Below are positions 1 to 64,000 of a DNA stretch of 64,000 nucleotides, piece by piece. How positions within the stretch are numbered: the stretch's first letter is position 1; the number at the start of each line of letters is the position of its first letter. Location of the stretch: contig JAGAZE010000038.1 in NCBI GenBank assembly GCA_017940185.1, positions 17,483 to 81,482 on the forward strand, read 5' to 3'. The notes beneath the pieces were generated by a model. That model did no database searches and was not told the origin of the DNA. It saw only the letters and a list, made by a program, of their open reading frames with translations. Source of the DNA: Bacteroidaceae bacterium (GTDB lineage Bacteria; Bacteroidota; Bacteroidia; Bacteroidales; Bacteroidaceae). The position numbers were made by a program, and so were the translations under genes.

Positions 1-1842
1 ACCCAGATAGGAGCCACGGCAAACAGAGTGCAGCTTGGCAGCAACCTTGCCAATCAAGAGGAAGTGTTCATGGGATGCACGTCGATAACCTACCTTTCCT
101 ATCACTTCGCTTCCACCGATATCGGGGTGCGTTGGTTCAAGAACTGTACCAGTCTCGTCACGATAAACCTTGCCAATGCGCGCAACATCGGCGAGAGTGC
201 TTTCGAAGGATGTACTGCCATCACAACGCTCAACCTTCTGACCTATGCATCGACGACAGTAACCCTCACCTTCGGCAAGAATGCCTTCAAAGGCTGCACA
301 GGCATGACAGCCGCACAGCTTTGCCAAGATAAACGACCTTTGACAGCCATTCCAGTAGGAATGTTCTCGGGATGCACGAAGCTACAATACATGATGAACT
401 ATGCCTACAACGGTACCAACTATACCGCCACCGGCACGCTGCCAGGCATCACATCGATAGGCGACAGCGCATTCTACAACTGCCAGAGCTTCCGTCGCAC
501 AGTGATATCCCAATCGGAAGAACCCGAAAATCTGCTCGACCTGCCAGAGGTGACAACGATAGGTGCCTACGCTTTCTACGGATGCTACCAGGTCACAAGA
601 GTAAATCTGCCCGTAGCCACCACACTCGGCAACTTTGCCTTCAAGTGCAACTTCTCAAATGTGCTGTCGGGCATCAAAACCGTTTCGGGCGGGACGCAGC
701 TCACATCATTAGGTCAGTACACCTTCGACAATTGCCAGAACCTGAAGACAATAGGCGACACCGAAGGGCTCGTATACCTGCCCAAGGTGACGACACTCTC
801 CTATGGCGTATTCCGCAACTGTAAGGCCATCGAAGCCATCAAGATGAACCAGGAAGGCAACTACTACAGCAACTACTACAGTCAGGCCTTGTACGGATGC
901 TCCAGTCTGACGAAGGTGACGACGAAATATGTGCGCAAAATATTGGCAAGCGCATTTGAGGGATGCGAACTCTTGGTTGGCGTAGCCAATACCGACGATC
1001 CAACATACGTTGACCTCACCTATTGTGAAGAAGTAAATGAAAATGCTTTCAAGAATTGTGCGCAGCTCAGCTTGTTCACTCTCCCGAATACCGCACCCTC
1101 CCTCGGCGATGACGCTTTTGCCAATGTGAAGGAGACAGCCATCTTCAGATACAACTACAGTGATAGCTATAAGAAAGCCGGCACCTATGCAGGCGATGCC
1201 AATTGGAAACAAATCTTTGACGGCACCAGAAGCGCTTACGACCTTGAGGTGGCTGTCAACAAGACCAATCTATACGGCACCGTGTCGTGCGCCTATCCGC
1301 TTCACTTTAAGTATACCTCTGCTGCCAACCTTTATAAGGTGAGCACCACTACCGACGCATCGGCAACGCTGGAACCCGTAAGCTCACGTAAGTTGCCCGC
1401 CAACACTGGCGCCGTGCTCGAGATGGGAGCAAATGGTGAGAGCAGCACCTATTCCTACACGCTGGTGAAAGTGCTCTTCGACAACACTGAGAGTGCCGAC
1501 GATTTTGCAGGCAATCTGCTCGTGGCCAATGTGGACGAGAATACCAACTTCGTCGGCAACGAAGGCAACACCTGGAACCTGATAATGAACGATGGCAAGT
1601 TTGTGAAAGCCAACAGCGGCACCCTGGCAGCCGGTCTGGCCTATCTGCCACACACCTTCACCAATGGCAGCGAAGGAAAGGAACTCAGCATAGCCATAGG
1701 CGGAGCAACGGGCATCAATACGCTCAACAACAATGCCAACACCCATGCAACATGGTACACCCTCAATGGCGTGAAGCTCAACGGCACACCTACTCAGAAG
1801 GGTGTGTATATAAACAATGGTAAAAAGGTTGTGATTAAGTGA
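1..1842 (+). CDS. BspA-like leucine-rich-repeat surface protein, 5' partial
   Basis: The frame is open from base 1, so the real start and any signal peptide lie upstream. About the first 390 residues carry repeated LRR_5-type units (patterns such as IGESAFEGCT, IGDSAFYNC, LGDDAFANV). A beta-rich region of about 150 residues follows. The last 40 residues (YTLNGVKL, then KGVYINNGKKVVIK) resemble the end of a T9SS type A sorting domain, which in this group directs proteins through the outer membrane. The probable role is a surface adhesin; the ligand cannot be read. The gene is followed by a small ORF (1972-2175). A 17-base stretch including the stop codon (1826-1842) recurs at 1903-1919. Family assignment is firm; adhesion is family knowledge. 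Confidence 0.85.
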   Translation, partial: TQIGATANRVQLGSNLANQEEVFMGCTSITYLSYHFASTDIGVRWFKNCTSLVTINLANARNIGESAFEGCTAITTLNLLTYASTTVTLTFGKNAFKGCTGMTAAQLCQDKRPLTAIPVGMFSGCTKLQYMMNYAYNGTNYTATGTLPGITSIGDSAFYNCQSFRRTVISQSEEPENLLDLPEVTTIGAYAFYGCYQVTRVNLPVATTLGNFAFKCNFSNVLSGIKTVSGGTQLTSLGQYTFDNCQNLKTIGDTEGLVYLPKVTTLSYGVFRNCKAIEAIKMNQEGNYYSNYYSQALYGCSSLTKVTTKYVRKILASAFEGCELLVGVANTDDPTYVDLTYCEEVNENAFKNCAQLSLFTLPNTAPSLGDDAFANVKETAIFRYNYSDSYKKAGTYAGDANWKQIFDGTRSAYDLEVAVNKTNLYGTVSCAYPLHFKYTSAANLYKVSTTTDASATLEPVSSRKLPANTGAVLEMGANGESSTYSYTLVKVLFDNTESADDFAGNLLVANVDENTNFVGNEGNTWNLIMNDGKFVKANSGTLAAGLAYLPHTFTNGSEGKELSIAIGGATGINTLNNNANTHATWYTLNGVKLNGTPTQKGVYINNGKKVVIK

Positions 1843-1971
1843 GCAGAACACCAAATCACAATTTGAGTGTTTTCGAGCGTGAACAAACTCGAGCTAAGTT
1901 CCAGGTTGTGATTAAGTGAAAGAAACCGAGTGAAATCTCCCAATCGCCAACATATAAAAACAACGCAATAC

Positions 1972-2175
1972 ATGAAAGACAGCAAAAAAAAGAAGTACAT
2001 CTTGCCATTCCTGAAGGTTCTGGCATTGAAGGCAGAGAGTGCTTTTGCATTGTCGATGCCCATTGACCCTGACGATCCACCAGTAGACCCTGGCACGGCA
2101 GAAATACCCGATGCACCACAATGGAACAAAGAGCATGACCTGTGGGAGGAAGACGAAGTGGAAGACAACGAATAA
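1972..2175 (+). CDS. Small basic/acidic hypothetical protein next to an LRR gene
   Basis: This 67-residue ORF starts at ATG 1972; a GTG at 1930 is in frame but the ATG fits better. The N-terminus is lysine-rich (KDSKKKKYILPF), the centre hydrophobic (LALKAESAFALSM), and the tail Pro/Asp/Glu-rich (DPDDPPVDPG to EEDEVEDNE). It resembles the short Bacteroidales peptides with a basic start, an 'L-A-S/LSM' centre and an acidic or glycine-rich end. It lies 129 bp after an LRR gene; the ORF at 34674 is similarly placed beside another LRR gene. A strong hairpin follows at 2193-2233. No function is recognised. It could still be a chance ORF, though composition and context argue for a real gene. Confidence 0.55.
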   Translation: MKDSKKKKYILPFLKVLALKAESAFALSMPIDPDDPPVDPGTAEIPDAPQWNKEHDLWEEDEVEDNE

Positions 2176-2192
2176 TCTCATAGCACATTACA

Positions 2193-2233
2193 ATGCAGAA
2201 GGTTGAGCATCGCGGGTGCTCAACCTTCTGCAT
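2193..2233 (+). terminator. Long perfect hairpin after the LRR/small-ORF pair
   Basis: A 17-bp perfect stem (2193-2209 with 2217-2233) with a 7-base loop lies 17 bp after the small ORF and faces the 3' end of the minus-strand lpxA-like gene. No clear T-run follows, so it may be a factor-dependent or bidirectional transcription end. Bases 2234-2368 hold nothing else I can define. Confidence 0.55.
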
Positions 2234-2368
2234 GTCTGGTCGTGTGTGCAGGGCTTGTATGCCACTTAGTACCGCTTTTCGCTACTTGCCGGTTGCGCAG
2301 GTAGTGCTGCCGTCAGTTGCAGTGTCCTCGCGCGCGCGTATACAATAAGTGGTGTAGGGTGGGGTAGA

Positions 2369-3148
2369 TTATAGTTTGCCCACGAGTCCTTTCTGCGATG
2401 CCTGCACAAAGGCTACGATGTGTTGTATCTCCTCACTGTCGGGCACCTGCTCGCGCACCTGCATGATGGCATCGAAGAGCGATGTGCCTCCGTTGTAGAT
2501 AAGTCGGTAGGCGTTGGCGATGTGTTTGAGCACGTTATCGGCAATGCCTTGCTGTTGGCCGATAATCCTGTTGACTCCTCCGTAGGTGGCATCAGGACTG
2601 ATCACCACATAGGGAGGCACGTCTTTGGAGAAGGTGGTGCCAGCCTGTATGAACGATGCTGTGCCGACGCGTGTGGCTGCATTCTCTATCACCGAAGAGG
2701 AGAAGATGGCGCGGTCTTCTATCTCGCAGTCGCCGGCAATCTTGGTGCCATAGCCGAATACGCAGTCGTTGCCCACGTGGGTGTCGTGGGAGATGTGTGC
2801 GCCTTCCATCAGCACATTGTTGTTGCCCAGCGAGGTGCGTCCGCCAGTGTGCGTGGCGCGGTTGATCACCACGTTTTCGCGGATGATGTTGTTGTTGCCC
2901 AGCACGCATTCCGACTTCTCACCACGGAAGTTGAAGTCCTGTGGCAGTGCTGCCACCACCGCCCCTTGGTGTATCTTGTTGTTGTTGCCTATGCGGCTGC
3001 CATTGAGTATGCTCACAAAGGGAAAGATGATACAGTTGTCGCCGATGACGACGTCGCCTTCGATGTAAGCGAAGGGGAATATCTTGCAGTTGTTGCCTAT
3101 TTTTGCGCGAGGGTCAATCTCTGAGCGCGGGCTGATGTCGTTTGCCAT
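2369..3148 (-). CDS. lpxA: UDP-N-acetylglucosamine O-acyltransferase family protein (LpxA-like)
   Basis: A 259-residue hexapeptide-repeat protein, close to the usual LpxA length (about 255-262). It would transfer a hydroxyacyl chain from ACP to UDP-GlcNAc in the first cytoplasmic step of lipid A synthesis. Visible marks are left-handed helix repeats from residue 1 to about 190, IHQGAVVAALPQDF near 60, and AHISHD (His118, His121) matching the catalytic His region. A helical C-terminus contains NAYRLIY. The HQ(F/Y) segment typical after the catalytic loop is replaced here by VIENAATRVG. The gene stands alone beside an efflux operon, not in an lpxD-lpxC/fabZ-lpxA cluster, so it may be a second LpxA paralogue. 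Family is certain, exact substrate less so. Confidence 0.82.
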   Translation of the reverse strand: MANDISPRSEIDPRAKIGNNCKIFPFAYIEGDVVIGDNCIIFPFVSILNGSRIGNNNKIHQGAVVAALPQDFNFRGEKSECVLGNNNIIRENVVINRATHTGGRTSLGNNNVLMEGAHISHDTHVGNDCVFGYGTKIAGDCEIEDRAIFSSSVIENAATRVGTASFIQAGTTFSKDVPPYVVISPDATYGGVNRIIGQQQGIADNVLKHIANAYRLIYNGGTSLFDAIMQVREQVPDSEEIQHIVAFVQASQKGLVGKL

Positions 3149-3262
3149 AGTCTTTGTAGGGTGTGCTGATAGTGGATGTGAGTATTTTCAGTCGGAGTGA
3201 CGGTTGAATGGTAGTGGCGGCGTGTCGGAGGATGGATGTTTCGCCATTGTCGGATTGTCGCG

Positions 3263-4651
3263 TCATTGTGCGCCACCGCCCAAAGCCTGATAGAGGTTGA
3301 CCACGGCTTGCATCTTGTAGAAGTCGTCGGCCACTTTCGACAGTTGCACGTTGAGCAGGCTCTGTTGTGCGGTGATTACTTCCAGATAGCTGCTGCCAGA
3401 ACTGCGGAAGAGCAGCTTGGTGTGCTCCACGTTTTTCTGCAGCGTTTCTATCTGTTGTGTTTCAAGTCGGCTTTTCTTGTCGCTGCTGCTGTAGAGCACG
3501 AGTGCGTTCGACACTTCGCTGCCTGCCTTCAGTATGGCATTCTGCCAATTGTTGTAGGCCTGCTGGTATTGTGCTTCGGCTACGCGCAGACCCATGGTGA
3601 GTTGTCCCTTCATGAAGATGGGTTGCACCAGTGAGCCTACTGCCGAGAGCAGCCATTTGCCTGGGTTGACCACGGCACCGCCAGCGCTATTGGTGAATAT
3701 GCCCGACGGCGAGATGTTGAGGCTGGGATAGAAGCGTGAGCGTGCTGTCTGTATGTCGTGGAAGCAGCTGGCAAGTTGCATCTCGGCAGCATGCACGTCG
3801 GCTCGGTTGGCAAGCAGCTGTATGCCGATGCCTGCTGAGTAGGCTGCGGGCAGCTGCTGGTCTTCAAGTCGTCCGCGTGGTATGGCTTGTGCCGGCTGGC
3901 CGATAAGCAGCGAGAGGGCGTTTTCCACTTCGCGTATCTGTCGCTCCATGTCTACCGACTGCGCCTGCACGCTGTAGTAGTTGGCTTCTGCGCTCTGCAC
4001 GCTGGTGCTGCGGGCACGTCCCAAGTCCATCTGCGCCTTCATCATCTCCCATGTGTCGTGGGTGAGGCTTGTCATCGACGTGAGCAACTCGCGCTGCTGG
4101 TCGAGCATGAGCAGGGTGTAGTACATGTTGGCGATGTTGCTGATGATGTTGCACTTCACCACCGTCTGGTAGTCCTTTGTGGCGAGCAGTGCCATCTGTG
4201 TGGAACGTTTCTGCGAGAGCAGGTTGCCGAAGAGGTCTACATTCCAGCTGGCACTGATGGGCAGTTGGTAGGTCTTGGTGGCTTTGCCTCCGTCCCACGA
4301 GGCGATGGTGCCCTGCGGCGAGAAGGTGAACTGCGGCAGGAATGCCAACTGCGCCGCCTTCAGCTGTGCCTCCACAATCTGCACGTTGAGGGCAGCGTTG
4401 AGCAGGTCGGTGTTGTGTGTGAGTGCCGTGTCGATGAGTGCTTGCAGCTGCGGGTCGGTAAACACGTGTCGCCAGGGCAGCTTGCCGAAGCTCATGGTGT
4501 CGGTCGACAGTAGGGTGTCGTACATCGACAGCGGGTCGCGTATCAGTCCGTCGGTGTTCACGTCGGGGCGCTCGTAGGGGGCGTAGAGGCTTTTGCAACC
4601 TGTGAGCGTCAGCACAACAAGGACGAAGAGGGTGAATATGGGTTTCTTCAT
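3263..4651 (-). CDS. RND efflux outer membrane factor, TolC/NodT-type lipoprotein
   Basis: A 462-residue protein with a lipoprotein signal (VVLTLTGCKS, Cys at about 19), followed by two OEP repeats rich in coiled-coil heptads (LNAALNVQIVEAQLKAAQ and a second helical half near residues 300-430). It forms the outer membrane channel of a tripartite pump. It begins 3 bp after the stop of the RND transporter gene, so translation is probably coupled. It is the last gene of the three-gene minus-strand operon. Confidence 0.95.
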   Translation of the reverse strand: MKKPIFTLFVLVVLTLTGCKSLYAPYERPDVNTDGLIRDPLSMYDTLLSTDTMSFGKLPWRHVFTDPQLQALIDTALTHNTDLLNAALNVQIVEAQLKAAQLAFLPQFTFSPQGTIASWDGGKATKTYQLPISASWNVDLFGNLLSQKRSTQMALLATKDYQTVVKCNIISNIANMYYTLLMLDQQRELLTSMTSLTHDTWEMMKAQMDLGRARSTSVQSAEANYYSVQAQSVDMERQIREVENALSLLIGQPAQAIPRGRLEDQQLPAAYSAGIGIQLLANRADVHAAEMQLASCFHDIQTARSRFYPSLNISPSGIFTNSAGGAVVNPGKWLLSAVGSLVQPIFMKGQLTMGLRVAEAQYQQAYNNWQNAILKAGSEVSNALVLYSSSDKKSRLETQQIETLQKNVEHTKLLFRSSGSSYLEVITAQQSLLNVQLSKVADDFYKMQAVVNLYQALGGGAQ

Positions 4652-4654
4652 GGC

Positions 4655-7600
4655 TTATTCTTCTACTTTATATTCTTCTATGGAGTGAGCATATTGGTCG
4701 AGTTCGGCAGCGAGTTCTTCGTTGTCTTCCTTCTCAAAGCGCATGGGCTTGTAGCGCTCTTGCAGGCTTTGGAAAATGACGAAGAGCGCAGGAACGAAGA
4801 ATATCTGGCACAGCGTGCCCACGAGCATGCCTCCTATGGCTGCGTAGCCGAGGGTGTTGTTGCCGTTGGCACCTACGCCGAAGGGCCACAGCATGGGCAG
4901 CAGACCGATAATCATGGCGAGCGATGTCATGAGGATGGGGCGCAGACGTGCTGCGGCGCCGTTGATGGCTGCCCAAGTGATAGACATACCCGTCTCGCGG
5001 CGCTCTACGGCATACTGCACAATAAGGATGGCGTTCTTGGCCAGCAGACCGATGAGCATGATGAGCGATATCTGCATGTAGATGTCGTTGTTGTGTCCGG
5101 AGAACTTTGTGGCCAAGAAGGCGCCTGCCAATCCGAAAGGTACTGAGAGCACTACGGCCAGCGGCAGCAGGTAGCTCTCATACTGTGCAGAGAGGATGAG
5201 GTAGATGAAGATGAAGCACAGTATGAAGATCATGGCCGTTGAGCTGCTCGACTCGCGCTCGCTACGCGTCAGTCCAGAGTATTCGTAAGTATAGCCTTGC
5301 GGTAGGTTTTCGGCTGCCACCTCTTCCACCGCCTGGATGGCTTCACCGGTGGAGTAGCCTTCAGCGATGTTCACCGTCACATTGATGGAGGTGAAGAGGT
5401 TGAAGCGGTTGATGGTGGCAGGTCCGTAGGTACGCCGTACGGAGCAGAACTCGTTGACGGGTGCCATGCCGTTGGGTGTGCGCAGGAAGATGCTGTTCAT
5501 GCCTTCGAGGTTTTTGCGGCTTTCCACATCGCCCTGTATCATCACGCGGTAGAGTTTGCCGTAGGCGTTGAAGTTGGAGGCATAGAGTCCGCCGTAGTAA
5601 CCTTGCAGGGTGGAGAGCACGAGGGCGGGCGAAATGCCGGCTTGCTTACACTTTGCCACATTGACGTCTACCATATACTGCGGGTAGTTGGGGTTGTAGG
5701 AAGTCATGGCCATTTGTATCTCCGGTCGCTTGTTGAGTTCGGCCAAATAGCCTTGCGTCACTTCGAAGAAGTGGTTGAGCGAACCGCCGGTGCGGTCTTG
5801 CATGACGAGCGACACACCGTTGCTGAGTGAGAATCCTGATACCATAGGCGGAGCGAAGGCCAAGATCTGTGCATCTTTTATCTCTGCCGTCTGCTTGTAT
5901 ATCATGCCCAGCACTGCCATGGCGCCTTCAGTGAGTCCGCGCTCTTCGAAGGGTTTGAGCTTAATGATGAAGGTGGCCTGGTCGGAGCCCGCTCCCGCGA
6001 TGAAGTTGTAGCCCAGCAGTTGCTCGCGGCTTTGTATGGCGGGGTTGCTTGCCAACATGGCATCGACGCGGTCGACTACCTCTTGTGTGCGTGCCTGGCT
6101 GGTGGCTGGTGGCATGGAGATGGTGCAGAACAATGCGCCGGTGTCTTCGTCGGGCACCAGACCCGTCTTCGTGGCCTTCATGGCCCATGCCAGTGCGCCG
6201 ATGCCTATCACCACAAAGAGTCCGATGAGCATCGGACGCCTCACCAGTCGCTCCACGCGTCGGCGGTATTTGCCTTGTATCTTCTCGTAGGCAGTGTTGA
6301 AGGATGCGTGGAAGCGGTCGATGCGCGACATCTTGCGCTCCTTGCCCTCTTCGTCCTTAGGCTTGAGGAAGATGGCACACAATGCCGGCGACAGGGTGAG
6401 GGCGTTGAGGGCGGAGATGAAGATGGCGATGGCCATGGTGAGACCAAACTCACGGTAGAAGGTGCCGGTGATGCCTCCCATGAACGAAACAGGGATGAAC
6501 ACCGATGCCATCACCAGTGTTACGGAGATGATGGCGCTTGTTATCTCGCTCATGGCGTCGATGCTCGCCTGCATGGCACTCTTGTAGCCCAGGTCGAGCT
6601 TGGCGTGGACGGCCTCCACCACGATGATGGCATCATCGACCACGATGGCGATGGCCAAGAGCAACGCCGAGAGGGTGAGCAGGTTGATGGAGAAACCAAA
6701 GAGGTTGAGAAAGAAGAACGTACCGATGAGCGATACTGGCACCGCTATCATGGGGATGAGCGTGGAGCGGAAGTCTTGCAAGAAGATGTACACCACGAGG
6801 AACACCAGCAAAAGGGTGATGATGAGTGTCTTCACCACTTCGTGGATAGAGGCGTAGAGGTATTCGGTGACGTCGAAGTTGAGCTTATACTCCATTCCAG
6901 GCGGGAAGTTCTTGGATTGCTCTTCCAGTGTCTTTCTCACGTCTTCGGCTATCTGTGTGGCGTTGGATCCTGCCGTCTGCTGCACCATACCCATCACTGA
7001 GGGGTGTCCGTTGTCGCGCATCGACACGCTGTACATCAGTCCGCCAAGTTCTATCTTCGCCACGTCCTTCAGTTTCAGCGTCTGACCAGTCTGGTCTGAG
7101 CTGATGATGATGTTGCCAAACTCCTCTGCCGTCTTCAGTCGGCCAGTGTAGCGCATGGAGTATTCGTATGCCATGTTGCTCTGTTCTCCGAAGGAACCAG
7201 GTGCAGCTTCCACATTCTGCTCTGCCAGGGCGGCAGAGATGTCGGAAGGCATGAGGTTGTATTGCTTCATCACATCGGGCTTGAGCCATATGCGCATGGC
7301 ATAGGTCTTCATACCCGGACTCATCACGTCGCCCACGCCCCTGATACGTTTCAGTGCGGGCACGATGTTGATGTTGGCGTAGTTGGTGAGGAATTCGTCG
7401 TCGAAGCGCCCGTCTTCTGAGGTGAGTGCATACATAATCACCTGCGATGTCTGTCGCTTTGTTACTGTCACGCCCACACGTGTCACCTCGGCGGGGAGCA
7501 GTCCTTGCGCTTGCGACACACGGTTTTGCACGTTGACGGCGCACATGTCGGCGTTGATGCCTTGGCGGAAGGTGATGGTAATGCTGGCCGAGCCTGAGTT

Positions 7601-7852
7601 GTCGGCCGACGAGGTCATGTAGTCCATGCCTTCCACACCATTGATGCTTTCTTCGAGCGGAGCCAGCACAGAGTTCATCACGGTCTCGGCGTCGGCACCC
7701 TGATAGGTGGTGCGTACAGATATGGTAGGCGGCGCAATGTCGGGATATTGCTCAATGGGGAGTGAGAATAGTCCGATGATACCCAGTATCACTATCACAA
7801 CGGAGATGACTGTGGAGAGCACCGGGCGCTGTATGAAGTTGGTTACGTTCAT
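4655..7852 (-). CDS. RND multidrug efflux transporter, HAE1 family (AcrB-like)
   Basis: A 1065-residue inner-membrane proton antiporter, typical of the family (about 1030-1060). TM1 starts at residue 10, followed by a porter domain, the proton-relay pair in IVVDDAIIVVEAV near residue 400, a central long TM cluster, a second porter domain, and a terminal TM bundle with GLLAKNAILIVQYA. It exports drugs, bile salts or other amphiphiles with the adaptor (7985) and channel (3263) encoded on either side. The C-terminus is charged. A 132-bp gap separates it from the adaptor gene. Confidence 0.97.
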   Translation of the reverse strand: MNVTNFIQRPVLSTVISVVIVILGIIGLFSLPIEQYPDIAPPTISVRTTYQGADAETVMNSVLAPLEESINGVEGMDYMTSSADNSGSASITITFRQGINADMCAVNVQNRVSQAQGLLPAEVTRVGVTVTKRQTSQVIMYALTSEDGRFDDEFLTNYANINIVPALKRIRGVGDVMSPGMKTYAMRIWLKPDVMKQYNLMPSDISAALAEQNVEAAPGSFGEQSNMAYEYSMRYTGRLKTAEEFGNIIISSDQTGQTLKLKDVAKIELGGLMYSVSMRDNGHPSVMGMVQQTAGSNATQIAEDVRKTLEEQSKNFPPGMEYKLNFDVTEYLYASIHEVVKTLIITLLLVFLVVYIFLQDFRSTLIPMIAVPVSLIGTFFFLNLFGFSINLLTLSALLLAIAIVVDDAIIVVEAVHAKLDLGYKSAMQASIDAMSEITSAIISVTLVMASVFIPVSFMGGITGTFYREFGLTMAIAIFISALNALTLSPALCAIFLKPKDEEGKERKMSRIDRFHASFNTAYEKIQGKYRRRVERLVRRPMLIGLFVVIGIGALAWAMKATKTGLVPDEDTGALFCTISMPPATSQARTQEVVDRVDAMLASNPAIQSREQLLGYNFIAGAGSDQATFIIKLKPFEERGLTEGAMAVLGMIYKQTAEIKDAQILAFAPPMVSGFSLSNGVSLVMQDRTGGSLNHFFEVTQGYLAELNKRPEIQMAMTSYNPNYPQYMVDVNVAKCKQAGISPALVLSTLQGYYGGLYASNFNAYGKLYRVMIQGDVESRKNLEGMNSIFLRTPNGMAPVNEFCSVRRTYGPATINRFNLFTSINVTVNIAEGYSTGEAIQAVEEVAAENLPQGYTYEYSGLTRSERESSSSTAMIFILCFIFIYLILSAQYESYLLPLAVVLSVPFGLAGAFLATKFSGHNNDIYMQISLIMLIGLLAKNAILIVQYAVERRETGMSITWAAINGAAARLRPILMTSLAMIIGLLPMLWPFGVGANGNNTLGYAAIGGMLVGTLCQIFFVPALFVIFQSLQERYKPMRFEKEDNEELAAELDQYAHSIEEYKVEE

Positions 7853-7984
7853 TTGGGTGGTATTAAAGTTCGGGAACGGGGTGTGGGATAGTTCGGCGAT
7901 GGGGAAGAGGGTAGAGTGGCTGCAATGGTGAGATAGCGTCGCAACGCCCCACTCTCTTTGCCGCTCTTTACTTTTACCTCTTCA

Positions 7985-9217
7985 TTATTTGAAGATTTCT
8001 TTTAGCTTCTTTGCGTTGTCTTGGTTTTTGCCAAGCTGTTCGGCTTCGTCCATCTTCTTCTTATATTGTTCGGGTGTGATGGGCTTTATCTCCATGCCGT
8101 CTTGCAGCTTGGTGATGCCGTTGGTCACATATCTGTCGCCCATGCGCAGTCCGGAGGTGATGACAAAGTTCTTGCCGTCATCGTGCGGCTGCACCGTCAC
8201 TTCTGTGTACTTCACCTTGTTGTCTTTGCCCACCACATACATGAAGTGCTTGTCTTGCACTTCTGTGACGCACTGCTGCGGCACGATAATGGCATTGGTG
8301 CTCACGCGCGGGATGATGATGGTGCCCGTGGAGCCGCTCTTCAACAGGTGTTGCGGGTTTTGGAAGTGGGCTATCATCTGCACCGTTCCTGTTGCGGCAT
8401 CTACCACACCGCTGGCTTTTGTCACGGTGCCGCTCTGGTTGAAGATGCTGCCGTCGGCCAGGCGCAGCTGCACGGGAGGAATGGCATCAAGGGCATTGTT
8501 CATGCTTCCCGAGGCCTTGGTCATCTCCAGCAGGTCTTTCTCCGTCATGGAGAAGTAGGCATCGATGCCATTGATGTTCGATACGGTGGTAAGCGGTTCA
8601 ACGCTCTGTCCGCTCACCAGTGCGCCCACCTTGAAGGGCAGCTTGCCTACCACACCGTTGGTGGGGCTCTTCACGTAGCAGAAGCTGAGTGTCTCCTGTG
8701 CTGCGGAGACGGAGGCCTGTGCCTGTCCCTGTGAGGCTTGTGCCTGATTGAGCTGTGCTTTGGCACTCTCGTAGTTGTTGCGTGCCGTCTGGAGTTCGTA
8801 GGCGCCGATGACACCTTGGTTGTAGAGCTGCTGACTGTTGTCGTAGGTGAGCTTGGCGGTATTCACCTGTGCGCGGGCCGTGTTGATGGCAGCCTGTGCC
8901 TGTCGCACGCCAGCCTGTGCCTGCCGCACCTGTGCCTGATATGTGCCGTTGTCGATGACGAAGAGCAGTTGCCCGGCACCGACGCTCTGTCCTTCCTGCA
9001 CGCAGATGCGTGTGATGAGTCCGGCAATCTTCGGCCGTATCTCCACGTCTTGCTGTCCCTTGATGGTGGCGGGATAGGTGGACTGCATCTCAGCACTGGA
9101 GGGCTGTACGGTGACTACAGGAAATTCGTTGTCGCCAAACTGCATGTTGCCTCTTCCTCCGCAAGCGGTGAGCAGTGTTGCCAGTGCGGCATAGAATGTG
9201 GTTCTCAATGCTTTCAT
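7985..9217 (-). CDS. RND efflux periplasmic adaptor (membrane fusion) lipoprotein
   Basis: A 410-residue adaptor linking the inner-membrane pump to the outer channel. The start at 9217 is chosen because it begins a lipoprotein signal (LATLLTACGG, Cys19); the longer frame adds only an unlikely leader. Order: biotinyl-lipoyl half motif (VEIRPKIAGLITRI), a long alpha hairpin with repeated QAQAGVRQAQAA/QAQASQGQAQAS segments near residues 95-170, the second lipoyl half (YVKSPTNGVVGK), a beta barrel and a membrane-proximal domain. First gene of the efflux operon, with a promoter-like sequence at 9290-9297. Confidence 0.95.
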   Translation of the reverse strand: MKALRTTFYAALATLLTACGGRGNMQFGDNEFPVVTVQPSSAEMQSTYPATIKGQQDVEIRPKIAGLITRICVQEGQSVGAGQLLFVIDNGTYQAQVRQAQAGVRQAQAAINTARAQVNTAKLTYDNSQQLYNQGVIGAYELQTARNNYESAKAQLNQAQASQGQAQASVSAAQETLSFCYVKSPTNGVVGKLPFKVGALVSGQSVEPLTTVSNINGIDAYFSMTEKDLLEMTKASGSMNNALDAIPPVQLRLADGSIFNQSGTVTKASGVVDAATGTVQMIAHFQNPQHLLKSGSTGTIIIPRVSTNAIIVPQQCVTEVQDKHFMYVVGKDNKVKYTEVTVQPHDDGKNFVITSGLRMGDRYVTNGITKLQDGMEIKPITPEQYKKKMDEAEQLGKNQDNAKKLKEIFK

Positions 9218-9289
9218 TTTTCTATTTCTTTTGTGTGTCGTTTTCTTATCAATGTGCGCTGTTGTTTTGTCGTTCGCGCTTTCAGCGCG

Positions 9290-9297
9290 CAAAGGTA
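9290..9297 (-). promoter_or_regulatory. -7 box of the RND efflux operon
   Basis: TACCTTTG on the minus strand matches the Bacteroidetes TAnnTTTG consensus. No perfect -33 TTTG is visible. It overlaps an inverted repeat (CGCG-CTTTCAG-CGCG, about 9276-9290) that could be an operator. The leader to the start codon is about 65 nt. Confidence 0.6.
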
Positions 9298-9426
9298 GTG
9301 ATAATTAGAAGAAAACGACAGAAAACCCGCTGCTTTTAATATATATTAAGAAAAACGCCTGTGCCGCCCCGCGCAAAACCTGCTGAAGCGCTGCGGTTGG
9401 ATAGTGAGATAACTGTAGTTTTACAG

Positions 9427-9602
9427 TTGGGCAACAGTTGGCGTGTGATTGGGCAACAGTTGGCGTGTGATTGGGCAACAGTTGGCGCGTGATTGGGCAA
9501 CAGTTGGCGTGCGATTGGGCAACAGTTGCGGTGTGATTGGGCAACAGTTGGCGTGTGATTGGGCAACAGTTGGCGTGTGATTGGGCAACAGTTGGCGTGA
9601 GG
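9427..9602. repeat. 22-bp tandem array 1 (8 copies)
   Basis: Eight contiguous 22-bp units (starts 9427, 9449, 9471, 9493, 9515, 9537, 9559, 9581) share the core TTGGGCAACAGTTG with small changes in the last bases. There are no spacers, so this is not CRISPR. The same core at the same 22-bp period occurs at 41831-41940 and, inverted, at 63505-63629. ORFs through it give only low-complexity repeats and are considered spurious. Confidence 0.95.
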
Positions 9603-9652
9603 GTCAACTCTCAAAAAAAAACAAGAGTGCCGTTGTCGGTACTCTTGCTTTG

Positions 9653-9724
9653 TAGTCGATAGGGGAATCGAACCCCTATGCCAAGATTGAGAATCTTGTA
9701 TCCTAACCATTAGATGAATCGACC
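9653..9724 (-). tRNA. tRNA-Glu (CTC anticodon)
   Basis: Read on the minus strand this folds as a cloverleaf. The acceptor arm is GGTCGAT against ATCGACT (final G-U), the D-arm contains TAATGGTTA, the anticodon stem CAAGA/TCTTG holds loop TTCTCAA (anticodon CTC), and the T-arm contains GGTTCGATTCC. The discriminator base is A; CCA is not encoded. It follows tRNA-Ser by 22 bp on the same strand and is probably cotranscribed. Confidence 0.95.
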
Positions 9725-9746
9725 ATTTGCGTTGGCAGGCTCACGG

Positions 9747-9836
9747 TGGCGGAAGCTGGGGGATTCGAACCCCCGGTACGGGAACCCGTACGGCAGTTTA
9801 GCAAACTGCTGGTTTCAGCCACTCACCCAAACTTCC
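9747..9836 (-). tRNA. tRNA-Ser (GCT anticodon)
   Basis: A minus-strand cloverleaf with a long variable arm, as expected for serine tRNA. The acceptor arm is GGAAGTT/AGCTTCC, the anticodon stem CAGTT/AACTG holds loop TTGCTAA (GCT), a variable stem runs around GTACGGG/CCCGTAC, and the T-loop is GGTTCGAATCC. Discriminator G is followed by an encoded CCA (included). First gene of a two-tRNA unit. Confidence 0.95.
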
Positions 9837-9883
9837 ATTCACATGGCTGTCCGGACTGTCCGAAACGCCTACTAATTGCGGTG

Positions 9884-9910
9884 CAAAGGTAAGGCATTAT
9901 TTTGTTCTGC
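9884..9910 (-). promoter_or_regulatory. Promoter of the tRNA-Ser/tRNA-Glu unit
   Basis: The minus strand carries TTTG, a 19-bp spacer and TACCTTTG (9884-9891), a canonical Bacteroidetes primary-sigma promoter about 48 bp upstream of tRNA-Ser. Bases 9911-10052 hold nothing else definable. Confidence 0.75.
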
Positions 9911-10052
9911 CAAATAGTTTGGCGTTTTTTTTCATTCTTAGTCCTCGCATCCTTGCTCTTCCGTGGCGGAGATATGACAATGGCGCAAAGCCGCAAGCGT
10001 GTGACAGGCAACCTTGCACCATGAGTTTGCGACTACTTGTGGATGGTGTGTG

Positions 10053-10712
10053 CTACTTTGACGGGGTGAAGCCGTTGCCGTTCCACTTCAGCACCACGCT
10101 TGCAGACGGCTTGGACTGGTGGGTGAGCACAATGTCGTTGCCTTGGCGCGGCAGTTGGATATGGTAGGTGCTCAGTTTATAGTTTTTGCCGCATATCTCC
10201 TTCATGGGATAAGGTGTCCAGAGTGCGATGTCTGTCGTTGTGCGGTAGAACTGCATGGCGTTGACGTTCACTGTGGAGCGGTCATCGCAGTCGCCATCGG
10301 TATATTCGTCGCCTTCCACTGCCACACCGATGAGTATGCTGCCATCGTTGCAGCGCCAGTAGCGCATCTGCACGGCGATGCTGAGTTCTGTCATGGCTTC
10401 GGCGCCGATGTATCCGTGCTGCAGGTCGCATACGTAGGTGTCGCCGAAATTGATTTCACCGCCGAGCCCTACCATTACATCTACCATGCGTTGCACGATG
10501 TCGTTGGGGTAGGTGTGTGAGAAACCAAGGAAGTAGGCGCGAATGTCGGGCGAGTCTTGGTCACCTGCTGAGTACACATGTTGCTCTCCCCATTCTTTTT
10601 CTATTTGGACGAAACTGACGTGGTGGTTGGCAAACGTGTATTCTTTCTGTTGTGCTTGTGCTCCGACGGCTATGAGCAGTGCCGGGAGGAGCATTCGGAA
10701 TAGGTGTTTCAT
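10053..10712 (-). CDS. Exported hypothetical protein
   Basis: A 219-residue protein with a clear signal peptide (LLPALLIAVGAQAQ, cleavage near residue 20). The mature part is mixed alpha/beta with several Trp/Tyr motifs (VQMRYWRCND, WTPYPMKEICG) and ends VVLKWNGNGFTPSK. I recognise no family. It starts 31 bp after the phosphodiesterase gene ends and is probably cotranscribed with it and the C26 gene, suggesting a periplasmic role. Confidence 0.75.
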   Translation of the reverse strand: MKHLFRMLLPALLIAVGAQAQQKEYTFANHHVSFVQIEKEWGEQHVYSAGDQDSPDIRAYFLGFSHTYPNDIVQRMVDVMVGLGGEINFGDTYVCDLQHGYIGAEAMTELSIAVQMRYWRCNDGSILIGVAVEGDEYTDGDCDDRSTVNVNAMQFYRTTTDIALWTPYPMKEICGKNYKLSTYHIQLPRQGNDIVLTHQSKPSASVVLKWNGNGFTPSK

Positions 10713-10743
10713 GGCTGTTGTGGTGTTATGTGGTGTTGTCGTT

Positions 10744-11685
10744 TCAGAAAATCTGCATCACGGGGCGTCCTACCCATGCCTGCGGGGGTGTGAGTCCAAG
10801 GATGTATGCAACGGTGGCAGGAACATCGTATTGCATGACGGCATCAGTAATTTCATATCCTTTGCGAACACCTTTTCCGTAGACAATCATTGGAGAGAGC
10901 ATCTCCTCCAGCGTAGGACCTCCGTGCCCTTTGCCAATGCCGCCATGGTCAGAGGTGAGCACGAAGATGGTGTCGTCGAAGATGCCTGCATCTTTTACTG
11001 CCTGTATCACATGTGCAATACAGTTGTCGAGGATGGTCTCGAAGGCGTAGTAGTCATCGGTATACCATCCTTTCTCATGTCCCTGCATGTCCAGTCCTCC
11101 AAAGTAGAGGAAGAAGAGTGTGGGTTTCTCAGCCTTGATGTAGTCGACGGCTTTCTGTGTGTACTCGTACGTCGATCCGCAGTCTTTACAACTGTCGGCA
11201 CCATAACCGCCGCGATAGTAGAACATCACATCGTCGACAGCTAAGGTGTCGATGACATACTTGATGCCAATCCAGTCAAACTGTGCCGCTGTCTTGGCAT
11301 TGGGACGCTGTTCCTTCAGTATGGAGAAGATAGTGGGAAAGATGCCGTGGCTGTTGACCACCGACGACGGGAAGTCGGGCTTCTCGCTGTTCCACTTGGT
11401 GTAGCCGTGGCTCTCTGTCCCTGCTCCCATCATGTTGGATGCCCAGTTGATGGCCGATGCCGAGGGGAGCACCGAGCGTTTCTGCAGTGTCCAACAGCCC
11501 TCTGCCATCATCTTTCTCACGGTGGGCATGTCGGCGCGCGCCATGCTCTTTGAGGCCCATCCGTCAATGCCTATCATGATGACGTGTTTGGCTTTGGGCT
11601 TGACCTTGGCTTGCAGGGTGATGGCTCCGGAGAGGAACAATGACAGCAGGGCAATGGCTGTCTTGAAGGAGAGAGTCTGCTTCAT
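10744..11685 (-). CDS. Secreted alkaline-phosphatase-superfamily protein (nucleotide pyrophosphatase/phosphodiesterase type)
   Basis: A 313-residue protein with a signal peptide (ALLSLFLSGAITLQA). The start at 11685 gives the standard n-region. Metal-site motifs are visible: IGIDGW near residue 38, the nucleophile region PSASAINWAS, TSDHGG with a following GHGG, and a C-terminal VGRPVMQIF. Family members hydrolyse phosphomonoesters or diesters in the periplasm using two metal ions. The nucleophile should be a Ser/Thr in the PSASAINWAS stretch; which one is not certain. The substrate is unknown. Confidence 0.85.
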   Translation of the reverse strand: MKQTLSFKTAIALLSLFLSGAITLQAKVKPKAKHVIMIGIDGWASKSMARADMPTVRKMMAEGCWTLQKRSVLPSASAINWASNMMGAGTESHGYTKWNSEKPDFPSSVVNSHGIFPTIFSILKEQRPNAKTAAQFDWIGIKYVIDTLAVDDVMFYYRGGYGADSCKDCGSTYEYTQKAVDYIKAEKPTLFFLYFGGLDMQGHEKGWYTDDYYAFETILDNCIAHVIQAVKDAGIFDDTIFVLTSDHGGIGKGHGGPTLEEMLSPMIVYGKGVRKGYEITDAVMQYDVPATVAYILGLTPPQAWVGRPVMQIF

Positions 11686-11834
11686 GGTAGATGAATTGTT
11701 GGAGTTAAATTGCTTGTTTGATGTCCTCATGTGTGATTTCTGTCAAGTCATGGGCAGTGGTATGCATATTACAACAAGCAGCACGATACTGACAGCGGTC
11801 TTGATACGATTATTCTGTATCTGTGTTGCAGAGG

Positions 11835-12698
11835 TCATCTACGTCTCTTGTTTCTGGAAGCTTTTTCCACAAGCAACTCAAAGAAACGCAGCATCAACCG
11901 GTCATTGTTGCGTGCTGTAAATATCTCAGGATGCGACTGCATGGCAAAGACGGGAATTTGCGGATAACCTTCCATCATCTCGGGCACACCGTCGGGACTC
12001 CATGCCGTGATGCGCAGACCGGGGGCAATATCCTTCACACACTGATGGTGTATGCTGTTGACTCCAATCTCGTCAGTGCCGAAGATCTGGGCTGCCAAGG
12101 TGTTGGGTGCAATGCGGATGGTGTGTATCTCTGATGTTCTGTTAACCCTGTCGCGATGTGTCAGCTCGCTTTCGGGGAAGTCGGATGGAATGTCTTGGTA
12201 CAAAGTACCGCCCAGTGCGATGTTGATTATCTGCATGCCACGGCAAATGCCGAAGACGGGGAGGTTGTGTTCCAGCGCTTTCCTGATGAGCATCAGTTCG
12301 AACTTATCGCGCGCTTCGTTTACCTCTCCAAGCATTTCATGAGCTTCGGAACCGTAATACGCGGGGTCAACGTCGGTGCCGCCTCCCACGAGCACACCAT
12401 CAAGATGGGGGAGCATTGCTTCAATCAGGTAGGGATCATCGGTAGAGGGAATGAGGATAGGTATTCCGCCTGCCATTCTTACCGCCTGCGGGCTGTCGTA
12501 TCCGACGGTAAGGGCATTGTTTTTCAGTGTCGTGGTGATGCCAATGACGGGCTTTGCCGACTTCTTCACGGGCTTTGCCTGCGCTGCCTGGTCGTAGAGC
12601 TCCTGCAACTTTGGTGCAAAAATAGACGTGCTCTGTGCCAACGTAGAGAGGGCAAAGACATGGAGGATAGTGACGGTAATAAGCAGTGATTTTCTCAT
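11835..12698 (-). CDS. Exported peptidase C26 / gamma-glutamyl hydrolase-like (PuuD family) amidotransferase-fold protein
   Basis: A 287-residue class I glutamine-amidotransferase fold preceded by a signal peptide (LLITVTILHVFALSTLAQS); the start at 12698 was chosen for that signal. The catalytic triad is visible: FGICRGMQ (Cys152) and QSHPEIF (His256, Glu258). VGGGTDVDP near 104 is typical of gamma-glutamyl-GABA hydrolase relatives, which cleave gamma-glutamyl bonds. Most PuuD proteins are cytoplasmic, so the exported form is notable. It begins 19 bp after fumarase. Confidence 0.88.
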   Translation of the reverse strand: MRKSLLITVTILHVFALSTLAQSTSIFAPKLQELYDQAAQAKPVKKSAKPVIGITTTLKNNALTVGYDSPQAVRMAGGIPILIPSTDDPYLIEAMLPHLDGVLVGGGTDVDPAYYGSEAHEMLGEVNEARDKFELMLIRKALEHNLPVFGICRGMQIINIALGGTLYQDIPSDFPESELTHRDRVNRTSEIHTIRIAPNTLAAQIFGTDEIGVNSIHHQCVKDIAPGLRITAWSPDGVPEMMEGYPQIPVFAMQSHPEIFTARNNDRLMLRFFELLVEKASRNKRRR

Positions 12699-12717
12699 AG
12701 AGGGCTTTCGCAGGGTG

Positions 12718-14361
12718 TTATGCTTTACAACAGAGGGGCTTGAGCTGTTTGAAGAAGTCGTTGCCCTTGTCATCGACGAGGATGAATGCGGGGAAGTCTT
12801 CTACAGTGATTTTCCAGATGGCTTCCATGCCCAGTTCGGGATATTCCACGCATTCGATGCTCTTGATATTGTTTTGTGCAAGCACTGCTGCCGGTCCGCC
12901 GATGGAGCCGAGGTAGAATCCACCGTGCTTTTGGCATGCATCGGTTACCTGTTGTGTGCGGTTGCCCTTGGCTATCATCACCATGGAGCCTCCGTGGGCC
13001 TGGAATTCGTCTACATAGGGGTCCATGCGCTGTGCCGTAGTGGGTCCCATGGAGCCGCAGGGCAGTCCTTCAGGAGTCTTGGCGGGTCCGGCGTAGTAGA
13101 CTGGATAGCGCTTGAAGTAGTCGGGCAGGTCTTCGCCGGCGTCAAGACGTGCCTTGAGCTTGGCGTGAGCGATGTCGCGTGCCACGATGATGGTACCGTT
13201 GAGCGATAGGCGTGTGGCCACGGGATACTTGCTCAGTGTGGCGCAGATATCCTTCATGGGCTGGTTGAGGTCGATGCGTACGGCATCGCCTTCGCCGGCT
13301 TGGCGCAGCTCTTCGGGGATGAGTGAGGAGGGGTTGTCATCCATCTTCTCTATCCACAGTCCGTCTTTATTGATCTTGGCTTTGATGTTACGGTCTGCCG
13401 AGCAGCTCACGCCTAGTCCGATGGGGCAGGAGGCTCCGTGGCGCGGCAGGCGGATAACGCGTATGTCGTGGGCAATGTATTTTCCGCCAAACTGTGCGCC
13501 GAGACCTATGTTGTGCGCTTCACGCAGCAGGATGGCTTCCAGCTCGGTGTCGCGGAAGGCGCGTCCTGTCTCATCGCCAGTGGTGGGCAGTGTGTCGTAG
13601 TAGTGTGTGGATGCCAGCTTCACGGTGAGCAGGTTGCGTTCAGCACTGGTGCCGCCGATGACGAAGGCGATGTGATAAGGTGGACAGGCTGCTGTGCCGA
13701 GGGTCTTCATCTTCTCTACGAGGAAGGGCACGAGGGTGTCGGGGTTCTGTATGCGTGCTTTGGTCTCCTGATAGAGGTACGACTTGTTGGCGCTGCCGCC
13801 GCCCTTGGTGACACACAGGAAATGATACTCGCCGCCTTCGGAGGCGTGGATGTCTATCTGTGCAGGCAGGTTGCACTTGGTGTTCACCTCGTCATACATG
13901 TTGAGGGGTGCATTCTGCGAGTAGCGCAGGTTGTCGGTGGTATACACGTTGTACACACCGCGCGAGATAGCTTCCTCATCGCAGGCATCGGTCCACACGC
14001 ACTGACCTTTTTCGGCGTGTATGATGGCTGTGCCGGTGTCTTGGCAGAGGGGCAGTTGACCCTTGGCCGACACTTCGGCGTTGCGCAGCATGGTGAGTGC
14101 CACGTATTTGTCGTTGTCGGTAGCTTCAGGGTCGTGTAGGATGCTTGCCACTTGCTCGTTGTGGGCGCGACGCAGGAAGAACGATACGTCGTGGAAAGCT
14201 GCCTCGATGAGGCGTGTGATGGCCTCGGGAGACACTACGAGTATCTCTTTGCCCTGAAAGGTGGTGGTGCTGATGCCTTCTTTGCCCAGCAGATAGTACT
14301 CTGTGTTGTCTTTGCCCAATTGGAACATGGGTGCATAACGGAATTCAGGTGTTGTTGACAT
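12718..14361 (-). CDS. fumA: Fumarate hydratase class I
   Basis: A 547-residue iron-sulfur fumarase of single-chain class I type, interconverting fumarate and malate in the cytoplasm. Cluster cysteines are recognisable in LPLCQDTGT (about residue 107), GTAACPPYH (about 225) and [10 protein letters not shown] (about 310-320). The C-terminal half contains [14 protein letters not shown] and AKGNRTQQV, typical of the beta domain. In Prevotella-like bacteria it serves the reductive branch to succinate. It lies in a minus-strand run after DUF5687, with a 37-bp gap. Confidence 0.96.
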
Positions 14362-14398
14362 AATGTTGTTGGTGTGTGATATCTGGAAAAAGGATATT

Positions 14399-15910
14399 TT
14401 ATCTTGTTGATATGAGTGCTGCGATGTTGTTGTGTCGGCGTTGGTAGAAGCGGCGGTAGAGTCGGTTGAGCCACCAGTGGTGTGTCAGTATGGTGGTCAG
14501 TCCGATAACGATGAGTACGATGTATGTGGCATTGAGGCCGATGAGCACACGTCCGATGGCAATAAACGCAACGGGCAGGAAGAAGATGAGCAGTTGTGCC
14601 ACCACTTGTGTCCAGTTGTTTTCCATCGAGCCCTTGCCTAGGAAGCGTGTGTTGAGCGGCATGGTCTGCTTATTGTAGAGGCACAAGTGGAGCAGGCAGG
14701 CATTGACGGTGCCGCCGGAGAACACCATTACTGCCACTACCTGCAGCACGCTGCATTTGCCGGTGATGATGGTGGGCAGCATCAGTAGCAGCGGTACCAA
14801 CATCATGGCCATGCAGAAGAAGTATTTGGCTGTGAGCAGTGAGGCAAAGGTGTGGCGGTGGGTGGCCAGACACTCAATGTAGTTGCCCTCATAGCTCATC
14901 GTCTTGGTGAGCAGCATCGAGCCGTAGATGGCAAAGTTGTAGATACACCAGAAGTAGTTCATCAGCGGTGTGTCGTAAATGTCGGTAAGGGCTATCAACA
15001 GACTGATGCCCAGTACGATGGCATTGGCAAAGATGAAGGTCTTCTTCACATTCTTGTTGCGCATGATGCTTTTGGCCTCAAGTTTGAGAAATTCGCCCGT
15101 GATGCCGTAGCGGTTGAAGAATGCCATGCGGCTCACATGGCGCAGGTGTGTCTGTTCTGTGCGGCTCAGTTCTCTCTTTATGCACCGTTGCTGCACGCGG
15201 CGGTTTGCCTCAATTGCCACGCCGAGCATGAGCAGCAGCACACTCCATGCCAGCACATTGCCGCTGCTGAGTTTGTCGCCACAGAAGGCAAAGGCATCGC
15301 ACAGCGTGGAAAGCCCGTCGCCACCACTATATATATATAATGGTGAGAAGACGATAGCGTAGACCCCCAGTGGCAGTGCCCACCACCGTAGGCTCACGTT
15401 GATGAGAGTGCGCACAAGCAGATACCATTGGCTGTTGAGCAGCAGACAGAGGTAGAATGCGATCAGGAAGAGCAGGGTGGTGCCGATGCCATAGCTGAAC
15501 ACCACTGCCATGATAGCATAGGGCACGAGCATTGCCATCCATGTGAGGTTGCCTGTGGAGAGCAGCGACTGCAGCACGAAGGCGTCGGTGCAGGCGTTGC
15601 GCGGCAGAGGCAGCAGCACATAGGGCTTTATCATCTGCGTAGGGGTCTGTTGCAGCATGAAGCGCAGCAGAAAGTCGAGGGTGAGGATGAAGGGCGCAAT
15701 GCCGAACATCAGTTCGGGTGCGGTGTAGGTGTCGCTTTCGTTGGCGGCGAGGGCAAAAGTGATGCCGAAGAAGATGAGATACAATGCCACCATGGCTCCC
15801 ACGATGCCTACCACCACCTTCATCACGCGGTTTTGCTCCCACATGGGATGACGCCGGTTGTAGAGTCGATGGTGGTGGCGCAGGATGCGAAAGAGCTCAA
15901 GACGCTTCAT
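14399..15910 (-). CDS. DUF5687 family multi-spanning membrane protein
   Basis: A 503-residue integral membrane protein with about ten hydrophobic segments, beginning [19 protein letters not shown] near residue 32. The N-terminal [11 protein letters not shown] and the mid-region [15 protein letters not shown] fit DUF5687, a Bacteroidetes family regarded as ABC-transporter-permease-like. No ATPase partner gene is adjacent. Placed between lolA and fumarase on the same strand. Function is unproven. Confidence 0.8.
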
Positions 15911-15943
15911 GGCACATTGTCGATGGAATGGGGGAGGGAGTGA

Positions 15944-16552
15944 CTATCTCAGGTCGATGACCTCGGCCGTGGGATACTTCTTGGCGGGGAATACAAAGGT
16001 GGCGTCGGACTGATTGACGGCGCGGAAGTTGCGAATGGTGATGGTGAGCCATTTGCCTTGCTGCTTCATGCGCACCATAGTGGGCTGATAGGTATTGGGG
16101 TTCAGTGTGATGAATGCTTCCCGTATGGGCTGCTTGGTGCCCAGCGCTACGAGTCGCACCTCGTGCATGCCTTTCACCGTGCGTGCAGAGAGTCCGTACC
16201 CTTTCTTATATAGTGAGAGAAAGGTATAGGGGTTGAGTTGCGTCTGCTGTGCCTTGGTAGGCTGACTGATGTTCACCTCGTCGGTGTCGGTCACATAGGT
16301 CCATTGCGTCTTACCATCGTACCACGTGGTGGTCTGTTGCGTCTTGGCGTAGAACTTACTTCCCTTGATAGCAATGGTTCCGCTCATGGTATGCTTGTCG
16401 GCGGTGATGGTAAACTGTGCTGTGGCTCCTCCTTTGCGTCCCACTACCGCTGCCGCCTTGTCAAGCAGCTGGCGAGGGGTGAGGGCTGCATGTGCCGTGG
16501 CGGCAAGGAGCAGGAAGCTGACGAGAAGAAGGGATGAGAGATGATGTCGCAT
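15944..16552 (-). CDS. lolA: Outer membrane lipoprotein carrier protein LolA family
   Basis: A 202-residue periplasmic protein with a signal peptide (LLLVSFLLLAATAHA). The mature part shows the LolA pattern: LLDKAAAVVGRKGG, SGTIAIKGSKFYAKTQ, TTWYDGKTQWTYV, EVNISQPT and VRMKQQGKWLTITI. LolA ferries lipoproteins to the outer membrane. It follows ftsK with a 35-bp gap, an order common in Bacteroidales. Confidence 0.9.
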   Translation of the reverse strand: MRHHLSSLLLVSFLLLAATAHAALTPRQLLDKAAAVVGRKGGATAQFTITADKHTMSGTIAIKGSKFYAKTQQTTTWYDGKTQWTYVTDTDEVNISQPTKAQQTQLNPYTFLSLYKKGYGLSARTVKGMHEVRLVALGTKQPIREAFITLNPNTYQPTMVRMKQQGKWLTITIRNFRAVNQSDATFVFPAKKYPTAEVIDLR

Positions 16553-16587
16553 GATGATGTTGTAGTGGGGTGGTGGGGGAGTAGGTA

Positions 16588-18999
16588 TTACTTTTTCCGT
16601 ATCTGATTGAGTATCACTTGCAGGCTTCCTTCATCCTGCACGAGCACTTCTCTGGGTTTTGACCCGCGCGGCGGTCCTACGATGCCTGCCTTTTGCAGTT
16701 CGTCCATAAGGCGGCCGGCACGGTTGAAGCCGATGGTCATCTTACGCTGGAGCATGGAGGTGGAACCCACGTTCTCGTTGATTACCAGGCGTGCCGCCTC
16801 TTCGAAGAGTGGGTCTACGCCTTCCATCTCGTCGCCGCTGGCAATGCCGCCCACCATGCTGTCTTCCATCACGGGTTCGGGCAACTCCAGCGGACGGATG
16901 GGGCCGTTTTGCTCTGCTATGAACTGCGAGATGCGCTCCACTTCTGGTGTGTCGACGAAGGCACACTGCACACGCACTGGTTCGTCGCCCTTGGAGTAGA
17001 GCATGTCGCCACGACCTATCAGCTGGTTGGCACCAGTGCGGTCGAGGATAATTTGTGAGTCGATGCGCTGTGCCACCTTGAAAGCGATGCGGCCGGGGAA
17101 GTTGGCCTTGATGCCGCCGGTGATGACGCGTGCCGATGGGCGCTGCGTGGCGATAATCATATGAATGCCCACGGCGCGGGCCAGCTGTGCTATGCGTGTG
17201 ATGGGGGTTTCTATCTCCTTGCCTGCGGTGAGGATAAGGTCGCCAAACTCGTCGATAATCACCACGATATAGGGCATATACTCGTGCCCGTCGTCGCGAT
17301 TGAGCTTGTGGTTGAGGAACTTCTCGTTGTATTCCTTCACGTTGCGTGCTCCGGCGGCCTTGAGCATGTCGTAGCGGTTGTCCATCAGGGCGCAGAGGCC
17401 GTTGAGCGTGCGTACCACCTTTTGCGTGTCGGTGATAATGGCGTTGTCTTCGTTCTCTATGAGTGCCGCCATGAAGGGTTTGGTGATGGGTGCATAGACG
17501 CTGAACTCCACCTTCTTCGGATCGACGAGCACAAACTTCAACTCGTTGGGATGCTTCTTGTAGAGCAGCGAGGTGATGATGGCATTCATGCCCACCGACT
17601 TACCTTGTCCCGTGGCACCCGCTACGAGCAGGTGAGGTATCTTGGTGAGGTCGGCCATGAATATCTCGTTGGTGATGGTCTTTCCCAGTGCCATGGGCAG
17701 TTCCATCTTCGTCTCTTGGAAGGCCTTGCTGTCGAGTATGCTGCGCATCGACACCACGGCGGGCTTAGCGTTGGGCACCTCAATGCCGATGGTTCCCTTG
17801 CCGGGGATGGGGGCTATGATACGTATGCCCAGTGCATAGAGACTCATGGCGATGTCGTCTTCCAGGTTTTTTATTTTGCTGATGCGTATGCCTGGTGCGG
17901 GTGTTATCTCATAGAGCGTGATGGTGGGACCCACTGTTGCCGATATGTGTGTGATGTCCACGCCGAAGTTGTGCAGCACGTCAATGATGCGGTTTTTGTT
18001 GCGCTCTTGTTCGTTGAGATCGATGACGGGTCGGCTGTCGTTTTCGTAGGTCTTGAGCAGGTCGAGGGTGGGATAGCGGTAGTTGATGAATGGTTCGCGG
18101 TGGTCGATGGGCTTGTTGCCGCTCGTGTTGCTGGCAAGTGTCGACTTGGTGGCACGCTCTGTTTCCTTGCCCTCAATGATTTCCATTTCCGTTGTGTTAC
18201 CATCAACGATGCTGCCTTCAGTGCTTATCACGGTGGGCTGACCACTGCTGTAGTCTATACGCTGGACTTCCGGGTTGTCATATTCGCCTCCTTCGTTGGG
18301 ATCGAAGGCGGTGTCGGTATCGGGTGCTGTCTTGTAGTCCCACTTCACCTTTTGCAGATAGCGCATGGGGTTGAGTTTGCGGCTCACGATGTGCACCACC
18401 TCTACGCCGAGCAGTGAGAGGAACACCACTGCCACGATGATGAGCAGTGCGAAGAGTCCTGGTGCTCCCGCCACATTTTCTATTGCTTGGCAGATGGCTT
18501 GGCCGTGGTCGCCGCCTGGGTTGAAGATGCGGTCGCCGAGCAGCGGGGTGAGCAGTTTGGCAAAGGCCACGCTGCACCAGATGGTGACCACTGCCAGCGC
18601 GCAAAACCACTTCGTCAGTGATAGGCGTCGCTTGTCGCTGATGAGTTTCACTCCACACAACCCGATGAAGAAGGGGATGGTGAAGGCAATGATGCCGAAG
18701 CCGCGTGCTATGCAGAAGTGTGAGAGCAGCGCGCCTGTGCTGCCGCATATGTTGCGGAATGTCTGTTGCGTGTTGGCCATGTCGCCCTCTTGCAGGTGGC
18801 GCACCAGGCTCTGGTCGGCGGCACCCGTAGAGAAATAGGAGATAAAGGCTACTGTGATATAGATAGCTACGAGCAGCAACAGGCATCCTATCACTGCCAG
18901 CAGGTTGTCGGTATGTCGAAAGCCCAGCACTTGTGCAAAAGGTTTGCGGGGCGTCGTGGTCTTCTTTTTCTTCGATTTATTAGTATTGCGTTTGGGCAT
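16588..18999 (-). CDS. ftsK: DNA translocase FtsK/SpoIIIE
   Basis: An 803-residue DNA pump that segregates chromosome termini at the septum. Four TM segments lie within about residues 30-215, followed by a short linker and the motor: alpha domain, Walker A GATGQGKSVGMN near residue 465, Walker B YIVVIIDEFGDL, RPSARVITG, and a C-terminal winged-helix gamma domain (KAGIVGPPRGSKPREVLV). Promoter box at 19038-19045. First gene of a minus-strand run that continues to lolA and DUF5687. Confidence 0.97.
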   Translation of the reverse strand: MPKRNTNKSKKKKTTTPRKPFAQVLGFRHTDNLLAVIGCLLLLVAIYITVAFISYFSTGAADQSLVRHLQEGDMANTQQTFRNICGSTGALLSHFCIARGFGIIAFTIPFFIGLCGVKLISDKRRLSLTKWFCALAVVTIWCSVAFAKLLTPLLGDRIFNPGGDHGQAICQAIENVAGAPGLFALLIIVAVVFLSLLGVEVVHIVSRKLNPMRYLQKVKWDYKTAPDTDTAFDPNEGGEYDNPEVQRIDYSSGQPTVISTEGSIVDGNTTEMEIIEGKETERATKSTLASNTSGNKPIDHREPFINYRYPTLDLLKTYENDSRPVIDLNEQERNKNRIIDVLHNFGVDITHISATVGPTITLYEITPAPGIRISKIKNLEDDIAMSLYALGIRIIAPIPGKGTIGIEVPNAKPAVVSMRSILDSKAFQETKMELPMALGKTITNEIFMADLTKIPHLLVAGATGQGKSVGMNAIITSLLYKKHPNELKFVLVDPKKVEFSVYAPITKPFMAALIENEDNAIITDTQKVVRTLNGLCALMDNRYDMLKAAGARNVKEYNEKFLNHKLNRDDGHEYMPYIVVIIDEFGDLILTAGKEIETPITRIAQLARAVGIHMIIATQRPSARVITGGIKANFPGRIAFKVAQRIDSQIILDRTGANQLIGRGDMLYSKGDEPVRVQCAFVDTPEVERISQFIAEQNGPIRPLELPEPVMEDSMVGGIASGDEMEGVDPLFEEAARLVINENVGSTSMLQRKMTIGFNRAGRLMDELQKAGIVGPPRGSKPREVLVQDEGSLQVILNQIRKK

Positions 19000-19037
19000 A
19001 TGTGTCGTGTAATATTAGGGGGGGGCAGAACATCGTG

Positions 19038-19045
19038 CAAAGGTA
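19038..19045 (-). promoter_or_regulatory. -7 box upstream of ftsK
   Basis: TACCTTTG on the minus strand, about 39 bp before the ftsK start. No clear -33 TTTG at standard spacing. Confidence 0.55.
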
Positions 19046-19082
19046 AAGTTTTCCGCCAACTTACCAGTCTGCCTTGCTTTTT

Positions 19083-20222
19083 TTATTCCTCTTCTTTTTT
19101 CTCGCTCTTAGCGGGTGGTGTGTCGGTAGTGGCAGCTGCCGTTGCTGTCTCTGCTGTGTCCTTGGTGACGTAGCGTTGCCAGTAGGCCATGAGTATAGTG
19201 GTGAGCGGCAGGGCGATGATGAGTCCGATAAATCCCAGCAGTGCGCCCCACACCGACAATGAGAGCAGCAGGATGGCGGGATTGAGGCGCATGGCTTTAC
19301 CCATAATCTTTGGTGTGACAATCATGTCGATAATCACCTGCACCACGCAGAACACCAGCACTGCAGCACCAAACACCCACCAGAAGTTCTGTCCTGTGTC
19401 GGCGGCCTTGAGCAATGCCAGTATGGCGGTGGGAATCAGCGCCAGTGTGTGGAGGTAGGGCACCAGGTCCATGATGCCGATGAGGATGCCCAGACCGATA
19501 GCCATGGGGAAGTCGATGATGGTGAATCCGATGCAGAACAGGATGCCCATGGTGAGCGCCACGAGCGACTGTCCGCGGATATAGTTGTTGAGCTCGCGCT
19601 TCACGTCACCCGACAACTCGTTCCAGAAGGGACGGTTCTTCTTGGGGAATATCTTTATCCAGTTTTCGGTGAGGTATTCGTAATCCATCAGTATGAAAAA
19701 CAGATACAAGATAGTGATGGCGCTGGCCACGATGCTGATGATGATGCCTGCCGTCTGACTGATGAACGAGAAGAGATTGGGTACCACGGTGGTGCGCAGC
19801 GTCTCCATAAACTTATCGCTTTGGAAGAACTGCTCAATGTCCTGTCGGTGCTCGGCAATCCAGTTGCGCACCAAGTCGGGTATGTTTTTCAATGTCTCCG
19901 ACTGCGACACATAGTTGCTTACCACCTTTCCAAGCCGTTCAAACTGCTCTATCATGGGTGGCACGATGAGGTATACCACCAGGGCCATGACTCCGATGAC
20001 AAAGAGCAGGGTCACTACTATCGACAGCACACGCGTGGGCACATGCAACTTATACTGCACAAAGGTCACGATGGGATAGAGCAGGTAGGCCAGCAGCCAT
20101 GCTATGGCAAAGGGCAGCAGCACACTGCTCAGCTCGTTGATGAAATAGATGACGATGCCTACTACGGCAATAGCACCTATCCATCTGACGACGCGGTCGA
20201 AGGTGATGGGTTGTGATGTCAT
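19083..20222 (-). CDS. AI-2E family transporter (PerM/YhhT-type)
   Basis: A 379-residue membrane protein with about seven TM helices. The start at 20222 (TSQPITFDRVVRWIG) was chosen because the longer frame adds a low-complexity leader inconsistent with membrane topology. The central hydrophilic stretch (FERLGKVVSNYVSQSETLKN) and LVPYLHTLALIPTAI with PKIMGKAMRLNPAI fit the family. Members include autoinducer exporters and Na+/H+ antiporters; the substrate here is unknown. An acidic/Lys C-tail ends SEKKEEE. It lies 28 bp after tdk. Confidence 0.88.
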   Translation of the reverse strand: MTSQPITFDRVVRWIGAIAVVGIVIYFINELSSVLLPFAIAWLLAYLLYPIVTFVQYKLHVPTRVLSIVVTLLFVIGVMALVVYLIVPPMIEQFERLGKVVSNYVSQSETLKNIPDLVRNWIAEHRQDIEQFFQSDKFMETLRTTVVPNLFSFISQTAGIIISIVASAITILYLFFILMDYEYLTENWIKIFPKKNRPFWNELSGDVKRELNNYIRGQSLVALTMGILFCIGFTIIDFPMAIGLGILIGIMDLVPYLHTLALIPTAILALLKAADTGQNFWWVFGAAVLVFCVVQVIIDMIVTPKIMGKAMRLNPAILLLSLSVWGALLGFIGLIIALPLTTILMAYWQRYVTKDTAETATAAATTDTPPAKSEKKEEE

Positions 20223-20250
20223 GGGTAAAAGGGTGGGGGGATATCGGTAT

Positions 20251-20853
20251 CTACTTGTTGTCGTCGTTCTTGTTTTCGTTATTGTCGGCGATGGCTTTTT
20301 GGTAGCACTCGCGGCACAACGGTTCATACTCGTTGACCTCTCCGAGCAGCACGCGCCGGTCGTTGTCCACCAGTCGGTGACTCACATAGGCCAAGGCTCC
20401 GCAGTGCACACAGATGGCGTGCACCTTGGTCACATCGTCGGCAATGGCGCACAGTGCCGGCATAGGACCGAAGGGGCGACCTTGGAAGTCCATGTCGAGC
20501 CCTGCGATGATGACGCGAATGCCACGGTTGGCCAGCTCGTTGCATACTGCCGGCAGTTGGTCGTCGAGAAATTGCGCCTCGTCGATGCCCACCACGTCGA
20601 TGTCTGAAGACAAGAGCAGGATGGCTGCCGACGAGTCGACAGGCGTGGAGGGAATGTGCTGTTGGTCGTGGCTCACCACATCCTCCTCGCTATAGCGCGT
20701 ATCGATGGATGGCTTGAATATCTCCACACGCTGTTTGGCAAACTTGGCGCGCTTCATGCGCCGAATCAATTCTTCTGTCTTGCCCGAAAACATCGAGCCG
20801 CACACCACCTCAATGCGCCCTGGGCGGCGTGCCTCACCGAAAATGTTGTTCAT
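20251..20853 (-). CDS. tdk: Thymidine kinase (type II)
   Basis: A 200-residue enzyme phosphorylating thymidine for the salvage pathway. P-loop [10 protein letters not shown] (residues 19-28), Walker [10 protein letters not shown], lasso region and zinc-binding CVHCG and CREC pairs are visible. The start at 20853 is favoured: the usual family N-terminus follows and a -7 box ends 7 nt upstream, implying a leaderless mRNA. Divergent from rsmI. Confidence 0.95.
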
Positions 20854-20860
20854 ATCGCCA

Positions 20861-20891
20861 CAAAAGTAAGCAATCTGCCCGACCATTGCAA
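20861..20891 (-). promoter_or_regulatory. tdk promoter, apparently leaderless
   Basis: The minus strand reads TTG, 20 bp, TACTTTTG (box at 20861-20868), then 7 nt to the tdk ATG. With transcription normally starting 4-7 nt after this box, the mRNA would begin at or within a base or two of the start codon. Confidence 0.65.
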
Positions 20892-20921
20892 GCGCGAAAG
20901 TGAAAATTCTTTTCTTAAAAG

Positions 20922-20952
20922 TTGTGTTCACGGATTGCATTGTTTAATTTTG
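20922..20952 (+). promoter_or_regulatory. rsmI promoter, apparently leaderless
   Basis: TTG, 20 bp, TAATTTTG (20945-20952), then six bases to the rsmI ATG at 20959. Mirrors the arrangement of the divergent tdk promoter. Confidence 0.65.
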
Positions 20953-20958
20953 CACGCA

Positions 20959-21675
20959 ATGGGAACACTATACATAGTACCCACGCCTATAGGCAACATG
21001 GAGGACATCACCCTCCGTGCGCTCCGGGTGTTGCGTGAGGCCGACCTCATCTTGGCAGAAGACACGCGCACCTCGGCACACCTCTTGCGTCATTACGACA
21101 TTCACCGTCCCCTGCTCTCCCATCATAAATACAATGAGCACGGCACCTCGCAGACTGTGGTGGAGCGACTGCAGGGCGGACAGAATGTGGCACTCGTCAG
21201 CGATGCCGGCACTCCCGGTGTGAGCGACCCAGGCTTCTTTCTCGTGCGCGAAGCACTCGGAGGGGGCGTCCATGTGGAGTGCTTGCCTGGTGCCACAGCC
21301 TTTGTACCTGCTTTGGTGGCATCGGGATTGCCCTGCGACCGCTTTGTCTTCGAAGGATTCCTGCCGCAGAAGAAGGGGCGTCAGAGTCGGCTACAGGCAC
21401 TCGCCGAGGAGACGCGCACTATCGTGTGCTACGAGTCGCCCCACCGGCTGCTCAAACTCTTGCAGCAGGCAGCCGACATCATGGGCGAAGAGCGGAAGGC
21501 ATGCGTAGCAAGAGAACTCACCAAGATTCATGAGACTTACGTGAGGGGCACATTGCGAGAACTCGCCACCCATTTTGCCGACAACCCGCCGAGAGGAGAG
21601 ATAGTGGTGGTGATAGAGGGCAAGGGAAAACGCGACAAAGCCGCTGCCGGTCAAGACAACGACAGCAACGATTGA
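20959..21675 (+). CDS. rsmI: 16S rRNA (cytidine(1402)-2'-O)-methyltransferase
   Basis: A 238-residue tetrapyrrole-methylase-fold enzyme that 2'-O-methylates C1402 of 16S rRNA. It starts GTLYIVPTPIGNMEDIT, the signature of the family. SDAGTPGVSDPG near residue 77, LPGATAFVPAL and the C-terminal KIHETYVRGT confirm it. The start at 20959 is fixed by this motif and by the -7 box just upstream. Length and motifs are normal. Confidence 0.96.
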   Translation: MGTLYIVPTPIGNMEDITLRALRVLREADLILAEDTRTSAHLLRHYDIHRPLLSHHKYNEHGTSQTVVERLQGGQNVALVSDAGTPGVSDPGFFLVREALGGGVHVECLPGATAFVPALVASGLPCDRFVFEGFLPQKKGRQSRLQALAEETRTIVCYESPHRLLKLLQQAADIMGEERKACVARELTKIHETYVRGTLRELATHFADNPPRGEIVVVIEGKGKRDKAAAGQDNDSND

Positions 21676-21699
21676 TGGAAGGAAAGGAACCAAAGTACG

Positions 21700-22593
21700 A
21701 TGGAAAACATAAACACAAAACACACTGACACCACTTATATATATATAGGGCGCAGTCTTACCCTGTTGCTCCTTGCCGTGCTGTTGGCAGCCTGCGGTGA
21801 AGATAAGACCAAGCCTCAGCCCATCAACACCACCGCCGAAGACTCGCTGCGCAAGGTGATAGAGCAGCGCGAGAACGAGGTGAACGACATGTTTGCCACC
21901 CTCAACGAGATACAGGAGGGTTTCCGCCTCATCAGCGAGGCCGAGGGGCGTGTGGCACTTGCCGACAACAGCGAAGGCGGTGACCCCACCGAGCACATGA
22001 AGCGCGACATACGCTTCATACAGCGCCGCATGGAAGAAAACAAAAAGCTCATTGCCAAGCTACAGCAGCAGCAACGCGAGAGCTCCTTCCGCAGTGACGA
22101 ACTGAAGCGCACCATCGAAAACATACAGGCACAGCTGGTAGAGAAAGACAAAGAACTCAACCGCCTGCGCACACAGCTGGCCGAAAAAGATGTGCACATC
22201 AACGAACTCGACAACGTGATAGCCGACCTCAACACCAGTGTGGAAAATCTGACCGAGGAGAGCAAGCAGAAGACTCAGACCATTGCCCAGCAGGAGAAGC
22301 AGATGCATCAGGCATGGTATGTGTTTGGCACAAAGAAGGAACTGCGAACACAGAATATACTTACCCGCGAAGGTGTGCTGCGGCAAAACTACAATAAAGG
22401 CTATTTCACGCAAATCGACACACGCGTCGACCGCGAGATAAAGCTCTACTCAAAATACGCCAAGCTGCTCACCAACCACCCCGCAGGCAGTTACTCCTTG
22501 CAGAAAGATGCCAACGGACAGTATGTCTTCCGCGTGGTCAACGCACAGCAATTCTGGCAGACGAGTCGTTACCTCGTCATCCTCGTGAAGTGA
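21700..22593 (+). CDS. Coiled-coil lipoprotein
   Basis: A 297-residue protein with a lipobox LLLLAVLLAACGE (Cys about 32), then a long heptad-rich coiled coil from about residue 50 to 200 (for example IAKLQQQQRESSFRSDELKR and AEKDVHINELDNVIADL), and a C-terminal globular part ending FWQTSRYLVILVK. No specific name is recognised; a cell-envelope structural role is an inference from the coiled coil. The N-region before the lipid signal is unusually long and contains TYIYIG, encoded by a TTATATATATATAGGG run that also occurs at 58722. It lies 24 bp after rsmI. Confidence 0.75.
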   Translation: MENINTKHTDTTYIYIGRSLTLLLLAVLLAACGEDKTKPQPINTTAEDSLRKVIEQRENEVNDMFATLNEIQEGFRLISEAEGRVALADNSEGGDPTEHMKRDIRFIQRRMEENKKLIAKLQQQQRESSFRSDELKRTIENIQAQLVEKDKELNRLRTQLAEKDVHINELDNVIADLNTSVENLTEESKQKTQTIAQQEKQMHQAWYVFGTKKELRTQNILTREGVLRQNYNKGYFTQIDTRVDREIKLYSKYAKLLTNHPAGSYSLQKDANGQYVFRVVNAQQFWQTSRYLVILVK

Positions 22594-22660
22594 AAGTGAA
22601 TGAATCCGGAAAGGCATGCTCTCATAACCTTATACCAACAAAACTTTTTAACTTAATATT

Positions 22661-24457
22661 ATGAAACATTCGCTCATTCTCATGCCATTTCTGGCAGTCT
22701 TTATGCTGAGCACCCACGCTCAGGTGACAAGTCGGGAGAGCAACACCGTCATGCATCGGCAATACAGTGCTGCCTCGGAAACAGCCCTTGATGCACAGGT
22801 TGTCACAACGCAGGTTGCCAAAGCACCTGCTGCGACACCATGGTATACCTTTGCCAACAGCCACTTCTATCGCCGACCCTTAGGCTCCTTTTACCGTAGC
22901 AAAATAAACTACAGCACCTTCCTCGGCACGGTGATTATGATGCCGCCCTTCGTCGGTGGTACGCTCACCAATATGGCTCCCGATAAGACCGACACCAAAT
23001 GGGTGAGCCACGACACGGGTGCCAACGATGGCCGCGATGTCACAATTGTAGACGATGAGGGCAAGCGCATCTTCGGCACCTATGCCAAACCCGATGGCGA
23101 CCTCCACCTCTACGTGGGGCGCTCCGACGGCGGCGCGGCCTTCTTCGTGCCAGCCCTGAAGCAGAAAAGCACCAACGAGCTCTTTCATATAGGCTATGGT
23201 GCCAACTACACCATGGTGATGGGTGTCGACAGCTTCAGTCTCATGTCGCTCATGGACACCGGCGACAGTTACACAGGCTTCACCGACGTGGTGTGGATGG
23301 GACTGTATGGCAAGGAAGGCGAGCGCACAGCCTCGCGCGGAGGCGGTGCACGCTATCCCTGCAAGAGCCACTCGCTGCATCAGTACTATCCGCGTCCCCT
23401 CCATCCGCTGTGCATAGAGAAGATAGTATTCCAGTTTGTCACCGAGCATGCTGAAGAAGAAGCCGACCTGCAGCCCTTCTCTGGCACCGGTTACCTCGAT
23501 GTCTACGTTGTAGGTGCCACTTCCGCCGACACGTTGGCACACATGATAATGGGCAACGAACATGTGACTGAACGCTACTACAATGCAGGCACACAGCAGT
23601 TTCTCGGCAGGATAGAAGCATTCAACATGGAGGAAGACATGTACTTCAATCAGTATGTCAAGCCCTTCGTGGTCGACGAAGACTTCTACGTGGTGGTATC
23701 AGGTTTTGAGAAGGATGACGTACACATGGGTATCATGCAGTCGAGCCTGAAAAACATGCCCTGGGACCAGTACAAATACTTCAGCGACGGCGTGAGTCCC
23801 ACCTATCAGCACTACTATTTCCCTGAGACCGGCGATGTCTATCCGCCCGACGATATCTACAACATCAACAACGGCTACACCCAGAGCCGCGCTTATGGTG
23901 CCACTGAAGAAGACCGGCAGTACAACATGTTCCACTTCATCTCAGGATTCTTCGATGTGGTGACGCTCCACGACAGTCAATGCGACACCCTCACCGCCTC
24001 CGCCTCCGGACAGATGGTCTACGTGGGCAATGTCGACGGTAAGCACATCACGCTTGTCGGACCGCAGTGGAAGTCGTCGTGCCCCTATCAGTACGAAGGC
24101 AGCCGCGTGCCCAACTACACCTTTGAGGGCTTGCCCGACTGGGTCACCATCGAGAGCAACTACGACAACTTCTGGAACGGCGACAATCAGTGGGTGAATA
24201 TTACCTTGCTGCGTGCCACAACGATGCCTGCAGACATCAGCGGGCGCATGGCCACGATCTACATCACGAGTGAGTTTGGCGCGCGTTCCGAGCCCATCGT
24301 GCTCATACAGGGCGACGTGACGGGTATCGTGGAAGCCACCACCGAGACCAACACAGGCAGTGCCAACAAAGCACTCTACAATCTCGCCGGCCAACGTGTA
24401 GGCAACGACTACAAGGGTGTAGTCATCTGCAACGGAAAGAAGTATGTCAAGCAATAA
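22661..24457 (+). CDS. Exported surface protein, tandem paralogue 1 of 6 (BACON-like module, T9SS-type tail)
   Basis: A 598-residue protein with a signal peptide (LILMPFLAVFMLSTHAQ). Family landmarks in order: FYRRPLGSFYRSKINYST near residue 70, HQYYPRPLHPLCIEKIVF near 245, a long beta-rich centre, FFDVVTLHDSQ, NYTFEGLPDWVTIES near 485, a BACON-like strand pair (GRMATIYITSEFGARSEP), GDVTGIVE, and the tail YNLAGQRV / GVVICNGKKYVKQ. The tail suggests T9SS export to the cell surface. It is the most divergent member with paralogue 6. No strong promoter is visible in the 67-bp gap, so it may be cotranscribed with the lipoprotein. Function unknown. Confidence 0.75.
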   Translation: MKHSLILMPFLAVFMLSTHAQVTSRESNTVMHRQYSAASETALDAQVVTTQVAKAPAATPWYTFANSHFYRRPLGSFYRSKINYSTFLGTVIMMPPFVGGTLTNMAPDKTDTKWVSHDTGANDGRDVTIVDDEGKRIFGTYAKPDGDLHLYVGRSDGGAAFFVPALKQKSTNELFHIGYGANYTMVMGVDSFSLMSLMDTGDSYTGFTDVVWMGLYGKEGERTASRGGGARYPCKSHSLHQYYPRPLHPLCIEKIVFQFVTEHAEEEADLQPFSGTGYLDVYVVGATSADTLAHMIMGNEHVTERYYNAGTQQFLGRIEAFNMEEDMYFNQYVKPFVVDEDFYVVVSGFEKDDVHMGIMQSSLKNMPWDQYKYFSDGVSPTYQHYYFPETGDVYPPDDIYNINNGYTQSRAYGATEEDRQYNMFHFISGFFDVVTLHDSQCDTLTASASGQMVYVGNVDGKHITLVGPQWKSSCPYQYEGSRVPNYTFEGLPDWVTIESNYDNFWNGDNQWVNITLLRATTMPADISGRMATIYITSEFGARSEPIVLIQGDVTGIVEATTETNTGSANKALYNLAGQRVGNDYKGVVICNGKKYVKQ

Positions 24458-24474
24458 TCCGGCAGTACACTGAT

Positions 24475-24516
24475 ATTCCGGCGGCCGGCATCATGGCTGA
24501 CTGCCGGAATAATTTT
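24475..24516 (+). terminator. Terminator after paralogue 1
   Basis: Stem ATTCCGGC (24475-24482) with GCCGGAAT (24503-24510), followed by AATTTTT. An alternative longer pairing with CCGGCAGT upstream is possible. Confidence 0.75.
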
Positions 24517-24589
24517 TCGCAAACAATTCAAAAGAGCATGCTGTAAAGAAAAAAGCGTGCAGACAGGGCGAAGAAAACCTCAAAAAAAC

Positions 24590-24620
24590 TTGTGCGTTTC
24601 CAACCAAAGATATACTTTTG
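24590..24620 (+). promoter_or_regulatory. Promoter of paralogue 2
   Basis: TTG (24590-24592), 20-bp spacer, TACTTTTG (24613-24620). Leaves an untranslated leader of about 85-90 nt before the ATG at 24714. Confidence 0.7.
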
Positions 24621-24713
24621 CGGGAGAAAATCCTAGAAGTTCCCGACAGCATGACAAAATATTGACGTTTACTATAGAAAATCACTCTTTTATTCATTAA
24701 TCAATCAATTATT

Positions 24714-26411
24714 ATGAAAAAATCTCTACTTCTCATGACAGCTATTGTTGCTGGCGCAACGATGGCTACTGCTCAGGTGAAGGTCAACATGCCCGCCGTA
24801 CAGAGCAGTCAGAACATGGACGTAGCCCTGAAGGCTGCCCCCGCCGTCAAGGCAGTGAGCACCGACGAAGTGGCCGACGCTCCTATGTACAACCAAAGCA
24901 ATGGTAACTACTACCATCGCGAATGGGGTACCTACTACGTAAACGTGACCTACACTGACCAAGAGAAGAATCAGCACTCAGGTCTGTGGCTCGTTACCGC
25001 CCCGTTCACCCAGTTGAAGTTCCACAACATGGCTGCCGACAAGACCAAGACTGCCTGGATGTGCTGGAATCGCTCGGCAGGCCGCATGGTCGATTTCACT
25101 CCCGATGAGAACGGCGACTATGTGCTCACTCCCTCCAAGGGGCTGAACGCCAGCGCCTACTACATGCCTATCACACGCATTGCCGACGACGCCAGCAGCG
25201 ACACATTCTATCTGGGCCGTCTGATTGGCAATCCCGACTATTGCTACGTACAGGCTTACGACTCCATCGGCGGCCAGAACTATTCGCTCACCGACAACAA
25301 TGTTGCCTATGGCTACTTCTCCAACTTCGGTGCTAATGTTAAAGGTAGCTTCTTTGGCTCCAACGCAGGCGAATCCTCCATCGGCAACTGCACGAAGGTG
25401 TATCAGTACTATCCGAAACCCATCGCTCCCATGGTAGTGGAGAGAATACAGTTTGGTGGCTGGACCTTCAACCGTGCCAACGAGGAAGGCACCCTCAAGC
25501 CCTTCTCCGATGACGGCTACCTGACCGTGAAGCTTGTTCGCGGACAAGACCCCAACGGCACCGATATCATCGCTGAGATGAAGGTGAACAACGACAACCT
25601 CACCGCCAACTCTGGCGAGTGGAATGCTACCGTGGAAGGTTGCTACAATACCATTGAAGCCTATCAGACTGAGGAAGATGCCTTCGGCAACCTCAACCTC
25701 AAGCCCATCGTTATCGACGATGAGTTCACACTCGTTATCGACGGCTTCGATCCCGAAAAGGCCGACATAGGTATCGGCTGCACCGAACAGACGAATCTCT
25801 ATTGGGAGGGTGCTCGCGCAGCCACCGACCCCATCCGTCCCACCTATGCTGTATATAGCAGCAACCCCAACTCCCCTTATCGTATTCAGTCCTGCAATGC
25901 CCGTTTCTACTTCGTGGGTATGTTCGACGTTGTCAACATCGTGAGCGGTGAGGAAGTAACTGCTCCTGTAGCCGGTGGTCGTTGCACCTTCGTAAGCGAT
26001 GGTTCCACCTATGTAGGTCCTCAGTTCCAGTCCACACGTGAGTGGCTCCCTGAGGGAAGCCGCGTAGCCAACTACCAAGTTGAGGGTCTGCCCGACTGGC
26101 TGACCGTTTCGCAGTGCATCGCTTCCAACTACAATGCCGATGCCGGTTGGGTCAACATCCTCGACCTCAACGCAGAAGCACTGCCCTCAAGCGAAACAGG
26201 CCGTATGGCTCAGTTCACCATCACCAGCGAGTATGGTGCAAAGTCGCAGGTTGTCACTGTTATCCAAGGCGATGTCACCGGCATCACCACCATCGACAAC
26301 AAGGCTGAGAACACCGGCAACGGTGCTGTCTACAACCTCGCCGGCCAGCGCGTCAACGACAGCTACACTGGCGTAGTGATTGAGAATGGCAAGAAAGTCA
26401 TCAAGAAGTAA
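24714..26411 (+). CDS. Exported surface protein, tandem paralogue 2 of 6
   Basis: A 565-residue protein with a signal peptide (LLLMTAIVAGATMATAQ). Landmarks: NYYHREWGTYYVNVTY near 62, TAPFTQLKFHNMAADKTKT near 94, YQYYPKPIAPMVVERIQF near 232, GTDIIAEMKVNN, IVIDDEFTLVIDGFDPEKAD near 340, FVGMFDVVNIVSGEEVTAP near 400, a BACON-like module (GLPDWLTVSQ, GRMAQFTITSEYGAKSQ, IQGDVTGI) and a sorting-type tail YNLAGQRV / GVVIENGKKVIKK. Closest in plan to paralogue 5. The final 3' segment is almost identical in DNA to paralogue 3, suggesting gene conversion. It has its own promoter and terminator. Confidence 0.78.
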   Translation: MKKSLLLMTAIVAGATMATAQVKVNMPAVQSSQNMDVALKAAPAVKAVSTDEVADAPMYNQSNGNYYHREWGTYYVNVTYTDQEKNQHSGLWLVTAPFTQLKFHNMAADKTKTAWMCWNRSAGRMVDFTPDENGDYVLTPSKGLNASAYYMPITRIADDASSDTFYLGRLIGNPDYCYVQAYDSIGGQNYSLTDNNVAYGYFSNFGANVKGSFFGSNAGESSIGNCTKVYQYYPKPIAPMVVERIQFGGWTFNRANEEGTLKPFSDDGYLTVKLVRGQDPNGTDIIAEMKVNNDNLTANSGEWNATVEGCYNTIEAYQTEEDAFGNLNLKPIVIDDEFTLVIDGFDPEKADIGIGCTEQTNLYWEGARAATDPIRPTYAVYSSNPNSPYRIQSCNARFYFVGMFDVVNIVSGEEVTAPVAGGRCTFVSDGSTYVGPQFQSTREWLPEGSRVANYQVEGLPDWLTVSQCIASNYNADAGWVNILDLNAEALPSSETGRMAQFTITSEYGAKSQVVTVIQGDVTGITTIDNKAENTGNGAVYNLAGQRVNDSYTGVVIENGKKVIKK

Positions 26412-26444
26412 TACGCGCTGAAGCGCTTTTACATCGCGACACAG

Positions 26445-26478
26445 TAGTGCGGAGTCCTCAAACTCCGCACTATTTTTG
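26445..26478 (+). terminator. Terminator after paralogue 2
   Basis: Perfect 11-bp stem TAGTGCGGAGT (26445-26455) with ACTCCGCACTA (26462-26472), followed by TTTTT. A related hairpin (AGTGCGGAG core) follows paralogue 3. Confidence 0.92.
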
Positions 26479-26555
26479 TTGTGTACCGGGGGGACGCCCT
26501 GTGGTGCTCCCCTTGGATGAACAGACAGTGCTAAGTGATTTTTTCTTGTGAAACA

Positions 26556-26587
26556 TTTGTTAGTTGCGAAAACATTTCTTATATTTG
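26556..26587 (+). promoter_or_regulatory. Promoter of paralogue 3
   Basis: TTTG (26556-26559), 20-bp spacer, TATATTTG (26580-26587). Leader of about 130 nt to the ATG at 26724. Confidence 0.75.
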
Positions 26588-26723
26588 CAACATTCACAGC
26601 GGGTAACATCAACTTTCAGTCACGTTGTATCTTGTGCTCGCACACCATATTCCGACACTTTTAACCACGGACACTTCCATTATCAGACACACCAAATTAT
26701 TATTTAACCAAAACCACTGTTTT

Positions 26724-28430
26724 ATGAAGAAATCACTACTTCTTTTGGCCATGGTAGCCACCGCCACCGTTGCCACCGCTCAGGTGCAGAAGAGCACACA
26801 GGAGCAAGCGCTCTCTCAGATGGCTCTCCACACACCGCAGCTCAACATGGTTGCTCCCGAAGCAACATGCACCGACGACATCACCTTCAAGGCCTCAGGT
26901 CCCAAGAAGAGCGTGGCCGACAAGGTGTTCTTCACCCGTCCTTGGGGAACCTACTATCGCAGTAACCTCTCTTGGACCGATTGGACAGGTACTGTTCTGA
27001 AAGTGCCTGGCGCTACCGACATCGTGCTCACCAACCGCTCCGCAGACAAGAGTGCCTCAACATGGGTTGCCAGCAAGCTGAGCACCAACGCCTACTCCAA
27101 CGTTGACGAAAACGGCAATGCCGTAGTGCGTCTCGCCCGTTCCAACGGTTATGTGTACTACCTGCCCGCCATGATGGCTGGCGATACCATGTCCTTCAGC
27201 CTTGGTCTGGATGTCGACCGCATGTACTACGAGCCCACCGACAGCCTCTCGCTCATGACACTGCAAGATACACGCTATGTCTACACAGGCTTCTCCAACA
27301 CCGGCTACTTCGGACTGAAGGGTAAGGACGACCCCTGGAACCTCACTGTTAACGGTGTCACACGTCCTGCCACCGTGGCTCGTCTCGTTCAGCCGTATCC
27401 CCAACCCCTGCGCCCCTACTGCCTCTACAATCTGCAGTTCAATGCCGAGGGTATGCCTTGCACTGCTGAGGAGATGACCCCCATCTTCAAAGGCGATGCA
27501 CACCTCGACATCTACTTCATCGGCACACAAGACAAAGACACTCTCGGACACATGACTGCCGGAGCCGCCGACACCATTGGCTATACCTACAACGTGGGCG
27601 TAGAGCGTGCTACCTCCACAGTGGTCGCTGCCCAGTATGAGGAAGACGCTTTCGGTAACCTGGTGGTGAAACCTATCATCCTCGACAAGCCCTTCACCCT
27701 CGTCATCGATGGTTTCGACCGTGAAGGTGTGGAGTGCGGTATCTATATGACCGCTCAGACCAACGTGCGCTGGGAGCGCCACGACGTTGTGGCCGACGCT
27801 ATCCGTCCCACTGTGGTACAGCCTAAGTTCATCGATACTGAAGGTGGCTATCGCTATCCGCTCGACAATATCTCCAGCGGCTACTGGCAGTATAGTGCCA
27901 CAGGCAACAGCTATTCAATGGTTACCTATCTGAATGGTTTCTGGGATGTTGTCGACGTAATTGCCGGCGACCAGCTCACTGCTCCCGTAGCAGGCGGACG
28001 CTGCACCTTCGTAAGCGATGGCTCCACCTTTGTAGGCCCGCAGTACCAGTCCACCCGTCCTTACATTGAGGAAGGCAGCCGCGTGCCCAACTACCAAGTA
28101 GAGGGCCTGCCCAGCTGGCTCAGCATCACACAGAACATCGATGCCAACTACAACGCCGACGCCGGATGGGTCAACATCCTCGACCTCAATGCCGAGGCTC
28201 TGCCCAATGGTGTTTCCGGTCGTGTGGCTCAGTTCACTATCACCAGCGAGTTTGGTGCCAAGTCGAATGTTGTCACTGTCGTTCAGGGTGATGCTACCGG
28301 CATCACCACCATCGACAACAAGACTGGGAATACAGGCAACGGTGCCATCTACAACCTTGCAGGCCAGCGCGTCAACGACAGCTACAACGGCGTAGTGATC
28401 GAGAATGGCAAGAAAGTCATCAAGAAGTAA
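26724..28430 (+). CDS. Exported surface protein, tandem paralogue 3 of 6
   Basis: A 568-residue protein; the start at 26724 begins a clear signal peptide (LLLLAMVATATVATAQ). Landmarks: FFTRPWGTYYRSNLSWTDW near 75, VPGATDIVLTNRSADKSAS, LVQPYPQPLRPYCLYNLQF near 230, HLDIYFIGTQDKDTLGHM, PIILDKPFTLVIDGFDREG near 325, FWDVVDVIAGDQLTAPVAGG, a BACON-like module (GLPSWLSITQ, GRVAQFTITSEFGAKSN) and the tail YNLAGQRV / GVVIENGKKVIKK. Strongly similar to paralogue 4 throughout, and to paralogue 2 in its last 120 codons. Likely surface-exposed; carbohydrate binding is only suggested by the BACON-like fold. Confidence 0.78.
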   Translation: MKKSLLLLAMVATATVATAQVQKSTQEQALSQMALHTPQLNMVAPEATCTDDITFKASGPKKSVADKVFFTRPWGTYYRSNLSWTDWTGTVLKVPGATDIVLTNRSADKSASTWVASKLSTNAYSNVDENGNAVVRLARSNGYVYYLPAMMAGDTMSFSLGLDVDRMYYEPTDSLSLMTLQDTRYVYTGFSNTGYFGLKGKDDPWNLTVNGVTRPATVARLVQPYPQPLRPYCLYNLQFNAEGMPCTAEEMTPIFKGDAHLDIYFIGTQDKDTLGHMTAGAADTIGYTYNVGVERATSTVVAAQYEEDAFGNLVVKPIILDKPFTLVIDGFDREGVECGIYMTAQTNVRWERHDVVADAIRPTVVQPKFIDTEGGYRYPLDNISSGYWQYSATGNSYSMVTYLNGFWDVVDVIAGDQLTAPVAGGRCTFVSDGSTFVGPQYQSTRPYIEEGSRVPNYQVEGLPSWLSITQNIDANYNADAGWVNILDLNAEALPNGVSGRVAQFTITSEFGAKSNVVTVVQGDATGITTIDNKTGNTGNGAIYNLAGQRVNDSYNGVVIENGKKVIKK

Positions 28431-28466
28431 GCATGCGCGCTGAAGCGTTTTCACATTGCTACATTG

Positions 28467-28500
28467 AAGTGCGGAGCCGTCAAGCTCCGCACTTTTCCTT
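28467..28500 (+). terminator. Terminator after paralogue 3
   Basis: 11-bp stem AAGTGCGGAGC (28467-28477) with GCTCCGCACTT (28484-28494), then TTTCCTT. Confidence 0.9.
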
Positions 28501-28605
28501 TATACAAACTCCTGCTCAGCAGTCGCTGAGTCAGCGGCAGTATCCTGCAACACTTTTCCGATATCATGCAGAAGGGACACATAAGATGGGAAAAAGCGAC
28601 GGAAT

Positions 28606-28637
28606 GTTTGCGAAAACCTGAAAGTTTCGTACATTCG
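28606..28637 (+). promoter_or_regulatory. Probable weak promoter of paralogue 4
   Basis: TTTG (28606-28609), 20-bp spacer, TACATTCG (28630-28637), which departs from TAnnTTTG at one position. About 29 nt before the ATG at 28666. Confidence 0.45.
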
Positions 28638-28665
28638 CTCGTCAATCCTAATAATCTCTACTATT

Positions 28666-30372
28666 ATGAAGAAAACACTACTTCTCAGCACTTTGCTCGT
28701 CAGTGTGCTAACAGTGTGCGCTCAGGTGTCGCAACGTGAAACAGATATGCCGCTTGTGCGCTATTCTCAGCACATCGGCGTGCTCGACATGCCCATGGCA
28801 GTCCCGCAATGCTCCGACGATGCTACCGCCGCAGTGCCCGTGCGTCGCAAGAGCGTGGCCGACGGCGTGTATTTCACACGTCCGTGGGGTACTTTCTATC
28901 GCAGCAACCTCTCTTGGACCGGCTTCACCGGCAGTATTCTGAAAGTGCCCGGCGCTACCGATGTGGTGCTCACCAACCATTCGGCACACAAGGATAATAC
29001 ACACTGGACCATCAGTAAAGACAGCACCACGCCCTTTACCAACACAGATGCCGAAGGCAATGCTGTCATTCGTGGCGTGCGCGCCAATGGCCTGGTCTAC
29101 ACACTTCCTGCCCTCCATGCCGATGGAGCAGAAACGTTCTGTCTCGGGCTGGATGTCGACCGTATGTTCTACGAACCCACCGACACCTTCCAGCTCATGA
29201 CACTGCAAGACACACGCTACACCTACAGCGGATTCAACGATGGGTGTTTCTTCGGACTATATGGAAAGGAAACAACCTGGAACATCACTGTCAATGGTGT
29301 TACCCGTCCGGGAGAGACGTTTCGCTTGATTCAGCAATATCCCGAGCCGCTGCGCCCTTTCTGCCTGCATAGTTTGCAGTTCACGGCTCAAAGTATGAAG
29401 TGCACCGCCGACGACCCGCATCCCATCTTTAAGGACGATGCTTGTCTCGACATCTACTTCATCGGCCGTGAGAGTGGCGATACGCTCGGCCACATGACAG
29501 CCTCTGCCTACGACACACTGAGCTACACCTATAATGCCACACTCGAGCGTGGCGTGTCTGTGGTGCAGGTGGCGCAGACAGAAGAAGACTGGTTTGGCAA
29601 TCAGACAGTGAAACCCATTATCCTCGACGAAGCTTTCACGCTGGTGATGGAAGGCTTCGACCGCGAAGGCGTAGAGTGCGGCATCTACATGACGGCACAG
29701 GGCAACCTGCCCTGGGAACGCCACGACATCGTCAGCGATGCCATCGTGCCCACGCGCGTACAGCCGAAATATACCGATGAAGAAGGAGGCTATCGCTATG
29801 CCTACGACAACATCACGAGCGGATATTATCAGTTTACCGCCGGCACGAGAAGTTATTCCATGGTCAACTATCTGAACGGCTTCTTCGATGTGGTGGATGT
29901 AGTGGCCGGCGACAGCCTGACGGCACCCGCCGCCGGAGGCAGGTGCACCTTCGAGAACGGAGGCACTGCCTATATAGGGCCGCAGTATCAGTCTACACGC
30001 CCCTACATCTTTCCCGACAGCCGTACGCCCAAATACACCGTCGAAGGCCTGCCCGGCTGGCTGACCGTGGAAGGCAACTTCGACAACAACTACAACACCG
30101 ACAACGCATGGATCAACATCCTCTCCCTGCAGGCAGAGCCGCTGCCCGAGGGCGTGGCGGGACGCAAGGCCGAGCTCACCATTGTCAGCGAGTATGGAGC
30201 CAAGTCGGAGATTGTTACAGTCGTACAGGGCGATGCCACAAGCATCACCACCATCGACAACAAGAGTGAGGGCACGGGCAATGGAACCGCCTACAACCTC
30301 GCAGGCCAGAGAGTCAACAGTGCTTACACCGGCGTAGTGATAGACGGTGGAAAGAAAATCATCAGAAAGTAA
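28666..30372 (+). CDS. Exported surface protein, tandem paralogue 4 of 6
   Basis: A 568-residue protein, the same length as paralogue 3. Signal peptide LLLSTLLVSVLTVCAQ. Landmarks: YFTRPWGTFYRSNLSWTGF near 73, VPGATDVVLTNHSAHK, LIQQYPEPLRPFCLHSLQF near 230, CLDIYFIGRESGDTLGHM, PIILDEAFTLVMEGFDREG, FFDVVDVVAGDSLTAPAAGG, a BACON-like module (GLPGWLTVEG, GRKAELTIVSEYGAKSE, VQGDATSI) and the tail YNLAGQRV / GVVIDGGKKIIRK. Clearly a duplicate of paralogue 3 that has diverged. Confidence 0.78.
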   Translation: MKKTLLLSTLLVSVLTVCAQVSQRETDMPLVRYSQHIGVLDMPMAVPQCSDDATAAVPVRRKSVADGVYFTRPWGTFYRSNLSWTGFTGSILKVPGATDVVLTNHSAHKDNTHWTISKDSTTPFTNTDAEGNAVIRGVRANGLVYTLPALHADGAETFCLGLDVDRMFYEPTDTFQLMTLQDTRYTYSGFNDGCFFGLYGKETTWNITVNGVTRPGETFRLIQQYPEPLRPFCLHSLQFTAQSMKCTADDPHPIFKDDACLDIYFIGRESGDTLGHMTASAYDTLSYTYNATLERGVSVVQVAQTEEDWFGNQTVKPIILDEAFTLVMEGFDREGVECGIYMTAQGNLPWERHDIVSDAIVPTRVQPKYTDEEGGYRYAYDNITSGYYQFTAGTRSYSMVNYLNGFFDVVDVVAGDSLTAPAAGGRCTFENGGTAYIGPQYQSTRPYIFPDSRTPKYTVEGLPGWLTVEGNFDNNYNTDNAWINILSLQAEPLPEGVAGRKAELTIVSEYGAKSEIVTVVQGDATSITTIDNKSEGTGNGTAYNLAGQRVNSAYTGVVIDGGKKIIRK

Positions 30373-30390
30373 ATCACAGGTGAAAACAGA

Positions 30391-30426
30391 AAGGTGTACC
30401 GGCCTCGGGTTAGTACACTTTTTTTG
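30391..30426 (+). terminator. Terminator after paralogue 4
   Basis: GTGTAC (30394-30399) pairs with GTACAC (30413-30418), followed by a run of seven or more T. Short stem but well placed. Confidence 0.7.
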
Positions 30427-30438
30427 CATAAAACCTTT

Positions 30439-30465
30439 GCGTCCACGAAATAAGCATTACCTTTG
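30439..30465 (+). promoter_or_regulatory. Promoter of paralogues 5-6
   Basis: CCTTTG, an 18-bp spacer and TACCTTTG (30458-30465). About 90 nt precede the ATG at 30557. Paralogue 6 starts only 22 bp after paralogue 5 and probably shares this promoter. Confidence 0.65.
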
Positions 30466-30556
30466 TTCGCACATCACAGGCAACACACAAGGTTGAGGTG
30501 CTTTCCCCTCAGCCGGTGTTTGTGGGTAGTGTGTAAGAAAAGATAAACAAAATAAT

Positions 30557-32242
30557 ATGAAAACACGCAAATTGTTATTGTTGGTCTGCTCGCTGTGTAG
30601 CCTGACAAGTTTCTCACAACCTTCCATGTCAACTACTGCCGATGTTTCTTCTTCGGCTTCCAACTATCTGCCCCGCATCAGCGCAGCCACACGCGGCACC
30701 CTCAAAGCGCAGGGCTCCCCGCAGCAGGCTCCCGAACTGATGCGCGACCCCTACTACCACCGCGACTTCGGCACCTACTACATCAACTATCGCCGTGAAG
30801 TGTTCAGTGGCGGTGTGGGACAGTGGGTTGACGGCATGTACCTCATGACGGCACCTTTCACACAGCTGATGTTCACCAATATGGCTTCCGACAAGAGCAA
30901 AACCGTGTTCAAGTGCTACAACAGCTTCTACAAGGTGTACATCGACTTTGCCAAAGACATCTTCGACAACTACTCCATGACACCCACCAAGGGCTCCAAC
31001 TACTACATCCCCATGGTGATGCCCAGCGAGGGTGAGCCTGGCGACACCTTCTATGTGGGCCGCAATATCGGCTACTCCGACTACGTATATACCACCACGC
31101 GCGACACCATGGGCGGCGAACTCTTCTCGCTCACCGACAACTACTACGCCTACGGCTACTTTGCCGACTTCGGCGTGGGCACCGAAGGCAGCTTCTATGG
31201 TTCCAACCGCGGCAACACACCCATCGGACACTGCACACGTGTATACCAATACTACCCTAAACCCATCAAGCCGCTGGCCATCAGTAAGATAAAGTTCTCC
31301 GGCTACAGCTTCAACCGCACCGATGCAGCAGCAAGCATCCTTCCCTTCGACGGCGACGGATGCCTCACCATCAGCATCCTACGCGGCGACAACCCCAACG
31401 GCACCGACATCATAGCACAGATGAAGGTCGACAACAGCAACATCGTGCTCAGCTACTACGACGACGTGGTGGGAGCCACCTACCATGAGATAGAGGCAAC
31501 GCCCGCCGACGCAGACGGTGAAGGCAACATCGTGGCCAAACCCTTTGTCGTAGACGACGAATACACCCTCGTCATCGATGGATTCTCGCCCGATAAGGCC
31601 GACATCGGCATAGGCAACACCGACCAAAGCAAGGTGTACTGGGACGGCGACCGCAGCGACACAGCACCCGTACGCCCCACACATGCCGTCTACACCGATG
31701 GCACCGACTACACCATGCCCGCCAACAATGCACGCATCTACTTTGATGGCTGCTACGACGTGGCCAACGTAATAGGCAGCACCACGCTCACAGCACCCGC
31801 AGCAGGCGGAGCATGCACCTTTGAGGCAAACGGCAACACCTACTATGGACCGCAGGTGCAGACTTCGCATGCATATATCAATAGTGTCAGCGGCGAACCC
31901 AACTATCGGTTGGAAAACCTGCCCGAATGGCTCACCATCGAACGCTGCGCCACCAACAACTACAACTCCTCAGGCAGTTGGACACAGGTGTTCATCGTCA
32001 ATGCCGAGGCATTGCCGGCAGGCCTCTCCGGCCGTACAGCACAGGTGAAGGTTGTGAGCGACCTCGGCGCATGCAGCCAGGTGATTACCTTCCTGCAAGG
32101 TGATGCCACGGGCATCACCACCATCGACGACAAGGCCGACAACACTGGCAATGCTGCTGTCTACAACCTTGCCGGACAGCGCGTGGGAGCCGACTATCGC
32201 GGCATCGTGGTGCAGAAAGGGAAGAAAATACTCGTCAGATGA
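30557..32242 (+). CDS. Exported surface protein, tandem paralogue 5 of 6
   Basis: A 561-residue protein with signal peptide LLLLVCSLCSLTSFSQ. Landmarks: YYHRDFGTYYINYRREV near 70, MTAPFTQLMFTNMASDKSKT, YQYYPKPIKPLAISKIKFSG near 235, LRGDNPNGTDIIAQMKVDN, FVVDDEYTLVIDGFSPDKAD near 335, YDVANVIGSTTLTAPAAGGA, a BACON-like module (NLPEWLTIER, GRTAQVKVVSDLGACSQ) and the tail YNLAGQRV / GIVVQKGKKILVR. Closest in plan to paralogue 2. Its 3' end shares a DNA stretch of about 53 identical bases with paralogue 6. Confidence 0.78.
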   Translation: MKTRKLLLLVCSLCSLTSFSQPSMSTTADVSSSASNYLPRISAATRGTLKAQGSPQQAPELMRDPYYHRDFGTYYINYRREVFSGGVGQWVDGMYLMTAPFTQLMFTNMASDKSKTVFKCYNSFYKVYIDFAKDIFDNYSMTPTKGSNYYIPMVMPSEGEPGDTFYVGRNIGYSDYVYTTTRDTMGGELFSLTDNYYAYGYFADFGVGTEGSFYGSNRGNTPIGHCTRVYQYYPKPIKPLAISKIKFSGYSFNRTDAAASILPFDGDGCLTISILRGDNPNGTDIIAQMKVDNSNIVLSYYDDVVGATYHEIEATPADADGEGNIVAKPFVVDDEYTLVIDGFSPDKADIGIGNTDQSKVYWDGDRSDTAPVRPTHAVYTDGTDYTMPANNARIYFDGCYDVANVIGSTTLTAPAAGGACTFEANGNTYYGPQVQTSHAYINSVSGEPNYRLENLPEWLTIERCATNNYNSSGSWTQVFIVNAEALPAGLSGRTAQVKVVSDLGACSQVITFLQGDATGITTIDDKADNTGNAAVYNLAGQRVGADYRGIVVQKGKKILVR

Positions 32243-32264
32243 TACACCTACAGATTTTTGCCTC

Positions 32265-33986
32265 ATGACCACAATTCCCGGTTTCCGCCTTCTGATGGCC
32301 ACACTCTTTGGCCTCACTGCCGTAGCCTCCTCCCTGTCGGCCCAATCAGTTGATGAGTCAACAGCCGTGGCAGTGGGCACTGGCGTTGCTCCGCGTTGTA
32401 TCGTGTGCAACAGTGCCGACATGCCAGTCCCCGAACTGCGAAAGAATAAAGCCAACGGCAACTACTACACCCGCCACTTCGGCACCTACTATCGCAATAC
32501 GAGCTACGACGGCAACCTGAGCACCAATACCACCATTGTGTCGGCTCCCTTCACGCCACTCACCTTCACCAACAGAAATGCCGCAGGCGTGGCTGCTCAG
32601 TGGCAATGCTACGACCGTGGTGCTTCTGCATGGAATGATGCCACCCCCGATGCCGATGGCAACTACACCATGACACCCTCAAAGGGGTTCTTCACCACCA
32701 ATAATCAGGTGCCTGCCCTCCTACTCAACGGCGAGCGATTCCATTTCGGACAATTCTCGGGCCTTGACGCATCGGGGCAGCCGTTATGGAGCGCCAATGC
32801 TGCCAATGCCAACATCGTCACTGCCGACAACCTTGGTGTGGGACTAATGTCACTCACCGACAATGTGTTGGTATATGGTGCCTTTGTCAACAGCCAGGGA
32901 AAGCGTGGTGCCTTCTATGGCAGCAGCGAGCCAGGCTATGGCATGTCGGTGTGTAAGGCGGTATGGCAATACTATCCGCAACCCATCCGCCCCATGGCGC
33001 TGAAGAGCATACGATGGATGGGCAACTCTTTCAACCTCGACGGCCCCGGGAGTGGTGGCGACACCATCCCTATCAAAGATGGCTATGCCTTGCACGCCTA
33101 CATCATCGCCGGCAACGACCGGGCCGGCACCGACACGCTGGCAAAGGCCGACATCACCAATCAGCAAGTGCTAAGCCGATGGTGGAATACAGGAATGAAT
33201 ACCTGGTACTTCACCTACGAGGTGTCTCTCAGCGTGCGCAATGCCCAGGGACAGTGGGAAGAAAAACCCGTGGTAATCAATCAACCCTTCACCCTCGTGC
33301 TTGAAGGGTTCGACGACGACAACGTCGATGTCGGTATCGACAATGTGCATCAGCAGAGCCTCTACTACGAGTCCGACCGCAGTGCCGACCTCGCCACGGC
33401 ACAGTCGTGGGGCATACCGCCCACGCTCATCACCTATGGAGGTACATCCATATTCTGGGTGCTCGGCAACAATGCGCGCATCTTCTTCGATGCCATGTTC
33501 GATGTAGTCAACGTGGTAAGTGGCGACAGCCTGTATGTGGGTAGTGACGGCGGACGCTGCTGGACCCTCTCAGAGGCACAGCGCGTAGAGGGACTTCGCT
33601 ACCAGTCGAGCCGTGCTTACAAGACGTCGGGCGTGCCCACCCCAAACTATAGTGTGCAGGGCTTGCCCGAGTGGTTGCGCATAGAGAGCAACGACAAAAG
33701 CAAGTATTTCTCTTCCAGTAACTGGGTCAACACCCTTCACCTCGTTGCCGGCCCACTCCCCGAAGGACTTAGCACGCGTCATGCCGACATACGCATAACA
33801 AGCGAGCTGGGTGCCGAGTCGCAAATGGTGCGCGTTGTGCAAGGCGATGCCACGGGCATCACCACACCCGAGGCAAGCACCGGCGGCACCACCCCGTCGC
33901 CAGCCTACAACCTTGCCGGACAGCGCGTGGGAGCCGACTATCGCGGCATCGTGGTGCAAGATGGTAAGAAACACATCGTGCGGTAA
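32265..33986 (+). CDS. Exported surface protein, tandem paralogue 6 of 6
   Basis: A 573-residue protein. The start at 32265 (TTIPGFRLLMATLFGL...SLSAQ) gives a signal peptide; the frame is open further upstream, but only as antisense-like reading through paralogue 5. Landmarks: YYTRHFGTYYRNTSYDG near 65, SAPFTPLTFTNRNAAGVA, WQYYPQPIRPMALKSIRWMG near 240, VINQPFTLVLEGFDDDNVD near 340, MFDVVNVVSGDSLYVGSDGG, a BACON-like module (GLPEWLRIES, RHADIRITSELGAESQM) and the tail YNLAGQRV / GIVVQDGKKHIVR. Last of the array; a GC-rich hairpin (34010-34029) follows. Confidence 0.78.
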   Translation: MTTIPGFRLLMATLFGLTAVASSLSAQSVDESTAVAVGTGVAPRCIVCNSADMPVPELRKNKANGNYYTRHFGTYYRNTSYDGNLSTNTTIVSAPFTPLTFTNRNAAGVAAQWQCYDRGASAWNDATPDADGNYTMTPSKGFFTTNNQVPALLLNGERFHFGQFSGLDASGQPLWSANAANANIVTADNLGVGLMSLTDNVLVYGAFVNSQGKRGAFYGSSEPGYGMSVCKAVWQYYPQPIRPMALKSIRWMGNSFNLDGPGSGGDTIPIKDGYALHAYIIAGNDRAGTDTLAKADITNQQVLSRWWNTGMNTWYFTYEVSLSVRNAQGQWEEKPVVINQPFTLVLEGFDDDNVDVGIDNVHQQSLYYESDRSADLATAQSWGIPPTLITYGGTSIFWVLGNNARIFFDAMFDVVNVVSGDSLYVGSDGGRCWTLSEAQRVEGLRYQSSRAYKTSGVPTPNYSVQGLPEWLRIESNDKSKYFSSSNWVNTLHLVAGPLPEGLSTRHADIRITSELGAESQMVRVVQGDATGITTPEASTGGTTPSPAYNLAGQRVGADYRGIVVQDGKKHIVR

Positions 33987-34009
33987 ACCCGTAGGAGCGC
34001 AGGATAATA

Positions 34010-34029
34010 GGAGGGGCTTCAACCCCTCC
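34010..34029 (+). terminator. Weak hairpin ending the six-gene array
   Basis: GGAGGGG (34010-34016) pairs with CCCCTCC (34023-34029). No T-run follows, so termination is uncertain. Confidence 0.45.
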
Positions 34030-34093
34030 CGTTCTCCATACCCCTATACACTCTGTAATGTAAAGGCTGAATTAAAATTTTTAATTCTTTTTA

Positions 34094-34124
34094 TTTGCAG
34101 TTTTCCGCAATGTCCTTATCTTTG
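34094..34124 (+). promoter_or_regulatory. Promoter of the LRR-lipoprotein leader (copy 1)
   Basis: TTTG (34094-34097), 19-bp spacer, TATCTTTG (34117-34124). The same spacing and flanks occur in copy 2 (63668-63698). Transcription from here gives a leader of about 540 nt before the small ORF at 34674. Confidence 0.8.
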
Positions 34125-34243
34125 CAGTGCATTATTCGCCCCCCCCCCATTTATAAAATAGAAAAAAAATAATCTGGAAAAACACACCAAGAATACACCT
34201 GTAGCTCCGACTGCTCCACGATAGCACCGTTTATTCCGTTACC

Positions 34244-34342
34244 ATGAAACAGCCCTGCCATATCTGCCTTCTTCCTGTACCTGCTGAGCAGCATTGCGCC
34301 CGTGCTGTTTTAACATTTATTTACCCCCCCCCCCGAATTTAA
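34244..34342 (+). CDS. Candidate leader peptide with poly-C tract, copy 1
   Basis: A 32-codon ORF beginning MKQPCHICLLPVPAEQHC and ending in a proline run encoded by eleven C (34324-34334). The copy at 63794 has only two base changes before the C-tract but ten C, giving a different C-terminus. Nearly all bases are conserved, so RNA rather than protein selection is possible. Whether it is translated is unknown. Confidence 0.45.
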   Translation: MKQPCHICLLPVPAEQHCARAVLTFIYPPPRI

Positions 34343-34404
34343 GAAATCTTAACGCAAAAACAGCCCTTTGGAGTGAGCCTATTGCTCCGAAAGGGCAGCA
34401 TTGT

Positions 34405-34437
34405 GTCCGCATGGCAACGCCTGCCGTGCGGGCTTTT
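34405..34437 (+). terminator. Attenuator-type terminator in leader copy 1
   Basis: A 12-bp stem (34405-34416 with 34422-34433; two or three G-U pairs) followed directly by TTTT. It lies about 237 bp before the next start codon, inside the presumed transcript, so readthrough must be regulated. Confidence 0.75.
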
Positions 34438-34456
34438 CTGTGTGGACGTATTCGGA

Positions 34457-34591
34457 AAACTCTGAAAACTCCGAAAACTCCGAATACTCTGAAAACTCTG
34501 AATACTCCGAAAACTCTGAATACTCCGAAAACTCTGAATACTCCGAAAACTCTGAATACTCCGAAAACTCTGAATACTCCGAATACTCCGA
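34457..34591. repeat. 9-bp tandem repeat (15 units) in the leader
   Basis: Fifteen contiguous 9-base units alternating AAACTCTGA and ATACTCCGA (an 18-bp higher-order period). It separates the terminator from the small ORF at 34674. Any frame yields a monotonous peptide, so it is treated as non-coding and probably length-variable. Confidence 0.95.
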
Positions 34592-34673
34592 ATACCCCAC
34601 CAACCCTTTCTTCAACCAAAGAAAGATTATATCACACAATATATATAACATATAAATCATAACTGAATATACA

Positions 34674-35036
34674 ATGAGCAAGTTAAGCACAATGCTGTCT
34701 TTTAGCGAATTGCACGATTTGAAGTTGCCCGCCGACTCACGTCCCGTCTCACCGGCCGACGCTCCCGATGGCAGGAAACCATACGCTTCGCCCGAGATAG
34801 TGATACACAGGCATCACTCGCCCGTGCTACCCCTGATGGCATCGAATGCGCATATCGGCGACGGCTTCGACCAGAACGACGACATCAGTGGCGGCAACAC
34901 CTCCGGAGACGGTTTCGTGGGTGAAGACATCGGCACGGGAGGCGGAGGAAATCCCGGCGGCGGCTTCGATGGCGAAGACATCATCTGGGGAGTACCGGCA
35001 AGGAGCAACAGTATGTTCAACGACCATGCCGATTAG
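34674..35036 (+). CDS. Small Gly/Asp-rich hypothetical protein preceding LRR lipoprotein
   Basis: A 120-residue protein. The N-half contains ELHDLKLPADSRP and KPYASPEIVIHRHHSPVLPLMAS; the C-half is glycine/aspartate-rich (GDGFDQNDDISGGN, GGGGNPGGGFDGED). The 'Y-x-x-P-E ... LMAS ... acidic/Gly tail' layout matches many short, uncharacterised Bacteroidales proteins. No signal peptide is evident. It lies 42 bp before the LRR lipoprotein gene and behind the attenuated leader, so the two are likely cotranscribed. Function unknown. Confidence 0.7.
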   Translation: MSKLSTMLSFSELHDLKLPADSRPVSPADAPDGRKPYASPEIVIHRHHSPVLPLMASNAHIGDGFDQNDDISGGNTSGDGFVGEDIGTGGGGNPGGGFDGEDIIWGVPARSNSMFNDHAD

Positions 35037-35078
35037 CATGCAACAGTAAGTACAACAACATAAACCATACCATTCGTT

Positions 35079-37229
35079 ATGAAAAAACAGACAATCCCTC
35101 ACATTTCCGGCATGTTGCTTCTTGCATGTGCCACCCTGCTGACAGGCAGCGCGCTGGTGTCGTGCTCGAGCGATGAGTTCCCGGAGCAGACTCCCGTTGA
35201 AGACTTCAGCTTCACTATCACCGCCCGCGGCACGCAAGGGGCTGGCGGCAGCTCGGCCAAGGCCGCTGACTTCGACGATGAAGACAGCGACAATGAGGCG
35301 GCATCCCCGCTGGCACTGCTCGTGCATGGCGAAGAAGACATCAATCCCGAAGGATGGAACGACCCGCAGGCCGAGTCGCTTACGGCAAAGATGACAGACT
35401 TCGCCACGCGCATGAAGACACTCTATCGCTACGACGGCAACAACAACTACCTCAGCGTGACCTGGAAGGCCGGCGACAAAATCGGTATCAAGACCGTTGC
35501 CAATGCCGCCAACAACACAAAGGAGTGGACCATGCTCACCCTCGATGCGGGTGCCGGCAACACGGTGGCCACCTTCGAAGGTCTGGCCTACTCGCGCAAC
35601 GACCTGCTGCCCGAGGGGTCGCAGAACATCGTGGCGGTGTATCCCTACTCGGCAGACGGCTCCTACGACTTCAACGTGCAGCCGGGCACCATCGCCGGAC
35701 TGGGCGACTTCGACGTGCGTGCCGACAACGGCGAACTGAACAATGCCAACGTGGCTGACCTCTATTTCAAGACGAAGATTTCCGTACTGCGCATCGCCAA
35801 GGAGTTCTTCGACCTGGGTGAGGACACCAAGACCAAGGGCAAGAGTGAGCTGACCGTCACCGTCAGCGGTGCCGGACTGGGTAACCACCTCGCCGACGTG
35901 TGCTCCGACGACGAGACGGCCACGGCAGGCTCCATCACAGCCACCGTGACTGTCGATGCCACATCGGGCAAGCCCCTGGAAGATGTCTTCCTCGCCTTCG
36001 TGCCCATCGACACCGATGTGTCGCTCTTCAACGTCGAGATACAGTCGGGCAACGACGTCAACACCTACAGCATGTACAATTTCCATAAGAGCCATTTCGA
36101 GACGGGCAAGATGTACAACCTCAAGCATCCGGGCACCGATGTGTCGGAACAGTGCATCGACTTCAAGGACGCGGTGGCCGAAGCCATCTGCCTGCAGAAT
36201 TTCGACACCGACGACAACGGCTGCATCTCCTACCGCGAGGCACGCTCGGTGACCTACCTCGGCACCGCCTTCCGAGGATCAGACATGCGCTACTTCCCCG
36301 AACTGCAATACTTCAACGCCCTCACAATGATATCGGCCAACGCATTCAACGGATGCACAAAGTTGGAGGAAATAGGTATACATGACGGAATAAAAATAAT
36401 AAGTAATAGTGCGTTCTTCAGTTGCACATCGCTTGCCACTCTCCCCTCGCTGGCAAATGTCACCGAGATAGGTGCGGACGCGTTCCAAGGTTGCACGTCG
36501 CTTGCCAATATCCCTTCACTTGCAAATGTTACAACGATAGGTAATCAAGCGTTCTACGATTGCACATCGCTTGCTACTCTCCCCTCCCTGGCAAATGTTA
36601 CAACGATAGGTGATCGAGCGTTCGAAAATTGCAAGTCGCTTGACAATCTTCCCGAATTGACAGCTTGTACAACGATAGGTGAGAGAGCATTCTTCGGTTG
36701 CCAATCATTAACATCTGTATCCGCTCCACTACTGACGGAAATCCCCGCTTACGCATTCTGGTACTGTTTCAATTTGTCAAATGTTTCCGGTCCTAATGTA
36801 AAAAGAATTTCTTATTATGCATTCTGCAATCTCTTTAATATGAGTAATCCTACACGACTCTATCCAACATTAAATTTCCCAGTGTTAGAGGAATTGGCTA
36901 CCGAAGCCATCGGTTTTAACTCGTATTTTGGTGATTATAGTGGCACACTAATATTGCCTAGTACTTTAAAAAGAGTTCAATATGATACCGGTGAAGTTCT
37001 GTCAGCATTTATGACAGAGAATTTATCAATATATTGTTATGCGACAACACCACCGACGGTGATAGATGGTGATGGAAATATCAATACTAAAAATGATGCA
37101 AATTACGTAGGAGACGTACCATTCATACCCAGTTCATGCACGCTATACGTCCCTGCTGCCAGTGTAAACGCTTATAAAACAGCCTTATGGTGGAGAACGA
37201 TTGCTTCCCAAATTCAAGCAATCCCATAG
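35079..37229 (+). CDS. Lipoprotein fusing fimbrillin-like, EF-hand-like and LRR_5 domains
   Basis: A 716-residue lipoprotein (LLTGSALVSCSSDEF, Cys about 29). Residues 45-355 resemble the fimbrillin/Mfa-like fold: SVTWKAGDKIGIKT, FEGLAY, NIVAVYPYSADG, FKTKISVLRI and FETGKMYNLKHPG. Next comes an EF-hand-like loop (FDTDDNGCISYREA near 370), then BspA-type LRR units of 23 residues and a final beta region. At DNA level the LRRs form 69-bp tandem repeats. Composition shifts to AT-rich after about 36360, unlike the GC-rich 5' half, suggesting a mosaic gene. Likely a surface adhesin. There is no T9SS tail; surface lipidation is expected instead. Confidence 0.8.
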   Translation: MKKQTIPHISGMLLLACATLLTGSALVSCSSDEFPEQTPVEDFSFTITARGTQGAGGSSAKAADFDDEDSDNEAASPLALLVHGEEDINPEGWNDPQAESLTAKMTDFATRMKTLYRYDGNNNYLSVTWKAGDKIGIKTVANAANNTKEWTMLTLDAGAGNTVATFEGLAYSRNDLLPEGSQNIVAVYPYSADGSYDFNVQPGTIAGLGDFDVRADNGELNNANVADLYFKTKISVLRIAKEFFDLGEDTKTKGKSELTVTVSGAGLGNHLADVCSDDETATAGSITATVTVDATSGKPLEDVFLAFVPIDTDVSLFNVEIQSGNDVNTYSMYNFHKSHFETGKMYNLKHPGTDVSEQCIDFKDAVAEAICLQNFDTDDNGCISYREARSVTYLGTAFRGSDMRYFPELQYFNALTMISANAFNGCTKLEEIGIHDGIKIISNSAFFSCTSLATLPSLANVTEIGADAFQGCTSLANIPSLANVTTIGNQAFYDCTSLATLPSLANVTTIGDRAFENCKSLDNLPELTACTTIGERAFFGCQSLTSVSAPLLTEIPAYAFWYCFNLSNVSGPNVKRISYYAFCNLFNMSNPTRLYPTLNFPVLEELATEAIGFNSYFGDYSGTLILPSTLKRVQYDTGEVLSAFMTENLSIYCYATTPPTVIDGDGNINTKNDANYVGDVPFIPSSCTLYVPAASVNAYKTALWWRTIASQIQAIP
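36384..36728. repeat. 69-bp tandem repeats encoding LRR units
   Basis: Five 69-bp units; the period is exact at 36453, 36522 and 36591 (recurring GCAAATGT). The outer copies are more diverged. Each encodes one 23-residue LRR, so copy number can change without frameshift. Confidence 0.85.
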
Positions 37230-37305
37230 CGTTTGCCTGCTTGCCTGACACACGTCGGAGCCACAACATTTATCATTATAGTTTTTTTATTAGTTTCTTA
37301 GCATC

Positions 37306-37342
37306 GTCCCTCCTTCGTGAGAAGGGGGGCGGTGTGTTTTTT
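37306..37342 (+). terminator. Possible terminator after the LRR lipoprotein
   Basis: CCCTCCTTC pairs with GAAGGGGGG over a GTGA loop, followed by CGGTGTG and a run of T. It also lies opposite the 3' end of tadA. Confidence 0.5.
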
Positions 37343-37402
37343 GCGGGTAGGATAGCTAACGAATGGCTTGTGTCCGATTGTCTGCTTTCTTCATATTGTC
37401 CG

Positions 37403-37438
37403 TGCTCTCTGTGCTTTCCGTGCTTTCCGTGCTTTCCG
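37403..37438. repeat. Short 9-bp repeat (about 4 copies)
   Basis: TGCTTTCCG at 37412, 37421 and 37430, with a degenerate copy at 37403. Lies between the convergent LRR and tadA genes. Confidence 0.8.
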
Positions 37439-37467
37439 TGTGCCACTATCACCGCCATGGTGTGGTA

Positions 37468-37926
37468 TCAGGCTTTGCTGCGGCGCACTTGGAAAAACTG
37501 CTGCATCAGCGCAGCACATTCGTCGTGGAGCACGCCTGCCGTCACCTGTGTCTTCGGATGCAGCACGCCGTGGGTGCAGGTGGTGTAGCCCCGCTTGGGG
37601 TCGGGAGCACCATAGACGATGCGTTTCAGCTGTGCCCATCCCAGCGCGCCGGCACACATCGGACACGGTTCCACGGTGACATATAGTGTGCAGTCGGTGA
37701 GGTATTTCCCTCCCAAAGCGCTGGCGGCTGCCGTCAGTGCCAGCATCTCGGCATGGGCAGTGACATCGCCCAGACGCTCTGTCATGTTATGCGCACGCGC
37801 AAGGATACGACCGCCGGCCACCACTATGGCACCGATGGGCACCTCGCCTTCGGCATAGGCTGCCTCGGCCTCGGCCAATGCCTTGCGCATCATGGCTTCG
37901 TCGGTCTGTCGTTGTTCTTCTGTCAT
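37468..37926 (-). CDS. tadA: tRNA-specific adenosine deaminase
   Basis: A 152-residue cytidine-deaminase-fold enzyme; it converts A34 to inosine in tRNA-Arg. Zinc ligands and catalytic Glu are visible in TAHAEML (His58, Glu60) and EPCPMCAGAL (Cys88, Cys91). The start at 37926 gives the standard N-terminus; the longer frame runs into the promoter repeat. The -7 box TATATTTG (minus, 37983-37990) lies inside a 46-bp direct repeat. Confidence 0.93.
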   Translation of the reverse strand: MTEEQRQTDEAMMRKALAEAEAAYAEGEVPIGAIVVAGGRILARAHNMTERLGDVTAHAEMLALTAAASALGGKYLTDCTLYVTVEPCPMCAGALGWAQLKRIVYGAPDPKRGYTTCTHGVLHPKTQVTAGVLHDECAALMQQFFQVRRSKA

Positions 37927-37982
37927 CGTATTCCCCGTTGTCGGCTGCCCATCTGTGAAAAGCGCAGCGTGGTTATGCCCTG

Positions 37983-38028
37983 CAAATATAAGCGCAATTA
38001 TTGGAAGTGCCGGCAAAAGTGCCTATTT
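37983..38028. repeat. 46-bp direct repeat, left copy (carries the tadA promoter)
   Basis: Identical over 46 bases to 39585-39630. It contains TATATTTG on the minus strand (tadA -7 box, 37983-37990) and the plus-strand TTG plus TATTT that form the birA promoter in the right copy. It bounds the ATPase gene on the left. Confidence 0.95.
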
Positions 38029-38091
38029 AAATAAACAATGTAGATTTTCGATAAATAGTTTGTTGTATAAAAGATTTCGTTTAATTTTGCA

Positions 38092-38099
38092 ACGAAACG
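38092..38099 (+). promoter_or_regulatory. -7 box of the AAA ATPase gene
   Basis: TAATTTTG, 33 bp before the ATG at 38133. It lies inside the inserted segment, so the gene brought its own promoter. No standard -33 element at the usual spacing. Confidence 0.5.
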
Positions 38100-38132
38100 T
38101 TATTGCTGTAAAATTTACAAGCGTAAAATTCT

Positions 38133-39491
38133 ATGAAAAAGTTCTATGACAGAGTGCTCGAAATGGCCGAGCTTAGGGAAATGCAACGTCAGGCGTACCA
38201 CGATTATTCACGATTTGTCGTGCTTACAGGCCGTAGACGTGTGGGTAAGACAAGCCTTGTATATAGACTTATCAGTGAGACGCAGAAAGATGCCTCTGGT
38301 CTCTACTTCTTTGTTAGCAGAAAGACGGAGGCCATGCTCGTAAGAGCTTTTGCACAGGAGGTTCGCGAAAAGCTCGGGGAGTTCGTTCCTGATGGAATAA
38401 ATTCGTTTCGTGAACTCTTTCAGATGATACTGGAGATTGGAAAACGTAAGAAGTTCACCCTCTTTATTGATGAGTTTCAGGAGTTTGATAATATCGATGT
38501 TGGCATCTTTAGTGACATACAGGAGCTATGGGACAAATACAAGAAGCTGACCAACGTTTGTCTGATAGTATCAGGCTCTATATTCCGCATGATGGAAAAG
38601 ATTTTCAAAGAAGAAGAACAACCCCTCTTTGGCAGGGATGACTGCACAATTAAGCTGAAGCCTTTCACAACGGAGACCATAAAGGAAATACTCGGTGACT
38701 ACAAGCCCCAATATACTTCAGAAGATCTTCTTGCTCTTTGGACTATTACCGGTGGGGTGGCCCGATACATCGAACTCCTCATGAACAACAGATGTACAGA
38801 CGTAAAAAAGATGATCCGCTACGTCTGTTCAAGCGGCGAAAGCTACTTCGTGGACGAAGGGAAAAAGATACTCATCCAGGAGTTTGGCAAGCAGTATGGC
38901 ACGTATTTCAGCATTCTTGATCAGATAGCCCACGGTGATGTTACGCAAAGCGAGATAGAAGGGGCCTTGGGAATGAAAAGTCTCGGCGGACAAATGAAGT
39001 TGTTGGAAGAGAAATACGGCATTATCAAGAAGAAACGTCCGATTGGTGCTAAAGAAGGTAGCCAGACAGTGCGATATGAAATACAAGACAACTTCTTTCG
39101 TTTCTGGTTTCGCTACATTCACAGATACGCTGCTCTTATCGAACTACAGAATATGCCTGCATTGGAGAAAATCATGACCGACGACTACACCACATTCTCT
39201 GGTATAGCCTTGGAAAGTTGGTTTCGTCAGAAGATGATGGAGAGCTGTCAATACAAGCAGATTGGCGGCTGGTGGCAACCGAATGGTGTAAACGCAAAGG
39301 GCAACAAAGATGATTTTGAGATTGATATTGTAGCCGAAACGCTTGAAGGCAACGTGGAAGTGTATGAGGTGAAGCGCAATCCCCAGAAGTACTCACCTGC
39401 CCGACTGGAAGAAAAAGTAGCAGAAATGAAGCGACGCATATTTCGTGGCAAAGAAGTAAAACAGAGGGGGCTGTCTATGGAAGATATGTAG
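38133..39491 (+). CDS. AAA+ ATPase of the archaeal/DUF234 type with PD-(D/E)XK-like C-terminus
   Basis: A 452-residue protein. P-loop GRRRVGKTS (residues 33-41), Walker B FTLFIDEFQEF (Asp113, Glu114), sensor LIVSGSIF, a winged-helix middle, and a DUF234-like C-terminal part where DFEIDIVAE (Asp398) and EVYEVKR (Glu412, Lys414) form a plausible PD-(D/E)XK nuclease core. Such ATPases are abundant, patchily distributed and of unknown biological role; some resemble mobile genes. It sits between two perfect 46-bp direct repeats that split a divergent tadA/birA promoter, indicating insertion. Composition is more AT-rich than its neighbours. Family call firm; function unknown. Confidence 0.85.
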   Translation: MKKFYDRVLEMAELREMQRQAYHDYSRFVVLTGRRRVGKTSLVYRLISETQKDASGLYFFVSRKTEAMLVRAFAQEVREKLGEFVPDGINSFRELFQMILEIGKRKKFTLFIDEFQEFDNIDVGIFSDIQELWDKYKKLTNVCLIVSGSIFRMMEKIFKEEEQPLFGRDDCTIKLKPFTTETIKEILGDYKPQYTSEDLLALWTITGGVARYIELLMNNRCTDVKKMIRYVCSSGESYFVDEGKKILIQEFGKQYGTYFSILDQIAHGDVTQSEIEGALGMKSLGGQMKLLEEKYGIIKKKRPIGAKEGSQTVRYEIQDNFFRFWFRYIHRYAALIELQNMPALEKIMTDDYTTFSGIALESWFRQKMMESCQYKQIGGWWQPNGVNAKGNKDDFEIDIVAETLEGNVEVYEVKRNPQKYSPARLEEKVAEMKRRIFRGKEVKQRGLSMEDM

Positions 39492-39584
39492 GAATGGGGC
39501 TTTTGGAGAGGTGCAAAGCCATATTGGTCGTGTCATTTGAAGTATGGGCTTAATCGAAGAAATAGCACACCTTGTATTTGTTGC

Positions 39585-39630
39585 CAAATATAAGCGCAAT
39601 TATTGGAAGTGCCGGCAAAAGTGCCTATTT
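39585..39630. repeat. 46-bp direct repeat, right copy (carries the birA promoter)
   Basis: Perfect match to 37983-38028. The segment from the start of the left copy to the start of the right is 1602 bp, the length of the presumed insert plus one repeat. Confidence 0.95.
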
Positions 39631-39633
39631 TTG
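39604..39633 (+). promoter_or_regulatory. birA promoter
   Basis: TTG (39604-39606), 19-bp spacer, TATTTTTG (39626-39633). The -33 element and first five bases of the -7 box lie within the direct repeat; the final TTG is outside, so the left copy lacks a complete plus-strand promoter. Confidence 0.7.
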
Positions 39634-39666
39634 CAATGACAACTTGTGCCCGACACTTCTGCTTTC

Positions 39667-40422
39667 ATGCCCGACGTATATTCCATACACCTTGCGGAGA
39701 CCGACTCCACCAACCGCTATCTGCTCGATGCCTATCGTGCAGCGGCTGATGATGCCCCTCTGCGAAAAGCGGAGGTTGTGGTGGTGCGTGCCGACTTCCA
39801 GACGGCCGGACGCGGACAGGGCAGCAATCGTTGGGCGAGCGAACAGGGGAAAAACCTGCTCTGCTCCATCCTCATGCAGCCAAGGGGAGTGATGGCTGCG
39901 CAGCAGTACATCCTCTCTATGGCAGGTGCGCTCGCTCTCTTCGATGTGCTCAAACCGCTCGGCGAGGGTTTCACCCTGAAATGGCCCAACGATGTCTACT
40001 GGCACGACAGCAAACTCAGCGGCACGCTCATTGAGACGACGCTGAAGGGTAGCTGCATAGAGGCGTGCATCTTCGGCATCGGGCTCAACGTCAACCAGCA
40101 GCACTTCCCTGCCGACGTACCCAACCCCGTCAGTCTGCGCCATATCGTAGGCGTCGATACCGATGTGTGCCACTGGCTCGACAGCATCGTGACAGCATTC
40201 CGTCAACGTATGGATGCTGTCAACAGTGGGGCTTACGCCGCCCTGCGCGCCGACTACCATGCAGCACTCTACCGCCGCACGGGCACGCATGCCTATCGCG
40301 ACAGCCAAGGCATATTCCGCGCCACCATGCAGGGCGTGGCAGACGACGGACATCTGCTCCTGCGCGACACAGAAGGCACGCTGCGACGCTATGCCGTGAA
40401 AGAGGTGGAGTACATACTGTGA
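39667..40422 (+). CDS. birA: Biotin--[acetyl-CoA-carboxylase] ligase (monofunctional)
   Basis: A 251-residue ligase that attaches biotin to carboxylase carrier proteins. ETDSTNRYLL near residue 10, the biotinyl-AMP loop TAGRGQGSNRW, LKWPNDVYW, KLSGTLIET and IFGIGLNVNQ are all present, followed by a short SH3-like C-terminal domain. There is no N-terminal DNA-binding domain, so it is not the repressor type. ATG 39667 is preferred; an in-frame GTG at 39646 is possible. Confidence 0.93.
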   Translation: MPDVYSIHLAETDSTNRYLLDAYRAAADDAPLRKAEVVVVRADFQTAGRGQGSNRWASEQGKNLLCSILMQPRGVMAAQQYILSMAGALALFDVLKPLGEGFTLKWPNDVYWHDSKLSGTLIETTLKGSCIEACIFGIGLNVNQQHFPADVPNPVSLRHIVGVDTDVCHWLDSIVTAFRQRMDAVNSGAYAALRADYHAALYRRTGTHAYRDSQGIFRATMQGVADDGHLLLRDTEGTLRRYAVKEVEYIL

Positions 40423-40453
40423 TAGAGTAATCAACAACAAACACACAATACTC

Positions 40454-41164
40454 ATGAAACGTTTCAACCGAATACTTCTCAAGCTCAGCGGCGAGAGCCT
40501 GATGGGCGCTCAGGGCTACGGCATCGACAGCGGACGGCTGGCCGATTATGCCCGACAGATAAAAGACATTCACACCATGGGCGTGCAGATAGGCATCGTC
40601 ATCGGCGGCGGCAACATCTTCCGCGGCATGAGCGGCGCAGCCAAAGGCTTCGACCGCGTGAAGGGCGACCAGATGGGCATGCTCGCCACCGTTATCAACT
40701 CCCTCGCATTATGTTCAGCCCTCAAGGCTGAGGGCGTGCCCAGTCAGGTGCTCACCGCCATACGCATGGAGCCCATAGGTGAGTTCTACAGCAAGGACCG
40801 CGCCCTCGAGGCCCTCGAGGCCGGCAAGGTGTGCATCTTCTCCGGTGGCACGGGCTCACCCTATTTCACCACCGACACGGGCTCCTCGCTGCGCGGCATC
40901 GAGATAGAGGCCGACGTGATGCTGAAAGGCACACGCGTCGACGGCATCTACACTGCCGACCCGGAGAAAGACCCCACGGCGGTGAAGTTCGACGAGATAA
41001 GCTACGACGAAGTGCTCGCACGCGGACTCAAGGTGATGGATCTCACCGCCGTGGTGATGTGCAAGGAAAACGGCTTGCCCATCTATGTCTTCAACATGGA
41101 TCGGTTCGGCAACCTCCGCCGTGTGATGGAAGGCGACAACATCGGCACCCTCGTGCATCCGTAA
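40454..41164 (+). CDS. pyrH: UMP kinase
   Basis: A 236-residue hexameric amino-acid-kinase-fold enzyme converting UMP to UDP. LKLSGESLMG at the start, VIGGGNIFRGM near 55, DQMGMLATVINSLAL, FSGGTGSPYFTTDT near 130 and YTADPEKDPTAVKF near 175 are all typical. It lies 31 bp after birA. Confidence 0.97.
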   Translation: MKRFNRILLKLSGESLMGAQGYGIDSGRLADYARQIKDIHTMGVQIGIVIGGGNIFRGMSGAAKGFDRVKGDQMGMLATVINSLALCSALKAEGVPSQVLTAIRMEPIGEFYSKDRALEALEAGKVCIFSGGTGSPYFTTDTGSSLRGIEIEADVMLKGTRVDGIYTADPEKDPTAVKFDEISYDEVLARGLKVMDLTAVVMCKENGLPIYVFNMDRFGNLRRVMEGDNIGTLVHP

Positions 41165-41199
41165 ATACACGCCTCGCCTACCATTTCCCACCAAGCGCG

Positions 41200-41650
41200 C
41201 TACACAAACAACTGTCCTGTGGCTGCGGATAGTGACACTTTGCAATATCGGGCAATATCGGCGAGGGTGGCACCATTGCCCGCCAAGCCATAGAAGTTGT
41301 CCTCGCTCACGAGCACGTACTCCCATTCGCGTCCCATTCGCTGTATGGGCTTCAGTTCGTTGACCTTACTCGTCCATTCCACCGCCGCGGTCTGCTTCTG
41401 CCGCACATTCCTGTCTTGTATTTTGTCGTTGCCTTTCGTCTCTATCAGATACACTTTCTCCTTGGTTGCGACAATAAAGTCGGGATGATAGGTGGCCATG
41501 AGTCCGTCGCTGCGCATGTAGTAGATGACAGCAAACGGGTGCATATTCTCGCTGATTTTCAAGAAGCGTTCCACCGCTCCGTCTTTGTCCAGAAATTCTA
41601 TGAACGCCCTTTCCAATCCTCCGCCCTGCGTGGGATAGCCTCCTCACTCT
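41200..41650 (-). pseudogene. Remnant of a type III restriction endonuclease (Res), C-terminal end
   Basis: The minus strand encodes about 145 residues, including PTQGGGLERAFIEF, YHPDFIVATKEKVYLIETKG and ARYCKVSLSAATGQLFV. This matches the end of type III Res subunits, where the DFIV...IETKG segment is the nuclease part. The frame is stopped by TGA just upstream of GYPTQGGG, and no helicase part or Mod gene is present, so it is a 5'-deleted fragment. Its 5' edge is the start of a large inverted repeat. Confidence 0.75.
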
Positions 41651-41750
41651 TCTATCAGAATTGCCATTTTGCCTGCACGCTTGCACCAAACGCGATAACG
41701 ACCTGACCTTCAGTGCGCTGCGAGGTGTAAGCGTTTTTTTTTGCTTACAC
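41631..41750. repeat. Large inverted repeat, left arm
   Basis: About 120 bp, inverted copy at 42106-42226. The innermost to outermost 103 bp (41631-41733 versus 42124-42226) match at about 98 of 103 positions, with a small indel further in. The arm ends in a GTGTAAGC-T-run-GCTTACAC hairpin. The restriction remnant overlaps its outer edge. Confidence 0.9.
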
Positions 41751-41830
41751 TCGCCTGCACTCGCCTGCAACATCTACGACAAACGATGGGGTCTTGGCAG
41801 GAAACAGCGCAGCGCAAGTGTAGCCCAATT

Positions 41831-41940
41831 GCAGTGTGATTGGGCTTTACTTGCATTGCAATTGGGCTTTACTTGGGTTGTGATTGGGCAACACTTGCAT
41901 TGCAATCGGGCAATACTTGGAGCGTGATCAGGCAATACTT
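41831..41940. repeat. 22-bp tandem array 2 (5 copies)
   Basis: Units start at 41831, 41853, 41875, 41897 and 41919, with the core (T/C)GGGC(AAC/TTT)ACTTG. An inverted partial unit precedes it at 41816-41830. Same period and core as arrays 1 and 3. It lies between the arms of the inverted repeat. Apart from this array and a poorly defined stretch to 42105, no gene is seen in 41751-42105. Confidence 0.9.
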
Positions 41941-42105
41941 GCCAAGAAGGCCCTCAACACTGGGAGCGCAGACGCCCTCGATAGCACTCGTATCACTATT
42001 GCGCCATCTGCTTCGCAAGCCGATGAACGTATCCTCTTCGCCTTTCTCTTCGGCTGGTGTCCTTCGGTTCCTCTCTTCCCTTATTGGTGCAGGCAGTGTA
42101 AGCGG

Positions 42106-42226
42106 GTGTAAGCAAAAAAAACTCGCTTACACCTCGCAGCAACTTGAAGGTCAGGCCGTTATCGCGTTTGGTGCAAGCGTGCAGGCAAAATGGCAATTCT
42201 GATAGAAGAGTGAGGAGGCTATCCCA
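42106..42226. repeat. Large inverted repeat, right arm
   Basis: Partner of 41631-41750. Its outer end (CTATCCCA, 42219-42226) overlaps the start of the duplicated DUF4834 tail, an 8-base microhomology at the join. Confidence 0.9.
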
Positions 42227-42283
42227 CCTCTTCGAAGTCGACATATTCCCCCTCGTCGGTCACGTCGTCGGTCTGCTGCGCTG
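42219..42283 (-). pseudogene. Duplicated 3' end of the DUF4834 gene
   Basis: 62 of 65 bases match 43234-43298, the last codons and stop of the DUF4834 gene (EGEYVDFEEVG). Similarity fades into 42284-42310. The two copies bracket the HEPN/MNT pair with a period of 1015 bp. Confidence 0.88.
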
Positions 42284-42314
42284 TGGAAGTGGTGTCTGTG
42301 CGTGTGTTGTGTTG

Positions 42315-42740
42315 CTATGGTTTTAAGGGGGTATACATCCCTTTGTTTTTTATATATCGTTTGATTTTCTCAATAAGTTGTCGGGCTGGTTCTATACGCG
42401 AGCGGATTTCTTCTTCCGAAACGTCATAAGAACAATTGTAGTCAGCGTTCTCGCGCATGGTTTGCATCTGCGCATAGAAGCGTCCATCCTCCACTGGAAA
42501 CAGTTCCGTTTTCACGAAATACTGTTGAAAACGTATAACTGCACCTTTGTGGGTTCCTACTTCATGTCCCTCGCTGATAAGCAAAGCACTCACTGCATGG
42601 AAAAGAGCATAGTAAAGACGATTGGCCAACGTGTTCCACAAACCGGCCTTGCACAACACGGACTGTTCGGCAAAGGTATGTTCTGCCTTTTCCATTTCCA
42701 TCTCTATGATAATCCGTCTATCCTCTTCCTTAAGACTCAT
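42315..42740 (-). CDS. HEPN domain protein (putative toxin of an MNT-HEPN pair)
   Basis: A 141-residue all-helical protein. The pattern NRLYYALFHAVSALL (Arg41 to His48, R-x6-H) and RENADYNCSY fit the HEPN family, whose toxic members are RNases. The C-terminus is basic (KIKRYIKNKG). Its start overlaps the end of the nucleotidyltransferase gene by 11 bp, the standard two-gene arrangement. In studied pairs the MNT partner AMPylates and silences HEPN; here that is inference. It is more AT-rich than its neighbours. Confidence 0.85.
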   Translation of the reverse strand: MSLKEEDRRIIIEMEMEKAEHTFAEQSVLCKAGLWNTLANRLYYALFHAVSALLISEGHEVGTHKGAVIRFQQYFVKTELFPVEDGRFYAQMQTMRENADYNCSYDVSEEEIRSRIEPARQLIEKIKRYIKNKGMYTPLKP

Positions 42741-43053
42741 AAATCAATTTCTTGTCTTTTTCAACATTAAAGTAAAACATCGAATGAGGAGTGTTATACC
42801 ACTCTTCCTTGGTGTAGGTATGAATGCTGAAGTATTGCCACAAATCAAATCCCCGTTCCATAATTGGATAGGCATAGTTGGCAAAATCTGATACTTCTCT
42901 TCTTGGCTTGTCAAGGAGCAATAGCAAATCCCAGTCGGAGTCTTCATGATGGTCGCCACGTGCCCGAGAGCCATAGAGATAAAGACTACTTCCCTTTGGC
43001 AGCACGTTGTGTGCCGCTTGCCTGATGCTGTCTATAATCTTACCCACTTCCAT
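42730..43053 (-). CDS. MNT-type nucleotidyltransferase (putative antitoxin)
   Basis: A 107-residue minimal nucleotidyltransferase. The active motif GS-x10-D-x-D is complete (GSRARGDHHEDSDWD, residues 28-42). The remainder matches the Pol-beta-like MNT fold. First gene of the pair and overlapping HEPN. No promoter box is obvious in the 180 bp to the DUF4834 stop. Confidence 0.88.
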   Translation of the reverse strand: MEVGKIIDSIRQAAHNVLPKGSSLYLYGSRARGDHHEDSDWDLLLLLDKPRREVSDFANYAYPIMERGFDLWQYFSIHTYTKEEWYNTPHSMFYFNVEKDKKLIYES

Positions 43054-43233
43054 AAGCGTTGTTTGTTGTATTTACCTTTGCTCCCTATTATATAAACACG
43101 ATGCAAGTATACTCAATTATTTTCAAACTATGAGCAAAATTCGGTAAAAAAGTGCCCCTTCCGGAATTTGGAGTGATGGCTGTGAAATACCTATCACACT
43201 AAATTTTGGATGAGCCAATTATATGTAGAGTGT

Positions 43234-43488
43234 CTATCCCACCTCTTCGAAGTCGACATATTCCCCCTCGTTGGCCACGTCGTCGGTCTGCTGTGCTGAA
43301 GTCGTTGTGCTTGTTCGTGATGTGCGTTGCTGTCGGCGTTGCTGTTGAGGCGAGGCTTCGCTACGGCGACCGAGGCGTTCGAGTTGCTGCTTTGTGCGCC
43401 GCACCCACCACAACGCTGCCGCTGCCAAGAGGAAGACAAGCAGGATGATGAAGAAGACGATGCTGGCTAAAAATTTGAGGATGAACAT
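43234..43488 (-). CDS. DUF4834 family small membrane protein
   Basis: An 84-residue protein with one strong TM segment (FLASIVFFIILLVFLLAAAALWWV) followed by a Gln/Arg/Ser/Thr-rich tail ending EGEYVDFEEVG. Family of unknown function found beside phospholipid genes in Bacteroidales. It follows pssA by 21 bp on the same strand. Its 3' end is duplicated at 42219-42283. Confidence 0.85.
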   Translation of the reverse strand: MFILKFLASIVFFIILLVFLLAAAALWWVRRTKQQLERLGRRSEASPQQQRRQQRTSRTSTTTSAQQTDDVANEGEYVDFEEVG

Positions 43489-43509
43489 GATGTGGGATTC
43501 TTGTCGTGA

Positions 43510-44232
43510 TCAGTGTGTGTCGGTGGTGGCTGTGCGTTGTGTGCAGAGTGAGAGGATGACGTAGAGCACCACGATGATGGCCAGTGCCACGATGCCGAGT
43601 GTGAGCAGCAGTGCTGCGCTGACGAGCAGGAAGGCATAGCGCACCTCGTTGCCATGCCATCCCCAGTGCTTGAACTTCAGGGCAAACAGCGGTACCTCGG
43701 CCACGAGCATCCAGCAGCTGAGCGCTATGAGCGCCAGCGTGATGAGGCATGCGTAGGGCAGGGTGACAGCCTGCTCTGCCGTGCCGATGATGAGCGCACC
43801 CCAGAAGAGGGCGTTGGCAGGCGTCGGCAGGCCGATGAAAGAGGTGGCCTGCCGCTCGTCGAGGTTGAACTTGGCCAGCCGGTAAGCCGAAAATCCCGCC
43901 ATGAGGAAGGCCGTGTAGGGCAGCAGTGTGCCGACGATGGGCACGTCGGAGGTCGCCCATGCAGGGTAGGGCAGGAGCTGCAACACCACAAACACCATCA
44001 TGGCCGGTGCCACACCGAAGGTAACCACATCGGCCAGCGAGTCGAGCTCCTTGCCGATGGGCGACGACACGCCGAGCAGGCGCGCCACCATGCCGTCGAA
44101 GAAGTCGAACACGGCACCGGCGATGATACACAGAAAGGCAAGGTCGATATCACCCTGCAAGGCAAAGGTGACGGCTATGCAGCCCGAGATGAGGTTGCAG
44201 CAGGTGATGATGTTGGGCAGTTGGCGTAGCAC
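43510..44232 (-). CDS. pssA: CDP-diacylglycerol--serine O-phosphatidyltransferase
   Basis: A 240-residue integral membrane CDP-alcohol phosphatidyltransferase making phosphatidylserine. The signature DG-x2-AR-x8-G-x3-D-x3-D appears as [20 protein letters not shown] then LDSLAD. Six to seven TM helices follow. No ATG exists at the expected place; the GTG at 44232 ([11 protein letters not shown]) gives the typical N-terminus and is chosen. It follows psd in the operon. Confidence 0.92.
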
Positions 44233-44315
44233 GTGGTGAGTGGTGGTTGTTGCTGTGGTACAGCGATATACGGGACGGGAGGGGCGGGTGTTTGAGGGGT
44301 GGTGTTTTTGGGGAG

Positions 44316-45032
44316 TCACTCCATGGTGAGCGTGAGTCCTGACGGCATTTTGGCTATCACTGTCATGTCGCCGGTGGTAGACTGTCCCATGCTCACGCAC
44401 GGTGTGGAGCCTGCGGGCAGGTAGACATCGACGCGCGAGCCAAACTTGATGAATCCCATGTGGTCGTCGATGTAGCAGTCTTCCCCCTCCTTGGCGTAGG
44501 TGACGATGCGTCGCGCCATGGCTCCGGCAATCTGCCGGCACAGCACGGTGTGTCCGTCGGGTGTGTCGATGAGCACGTCGGCATGCTCGTTCTCCTCGCT
44601 GGCCTTGGGCAGCCAGGCCTTGTGGTAGTTGCCTTTGTGGTGGCTCACCTGCTTCACTCTTCCCTCGACGGGAAACCAGTTGGCGTGCACATTGAGCGGA
44701 CTCATGAAGATGCTTATCATGAGCCGTCGGTCGTGGAAGTAGGTGTTCTCGTCCACCTCTTCGAGCACTACTATCTTTCCGTCGGCCGGTGCCACTACGA
44801 TGCCTTCGGCCTCCTGCCCCGGGAAGCGCCGGCGCGGACAGCGGAAGAAGTTGAGCACGGCAATGTAGAGCACGGCCGACAAGACGATGAAAATCCAGAA
44901 GGGCCACTTGGCATCTATCAGCCGCCACAACACCACGGCCACAGCCACGATGAGGAAGAGGCTGTAGAAGAGCGTTGCCGTGCCCTCGCTATGTATGCGG
45001 ATGTCTTTGAGCTGGCGTATTTTGCGTCCCAT
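44316..45032 (-). CDS. psd: Phosphatidylserine decarboxylase proenzyme
   Basis: A 238-residue enzyme of the short class. Two N-terminal TM segments (residues 20-60), [29 protein letters not shown], and the self-cleavage GS in [11 protein letters not shown], where Ser becomes the pyruvoyl group. Together with pssA it makes phosphatidylethanolamine. Upstream minus-strand promoter: TTTG, 19 bp, TACCTTTG (45064-45071). Confidence 0.93.
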
Positions 45033-45063
45033 AGTAGAGAATAAGTATCGAGTTTATAATCTA

Positions 45064-45094
45064 CAAAGGTATGACAATTCCTGAAACTGACAAA
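45064..45094 (-). promoter_or_regulatory. psd-pssA-DUF4834 operon promoter
   Basis: The minus strand reads TTTG, 19-bp spacer, TACCTTTG (45064-45071), about 31 bp before psd. Canonical. Confidence 0.8.
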
Positions 45095-45191
45095 ATATGG
45101 GGGGTAAAGTTGGGGGAGGTACGAGTGCTTAGGCGTAGCTGTGCCCAAAATAAGGGGGAAGACAAGATGAAAATAAATAGCGCGGCACCTA

Positions 45192-45222
45192 TTGCGGGCA
45201 CGGCAAAAGATACGTACCTTTG
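45192..45222 (+). promoter_or_regulatory. dnaE promoter
   Basis: TTG (45192-45194), 20-bp spacer, TACCTTTG (45215-45222). About 53 nt to the ATG, which is preceded by a TTATATATATAG run. Confidence 0.75.
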
Positions 45223-45275
45223 AACCTTGTCACGACCATCCGTTTTTCACACCATTATATATATAGTAACTTGTT

Positions 45276-48200
45276 ATGCACGACTTTATCCACCTGCATG
45301 TTCACACCCACTACAGCATTCTCGACGGTCAGGCCAGCATCTCCCGCCTGGTGAAGAAGGCCGTGGCCGACGGCATGCGCGGCATGGCCATCACCGACCA
45401 CGGCGTGATGTATGGCATCAAAGAGTATTTCGATGCTGTGAGCAAAATCAACAAAGAGCGTAAGGCGCAGAACCTGCCCCTCTTCAAGCCCATCTTCGGC
45501 TGCGAGATGTATGTGGCAGCGAGGCACAAAGAAGACATGGACAAGACGCAGGGCGACGACCGGCGCTACCACCTCATCGTGCTGGCCAAGAACGAGCAGG
45601 GCTATCACAACCTCATCCGTCTGGTGAGCCGCTCGTGGACAGACGGCTTCTACTACCGGCCGCGCACCGACCGTGCCGACCTGGAGAAATACAAGGAAGG
45701 CCTCATCGTGTGCTCGGCGTGCATAGCAGGCGAAGTGCCCCGCAAGATACTGGCCGACGACATTGCCGGCGCACGCGAAGCCATAGAGTGGTACCACCGC
45801 ACCTTTGGCGGCGATTACTATCTGGAGATACAGCGCCATCAGGTGACTGACCCTACACTGCAGGCCAACCGTGACACCTACCCGCTGCAGCAGAAAGCCA
45901 ACAAGGTGATACTCGAGCTGGCAAAGGAATATGGCATCAAGGTGGTGTGTACCAACGACAGCCACTTCGTAGACCGGGAAGATGCCGAAGCCCACGACCA
46001 CCTGCTCTGCATAGCCACGGCACAGAACGTTGACGAGCCCGACCGCATGCGCTACAGCAAGCAGGAGTGGCTGAAGACGCGCGAGGAGATGAACCGCCTC
46101 TTTGAGGACGTGCCCGAAGCACTCGACAACACCATAGAGATACTCGACAAGGTGGAGCTCTATACGCTCAACCACGACCCCATCATGCCCTTCTTCCCCA
46201 TTCCCGAAGACTTTGGCAGCGAGGCCGACGTGCGCGCCAAGTATACGGAGGAAGACCTCTACCGCGAGTTTACCAGCGACGAGAACGGACATAATCCCAT
46301 GAGTGCCGAAGACGGAAAGAAACGCATAGAACATCTGGGAGGTTACGACAAGATATACCGCATCAAGTTTGAGGCCACCTATCTGGCCAAACTCACCTAC
46401 GACGGTGCCGCCAAGCGCTATGGCATGCCGCTGCCAAAAGAGGTGGACGACCGCATACGCTTCGAGCTGCATGTGATGAAGACCATGGGCTTCCCGGGCT
46501 ACTTCCTCATAGTGCAAGACTTCATCAACTCGGCGCGCGACGAGCTCGGCGTGATGGTAGGTCCCGGACGCGGTTCGGCGGCAGGCTCCGTGGTGGCCTA
46601 CTGCCTGGGTATCACACAGCTCGACCCGCTGAAGTACGACCTGCTGTTTGAGCGATTTCTCAACCCCGACCGCATCTCGTTGCCCGACATCGACACCGAT
46701 TTCGACGACGACGGGCGGAAAGATGTGCTCAAGTGGGTGGAAGACAAATACGGACACGACAAGGTGGCACACATCATCACCTACAGCAAGCTGGCCACCA
46801 AAAACTCTATCAAGGACGTGGCGCGTGTGGAGGGCCTGCCACTGGCCGAAGCCAACATGCTCTGTAAGGCCATCCCCGACCGCCTGCCCTCGGGAGCGAA
46901 GATGAACCTGGCCAACGCCGTCAAGGAGATACCCGAACTACGGAAGGCCGAGATGTCGGACAATAAGAAGGAGAGCAACACCATTCGCATAGCCAAGCGC
47001 CTGGAAGGCACCGTGCGCAACACGGGTATACATGCCTGCGGCACTATCATCTGCCGCGATGCCATCAGCGACTGGGTGCCGGTGTCGACAGCCGCCGATC
47101 CCGACAACAAGGGAGAGAAAGTACTGTGTACGCAGTACGACGGACACGTGATAGAAGACACCGGACTCATCAAGATGGACTTTCTGGGACTGAAGACCCT
47201 CTCAGAGATAAAAGAAACCCTGGACAACATCCGCCAGAGCGTGGGTAAGGAAATAGATATCGACCATATCCCCCTCGACGACAAGGAGACCTACAAGCTC
47301 TATCAGGCAGGTGCCACAGTGGGCACGTTCCAGTTTGAGTCGATGGGCATGCAGCGCTATCTGCGCATGCTCAAACCCACGGTGTTTGAAGACCTCATCG
47401 CCATGAACGCCCTCTACCGCCCGGGGCCCATGCAGTATATTCCCGACTTCATCGAGCGCAAGCACGGCCGGCAGGCCATCAGCTACGACCTGCCCTGCAT
47501 GGAGAAATACCTGAAGGAGACCTACGGCATCACCGTGTATCAGGAGCAGGTGATGTTGCTCTCGCGTGAGATAGGCGGCTTCACACGAGGCGAGAGCGAC
47601 CGGCTCAGAAAAGGAATGGGCAAGAAGATAGAAAGCATACTGAACGACCTGCGCCCCAAGTTTATGGAAGGCGGCAAGGCCAAGGGCTACGACGTGGCAG
47701 TGCTGGAGAAGATATGGAAAGACTGGGAGAGCTTTGCCAGCTATGCCTTCAACAAGAGTCACGCCGCATGCTACTCGCTCGTAGCTTACCAGACAGCCTA
47801 CCTCAAGGCACACTATCCCGCACAGTATATGGCCGCCGTGATGTCGAGGCGAAAAGACACCATCTCGGAAATCACCAAGCTGATGGACGACTGCCGACAG
47901 ATGGGCATCAAGACCTACGGCCCCGATGTCAACGAGAGTTTCCTGCGCTTCAGCGTCAACAAGCAAGGCGACATACGCTTCGGCCTGGCGGCCATCAAGG
48001 GTATGGGCGAGGGAGCGGCACGTGCCATCATCAGCGAGCGCGAAGCCAACGGCCCTTATGCCGACATCTTCGACTTCGCACGGCGTGTGAACTTCTCCAA
48101 CGTCAACCGCAAGGCACTTGAGAGCCTTGTGCTGAGCGGAGGCTTCGACAGCTTCGGGCTCGACAGAGCCGTCTACTTCGGCACCAATGCCCGCGGAGAA

Positions 48201-49106
48201 GTGTTCATCGACACACTCATCAGGCACGGCAACCTCTATCAGCAGGAAATGAAGCAGCCCCAACTGACCATCTTCGGAGATGCCGACAACACCGATATCC
48301 CCACGCCGCCCGTGCCCCAACCCATCGAGGTGAGCCGGCTGTGGATGCTGCGCAAGGAGAAAGAGAGCATCGGCATATACCTCTCCGAGCACCCGCTCGA
48401 CCACTACAGCCTGCTGCTCAGCGTGAAGTGCAACACGCGCTGTAGCGAGATAGGCCGAGACGCCGACATGGGCGAACTGGCCAAACGGGGACAGATAGTA
48501 TTCGGCGGCATCGTGAGCGATGTGAAGGAACGGCTGACAAAGAAAGGCGACACCTATGGCATCGTGACGATAGAAGACTTCGACGGCTCGGGCGAACTCA
48601 CCCTCTTCAGAGAAGACTGGAAAAGATTGAGAATGCAACTGGGCAAAGACGAATATGTGCTCCTCACAGCGCAGGTGCGCCCCATGCACTACGACCCGAC
48701 AAGATTCTACATGCAGGTGACACAGGTGCAAAGTCTGGAAGACCTCAACGGCCAGCTGGCCTTCAGCAAGCTCATCGCGGTCATCAACGAGAGCTGGCTT
48801 GACGAGAATGCCGCAACATTTTTGGAAACAGACGAAAATACCGACTCCGATGCCGCCATCGAAAACGAAGAGGACGCCAATGCCAACGACGACAAGGAGA
48901 ACCAGGAAACCAATGCGCAGGTGATAGAAGACCTGCTCACGCTCATCGCCGACAATCCCGGCGACACAGAGCTGTATATACAGGTGGTGGCCGCCAACCA
49001 ATACAACAAGGTGACCCTGCGCGGCAGAGCCGGACGAGTGAAAATCACGCGAGCCATCGTCGACTTCTTCCGGCAGCATCCCGATTTGCAGTGGTCGCTG
49101 GAATAA
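45276..49106 (+). CDS. dnaE: DNA polymerase III alpha subunit
   Basis: A 1276-residue replicative polymerase, longer than the about 1160 of E. coli. N-terminal PHP domain (FIHLHVHTHYSILDG), the polymerase core with PDIDTDFDDDGR (catalytic Asp pair) near residue 470, GPGRGSAAGSVVAYCLG, TYGITVYQEQVM and YAFNKSHAACYS, then a helix-hairpin-helix and OB-fold. An acidic low-complexity linker (ENEEDANANDD region) near residue 1195 and an extra C-terminal domain explain the length. Complete, with no frameshift. Confidence 0.97.
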   Translation: MHDFIHLHVHTHYSILDGQASISRLVKKAVADGMRGMAITDHGVMYGIKEYFDAVSKINKERKAQNLPLFKPIFGCEMYVAARHKEDMDKTQGDDRRYHLIVLAKNEQGYHNLIRLVSRSWTDGFYYRPRTDRADLEKYKEGLIVCSACIAGEVPRKILADDIAGAREAIEWYHRTFGGDYYLEIQRHQVTDPTLQANRDTYPLQQKANKVILELAKEYGIKVVCTNDSHFVDREDAEAHDHLLCIATAQNVDEPDRMRYSKQEWLKTREEMNRLFEDVPEALDNTIEILDKVELYTLNHDPIMPFFPIPEDFGSEADVRAKYTEEDLYREFTSDENGHNPMSAEDGKKRIEHLGGYDKIYRIKFEATYLAKLTYDGAAKRYGMPLPKEVDDRIRFELHVMKTMGFPGYFLIVQDFINSARDELGVMVGPGRGSAAGSVVAYCLGITQLDPLKYDLLFERFLNPDRISLPDIDTDFDDDGRKDVLKWVEDKYGHDKVAHIITYSKLATKNSIKDVARVEGLPLAEANMLCKAIPDRLPSGAKMNLANAVKEIPELRKAEMSDNKKESNTIRIAKRLEGTVRNTGIHACGTIICRDAISDWVPVSTAADPDNKGEKVLCTQYDGHVIEDTGLIKMDFLGLKTLSEIKETLDNIRQSVGKEIDIDHIPLDDKETYKLYQAGATVGTFQFESMGMQRYLRMLKPTVFEDLIAMNALYRPGPMQYIPDFIERKHGRQAISYDLPCMEKYLKETYGITVYQEQVMLLSREIGGFTRGESDRLRKGMGKKIESILNDLRPKFMEGGKAKGYDVAVLEKIWKDWESFASYAFNKSHAACYSLVAYQTAYLKAHYPAQYMAAVMSRRKDTISEITKLMDDCRQMGIKTYGPDVNESFLRFSVNKQGDIRFGLAAIKGMGEGAARAIISEREANGPYADIFDFARRVNFSNVNRKALESLVLSGGFDSFGLDRAVYFGTNARGEVFIDTLIRHGNLYQQEMKQPQLTIFGDADNTDIPTPPVPQPIEVSRLWMLRKEKESIGIYLSEHPLDHYSLLLSVKCNTRCSEIGRDADMGELAKRGQIVFGGIVSDVKERLTKKGDTYGIVTIEDFDGSGELTLFREDWKRLRMQLGKDEYVLLTAQVRPMHYDPTRFYMQVTQVQSLEDLNGQLAFSKLIAVINESWLDENAATFLETDENTDSDAAIENEEDANANDDKENQETNAQVIEDLLTLIADNPGDTELYIQVVAANQYNKVTLRGRAGRVKITRAIVDFFRQHPDLQWSLE

Positions 49107-49237
49107 ATCCAAGCCGTTCATCAGACTTTATGTCACAGCAGCGTTTCGTTCGGTATCTTGCGACACTGACGATTTTGGCACGCTGTTTGTTATAAGAAAA
49201 ATATAATAATCATTATTTCACACAATTATAATCTATT

Positions 49238-49555
49238 ATGGAAGTAACAATCACAACTGAGAATTTCGAGCAGTATCTCCATGGCAATCTGCCCCTCGTG
49301 GTGGATATGTGGGCCACATGGTGCGGTCCTTGCCGCATGGTAGGTCCCGTGATCAGCGAATTGGCCAACGACTACGACGGCCGTATCGTAGTGGGCAAGT
49401 GCGATGTGGAAGACAACGACGACATCGCCATGCAGTACGGCGTGCGCAACATTCCCACCATCTTGTTCTTCAAAGACGGAAAGGTGGTCGACAAGTTTGT
49501 AGGCGCAGCCCCCAAGGCAATCCTCGACGAGAAGTTTAAGGCGCTGTTGGGATAA
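49238..49555 (+). CDS. trxA: Thioredoxin
   Basis: A 105-residue cytoplasmic dithiol reductant with the active site WCGPC (residues 28-32) and cis-proline in NIPTILFFKDG near residue 70. Standard length. It stands 131 bp after dnaE with an AT-rich leader, and a strong hairpin follows. Confidence 0.97.
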   Translation: MEVTITTENFEQYLHGNLPLVVDMWATWCGPCRMVGPVISELANDYDGRIVVGKCDVEDNDDIAMQYGVRNIPTILFFKDGKVVDKFVGAAPKAILDEKFKALLG

Positions 49556-49606
49556 TGCCCCGCGTCAAGCCTGCAACAACCTCGGGATACACCAGTTTCC
49601 CGTAAC

Positions 49607-49643
49607 AACAGCATCAGGCTCTTTCCTTCATGGAAAGAGCCTG
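49607..49643. terminator. Bidirectional terminator between trxA and the acyl-CoA synthetase
   Basis: A long perfect stem CAGCATCAGGCTCTTTCC (49609-49626) with its complement after a TTCAT loop, separating two convergent genes. T-run to the right is interrupted (TGTTGTTGTGT). Confidence 0.75.
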
Positions 49644-49674
49644 ATGCTGTGTTGTTGTGTAGTAGTGTGAGGTG

Positions 49675-51351
49675 CTATAGCAGTCCGGCACGCTGATAGA
49701 GGAAGCGCTTGATGCTGCGCTTGGGGGTCTTCTCAAACTCCTCTTCCTTCAGCCGTATGGCAGCCAGCTTGCTGTAGGAGGGCAGCTGCTCGTTGAGCTC
49801 CTTGCGGTTTTGTTCCATAATCTGCTTCAGGTCGTCGGTGTTCAGTCCCATATTCTTTGCCTCTTCGTAGTCGGGGTGCACCAGTCCGATGAGCTTCTCG
49901 CCTTCCTGCACGACGATGCTTTCCGTAACCATCATCATCGAGTTGAGCTTGTCTTCTATCTCTTCGGGATAGATGTTCTGTCCGTTGGCGCCGAGCAGCA
50001 TGTTCTTCGACCGTCCCTTGATGAACACGTTGCCGTCTTTGTCCATGGTCCCGAGGTCGCCTGTGTGGTACCACCCCTCGCTGTCAAGCGCCTGGGCGGT
50101 CTCCTCCGGGTTCTTGTAGTAGCCCAGCATCACGTTGAGTCCGCGGCAGAGTATCTCGCCCGGCACATGAGCCGGGTCGCTGCTGTTGATTTTCACCTCC
50201 ATGTGGAGTGCAGCCTTGCCGCACGAGCCTGGCACAAAAGTCTGCCAGTCGGCATAGCAGATGATGGGTGCGCACTCCGTGGCACCGTAGCCCACCGTGT
50301 AGGCAAAGCCGATGCGGTGCAGAAACTGCTCTACCTCCTGATTGAAGGCTGCGCCGCCGATGATCACTTCGTAGAAGTTGCCGCCAAAGGCATTGGTCAC
50401 CTGCTCGCAGATCTTATTGTTGATTTTCTTGTTTACCACGGGCATGCCCAGCAGCAGGCGCATGCGGTTATTCTGTATCTTGGGGAACACCTTCTTGCGT
50501 ATAATCTTCTCGATGATGAGCGGTACGGAGATGATGATGCTGGGCTTGATTTCGGCAAAGGCCTGTGCGATGATGGCAGGAGATGGCAGCTTGTTGAGGT
50601 AGAACACGTGACAGCCGTGCAGAAACTCGTAGATGAACTCGTAGGCCATGCCATACATGTGTGCCATGGGTAGTATGCTCAGCACGTTGTCGCCGGCGTG
50701 GAGTTGCTTGCCCAGCACATGGTCGGCAAAGTCGTAGTTGCTCCACAGGGCGCGGTAGGGTATCATCACGCCCTTCGAAAATCCGCTTGTGCCGCTGGTG
50801 TAGTTGATCATGGCGAGCTCGTCGGGCGACTGCTCGTGGTAATAGCTCACATGCTCTTTGCGGAAGGCCTTGGGATATTTTTTGCCAAACATCTCGTTGA
50901 GGTGTTCGCGTGCGAAGGTGAGCTTGTCGCTGCGCGAGAAGAGCACGCCATAGTCGTCGAGGTGGATGATGCCCTCTATCTGTGGCATCTTTGAGGCATC
51001 GTTGACCGCCGAGGTGGCATCGCCTGTGAAGAAGAGCTTGGCATCGCAGTGGTTGACGATGTGTTGCACCTGGTCGATGGTAAACTCGTTGAGTATGGGC
51101 ACCGCCACGGCACCATAGGTGAGCGTGGCCAGGAAGGCCGCTGCCCACTGACTGCTGTTGCGCCCGCAGATGGCAATCTTGTCGCCACGTTGCACACCGC
51201 TGTTCTCGAAGAGAATGTGCAGTTTCTCAATCTTGCGTGCCACATCGTGGTACTGCAGAGTACGGCCGCGGTAGTCGGTCAGTGCGTCCTTGTCCCAGAA
51301 GGTGAGAATGGCTTTCTCTATAGTGGCGTTGAATTGGATATCGGGAGTCAT
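49675..51351 (-). CDS. Long-chain acyl-CoA synthetase / AMP-binding enzyme, copy 1
   Basis: A 558-residue adenylate-forming enzyme. P-loop-like YTSGTSGFSKGVMIPYRAL, GYGATECAPI, YHTGDLG and KGRSKNMLLGANG mark the AMP-binding domain and hinge. It activates fatty or related carboxylic acids to the acyl-CoA (or acyl-ACP). It is a tandem duplicate of the next gene upstream on the same strand (51417), 65 bp away. The exact substrate cannot be read. Confidence 0.9.
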   Translation of the reverse strand: MTPDIQFNATIEKAILTFWDKDALTDYRGRTLQYHDVARKIEKLHILFENSGVQRGDKIAICGRNSSQWAAAFLATLTYGAVAVPILNEFTIDQVQHIVNHCDAKLFFTGDATSAVNDASKMPQIEGIIHLDDYGVLFSRSDKLTFAREHLNEMFGKKYPKAFRKEHVSYYHEQSPDELAMINYTSGTSGFSKGVMIPYRALWSNYDFADHVLGKQLHAGDNVLSILPMAHMYGMAYEFIYEFLHGCHVFYLNKLPSPAIIAQAFAEIKPSIIISVPLIIEKIIRKKVFPKIQNNRMRLLLGMPVVNKKINNKICEQVTNAFGGNFYEVIIGGAAFNQEVEQFLHRIGFAYTVGYGATECAPIICYADWQTFVPGSCGKAALHMEVKINSSDPAHVPGEILCRGLNVMLGYYKNPEETAQALDSEGWYHTGDLGTMDKDGNVFIKGRSKNMLLGANGQNIYPEEIEDKLNSMMMVTESIVVQEGEKLIGLVHPDYEEAKNMGLNTDDLKQIMEQNRKELNEQLPSYSKLAAIRLKEEEFEKTPKRSIKRFLYQRAGLL

Positions 51352-51416
51352 AGTATCTATGGGTGTGGAGTGTAAAGTGGTGTCGGTGTATGGGGTAGGG
51401 TAGTGGTGTGTGGTTG

Positions 51417-53081
51417 TCAGTGGCCGCGGTAGAGGTGTCGCTTGATGCTTTTCTTTGGTGTCTTCTCAAACTCCTCGTAGTGCAGCTCTATGCCATGCAG
51501 CCGGCAGTAGGCAGGCAGTGAGGCATTGAGCACTTTGCGGTTCTGCTCCATAATATCGCGCAGGTCTTTGTTGCCCAGTCCCAGTGCCTGTGCGTGCTCG
51601 GTGTCGGGGTGTACGAGGGCGATGAGATGATTGCCGCGCTGGATGATGATGCTCTCCATGACCAACGTCATTGAGTTGAGCTTGTCTTCTATCTCCTCGG
51701 GGTACACGTTCTGCCCGTTGGAGCCCAGTAGCATGTTCTTGATGCGTCCCTTTATGTATAGGTGTCCGTCGGCTGATAGCGTGCCGAGATCTCCGGTGTG
51801 GTACCATCCGTCGTCATCGATGGCCTCGCGTGTGGCTTCGGGATTTTTGTAGTAGCCCAGCATCACATTGGTGCCGCGGGTGAGGATTTCGCCCGGTATG
51901 TTTTCGGGGTCTTCGGAGGCGATGCGTATCTCCATGTTGTCGACCACCAGTCCGCATGAGTTGGGCAGATAGTCGCCGTGGTTGCTGAAGGTGATGAGCG
52001 GTGCACATTCTGTGGTGCCGTAGCCCACGGTGAGGGGGAAGCCGATGAGATGGAGGAAGCGTTCTATCTCGTGGTTGAGTGCGGCACCGCCCACCACCAC
52101 CTGGTACATCTTGCCGCCAAAGGCTTCGCTCACCAGTTCGCAGATGCGCTGCTTCACCTTCTTGTTGACTACGGGCATGGTGAGCAGCAGGCGTACTACG
52201 TTGTTCTGTATGCGCGGGAACACGCGTTTGCGTATGATTTTCTCCACCACCAGCGGCACGGAGATGACCACGGCGGGGTGGATGGAGGAGAAGGCGTCGG
52301 CAATGACTGCCGGTGAGGGCAGGCGCGTGAGGAAGTAGAGGTGGCAGCCATGGCACACGGAGAAGAGAAACTCTACTGTCATGCCATACATGTGCGACAT
52401 GGGCAGTATGCTGAGCAGTGGGCTGCCCTCTGCCACATTCTGTCCGAGCACACGCATGCAGTAGGCGGTGTTGCTGTGCAGGGCGCGGTAGGGAATCATC
52501 ACGCCCTTCGAGTGTCCGGTGGTGCCACTGGTATAGTTGATGAGTGCCAGTTGCTCGGGCTCGTCGCGGCGGTAGTGCACGTTGCTGGCCGAAAACTCTT
52601 TTGGGTATTTCTTTCCGAAGAGTTCGTTGAGGTGTTCGCGGGCATAGCGCAGCTTGTCGGTGCGGCACTCGCGCAGCGAGAAGTCGGGCAGATAGACGAT
52701 GCCCTCCAGTGCCGGCATGGAGTGGGCATCAATCATGGTGGCTGCCACATCGCCCACAAAGAGTAGTTTCGCCTCGCAGTGGTTGGCAATGTTGTGTATC
52801 TGCTCGGTGTTGAACTCGTGCAGTATGGGCACCGCCACGGCGCCATAGGTGAGTGTGGCCAGGTAGGTCACCGCCCAGTGGGCACTGTTGCGCCCGCAGA
52901 GGGCTACCTTGTCGCCCTGCTGTATGCCGCAGTTTTCAAACAGAATATGAAGTTTCTCTATCTTGCGCGCCACGTCCTTGTACTGAAAGGTGACACCCTT
53001 GAAGTCGGTGAGGGCATCGTCGTTCCAGTGGCGGAGCAGGCTCGATTCTAACAGTTCAATGAATGAGTGGGTATATGTCAT
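51417..53081 (-). CDS. Long-chain acyl-CoA synthetase / AMP-binding enzyme, copy 2
   Basis: A 554-residue paralogue of the preceding enzyme. YTSGTTGHSKGVMIPYRAL, GYGTTECAPL, YHTGDLG and KGRIKNMLLGSNG. The start at 53081 aligns with its neighbour; the longer frame runs past the promoter (box at 53105-53112). Same C-terminal pattern PKKSIKRHLYRG. Confidence 0.9.
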   Translation of the reverse strand: MTYTHSFIELLESSLLRHWNDDALTDFKGVTFQYKDVARKIEKLHILFENCGIQQGDKVALCGRNSAHWAVTYLATLTYGAVAVPILHEFNTEQIHNIANHCEAKLLFVGDVAATMIDAHSMPALEGIVYLPDFSLRECRTDKLRYAREHLNELFGKKYPKEFSASNVHYRRDEPEQLALINYTSGTTGHSKGVMIPYRALHSNTAYCMRVLGQNVAEGSPLLSILPMSHMYGMTVEFLFSVCHGCHLYFLTRLPSPAVIADAFSSIHPAVVISVPLVVEKIIRKRVFPRIQNNVVRLLLTMPVVNKKVKQRICELVSEAFGGKMYQVVVGGAALNHEIERFLHLIGFPLTVGYGTTECAPLITFSNHGDYLPNSCGLVVDNMEIRIASEDPENIPGEILTRGTNVMLGYYKNPEATREAIDDDGWYHTGDLGTLSADGHLYIKGRIKNMLLGSNGQNVYPEEIEDKLNSMTLVMESIIIQRGNHLIALVHPDTEHAQALGLGNKDLRDIMEQNRKVLNASLPAYCRLHGIELHYEEFEKTPKKSIKRHLYRGH

Positions 53082-53104
53082 TGCACAATTTACAAAATTT
53101 TGTG

Positions 53105-53136
53105 CAAAGGTACAACGGTTATTGCACATTCGCAAA
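53105..53136 (-). promoter_or_regulatory. Promoter of the acyl-CoA synthetase pair
   Basis: The minus strand reads TTTG, 20-bp spacer, TACCTTTG (53105-53112), about 23 nt before the start at 53081. Confidence 0.8.
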
Positions 53137-53193
53137 AATAATGTGCACTATTTGTTGCCTATTCCGTCGTGGCGAAAATACGATGCCAAACGT

Positions 53194-53224
53194 TTTGGAA
53201 ATAATCCCCTTTATGATACCTTTG
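53194..53224 (+). promoter_or_regulatory. Promoter of the ftsX-folK run
   Basis: TTTG (53194-53197), 19-bp spacer, TACCTTTG (53217-53224); about 52 nt to the ftsX ATG. Canonical. Confidence 0.82.
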
Positions 53225-53275
53225 CAGCGAAATTGGGGGAGTATGTCCTTTTTTCCAAGATAAGTTGTTAGATAT

Positions 53276-54187
53276 ATGACCAATACAGAGAATGAAGTGC
53301 GCACGCGCAAGCGCCGCATCCGCAAGCCCCGCCGCCATCGTATAGGGCTGCAAGGGGTTACTTTGTGTATCAGCACTGCCTTGGTGCTGGTGTTATTGGG
53401 ACTCGTCGTCATCACCGTAGGTACCGCCCACAACCTCTCGTCGAAGGTGAAAGAAAACTTCATCGTCACGCTCATGTTGGGCGACGACATCACCGAGAGC
53501 GAGGCGCAGGCCGTGTGTGACCAGCTTCGACAGCGGCGCTACGTCAACCAGTTGGAATACATCAGCCGCGAGCAGGCGCTGGAGGAAGGAAAGAAAGCAC
53601 TCGGTGCCGACCCGTCGGAGTTTGTGGGTGTCAACTTCTACCCCCCCTCTGTAGAGCTGCAGCTCAATGCCGACTATGCCAACAGCGACTCGCTGAAATG
53701 GATTGCCGCCGAGTTGGAGAAGGACACCAAGGTGAGCGAGATAACCTATCCGCAGGACTTGATAGACAGTGTCAACTCCACGTTGCGCCACGTCATCCTC
53801 GTACTGCTCATCCTGGCAGGCCTGCTGGCATTCATCTCCTTTGCCCTGATCAACAACACCGTGCGCCTGTCGGTATATTCGCGGCGCTTCTCCATCCGCA
53901 CGATGAAGCTGGTGGGTGCCTCGTGGCGCTTTATCCGCAGACCGTTCATGCGTCGCGCACTCACACTGGGCGTGGTGTCGGCCATCATTGCGGTGATCGT
54001 CATCGCCATCGGTCTGGCGGTGTTCTACTACCACGAACCGAGCATGCTCGATGTGGTGACGCCCGAGGTGATGGCTATCACCGCCATTGCTATCTTCTTC
54101 TTCGGAATATGTATCACTTGGTTGTGTTCCCGACTGTCGGTCAACAAGTTTTTGAAGATGACAGCAGGCGAACTGTATAAGATATGA
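53276..54187 (+). CDS. ftsX: Cell division protein FtsX
   Basis: A 303-residue permease-like protein. Basic N-terminus, TM1 (ISTALVLVLLGLVVITVG), an extracytoplasmic domain with EYISREQALEEGKKALGAD, then three TM segments. FtsX partners FtsE to activate peptidoglycan hydrolases at division. ftsE is not in the window. It starts a six-gene run. Confidence 0.93.
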   Translation: MTNTENEVRTRKRRIRKPRRHRIGLQGVTLCISTALVLVLLGLVVITVGTAHNLSSKVKENFIVTLMLGDDITESEAQAVCDQLRQRRYVNQLEYISREQALEEGKKALGADPSEFVGVNFYPPSVELQLNADYANSDSLKWIAAELEKDTKVSEITYPQDLIDSVNSTLRHVILVLLILAGLLAFISFALINNTVRLSVYSRRFSIRTMKLVGASWRFIRRPFMRRALTLGVVSAIIAVIVIAIGLAVFYYHEPSMLDVVTPEVMAITAIAIFFFGICITWLCSRLSVNKFLKMTAGELYKI

Positions 54188-54190
54188 TTT

Positions 54191-54436
54191 ATGGAAAAAC
54201 GTAATTTCGCTCTTGGCCGCCAGAATTTCATCATCATCGCCATCAGTGTGCTGATAGTCATACTTGGCTTCATACTGATGAGTGGCGGCAGTTCCACCGA
54301 GGAGGCCTTCAATGCCGACATCTTCAGTTTCCGCCGCATCAAACTTGCCCCCGTGATGTGCTTCGTGGGCTTCCTGCTCATGGTGTATGGCATACTGAAA
54401 CGCCCTTCGAAGGGAGAGGAACCAAAAGAAGAATAA
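54191..54436 (+). CDS. DUF3098 family small membrane protein
   Basis: An 81-residue protein with two TM segments (FIIIAISVLIVILGFILM and APVMCFVGFLLMVYGIL). The motif FNADIFSFRRI between them is typical. Always found beside ftsX/uppP in Bacteroidetes; function unknown. Starts 3 bp after ftsX. Confidence 0.9.
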   Translation: MEKRNFALGRQNFIIIAISVLIVILGFILMSGGSSTEEAFNADIFSFRRIKLAPVMCFVGFLLMVYGILKRPSKGEEPKEE

Positions 54437-54451
54437 TACTGACACTGTGAC

Positions 54452-55255
54452 ATGGACATTCTGCAAGCACTCATCCTGGGTATCGTACAGGGACTGACAG
54501 AGTATCTGCCCGTGTCGAGCAGCGGCCATCTCACCATCGGGTCGGCGCTCTTCGGCATTGAAGGCGACGAGAATATGGCCTTCACCATTGCAGTGCATGT
54601 GGCTACGGTGCTCTCCACCCTCGTCATCCTGTGGAAGGAAGTGAGCTGGCTGTTTAAGGGATGCCTGCGCATGCAGCCCAACGAAGAGACACACTACGCC
54701 CTCAACATACTCATCTCGATGATTCCCATCGGCATCGTGGGCGTATTCTTCAAGGATAAGGTGGAAGCCGTGTTTGGCAGCGGTCTGCTCATCGTAGGTC
54801 TGATGCTGCTCGTCACCGCCTCGCTGTTGGCCTTCGCCTACTATGCCCGTCCCCGTCAGCGCACACGCCTGTCGCACACCGATGCCTTCATCATAGGCAT
54901 CGCCCAGGCCTTCGCCGTGCTGCCGGGACTGTCGCGCTCGGGCAGCACGATAGCCACCGGACTGCTGCTGGGCAACAACAAGAAGACGCTGGCGCAGTTT
55001 TCCTTCCTCATGGTCATACCGCCCATCTTGGGCGAAGCACTCCTCGACACTTACAAGATGGTGAAGGGAGGCTTTGCCGCCGCCATGGGCGACCTGCCAG
55101 CTGCCTCGTTGATAGTGGGCTTCGTGGCGGCCTTCCTCGCAGGCTGCGTGGCATGCCGCTGGATGATCGACATCGTAAGAAAAGGCAAACTCATCTATTT
55201 CGCAGTCTACTGTGCCATCGTGGGCGCGGTGACGTTGCTCACCACTATACTGTAA
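54452..55255 (+). CDS. uppP: Undecaprenyl-diphosphatase
   Basis: A 267-residue membrane phosphatase recycling the undecaprenyl carrier for peptidoglycan and glycan export. [18 protein letters not shown] near residue 10 and [17 protein letters not shown] near 155 are the two catalytic motifs. 15 bp after DUF3098. Confidence 0.96.
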
Positions 55256-55260
55256 ACGCT

Positions 55261-55962
55261 GTGGCACTCGACTTCGCAGAGGGATTCGTCCTCCCCATCG
55301 ACAAGCCCTATGGCATGACCAGCTTTGGCGCCCTGGTCCGTGTGCGCGGCACCATCAGCCGCCATCTCGGCGTGAAGCGCATCAAGATAGGTCATGCCGG
55401 CACTCTCGACCCACTGGCAACGGGTGTACTGTTGCTCTGCGTGGGGCGCATGACAAAGCAGATAGAGCGGCTGCAATTGCAGAAGAAAGAGTATGTAGCC
55501 ACATTGCAGCTGGGCGCCACCACACCGAGCTACGACCTGGAGCACCCCGTCGATGCCACCTATCCCACGCAGCACATCACCCGGCAGGTGATTGCCTCAC
55601 TGCTTGAAAGTCGCTTCACAGGAATCATAGAGCAGGTGCCGCCCACCTACAGCGCCTGCAAGATTGACGGCAAGCGCGCCTACGACCTCATGCGCCAAGG
55701 GCACGACGTGGAACTGAAGGCCAAAAAGGTGGTGATAGATGAGATAGAGATACAGGCCTTCGATGCCGGGGCGATGACACTCACCCTGCGCGTGGTGTGC
55801 AGCAAAGGCACCTACATACGTGCCTTGGCACGCGACCTCGGAGAGGCACTGCACAGCGGAGCACACCTCATCGCACTGCAACGCACACGCATCGGAGCAT
55901 ATACACTGCAACAGTGTCTGCACATCGACGACGTGAAGGCGTGGATAGAGGCCAACAGCTGA
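55261..55962 (+). CDS. truB: tRNA pseudouridine(55) synthase
   Basis: A 233-residue enzyme forming pseudouridine 55 in tRNA. GHAGTLDPLATGVL carries the catalytic Asp, with PPTYSACKIDGKRAYD and CSKGTYIRALARDLG also present. The GTG at 55261 is chosen: it lies 5 bp after uppP and gives the normal N-terminus; the frame is open earlier, but inside uppP. Confidence 0.92.
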   Translation: MALDFAEGFVLPIDKPYGMTSFGALVRVRGTISRHLGVKRIKIGHAGTLDPLATGVLLLCVGRMTKQIERLQLQKKEYVATLQLGATTPSYDLEHPVDATYPTQHITRQVIASLLESRFTGIIEQVPPTYSACKIDGKRAYDLMRQGHDVELKAKKVVIDEIEIQAFDAGAMTLTLRVVCSKGTYIRALARDLGEALHSGAHLIALQRTRIGAYTLQQCLHIDDVKAWIEANS

Positions 55963-56027
55963 CAAGGCAACAATCTACACCATATTATATATAGCATCCG
56001 ACAATACAACACCTATTCTACTGCAAT

Positions 56028-57170
56028 ATGAAACTATCCCATTTCCGTTTCGACCTTCCCAAAGAGTGCATTGCCACCACCCCCTTGTTCAATCGCGACG
56101 AGTGCCGCCTCATGGTGCTGCATCGCAAGACACAGCGCATCGACATGTATGCCACCGATGCCAAAGGCAAGCCGTTGAAGGACAAGAAGCGGAAACCCGT
56201 TTTCCTGCGATTCACCGACATACTCAACTACTTCGACGAGGGTGATGCCTTCATCTTCAACGACACCAAACTCTTCCCCGCGCGCCTCTTCGGCACAAAG
56301 GAGAAGACCGATGCCAGCATCGAGGTGTTCCTGCTGCGCGAGCTCAATGCCGAGATGCGCCTGTGGGATGTCATTGTGGAACCGGCACGCAAGATACGTA
56401 TCGGCAACAAGCTCTTCTTCGACGAGAGCGGTGCCATGGTGGCAGAAGTGATCGACAACACCACGAGCCGCGGCCGTACGCTGCGCTTTCTCTATGACGG
56501 ACCGCACGACGAGTTTATCCACGACCTCTACGCCCTCGGTCAGGCACCCTTCCCGCCCTACATACTCGACCATCTGACAGCACTGCGTGAGGCGGGACAG
56601 CCCGAACCCGAACTTACACTCGACGACATACAGACCATCTATGCGCGCGAGGAAGGTGCCGTGACACCAGCCACGGCAGGCATGCACTTCACACGACAGC
56701 TGCTCAAACGCTTGGAGATAAAAGGGGTGGAACTGGCTTACATCACCCTGCACAACACCCTGGGATGCTTCCGCAACATTGAGGTGGAAGACTTGAGCAA
56801 GCACAAGATGGAGAGCGAGCAGATGTTTGTCGGTGCTGAGGCATGCCGCATAGCCAACACCGCCAAGGAGAACGGACACCGCGTGTGTCTCGTGGGCACC
56901 AGCACCGCCAAGGCAGTGGAGACTGCAGTGGCTACCGACGGCAAGCTGAAGGAGTTTGAAGGATGGACCAATAAGTTCCTCTTCCCGCCGCGCCCCTACC
57001 GCTTTGCCGACGCTCTCATTGCCAATTTCTACCATCCCGCTTCCACCTTGCTCATGTCGGAATGCTCCTTCGGAGGCTACGACCTCGTGATGGAAGCCTA
57101 CAAGATGGCCATAGAAAACGGATACCAGTTTGGCTGCTTCGGCGATGCCATGCTCATCCTTGACGACTGA
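56028..57170 (+). CDS. queA: S-adenosylmethionine:tRNA ribosyltransferase-isomerase
   Basis: A 380-residue enzyme of the queuosine pathway. KLSHFRFDLPKECIA start, FNDTKLFPARLFG, TPATAGMHFTRQLL, and NFYHPASTLLM near the end. An insert in the N-terminal part (TDAKGKPLKDKKRKPVFL) makes it slightly longer than E. coli QueA. It follows truB by 65 bp, with a TTATATATAG run just before the start. Confidence 0.94.
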   Translation: MKLSHFRFDLPKECIATTPLFNRDECRLMVLHRKTQRIDMYATDAKGKPLKDKKRKPVFLRFTDILNYFDEGDAFIFNDTKLFPARLFGTKEKTDASIEVFLLRELNAEMRLWDVIVEPARKIRIGNKLFFDESGAMVAEVIDNTTSRGRTLRFLYDGPHDEFIHDLYALGQAPFPPYILDHLTALREAGQPEPELTLDDIQTIYAREEGAVTPATAGMHFTRQLLKRLEIKGVELAYITLHNTLGCFRNIEVEDLSKHKMESEQMFVGAEACRIANTAKENGHRVCLVGTSTAKAVETAVATDGKLKEFEGWTNKFLFPPRPYRFADALIANFYHPASTLLMSECSFGGYDLVMEAYKMAIENGYQFGCFGDAMLILDD

Positions 57171-57246
57171 TAAACCCGTGTTAACACCACCTTGACCACA
57201 AAATTGTCCATCGTCAAGTGAACATTGTCAACTAAAAACTCCCGAC

Positions 57247-57702
57247 ATGCAGCACCATATAGTATATCTTAGTCTGGGAAGCAATCAGGGCAACCGTAAA
57301 GATTACCTTACGGCTGCCCTGCAACTTATCCGACAACAGGTGGGAACGGTTGAAAAAGTATCGTCATTCATCGAAACTGATCCTTGGGGATACCAGTCTG
57401 ACAACACATATATCAATGCAGCAGCACGATGTCGTACCACACTCACCCCGTCGCAATTGCTGCGTGTCACACAAACCATCGAGCGAAAGTTGGGACGGAA
57501 GAGCAAAACCATTGATGGACAGTACACCGACCGTCCCATAGACATCGACATTCTGTTCTACGACGACTGGCATGTCAACACCCCAACACTCACTATCCCT
57601 CACCCACGTATGCTAGAACGGCAGTTTGTTCTACAGCCGTTGAGAGAAGTAATGCCCGACGAACAGTATAGACAACTCATACAATCACATCCCCATATTT
57701 GA
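57247..57702 (+). CDS. folK: 2-amino-4-hydroxy-6-hydroxymethyldihydropteridine diphosphokinase
   Basis: A 151-residue folate-pathway kinase. LSLGSNQGNRKDYL at the start, ETDPWGYQSDNTYINAA, and RPIDIDILFYDD with IPHPRMLERQFVL. Standard length. End of the ftsX-folK run; 76 bp after queA. Confidence 0.94.
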   Translation: MQHHIVYLSLGSNQGNRKDYLTAALQLIRQQVGTVEKVSSFIETDPWGYQSDNTYINAAARCRTTLTPSQLLRVTQTIERKLGRKSKTIDGQYTDRPIDIDILFYDDWHVNTPTLTIPHPRMLERQFVLQPLREVMPDEQYRQLIQSHPHI

Positions 57703-58232
57703 CATCCACCCATTGTTTTTGGATGCCTTTGGCATGTTTGCTGCCTCTTCTGCGGTTGCTTAGGTTTCATACTGAAATGAAATCGATGAAAACTAAAGTC
57801 ACTGAAATTTCTCACCAAAGTTACTGACATTGGTGTGTCAGTAGGATTGTTTTGCGAATGATTATCGCCACTTCAAGATATGACATTGCCCATCTTGTAC
57901 TTATCATCATTCCCTGATGTCGTAACAGCCGTTTTCTTCTTCGCTGTCTTGCGGCATCTCTTTCACTTTTAACTGAAACATGTTTCTGTGTCATTTCGTT
58001 TAAATGTATGAATGAATAACCTCGGTGTTCGGTTTCAAACATACCAGACAACGTGCCTTTATATGCTGCTTGATAGAAGAATTCATGCAGAAATGATTCC
58101 AGCAAGAGACAATGTGCAACTCTCGTCGGACGATATTAAATAATCATGTTTTTCTTTTAATACAACAGGTTATTTTGTATCTTTGCCCAAAAGAACACAA
58201 GCATTGATGACTTACCTTAAAAACATAGGTTA
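57703..58232. other. 530-bp AT-rich intergenic stretch without a supported gene
   Basis: Contains short imperfect repeats around AAAGT(C/T)ACTGA (57796-57830) and the promoter box TATCTTTG (58178-58185) of the next gene. A 94-codon minus-strand ORF (57821-58105) has no recognisable family, signal or start context and is not called. It may be a decayed insertion. Confidence 0.5.
58178..58185 (+). promoter_or_regulatory. -7 box of the SH3/zinc-finger gene
   Basis: TATCTTTG, about 47 nt before the ATG at 58233. No standard -33 TTTG. Confidence 0.5.
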
Positions 58233-58643
58233 ATGAAACATATCTTTTTATTCATGATGGTGCTGTTTGCTGTTTCAGTTGCAAACGCACAGACGCAGGG
58301 TTTTATATGTACAGGCAGTAATGTCAACGTAAGGACAGGCCCAGGGCTGAAGTATAAGCTTGCCAAGGATGCAGTCTCGGAAGAAGAGTGCCAGCTGAGC
58401 AAAGGACAGTTGGTGAAATATCTGGGAAAGAAGCAGGACGGATTCATCTATGTGGACGTCTCATCCAGTTTTACAGAGTATCATTGCAAGGGATGGGTTT
58501 CGTCCCAATACCTCAAGCCTGTGAAGCTGTGTCCTTCATGCAAGGGCGAAGGCTATACCAATGTCATCGGATATATGGAAGGCACGAAGTGCAAACGCTG
58601 CAACATGCGCGGCTATCTCACCTCCAACTTCAAACGCAAATAA
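58233..58643 (+). CDS. Exported SH3-domain protein with a DnaJ-like CxxC pair
   Basis: A 136-residue protein. Signal peptide (FLFMMVLFAVSVANAQ), an SH3b-like domain with VNVRTGPGLKYK (residues 31-42) and GWVSSQYL, then a C-terminal zinc-ribbon-like segment: CPSCKGEGY (Cys100, Cys103) and CKRCNMRGY (Cys120, Cys123), resembling one DnaJ repeat. SH3b domains often bind cell wall; the pairing with a cysteine ribbon in an exported protein is unusual. No specific family name is known to me. Confidence 0.8.
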   Translation: MKHIFLFMMVLFAVSVANAQTQGFICTGSNVNVRTGPGLKYKLAKDAVSEEECQLSKGQLVKYLGKKQDGFIYVDVSSSFTEYHCKGWVSSQYLKPVKLCPSCKGEGYTNVIGYMEGTKCKRCNMRGYLTSNFKRK

Positions 58644-58783
58644 ATAGAGAAAGTCGATAAAGCAATATGCCTGGCTGCTGGGATGGGCTCATATAGTGAC
58701 TCCAATTTTATGTTCTCCTTGTTATATATATATAGGGTTTAGACAATTTTGCGACGGATACTAACCACATAAATCGTTTGATT

Positions 58784-59221
58784 ATGAAACACAATGTAAT
58801 TGCTTTTCTGCTGTTGTCGCTGTTGGTAGTGGCGTGTTCGTCGTCAAAGATTGCGCCTACTGCTGATATAGATATGACCATTGACATGCAGCGTATGTTG
58901 CCTTTGCGCTCCGTTTGGGAAGATATAGAGCCTGCTTACCGCTTGGAGATACACGGAAACGAAGTCATCTCCTACCTGCCGTACGTATGGGGCCGTTCCA
59001 TTGAAAGAGAAAAAAGGCTGGATACCCTCAACTTCACTGCCATAATGCGCGGATTCAATGCCTCTGTCAACCGCCATGGACAGAAGATTTACAGCTTTAA
59101 TGTACAGCATTCGGTGTATACGTTCAACTTCTTCATCACCATCAACGACCGGGGTACGGCTCTTGTGGAAATCAGCAGCGATGGTTGCGACCCCATATCG
59201 TTTGAAGGAAGAGTGAGATGA
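58784..59221 (+). CDS. DUF4251-like lipoprotein
   Basis: A 145-residue protein with a lipoprotein signal (LLLSLLVVACSSS, Cys18); ATG 58784 is used rather than upstream TTG. EVISYLPYVWGRSIE, FTAIMRGFNAS, and the C-terminal TALVEISSDGCDPISFEGRV match the DUF4251 layout. Function unknown; probably outer-membrane anchored. A TTATATATATATAGGG run lies upstream at 58722. Confidence 0.8.
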   Translation: MKHNVIAFLLLSLLVVACSSSKIAPTADIDMTIDMQRMLPLRSVWEDIEPAYRLEIHGNEVISYLPYVWGRSIEREKRLDTLNFTAIMRGFNASVNRHGQKIYSFNVQHSVYTFNFFITINDRGTALVEISSDGCDPISFEGRVR

Positions 59222-59261
59222 AGGAAATGTCTGTACAGCATTTCGCACACAATTTCGCACA

Positions 59262-59302
59262 CAAAAAAGCACCCGCGCGGTAAAACTACCATGCGGGTGC
59301 TG
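59262..59302 (-). terminator. rpsO terminator
   Basis: On the minus strand, AGCACCCGC-at-GGTA pairs with TACC-gc-GCGGGTGCT, followed by a run of six or seven T. It also closes the convergent DUF4251 gene. Confidence 0.88.
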
Positions 59303-59330
59303 TCGTTTTGAAGAGATGTACCCCTCGTGC

Positions 59331-59600
59331 TTATCGGCGAAGACCAAGCTTCTTGATGATGGCACGGTAGCGCTCGATGTCACGGTCGTAGAGGTAGTCG
59401 AGCAGCGCACGACGCTTACCTACGAGCTTCGTCAATGAGCGAGCTGTGGTATGATCTTTACGGTTCTTCTTCAGGTGTTCCGTCAGGTGGGAAATACGGT
59501 AGGAGAACAATGCTATCTGACTTTCGGCAGATCCAGTATCAGAGTTGGACTTTCCGTATGTTCCAAAGATCTCTTCTTTTTTCTCTTTGTCTAAATACAT
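59331..59600 (-). CDS. rpsO: 30S ribosomal protein S15
   Basis: An 89-residue protein of standard size. KSNSDTGSAESQIALFSYRI, DHTTARSLTKLVGKRRALLDYL and ERYRAIIKKLGLRR are diagnostic. Promoter box TACCTTTG on the minus strand at 59643-59650. Divergent from typA. Confidence 0.97.
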   Translation of the reverse strand: MYLDKEKKEEIFGTYGKSNSDTGSAESQIALFSYRISHLTEHLKKNRKDHTTARSLTKLVGKRRALLDYLYDRDIERYRAIIKKLGLRR

Positions 59601-59642
59601 ACTGTTAAAGAATTAAATGACGTTTGTGCAAAAATGCGGCTG

Positions 59643-59674
59643 CAAAGGTATATATTTTGTTCATTGTCAACAAA
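59643..59674 (-). promoter_or_regulatory. rpsO promoter
   Basis: The minus strand reads TTTG, 20-bp spacer, TACCTTTG (59643-59650), about 42 nt before the rpsO start. Confidence 0.75.
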
Positions 59675-59694
59675 TGTTTGCCGAAAAATCTTTA

Positions 59695-59702
59695 TACCTT
59701 TG
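59695..59702 (+). promoter_or_regulatory. typA -7 box
   Basis: TACCTTTG, 24 nt before the ATG at 59727. It supports the internal start over the longer open frame. Confidence 0.65.
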
Positions 59703-59726
59703 CACCCGATTTTCAGACAGAACCTC

Positions 59727-61577
59727 ATGCAAGACATCAGAAACATTGCCATCATAGCCCACGTGGATCACGGCAAGACCACGCTGGTCGACAAGATGAT
59801 GCTCGCCGGACACCTCTTCCGCGACGGACAGAACCTCTCCAACCAAGTGCTCGACAACAACGACCTGGAGCGCGAGCGAGGCATTACCATCCTCTCTAAA
59901 AACGTGAGCATTGTCTACAAAGGCACTAAGATCAATATCATCGACACTCCGGGACACTCCGACTTCGGCGGCGAGGTGGAGCGCGTCCTCAACATGGCCG
60001 ACGGATGCCTGCTGCTCGTCGACGCCTTCGAAGGGCCTATGCCGCAGACACGCTTCGTGCTGCAGAAAGCATTGGAGATAGGATTGAAGCCCATCGTTGT
60101 GGTCAACAAGGTGGACAAGCCCAACTGCCGACCCGAAGAGGTCTACGAGATGGTGTTCGACCTGATGTTCTCCCTTGATGCCACCGAAGACCAACTCGAC
60201 TTCCCCGTCGTCTACGGCAGTGCCAAGAACGGATGGATGGGACCCGACTACAACAAGCCCACCGACAATATCACCTACCTGCTCGACAAAATAGTGGAGG
60301 TGATACCTGCCCCGCACAAGCTGGAAGGCACGCCGCAGATGCTTATCACATCGCTCGATTACAGCAACTACACCGGCCGCATCGCCGTGGGGCGCGTGCA
60401 CCGTGGCACGCTCGCAGAGGGCATGCCCGTCACCATAGCCCACCGCGACGGAACACAAGAGCACACACGCATAAAGGAGATTCACACCTTCGAGGGCATG
60501 GGACATGCCAAGACGCAGCAGGTGGAGAGCGGCGACATCTGCGCCATCATCGGACTCGACCGCTTCGAGATAGGCGACACCATCTGCGACAACGACAACC
60601 CGGAGCCCCTGCCCGCCATCACCATCGACGAGCCCACCATGTCGATGCTCTTCACCATCAACGACTCACCCTTCTTCGGCAAGGAAGGAAAGTTCGTCAC
60701 CAGCCGGCACATCTACGACCGCTTACAGAAAGAGCTGGAGAAGAACCTCGCTCTGCGCGTCAGCGCTTTCGGCGACAGCACCGACAAGTGGATAGTGAGC
60801 GGGCGCGGCGTGCTCCATCTCTCCGTGCTCATCGAGACCATGCGCCGCGAAGGCTACGAACTGCAGGTGGGACAGCCGCAGGTAATCTACAAAGACCTCG
60901 TAGAGCACGACGGCCGCTGGGTGGAGCCCGCCGACACCAATGCCGCCACCACGCGCTGCGAACCTATGGAAGACCTCACCATCAACGTGCCCGAGGAGTA
61001 TGCCTCCAAGATGATCGACATGGTGACACGCCGCAAGGGCGACCTGCTCTCCATGGAAACACAGGGCGAACGCACCAATATCGTCTTCTCCATACCCTCG
61101 CGCGGCATCATAGGTCTGCGCACCAATGTGCTCACTGCCTCGCAAGGAGAAGCCATCATGGCTCACCGCTTCAGCTGCTATCTGCCCTACAAGGGCGATA
61201 TCGAACGGCGCGTCAACGGCTCGATGATAGCACTGGAGACAGGCACAGCCTATGCCTACGCCATCGACAAGCTGCAAGACCGCGGCAAGTTCTTCATCGA
61301 CCCGGGCGAAGAAGTGTATGCCGGACAGGTGGTGGGCGAGCATGTGCACGACAACGACCTCGTCATCAACGTCACCAAGGCCAAGCAACTCACCAATGTG
61401 CGTGCCTCGGGCAGCGACGAGAAGGCACGTATCATACCCAAGGTGGAACTTTCGCTGGAAGAGACACTCGAATACATCAAGGGCGATGAGTACGTGGAGT
61501 GTACGCCCAAGGCTATACGCATGCGCAAAGTAATACTCGATCACAACGACCGCAAGAAGGCAAACAAGGGAAACTAG
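59727..61577 (+). CDS. typA: Ribosome-associated GTPase TypA/BipA
   Basis: A 616-residue translational GTPase. G1 [10 protein letters not shown]2 RGITI, G3 DTPGH, G4 NKVD near residue 130, then domains II, III, V and the BipA-specific C-terminus ([17 protein letters not shown]). It acts in ribosome assembly and stress adaptation. ATG 59727 ([13 protein letters not shown]) is chosen because the promoter box lies just upstream and the standard N-terminus follows. Confidence 0.96.
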
Positions 61578-61693
61578 GACTGCAAGCGAAAGAAATGGCT
61601 TGAATAGCCGACTGCCTGTGATTCGAAAAGTCACCGACGGTTGTATTAGAAGTTCGGAAAATATTGCCCTGAAAAATATTTTGACCCGACTGC

Positions 61694-61723
61694 TTGCACA
61701 TTCCGAAGAAAGCATTACCTTTG
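61694..61723 (+). promoter_or_regulatory. rplU-rpmA promoter
   Basis: TTG (61694-61696), 19-bp spacer, TACCTTTG (61716-61723). The 117-nt leader contains small hairpins (GGCT-cggta-AGCC near 61779; CTGC...GCAG near 61791-61809) that could be a ribosomal protein leader; this is not established. Confidence 0.75.
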
Positions 61724-61846
61724 CAGCCGCTCTTGAATGAAGGAGCGCACGTTTCATAATCAATATAGAGTCCGTGGAGGCTCGGTAAGCCTGCATCCTA
61801 TGACGCAGCGCCTCGCGGAGAAACCCGTTAACACACAGACACGACA

Positions 61847-62164
61847 ATGTACGCTATTGTAGACATTAACGGTCAGCAGTTCAAGGTGGAAGAGGGCCAG
61901 AAGCTCTTTGTCAACCGCCTGCAGGACGCTGAAGAAGGCAAGACCTTCGAATTCGACAAGGTGATGCTCGTTGACCGCGAGGGCACCATCACCGTGGGAG
62001 CACCCACCATCGACGGGGCAAAAGTAGTAGTTGAGGTGCTGCAACCTCTGGTAAAAGGCGAGAAAGTGATTGTCTTCAAAATGAAGCGCCGCAAGGACTC
62101 ACGCAAGAAGAACGGTCATCGTCAGCAGTACACACAAGTGAAAGTTAAACAAGTAATCGCCTAA
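61847..62164 (+). CDS. rplU: 50S ribosomal protein L21
   Basis: A 105-residue protein. [17 protein letters not shown] start and [19 protein letters not shown] end are diagnostic. Complete, standard length, followed after 21 bp by rpmA. Confidence 0.97.
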
Positions 62165-62185
62165 AGGCGGGAAAGGAAAACTATT

Positions 62186-62449
62186 ATGGCACATAAAAAA
62201 GGTGTAGGTAGTTCGAAGAACGGCCGCGAATCGGCCTCGCAGAGATTAGGCGTGAAAATCTGGGGCGGCCAGAAGTGCATCGCAGGCAACATCATCGTTC
62301 GCCAGCGCGGCACCAAGCACAATCCCGGACGCAACGTGGGCATCGGAAAGGACGACACCCTCTATGCACTCGTTGACGGTACTGTCAACTTCCACAAGGG
62401 ACGCCGCGACAAGAGCGTGGTGTCAGTAATACCCGAAGCGGAAGCATAA
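62186..62449 (+). CDS. rpmA: 50S ribosomal protein L27
   Basis: An 87-residue protein beginning [15 protein letters not shown], with [15 protein letters not shown]. No N-terminal extension is present. A 37-base piece of this gene (62248-62284) recurs, slightly changed, at 63387-63423. Confidence 0.97.
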
Positions 62450-62468
62450 CACAGCTACACAGACACAG

Positions 62469-62526
62469 TCAGACAAGCATCGAGACAGCTCAGGCTGCCA
62501 ACGGAGCTTGTCTGATTCTTTTTTCC
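62469..62526 (+). terminator. Terminator after rplU-rpmA
   Basis: TCAGACAAGC (62469-62478) pairs with GCTTGTCTGA (62506-62515), followed by TTCTTTTTT. It ends only 15 bp before the next start codon, so the fucosyltransferase may be expressed by readthrough. Confidence 0.88.
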
Positions 62527-62540
62527 ATAAACAACAGAGA

Positions 62541-63368
62541 ATGTCAGCGGTAATCGTCACCGACGGGCTGGGCAACCAGATGTTTCAGTATGCGTTGTAC
62601 CTTGCCATGCGGGCAAAGGGTAGGAGGCCTTTGCTCAGCACGAGCATTATCTCGCGCTGTATCATGCACAACGGCTTTGAGTTGTGCCGCGACTTCGGCA
62701 TAGACCACGCCACGATGGCAGTCATCGACGGCGGAAGGATGATGGGCAGGATGACGCGACGCATCACACGACAGATGAAATGGCTGTGCTATCTGGAAGA
62801 TGAGACAGCGTTCTCCGAGGCAGTGTTCACCACCCGTAAACCCTTGGTGTACGGCTTTTGGCAGAACATCCGCTATTTTCAGGATATAGAGCATGAGGTG
62901 CGCAAAACGTTCACCTTCCGCGGTATCGATGAGAGCAATATGCAGCTCGTCCGCGAGATATCAGCCTGCAACAGCGTCTCCATTCATATCCGCAGGGGCG
63001 ACTACCTCAACTATCCCGAGTACGCCGTCTGTACGCCCGACTACTATCAGCGTGCCATAGCGTTGATAAAGGAACGCGTCGACACCCCGATGTTCTATCT
63101 CTTCAGCGACGATCTGGAGTGGAGCGACACCTTCCTGGGCAGCCTGGACATTCCTTACAAGGTGATGCGCCACAACAGAGGAGCGGACAACTACAAGGAC
63201 ATGTTTCTCATGACGCAATGCCGCCACAACATTCTTGCCAACAGCAGTTTCAGCTGGTGGGGTGCCTGGCTGGGAGAGCAGGCTGAACGACAGGTGGTGT
63301 GCCCTGCCACCTGGAACCTGAAGTCAGTCAAGATACACCCGCAACTCGAACAGTGGGTGAAAATATAA
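62541..63368 (+). CDS. Glycosyltransferase family 11 alpha-1,2-fucosyltransferase
   Basis: A 275-residue GT11 enzyme. GLGNQMFQYALYLAM near the start, VSIHIRRGDYLNYPEY near residue 150, DDLEWSDTFL, and NSSFSWWGAWLG near 238 are the family motifs. It would add fucose to a surface glycan in the cytoplasm. It stands alone after a ribosomal operon, with no visible promoter of its own, beside repeats rather than a glycan cluster. Confidence 0.88.
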   Translation: MSAVIVTDGLGNQMFQYALYLAMRAKGRRPLLSTSIISRCIMHNGFELCRDFGIDHATMAVIDGGRMMGRMTRRITRQMKWLCYLEDETAFSEAVFTTRKPLVYGFWQNIRYFQDIEHEVRKTFTFRGIDESNMQLVREISACNSVSIHIRRGDYLNYPEYAVCTPDYYQRAIALIKERVDTPMFYLFSDDLEWSDTFLGSLDIPYKVMRHNRGADNYKDMFLMTQCRHNILANSSFSWWGAWLGEQAERQVVCPATWNLKSVKIHPQLEQWVKI

Positions 63369-63386
63369 ATAAAGAGGAGAGAGGAC

Positions 63387-63423
63387 AGGCGTGAAAATCC
63401 GGGGCGGCCAGAAATGCATTGCA
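63387..63423 (+). pseudogene. rpmA-derived 37-bp fragment
   Basis: 34 of 37 bases match rpmA bases 62248-62284. Too short to function. It immediately precedes a GTGTAAGC...GCTTACAC hairpin like those in the 41.7-42.1 kb hotspot. Confidence 0.8.
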
Positions 63424-63504
63424 TGGGTGTAAGCAATTTTCAGTTGCCTGCACCGCTTACACCGCCTGCCCCCCCGCCACGTGCGAAGGGAAAGGCGAAA
63501 AGGC

Positions 63505-63629
63505 AAGTGTAGCCCAATCACCTTCCAAGTAAAGCCCAATTGCATGGCAAGTGTTGCCCGATTACCTTCCAACTGTTGCCCGATTGCAATGCAATCAGGC
63601 CCCAATCACAGTGCAATCGGGCAACACTT
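63505..63629. repeat. 22-bp repeat array 3 (inverted orientation)
   Basis: Units start at 63505, 63527, 63549, 63571, 63593 and about 63615, with core AAGTGTTGCCCGATTGCAAT, the reverse complement of array 2. Same 22-bp period. Confidence 0.85.
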
Positions 63630-63667
63630 GCGATTTCCCCCTTTTCTCTTTGATTTTTTCCCTTTTA

Positions 63668-63698
63668 TTTGCAGATTGCCGCGAAGTCCTTACCTTTG
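63668..63698 (+). promoter_or_regulatory. Promoter of structured leader copy 2
   Basis: TTTG (63668-63671), 19-bp spacer, TACCTTTG (63691-63698). Matches the promoter of copy 1 in spacing and context. Confidence 0.8.
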
Positions 63699-63703
63699 CA
63701 CCA

Positions 63704-63990
63704 TCCATTCCCCTTTTTACCATAAATAGGAAAACACCGAGAACCCACCTATAGCTCCGACTGCTCCACGATAGCGTCGCTTTCCCCACTACCATGAAAC
63801 AGCCCTGCCATATCTGCCTTCTTCCTGTACCTGCTGAGCAGCATTGCGACCGTGCTGTTTTAACATTTGTTTACCCCCCCCCCGAATTTCAGAAATATTA
63901 ACGCCGAACAGCCCCGTTGGAGTGAGCCGATTGCTCCGACAGGGAGTCGTTGTGTCCGTATGGCAACGCCTTCCGTGCGGACTTTTCTGC
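63704..63990 (+). ncRNA. Structured 5' leader element, copy 2 (window end)
   Basis: Homologous to 34130-34440. It has the block TAGCTCCGACTGCTCCACG, the small ORF, hairpin I (about 63912-63944) and hairpin II (63954-63963 with 63973-63982) followed by TTTT. The downstream gene lies beyond the window; an LRR or small-ORF operon like the first is expected. No gene is otherwise visible in 63369-64000. Confidence 0.7.
63794..63901 (+). CDS. Candidate leader peptide with poly-C tract, copy 2
   Basis: A 35-codon ORF, same start MKQPCHICLLPVPAEQHC as at 34244. The tract has ten C (63874-63883), so the frame after it differs from copy 1 and ends PPPEFQKY. Translation not shown. Confidence 0.45.
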   Translation: MKQPCHICLLPVPAEQHCDRAVLTFVYPPPEFQKY

Positions 63991-64000
63991 GTGGGCGTAA

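What the first reader, a model, noticed from the sequence alone, without database searches (positions are those of the whole stretch)
34094..34440. Duplicated structured leader that looks like an unreported attenuator
A block of about 340 bp upstream of the small-ORF/LRR-lipoprotein operon recurs at 63668-63990 (seen directly). Both copies keep the promoter with 19-bp spacing, the block TAGCTCCGACTGCTCCACG, a small ORF, hairpin I with GGAG/CTCC, and a terminator stem plus TTTT. Several changed stem positions keep pairing by wobble. The terminator lies about 237 bp before the start codon, so expression likely depends on antitermination. Copies with the same leader in front of different surface operons would form a regulon. 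This is the best candidate here for an undescribed regulatory RNA.
Basis: partly seen in the sequence, partly recalled or inferred. Interest (0 to 1): 0.85.

Follow-up and report, generated by a model that had tools for sequence, protein, structure and literature searches.

The report
Poly-C switch before surface-protein operons
An unnamed Prevotella-like bacterium carries about a dozen copies of a leader RNA whose small gene contains an unstable run of Cs that looks built to decide, at random, whether a premature stop signal in front of an operon is overridden.

Summary
The duplicated leader is real and is not just a pair: the window's own genome holds 12 blastn hits, ten of which continue past a C tract. 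Each has a small ORF, then (where not cut by a contig end) hairpin I and hairpin II; all but one have a promoter -7 element. Covariation supports the RNA structure; Rfam has no match. The small ORF runs into a pure C tract of 10-15 bases in nine of ten copies. In nine of ten copies two of the three frames leaving the tract stop within 20 nt, and the third stays open, through both hairpins in all but the copy cut short. Tract length changes while the flank stays identical (C11 vs C13, 0 of 65 mismatches). Similar layouts occur in a few related species with little DNA similarity. Best explanation: a phase-variable attenuator like the Streptococcus gallolyticus pil1 switch (PMC3894217), but with a homopolymer, in Bacteroidota, and at many operons at once. 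The switching is inferred; no expression or population data were available.

The parts
34094..34124 (+). Bacteroidota-type promoter (consensus recalled) TTTG-N19-TATCTTTG; start of transcription about 34130 (inferred)
   Evidence: sequence; a -7 element TAnnTTTG is in the other copies except L012
34139..34148 (+). first C tract (C10) just after the inferred start of transcription; shorter C runs in the other copies
34244..34342 (+). leader ORF, 32 aa, MKQPCHICLLPVPAEQHCARAVLTFIYPPPRI; first ATG of the inferred transcript
   Evidence: substitution pattern modestly favours this frame
34324..34334 (+). C11 tract inside the leader ORF (proposed switch)
34333..34662 (+). third frame leaving the tract, open through both hairpins and the 18-bp repeats; stop 34660-34662, eleven bases before the next ATG
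   Evidence: (1 of 1000 shuffles as open)
34363..34396 (+). hairpin I (GCCCUUUGGAG / CUCCGAAAGGGC), -20.5 kcal/mol
   Evidence: covariation
34405..34437 (+). hairpin II plus TTTT, intrinsic-terminator-like, 12-bp stem
34455..34595 (+). 18-bp (2 x 9) tandem repeat of the type GAAAACTCTGAATACTCC; a multiple of three, free of stops in the third frame
34674..35036 (+). small first gene of the operon, 120 aa, with the motif VLPLMASN
   Evidence: no Pfam or NCBIfam match
35079..37229 (+). 716-aa lipoprotein-like protein with BspA-type leucine-rich repeats (LRR_5)
63668..63698 (+). promoter of the second copy, TTTG-N19-TACCTTTG
63794..63901 (+). leader ORF of the second copy, 35 aa, MKQPCHICLLPVPAEQHCDRAVLTFVYPPPEFQKY
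63874..63883 (+). C10 tract of the second copy
63954..63986 (+). hairpin II plus TTTT of the second copy; the contig ends just beyond, so its gene is not visible

Best explanation
The leader is a phase-variable transcription attenuator. Transcription starts at the promoter and ribosomes translate the small leader ORF into the C tract. With most tract lengths the ribosome meets a stop codon within 20 nt after the tract, leaves the RNA, hairpin II forms, and transcription ends before the operon (OFF). When the tract gains or loses a C by slippage, the ribosome enters the third frame, which has no stop through hairpins I and II, so it keeps the terminator open and the polymerase goes on into the operon (ON). 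In some copies the long frame ends at or next to the start codon of the first gene. Because many operons each carry their own tract, cells would express different random sets of these genes. Shown by sequence: the parts, the RNA structure, the tract, the frame layout, and tract-length change between copies with identical flanks. Inferred: termination at hairpin II, slippage within a population, and the ON/OFF effect.
For: Copies: 12 hits in the own genome. C tracts: of the 10 copies that reach past the tract, 9 have pure C10-C15 and L012 has C6. Of 17 tracts of nine or more C in the 2.09-Mb genome, 10 lie in these leaders (nine in the ORFs, one near the start of transcription of L001). Frames: of 17 leaders from five genomes, 12 have two frames closed within 20 nt of the tract and the third open at least 49 nt (4-14% of shuffles each; nine of the 12 are related own-genome copies). 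Across 8 aligned copies the third frame has 0 stops in the 103 nt after the tract, the other two have 14 and 9. L002 carries a 1-nt deletion there and is still open to the next gene. Tract instability: L005 and L007 have 0 of 65 flank mismatches but C11 and C13; L005 and L006 1 of 65, C11 and C10; 19 of 28 family pairs differ in frame. L004 (C15) is now in the open frame, the other 9 own copies with a tract in closed frames. Other species: G005 has four leaders whose ORF enters a C8-C13 tract, three of which stop 4-11 nt later (the fourth holds withheld bases); G006, G073 and possibly G027 have one each. The first ATG after the -7 element runs into the tract in 13 of 16 leaders that have one. 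Where TTTAC(n) is present, the reading frame relative to it differs between species, so the homopolymer rather than a codon series seems to be what is kept. Precedent: S. gallolyticus pil1 (PMC3894217, abstract and passages).
Against: No RNA, protein or population data; the genome is one unnamed draft assembly. The open-to-the-gene test is strong only for the window copy (1 of 1000 shuffles) and L006 (26 of 1000); the other ten leaders tested range from 78 to 866 of 1000, and the tandem repeat inflates the window value. The long frame shows no amino-acid conservation (score -0.16); this fits a frame that only needs to be open but gives no positive coding signal. L003 has lost one of the two early stops, so two of its frames are open. 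L011 has a poor T run after hairpin II. L012 has no promoter of its own and only C6. Hairpin I is not better than shuffles in the pieces folded from L003 (39 of 200 as good) and L012 (38 of 200). Of the other-species leaders, L026, L084, L088 and L099 do not show the two-closed, one-open layout, L051, L084 and L168 do not use the first ATG, and the ORFs of L088 and L099 are not closed early. Most C tracts that I examined elsewhere in the genus are not in such leaders.
Confidence: 0.55

Rival explanations
1. Ribosome-stalling attenuator: the run of proline codons in the leader ORF stalls ribosomes when proline-tRNA or elongation factor P is limiting, and the stalled ribosome changes the fold of hairpins I and II.
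For: The tracts read all encode at least two prolines near the ORF end; stem P1 joins the start-codon region to the codons before the tract. Proline runs stall ribosomes (PMC5021804, PMC8129111, listing and abstract starts only).
Against: A C homopolymer encodes proline in every frame, so prolines come for free; a codon-run sensor should tolerate mixed proline codons, but all nine long own-genome tracts are pure C. Frames and lengths vary between near-identical copies. The visible downstream genes are not for proline supply. I did not demonstrate an alternative pairing.
Confidence: 0.15
2. Factor-dependent attenuator: a protein such as a NusG paralogue (UpxY-like), Rho binding to the C tract, or a small RNA with a G tract decides between termination and read-through.
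For: Two NusG-family genes are in the genome, so one may be a paralogue. C-rich unstructured RNA is typical of Rho sites (recalled). A G tract in the tlpB leader is targeted by the small RNA RepG in Helicobacter pylori (PMC8295292, abstract start in a listing).
Against: Neither NusG-family gene is on the contigs of the 5 own copies with a visible next gene (C31, C27, C10, C44). The frame layout and an ORF kept open into the tract are not explained. No G-tract small RNA or Rho site search was made.
Confidence: 0.15
3. The repeated leader is mainly a recombination handle or duplicated 5' end of a gene family, with no regulation beyond an ordinary promoter and 5' UTR.
For: 8 of 12 copies lie within 700 nt of a contig end, each time on the 3' side; L009 is a leader fused to the end of another gene; the genes after L002 and L006 are paralogues.
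Against: The RNA stems covary, L012 keeps the transcribed part but not the promoter, and G005, G006 and G073 keep much of the layout with little DNA similarity.
Confidence: 0.12

Closest known systems
Phase-variable attenuation of the pil1 and pil3 pilus operons of Streptococcus gallolyticus (PMC3894217, abstract and passages read)
   Same: Promoter, leader-peptide ORF containing a slippage-prone repeat, an early stop in one frame and a stop within or beyond a terminator hairpin in others, surface-structure genes downstream.
   Different: There a GCAGA repeat (22 units in pil1) in a Firmicute, backed by mutants at pil1; here a C homopolymer in Bacteroidota, in about ten copies of one leader family, with an extra hairpin I and a start-codon stem. 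No homology was looked for; here only sequence evidence.
Homopolymer phase variation in coding genes or promoters (for example Neisseria, Campylobacter, Helicobacter; abstract starts in the listing, in part recalled)
   Same: Homopolymer tract whose length varies.
   Different: Here the tract is in an upstream leader ORF in front of a terminator-like hairpin, not in the surface gene or its promoter.
Leader-peptide attenuators of amino-acid operons (trp, his; recalled)
   Same: Short ORF followed by a terminator hairpin.
   Different: No match between the repeated codon and the pathway; homopolymer instead of a mixed codon run.
Long 5' UTRs with small ORFs in Bacteroides thetaiotaomicron (PMC7366714, passages read)
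   Same: Small ORFs in long 5' UTRs noted there as reminiscent of leader peptides.
   Different: No tract, switch or repeated leader in the passages read.

Membership tests
pil1-type phase-variable leader-peptide attenuator | leader ORF between promoter and terminator contains a short repeat | tested here: met
   9 of 10 own copies with sequence past the tract have C10-C15 inside the ORF; L012 has C6 and no promoter of its own
pil1-type phase-variable leader-peptide attenuator | frame decides whether the leader ORF ends before or beyond the terminator | tested here: met
   two frames close at 5-19 nt and the third is open in 9 of 10 own copies; of these L007 is seen for 68 nt only, before hairpin II; L003 has two open frames. 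In the 7 leaders of other species the layout holds in 3
pil1-type phase-variable leader-peptide attenuator | intrinsic terminator between leader ORF and structural gene | tested here: met
   hairpin II -15.2 to -20.7 kcal/mol in the four copies folded, T4-T6 except in L011; prediction only
pil1-type phase-variable leader-peptide attenuator | repeat number varies between cells or isolates | tested here: inconclusive
   varies between near-identical copies within one genome; no second isolate available
pil1-type phase-variable leader-peptide attenuator | transcription of the operon depends on translation of the long leader peptide | not testable with these tools
   needs expression data
Amino-acid operon attenuator (proline) | downstream genes serve the sensed amino acid | tested here: not met
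   LRR protein, 778-aa protein plus GH5 enzyme, 237-aa protein, small proteins
Amino-acid operon attenuator (proline) | mutually exclusive antiterminator and terminator | tested here: inconclusive
   GCUCCGAC upstream could pair with the 5' arm of hairpin I by eye; the box is altered in L011 and L012; no calculation was made
UpxY-type processive antitermination | NusG paralogue encoded in the regulated operon (recalled) | tested here: not met
   the genome's two NusG-family genes lie on C5 and C13, none of the 5 visible own operons does; other leaders' operons are not visible
Rfam families | match at gathering score | tested here: not met
   only two tRNAs in the window; best weak match on the leader 20.1 bits against a cut-off of 50

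The most novel reading that the evidence does not exclude
About ten operons of one bacterium, those visible including large exported proteins, are each preceded by the same leader acting as an independent, hypermutable translational override of a terminator, so that the cell surface is a random combination of proteins; a multi-locus phase-variation system of a kind that I did not find described in Bacteroidota.
Probability: 0.45. Interest if true: 0.85.

Novelty: new variant of a known kind. Interest (0 to 1): 0.74.

Why it matters
Surface variation in Bacteroidota is known mainly from DNA inversions (recalled; most of the Bacteroides passages that I saw of the review concern inversions). If this is right, these bacteria also use slipping homopolymers placed in leader ORFs in front of terminators, at many operons at once. 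It would give a sequence rule (C tract in a leader ORF, two frames closed, one frame open through a terminator) that can be tested in metagenomes by counting tract lengths in reads, and it would be a second, apparently independent example of the pil1 mechanism.

Tried and rejected
Rfam at gathering and relaxed thresholds: no family. A widespread RNA family: the covariance model hits 2 of 150 genus genomes and 3 of 40 relatives at E 0.01, the own genome counted in both, and the G004 hit is the C tract alone by inspection. Exact-pattern scan of genome contigs: one Rhizobium record, not examined further; the own genome may be left out there. Viral contigs: two records with only five C and no leader around them. 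That every TTTAC8 tract in the genus marks such a leader was rejected: 86 of 200 genomes have one, but of 50 tracts in 46 of the 52 regions that I classified, 34 have an ORF of 150 aa or more on the other strand within 500 nt (counted by hand); some with a -7 element upstream (for example L232, L252, L258, L259) were not followed up. Of 60 regions fetched around tracts of nine or more C, classified by script and six of them read in full together with L099, one clear leader (L135) and one possible (L168) came out. Coding selection on the long frame: not supported. The second half used a wrong start column and was discarded. A script with heavy approximate matching timed out and was replaced.

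Rows dropped or partial: alignment A1 holds 9 of the 12 hits (L007, L009, L010 left out). L002 was left out of the post-tract test because of its 1-nt gap. The 60 regions are a choice from the capped list; the 40 regions (44 tracts) are a choice from the capped list.

Full report
What was checked. The two blocks are as described. The window lies in an unnamed draft genome (G000, 2.09 Mb, 52 contigs, 89% complete; window = contig C31:17483-81482). That it is Prevotella-like is my inference from promoter type and gene content, not a tool result.

A leader family. A blastn search of the own genome with the 347-bp block gives 12 places. L001 is the window copy and L003 the second one. L002, L004, L005, L006 and L008 run through hairpin II; L007 and L010 are cut by contig ends (before hairpin II and inside the tract); L009 is the 5' half, its ORF running on into the end of another gene; L011 and L012 are divergent full copies. 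Eight of the 12 lie within 700 nt of a contig end, each on the 3' side. A covariance model built from nine copies finds 11 places with E below 1e-14, nine of them by construction, plus two weak ones at E 0.14 and 0.84.

Structure. On the nine-sequence alignment the consensus has a stem P1 joining the region of AUGAAACAGC to that of GCUGUUUUAA, an inner helix, hairpin I and hairpin II. 95.8% of 378 cells pair; 7 of 42 pairs and 16 cells are changed on both sides, against shuffle means of 3.5 and 6.0 (0 of 500 reach either) and at most 3 pairs when the partners are slid. The number of further pair types is less clear (23 of 500 shuffles). L012 changes G-C to A-U at one pair of P1. The inner helix is weakest (88.9% paired), and 19 of 42 pairs never vary. 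Hairpin II has -19.1 (L001), -15.2 (L003), -20.7 (L011) and -18.2 kcal/mol (L012); pieces of hairpin I from L003, L011 and L012 are no or little better than shuffles (39, 10 and 38 of 200 as good), the L003 and L011 pieces being incomplete. The window hairpin II is called terminator-like. The T run is T4-T6 except in L011 (GCTCTGTTT).

The leader ORF and its C tract. In 13 of 16 leaders with a -7 element, counting other species, the first ATG after the inferred transcription start opens an ORF that runs into the C tract; L012 has no such element and starts with TTG. Indels in the ORF before the tract are 15 and 3 nt long. Substitutions favour the ORF frame (score 0.72 against 0.38 and 0.21; 0.70 against 0.38 and 0.46 in a subset of six), a modest signal on non-independent pairs. 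Tract lengths are C11, C10, C10, C15, C11, C10, C13, C11 (L001-L008), C12 (L011) and C6 (L012). ACCCCCCCC occurs 10 times in the genome (reversed control 3), 8 times in these leaders; of 17 tracts of nine or more C, 10 are in the leaders, one of these being the extra tract near the start of transcription in L001.

Frames after the tract. In L001, L002 and L004-L008 two frames stop 5 and 15 nt after the tract, in L011 and L012 9 and 19 nt; L003 has lost one of the stops. The third frame is open to 325 nt in L001 (stop 34660-34662, before the ATG at 34674), to a TGA overlapping the ATG of the next gene in L002 and L006, to the contig end in L004, L005, L007 and L008, and to 158 and 185 nt in L011 and L012. 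An overlap of TGA with ATGA is expected whenever an open frame in that phase reaches such a gene, so I give it little weight. Over 8 aligned copies the third frame has 0 stops in 103 nt while the other two have 14 and 9, but the amino-acid score of the third frame is -0.16, and one of the closed frames scores 0.93: what is kept is openness, not a protein. L002 has lost one base in this region and is still open. Of ten own copies only L004 is now in the open frame. Shuffle tests of openness towards the gene: L001 1, L006 26, L012 78, L099 104, L002 128, L051 186, L011 197, L026 332, L084 353, L088 475, L135 633, L168 866 of 1000.

Instability. The 65 bases after the tract are identical in L005 and L007, whose tracts are C11 and C13; L005 and L006 differ at 1 base (C11, C10), L006 and L007 at 1 (C10, C13), L003 and L007 at 2 (C10, C13); 19 of 28 pairs among L001-L008 differ in frame. 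The tract thus changes faster than its flank, as far as a draft assembly can show.

Other species. 3 of 249 genus genomes, the own one included, have the small gene that follows L011. In G005, whose leader DNA is barely similar, four leaders enter a C8-C13 tract in an ORF: L026, L051, L084 and L088. The first three stop 6, 4 and 11 nt later; the fourth has withheld bases after the tract and its frame was not judged. L026 precedes an orthologue of the small gene after L011, L051 and L088 precede small genes of the same type, L084 a protein with a signal-like start. G006 (L135) has a -7 element, an ORF ending PPPITSL, a small gene and a lipoprotein-like gene; G073 (L099) has a -7 element, an ORF through C8 that is not closed early, a small gene and a frame that begins like a lipoprotein, with one frame running in phase into the small gene; G027 (L168) has promoter, C9, a long hairpin with TTTT and a protein with a signal-like start, but only a ten-residue ORF. 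Where TTTAC(n) is present the frame relative to it differs. Over all 17 leaders 12 show two frames closed within 20 nt and the third open at least 49 nt; each alone would do so in 4-14% of shuffles, and nine of the twelve are related copies.

Downstream genes. Visible in five own copies: a 120-aa small protein and an LRR_5 protein (L001), small proteins (L002, L006), an 88-aa small protein, a 778-aa protein with a lipoprotein-like start (by inspection) and a GH5 enzyme (L011), a 237-aa protein without a Pfam match (L012). A surface role is thus supported by domain for L001 only and by a signal-like start for L011. The small proteins after L001, L002, L006 and L011 share a motif such as LPLMAS or LLLAAS; the two tested match no Pfam or NCBIfam model.

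Mechanism. The layout is that of the S. gallolyticus pil1 operon, where repeats in a leader-peptide gene shift the frame and the longer peptide lets ribosomes open a terminator; chloramphenicol and mutants supported it there (PMC3894217, abstract and passages). Here the parts are shown by sequence and the switching is inferred. Rivals are a proline-stalling attenuator, a factor-dependent attenuator, and a plain repeated 5' end.

Novelty. Searches for leader peptide, phase variation, homopolymer, Prevotella, Bacteroides, terminator and attenuation (listings capped at 25 of 47, 15 of 95, 20 of 24, 15 of 20 and 6 of 6 papers) showed pil1 as the only attenuator of this type that I noticed; the main text of a 2025 review of phase variation holds none of the words attenuation, leader, terminator, gallolyticus or Prevotella (find). 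The library is open-access only, so this is not proof of absence.

Weak points. One draft genome, no expression, no second isolate, related copies, and several leaders in other species that fit only partly.

Noticed in passing
L085 and L087 (genome G005): C tracts of 8 and 17 lie between TTTG and TATAAACCTTTG, that is in a promoter spacer (by inspection), which may be another phase-variable device.
   Followed up: no
L223, L225, L226, L236, L240, L250, L254, L255: In several genus members the TTTAC8 motif lies on the opposite strand 56-128 nt upstream of an ORF start (a G tract before the gene). TTTAC8 is found in 86 of 200 genomes and in the own genome 8 times against 1 for the reversed control.
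   Followed up: partly
L012:1415-1742: A divergent leader copy without its own promoter starts directly after a tRNA-Pro gene (anticodon TGG, L012:1668-1742), as if transcribed from the tRNA promoter.
   Followed up: partly
L009: The 5' half of a leader, leader ORF included, runs in frame into what looks like the C-terminal part of another protein, perhaps a deletion relic.
   Followed up: no
window 9427-9599, 41829-41942, 63502-63588: Dispersed 22-bp tandem repeats of the type TTGGGCAACAGTTGG; similar stretches are seen near L011 and in L144.
   Followed up: no
window 26625-33986: Four adjacent, apparently paralogous ORFs of 561-628 aa sharing the C-terminal motif YNLAGQRV, Y.G.V and GKK.
   Followed up: no
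L047: A second NusG-family protein of 195 aa (UpxY-like is recalled, not tested), not next to any leader copy seen.
   Followed up: partly
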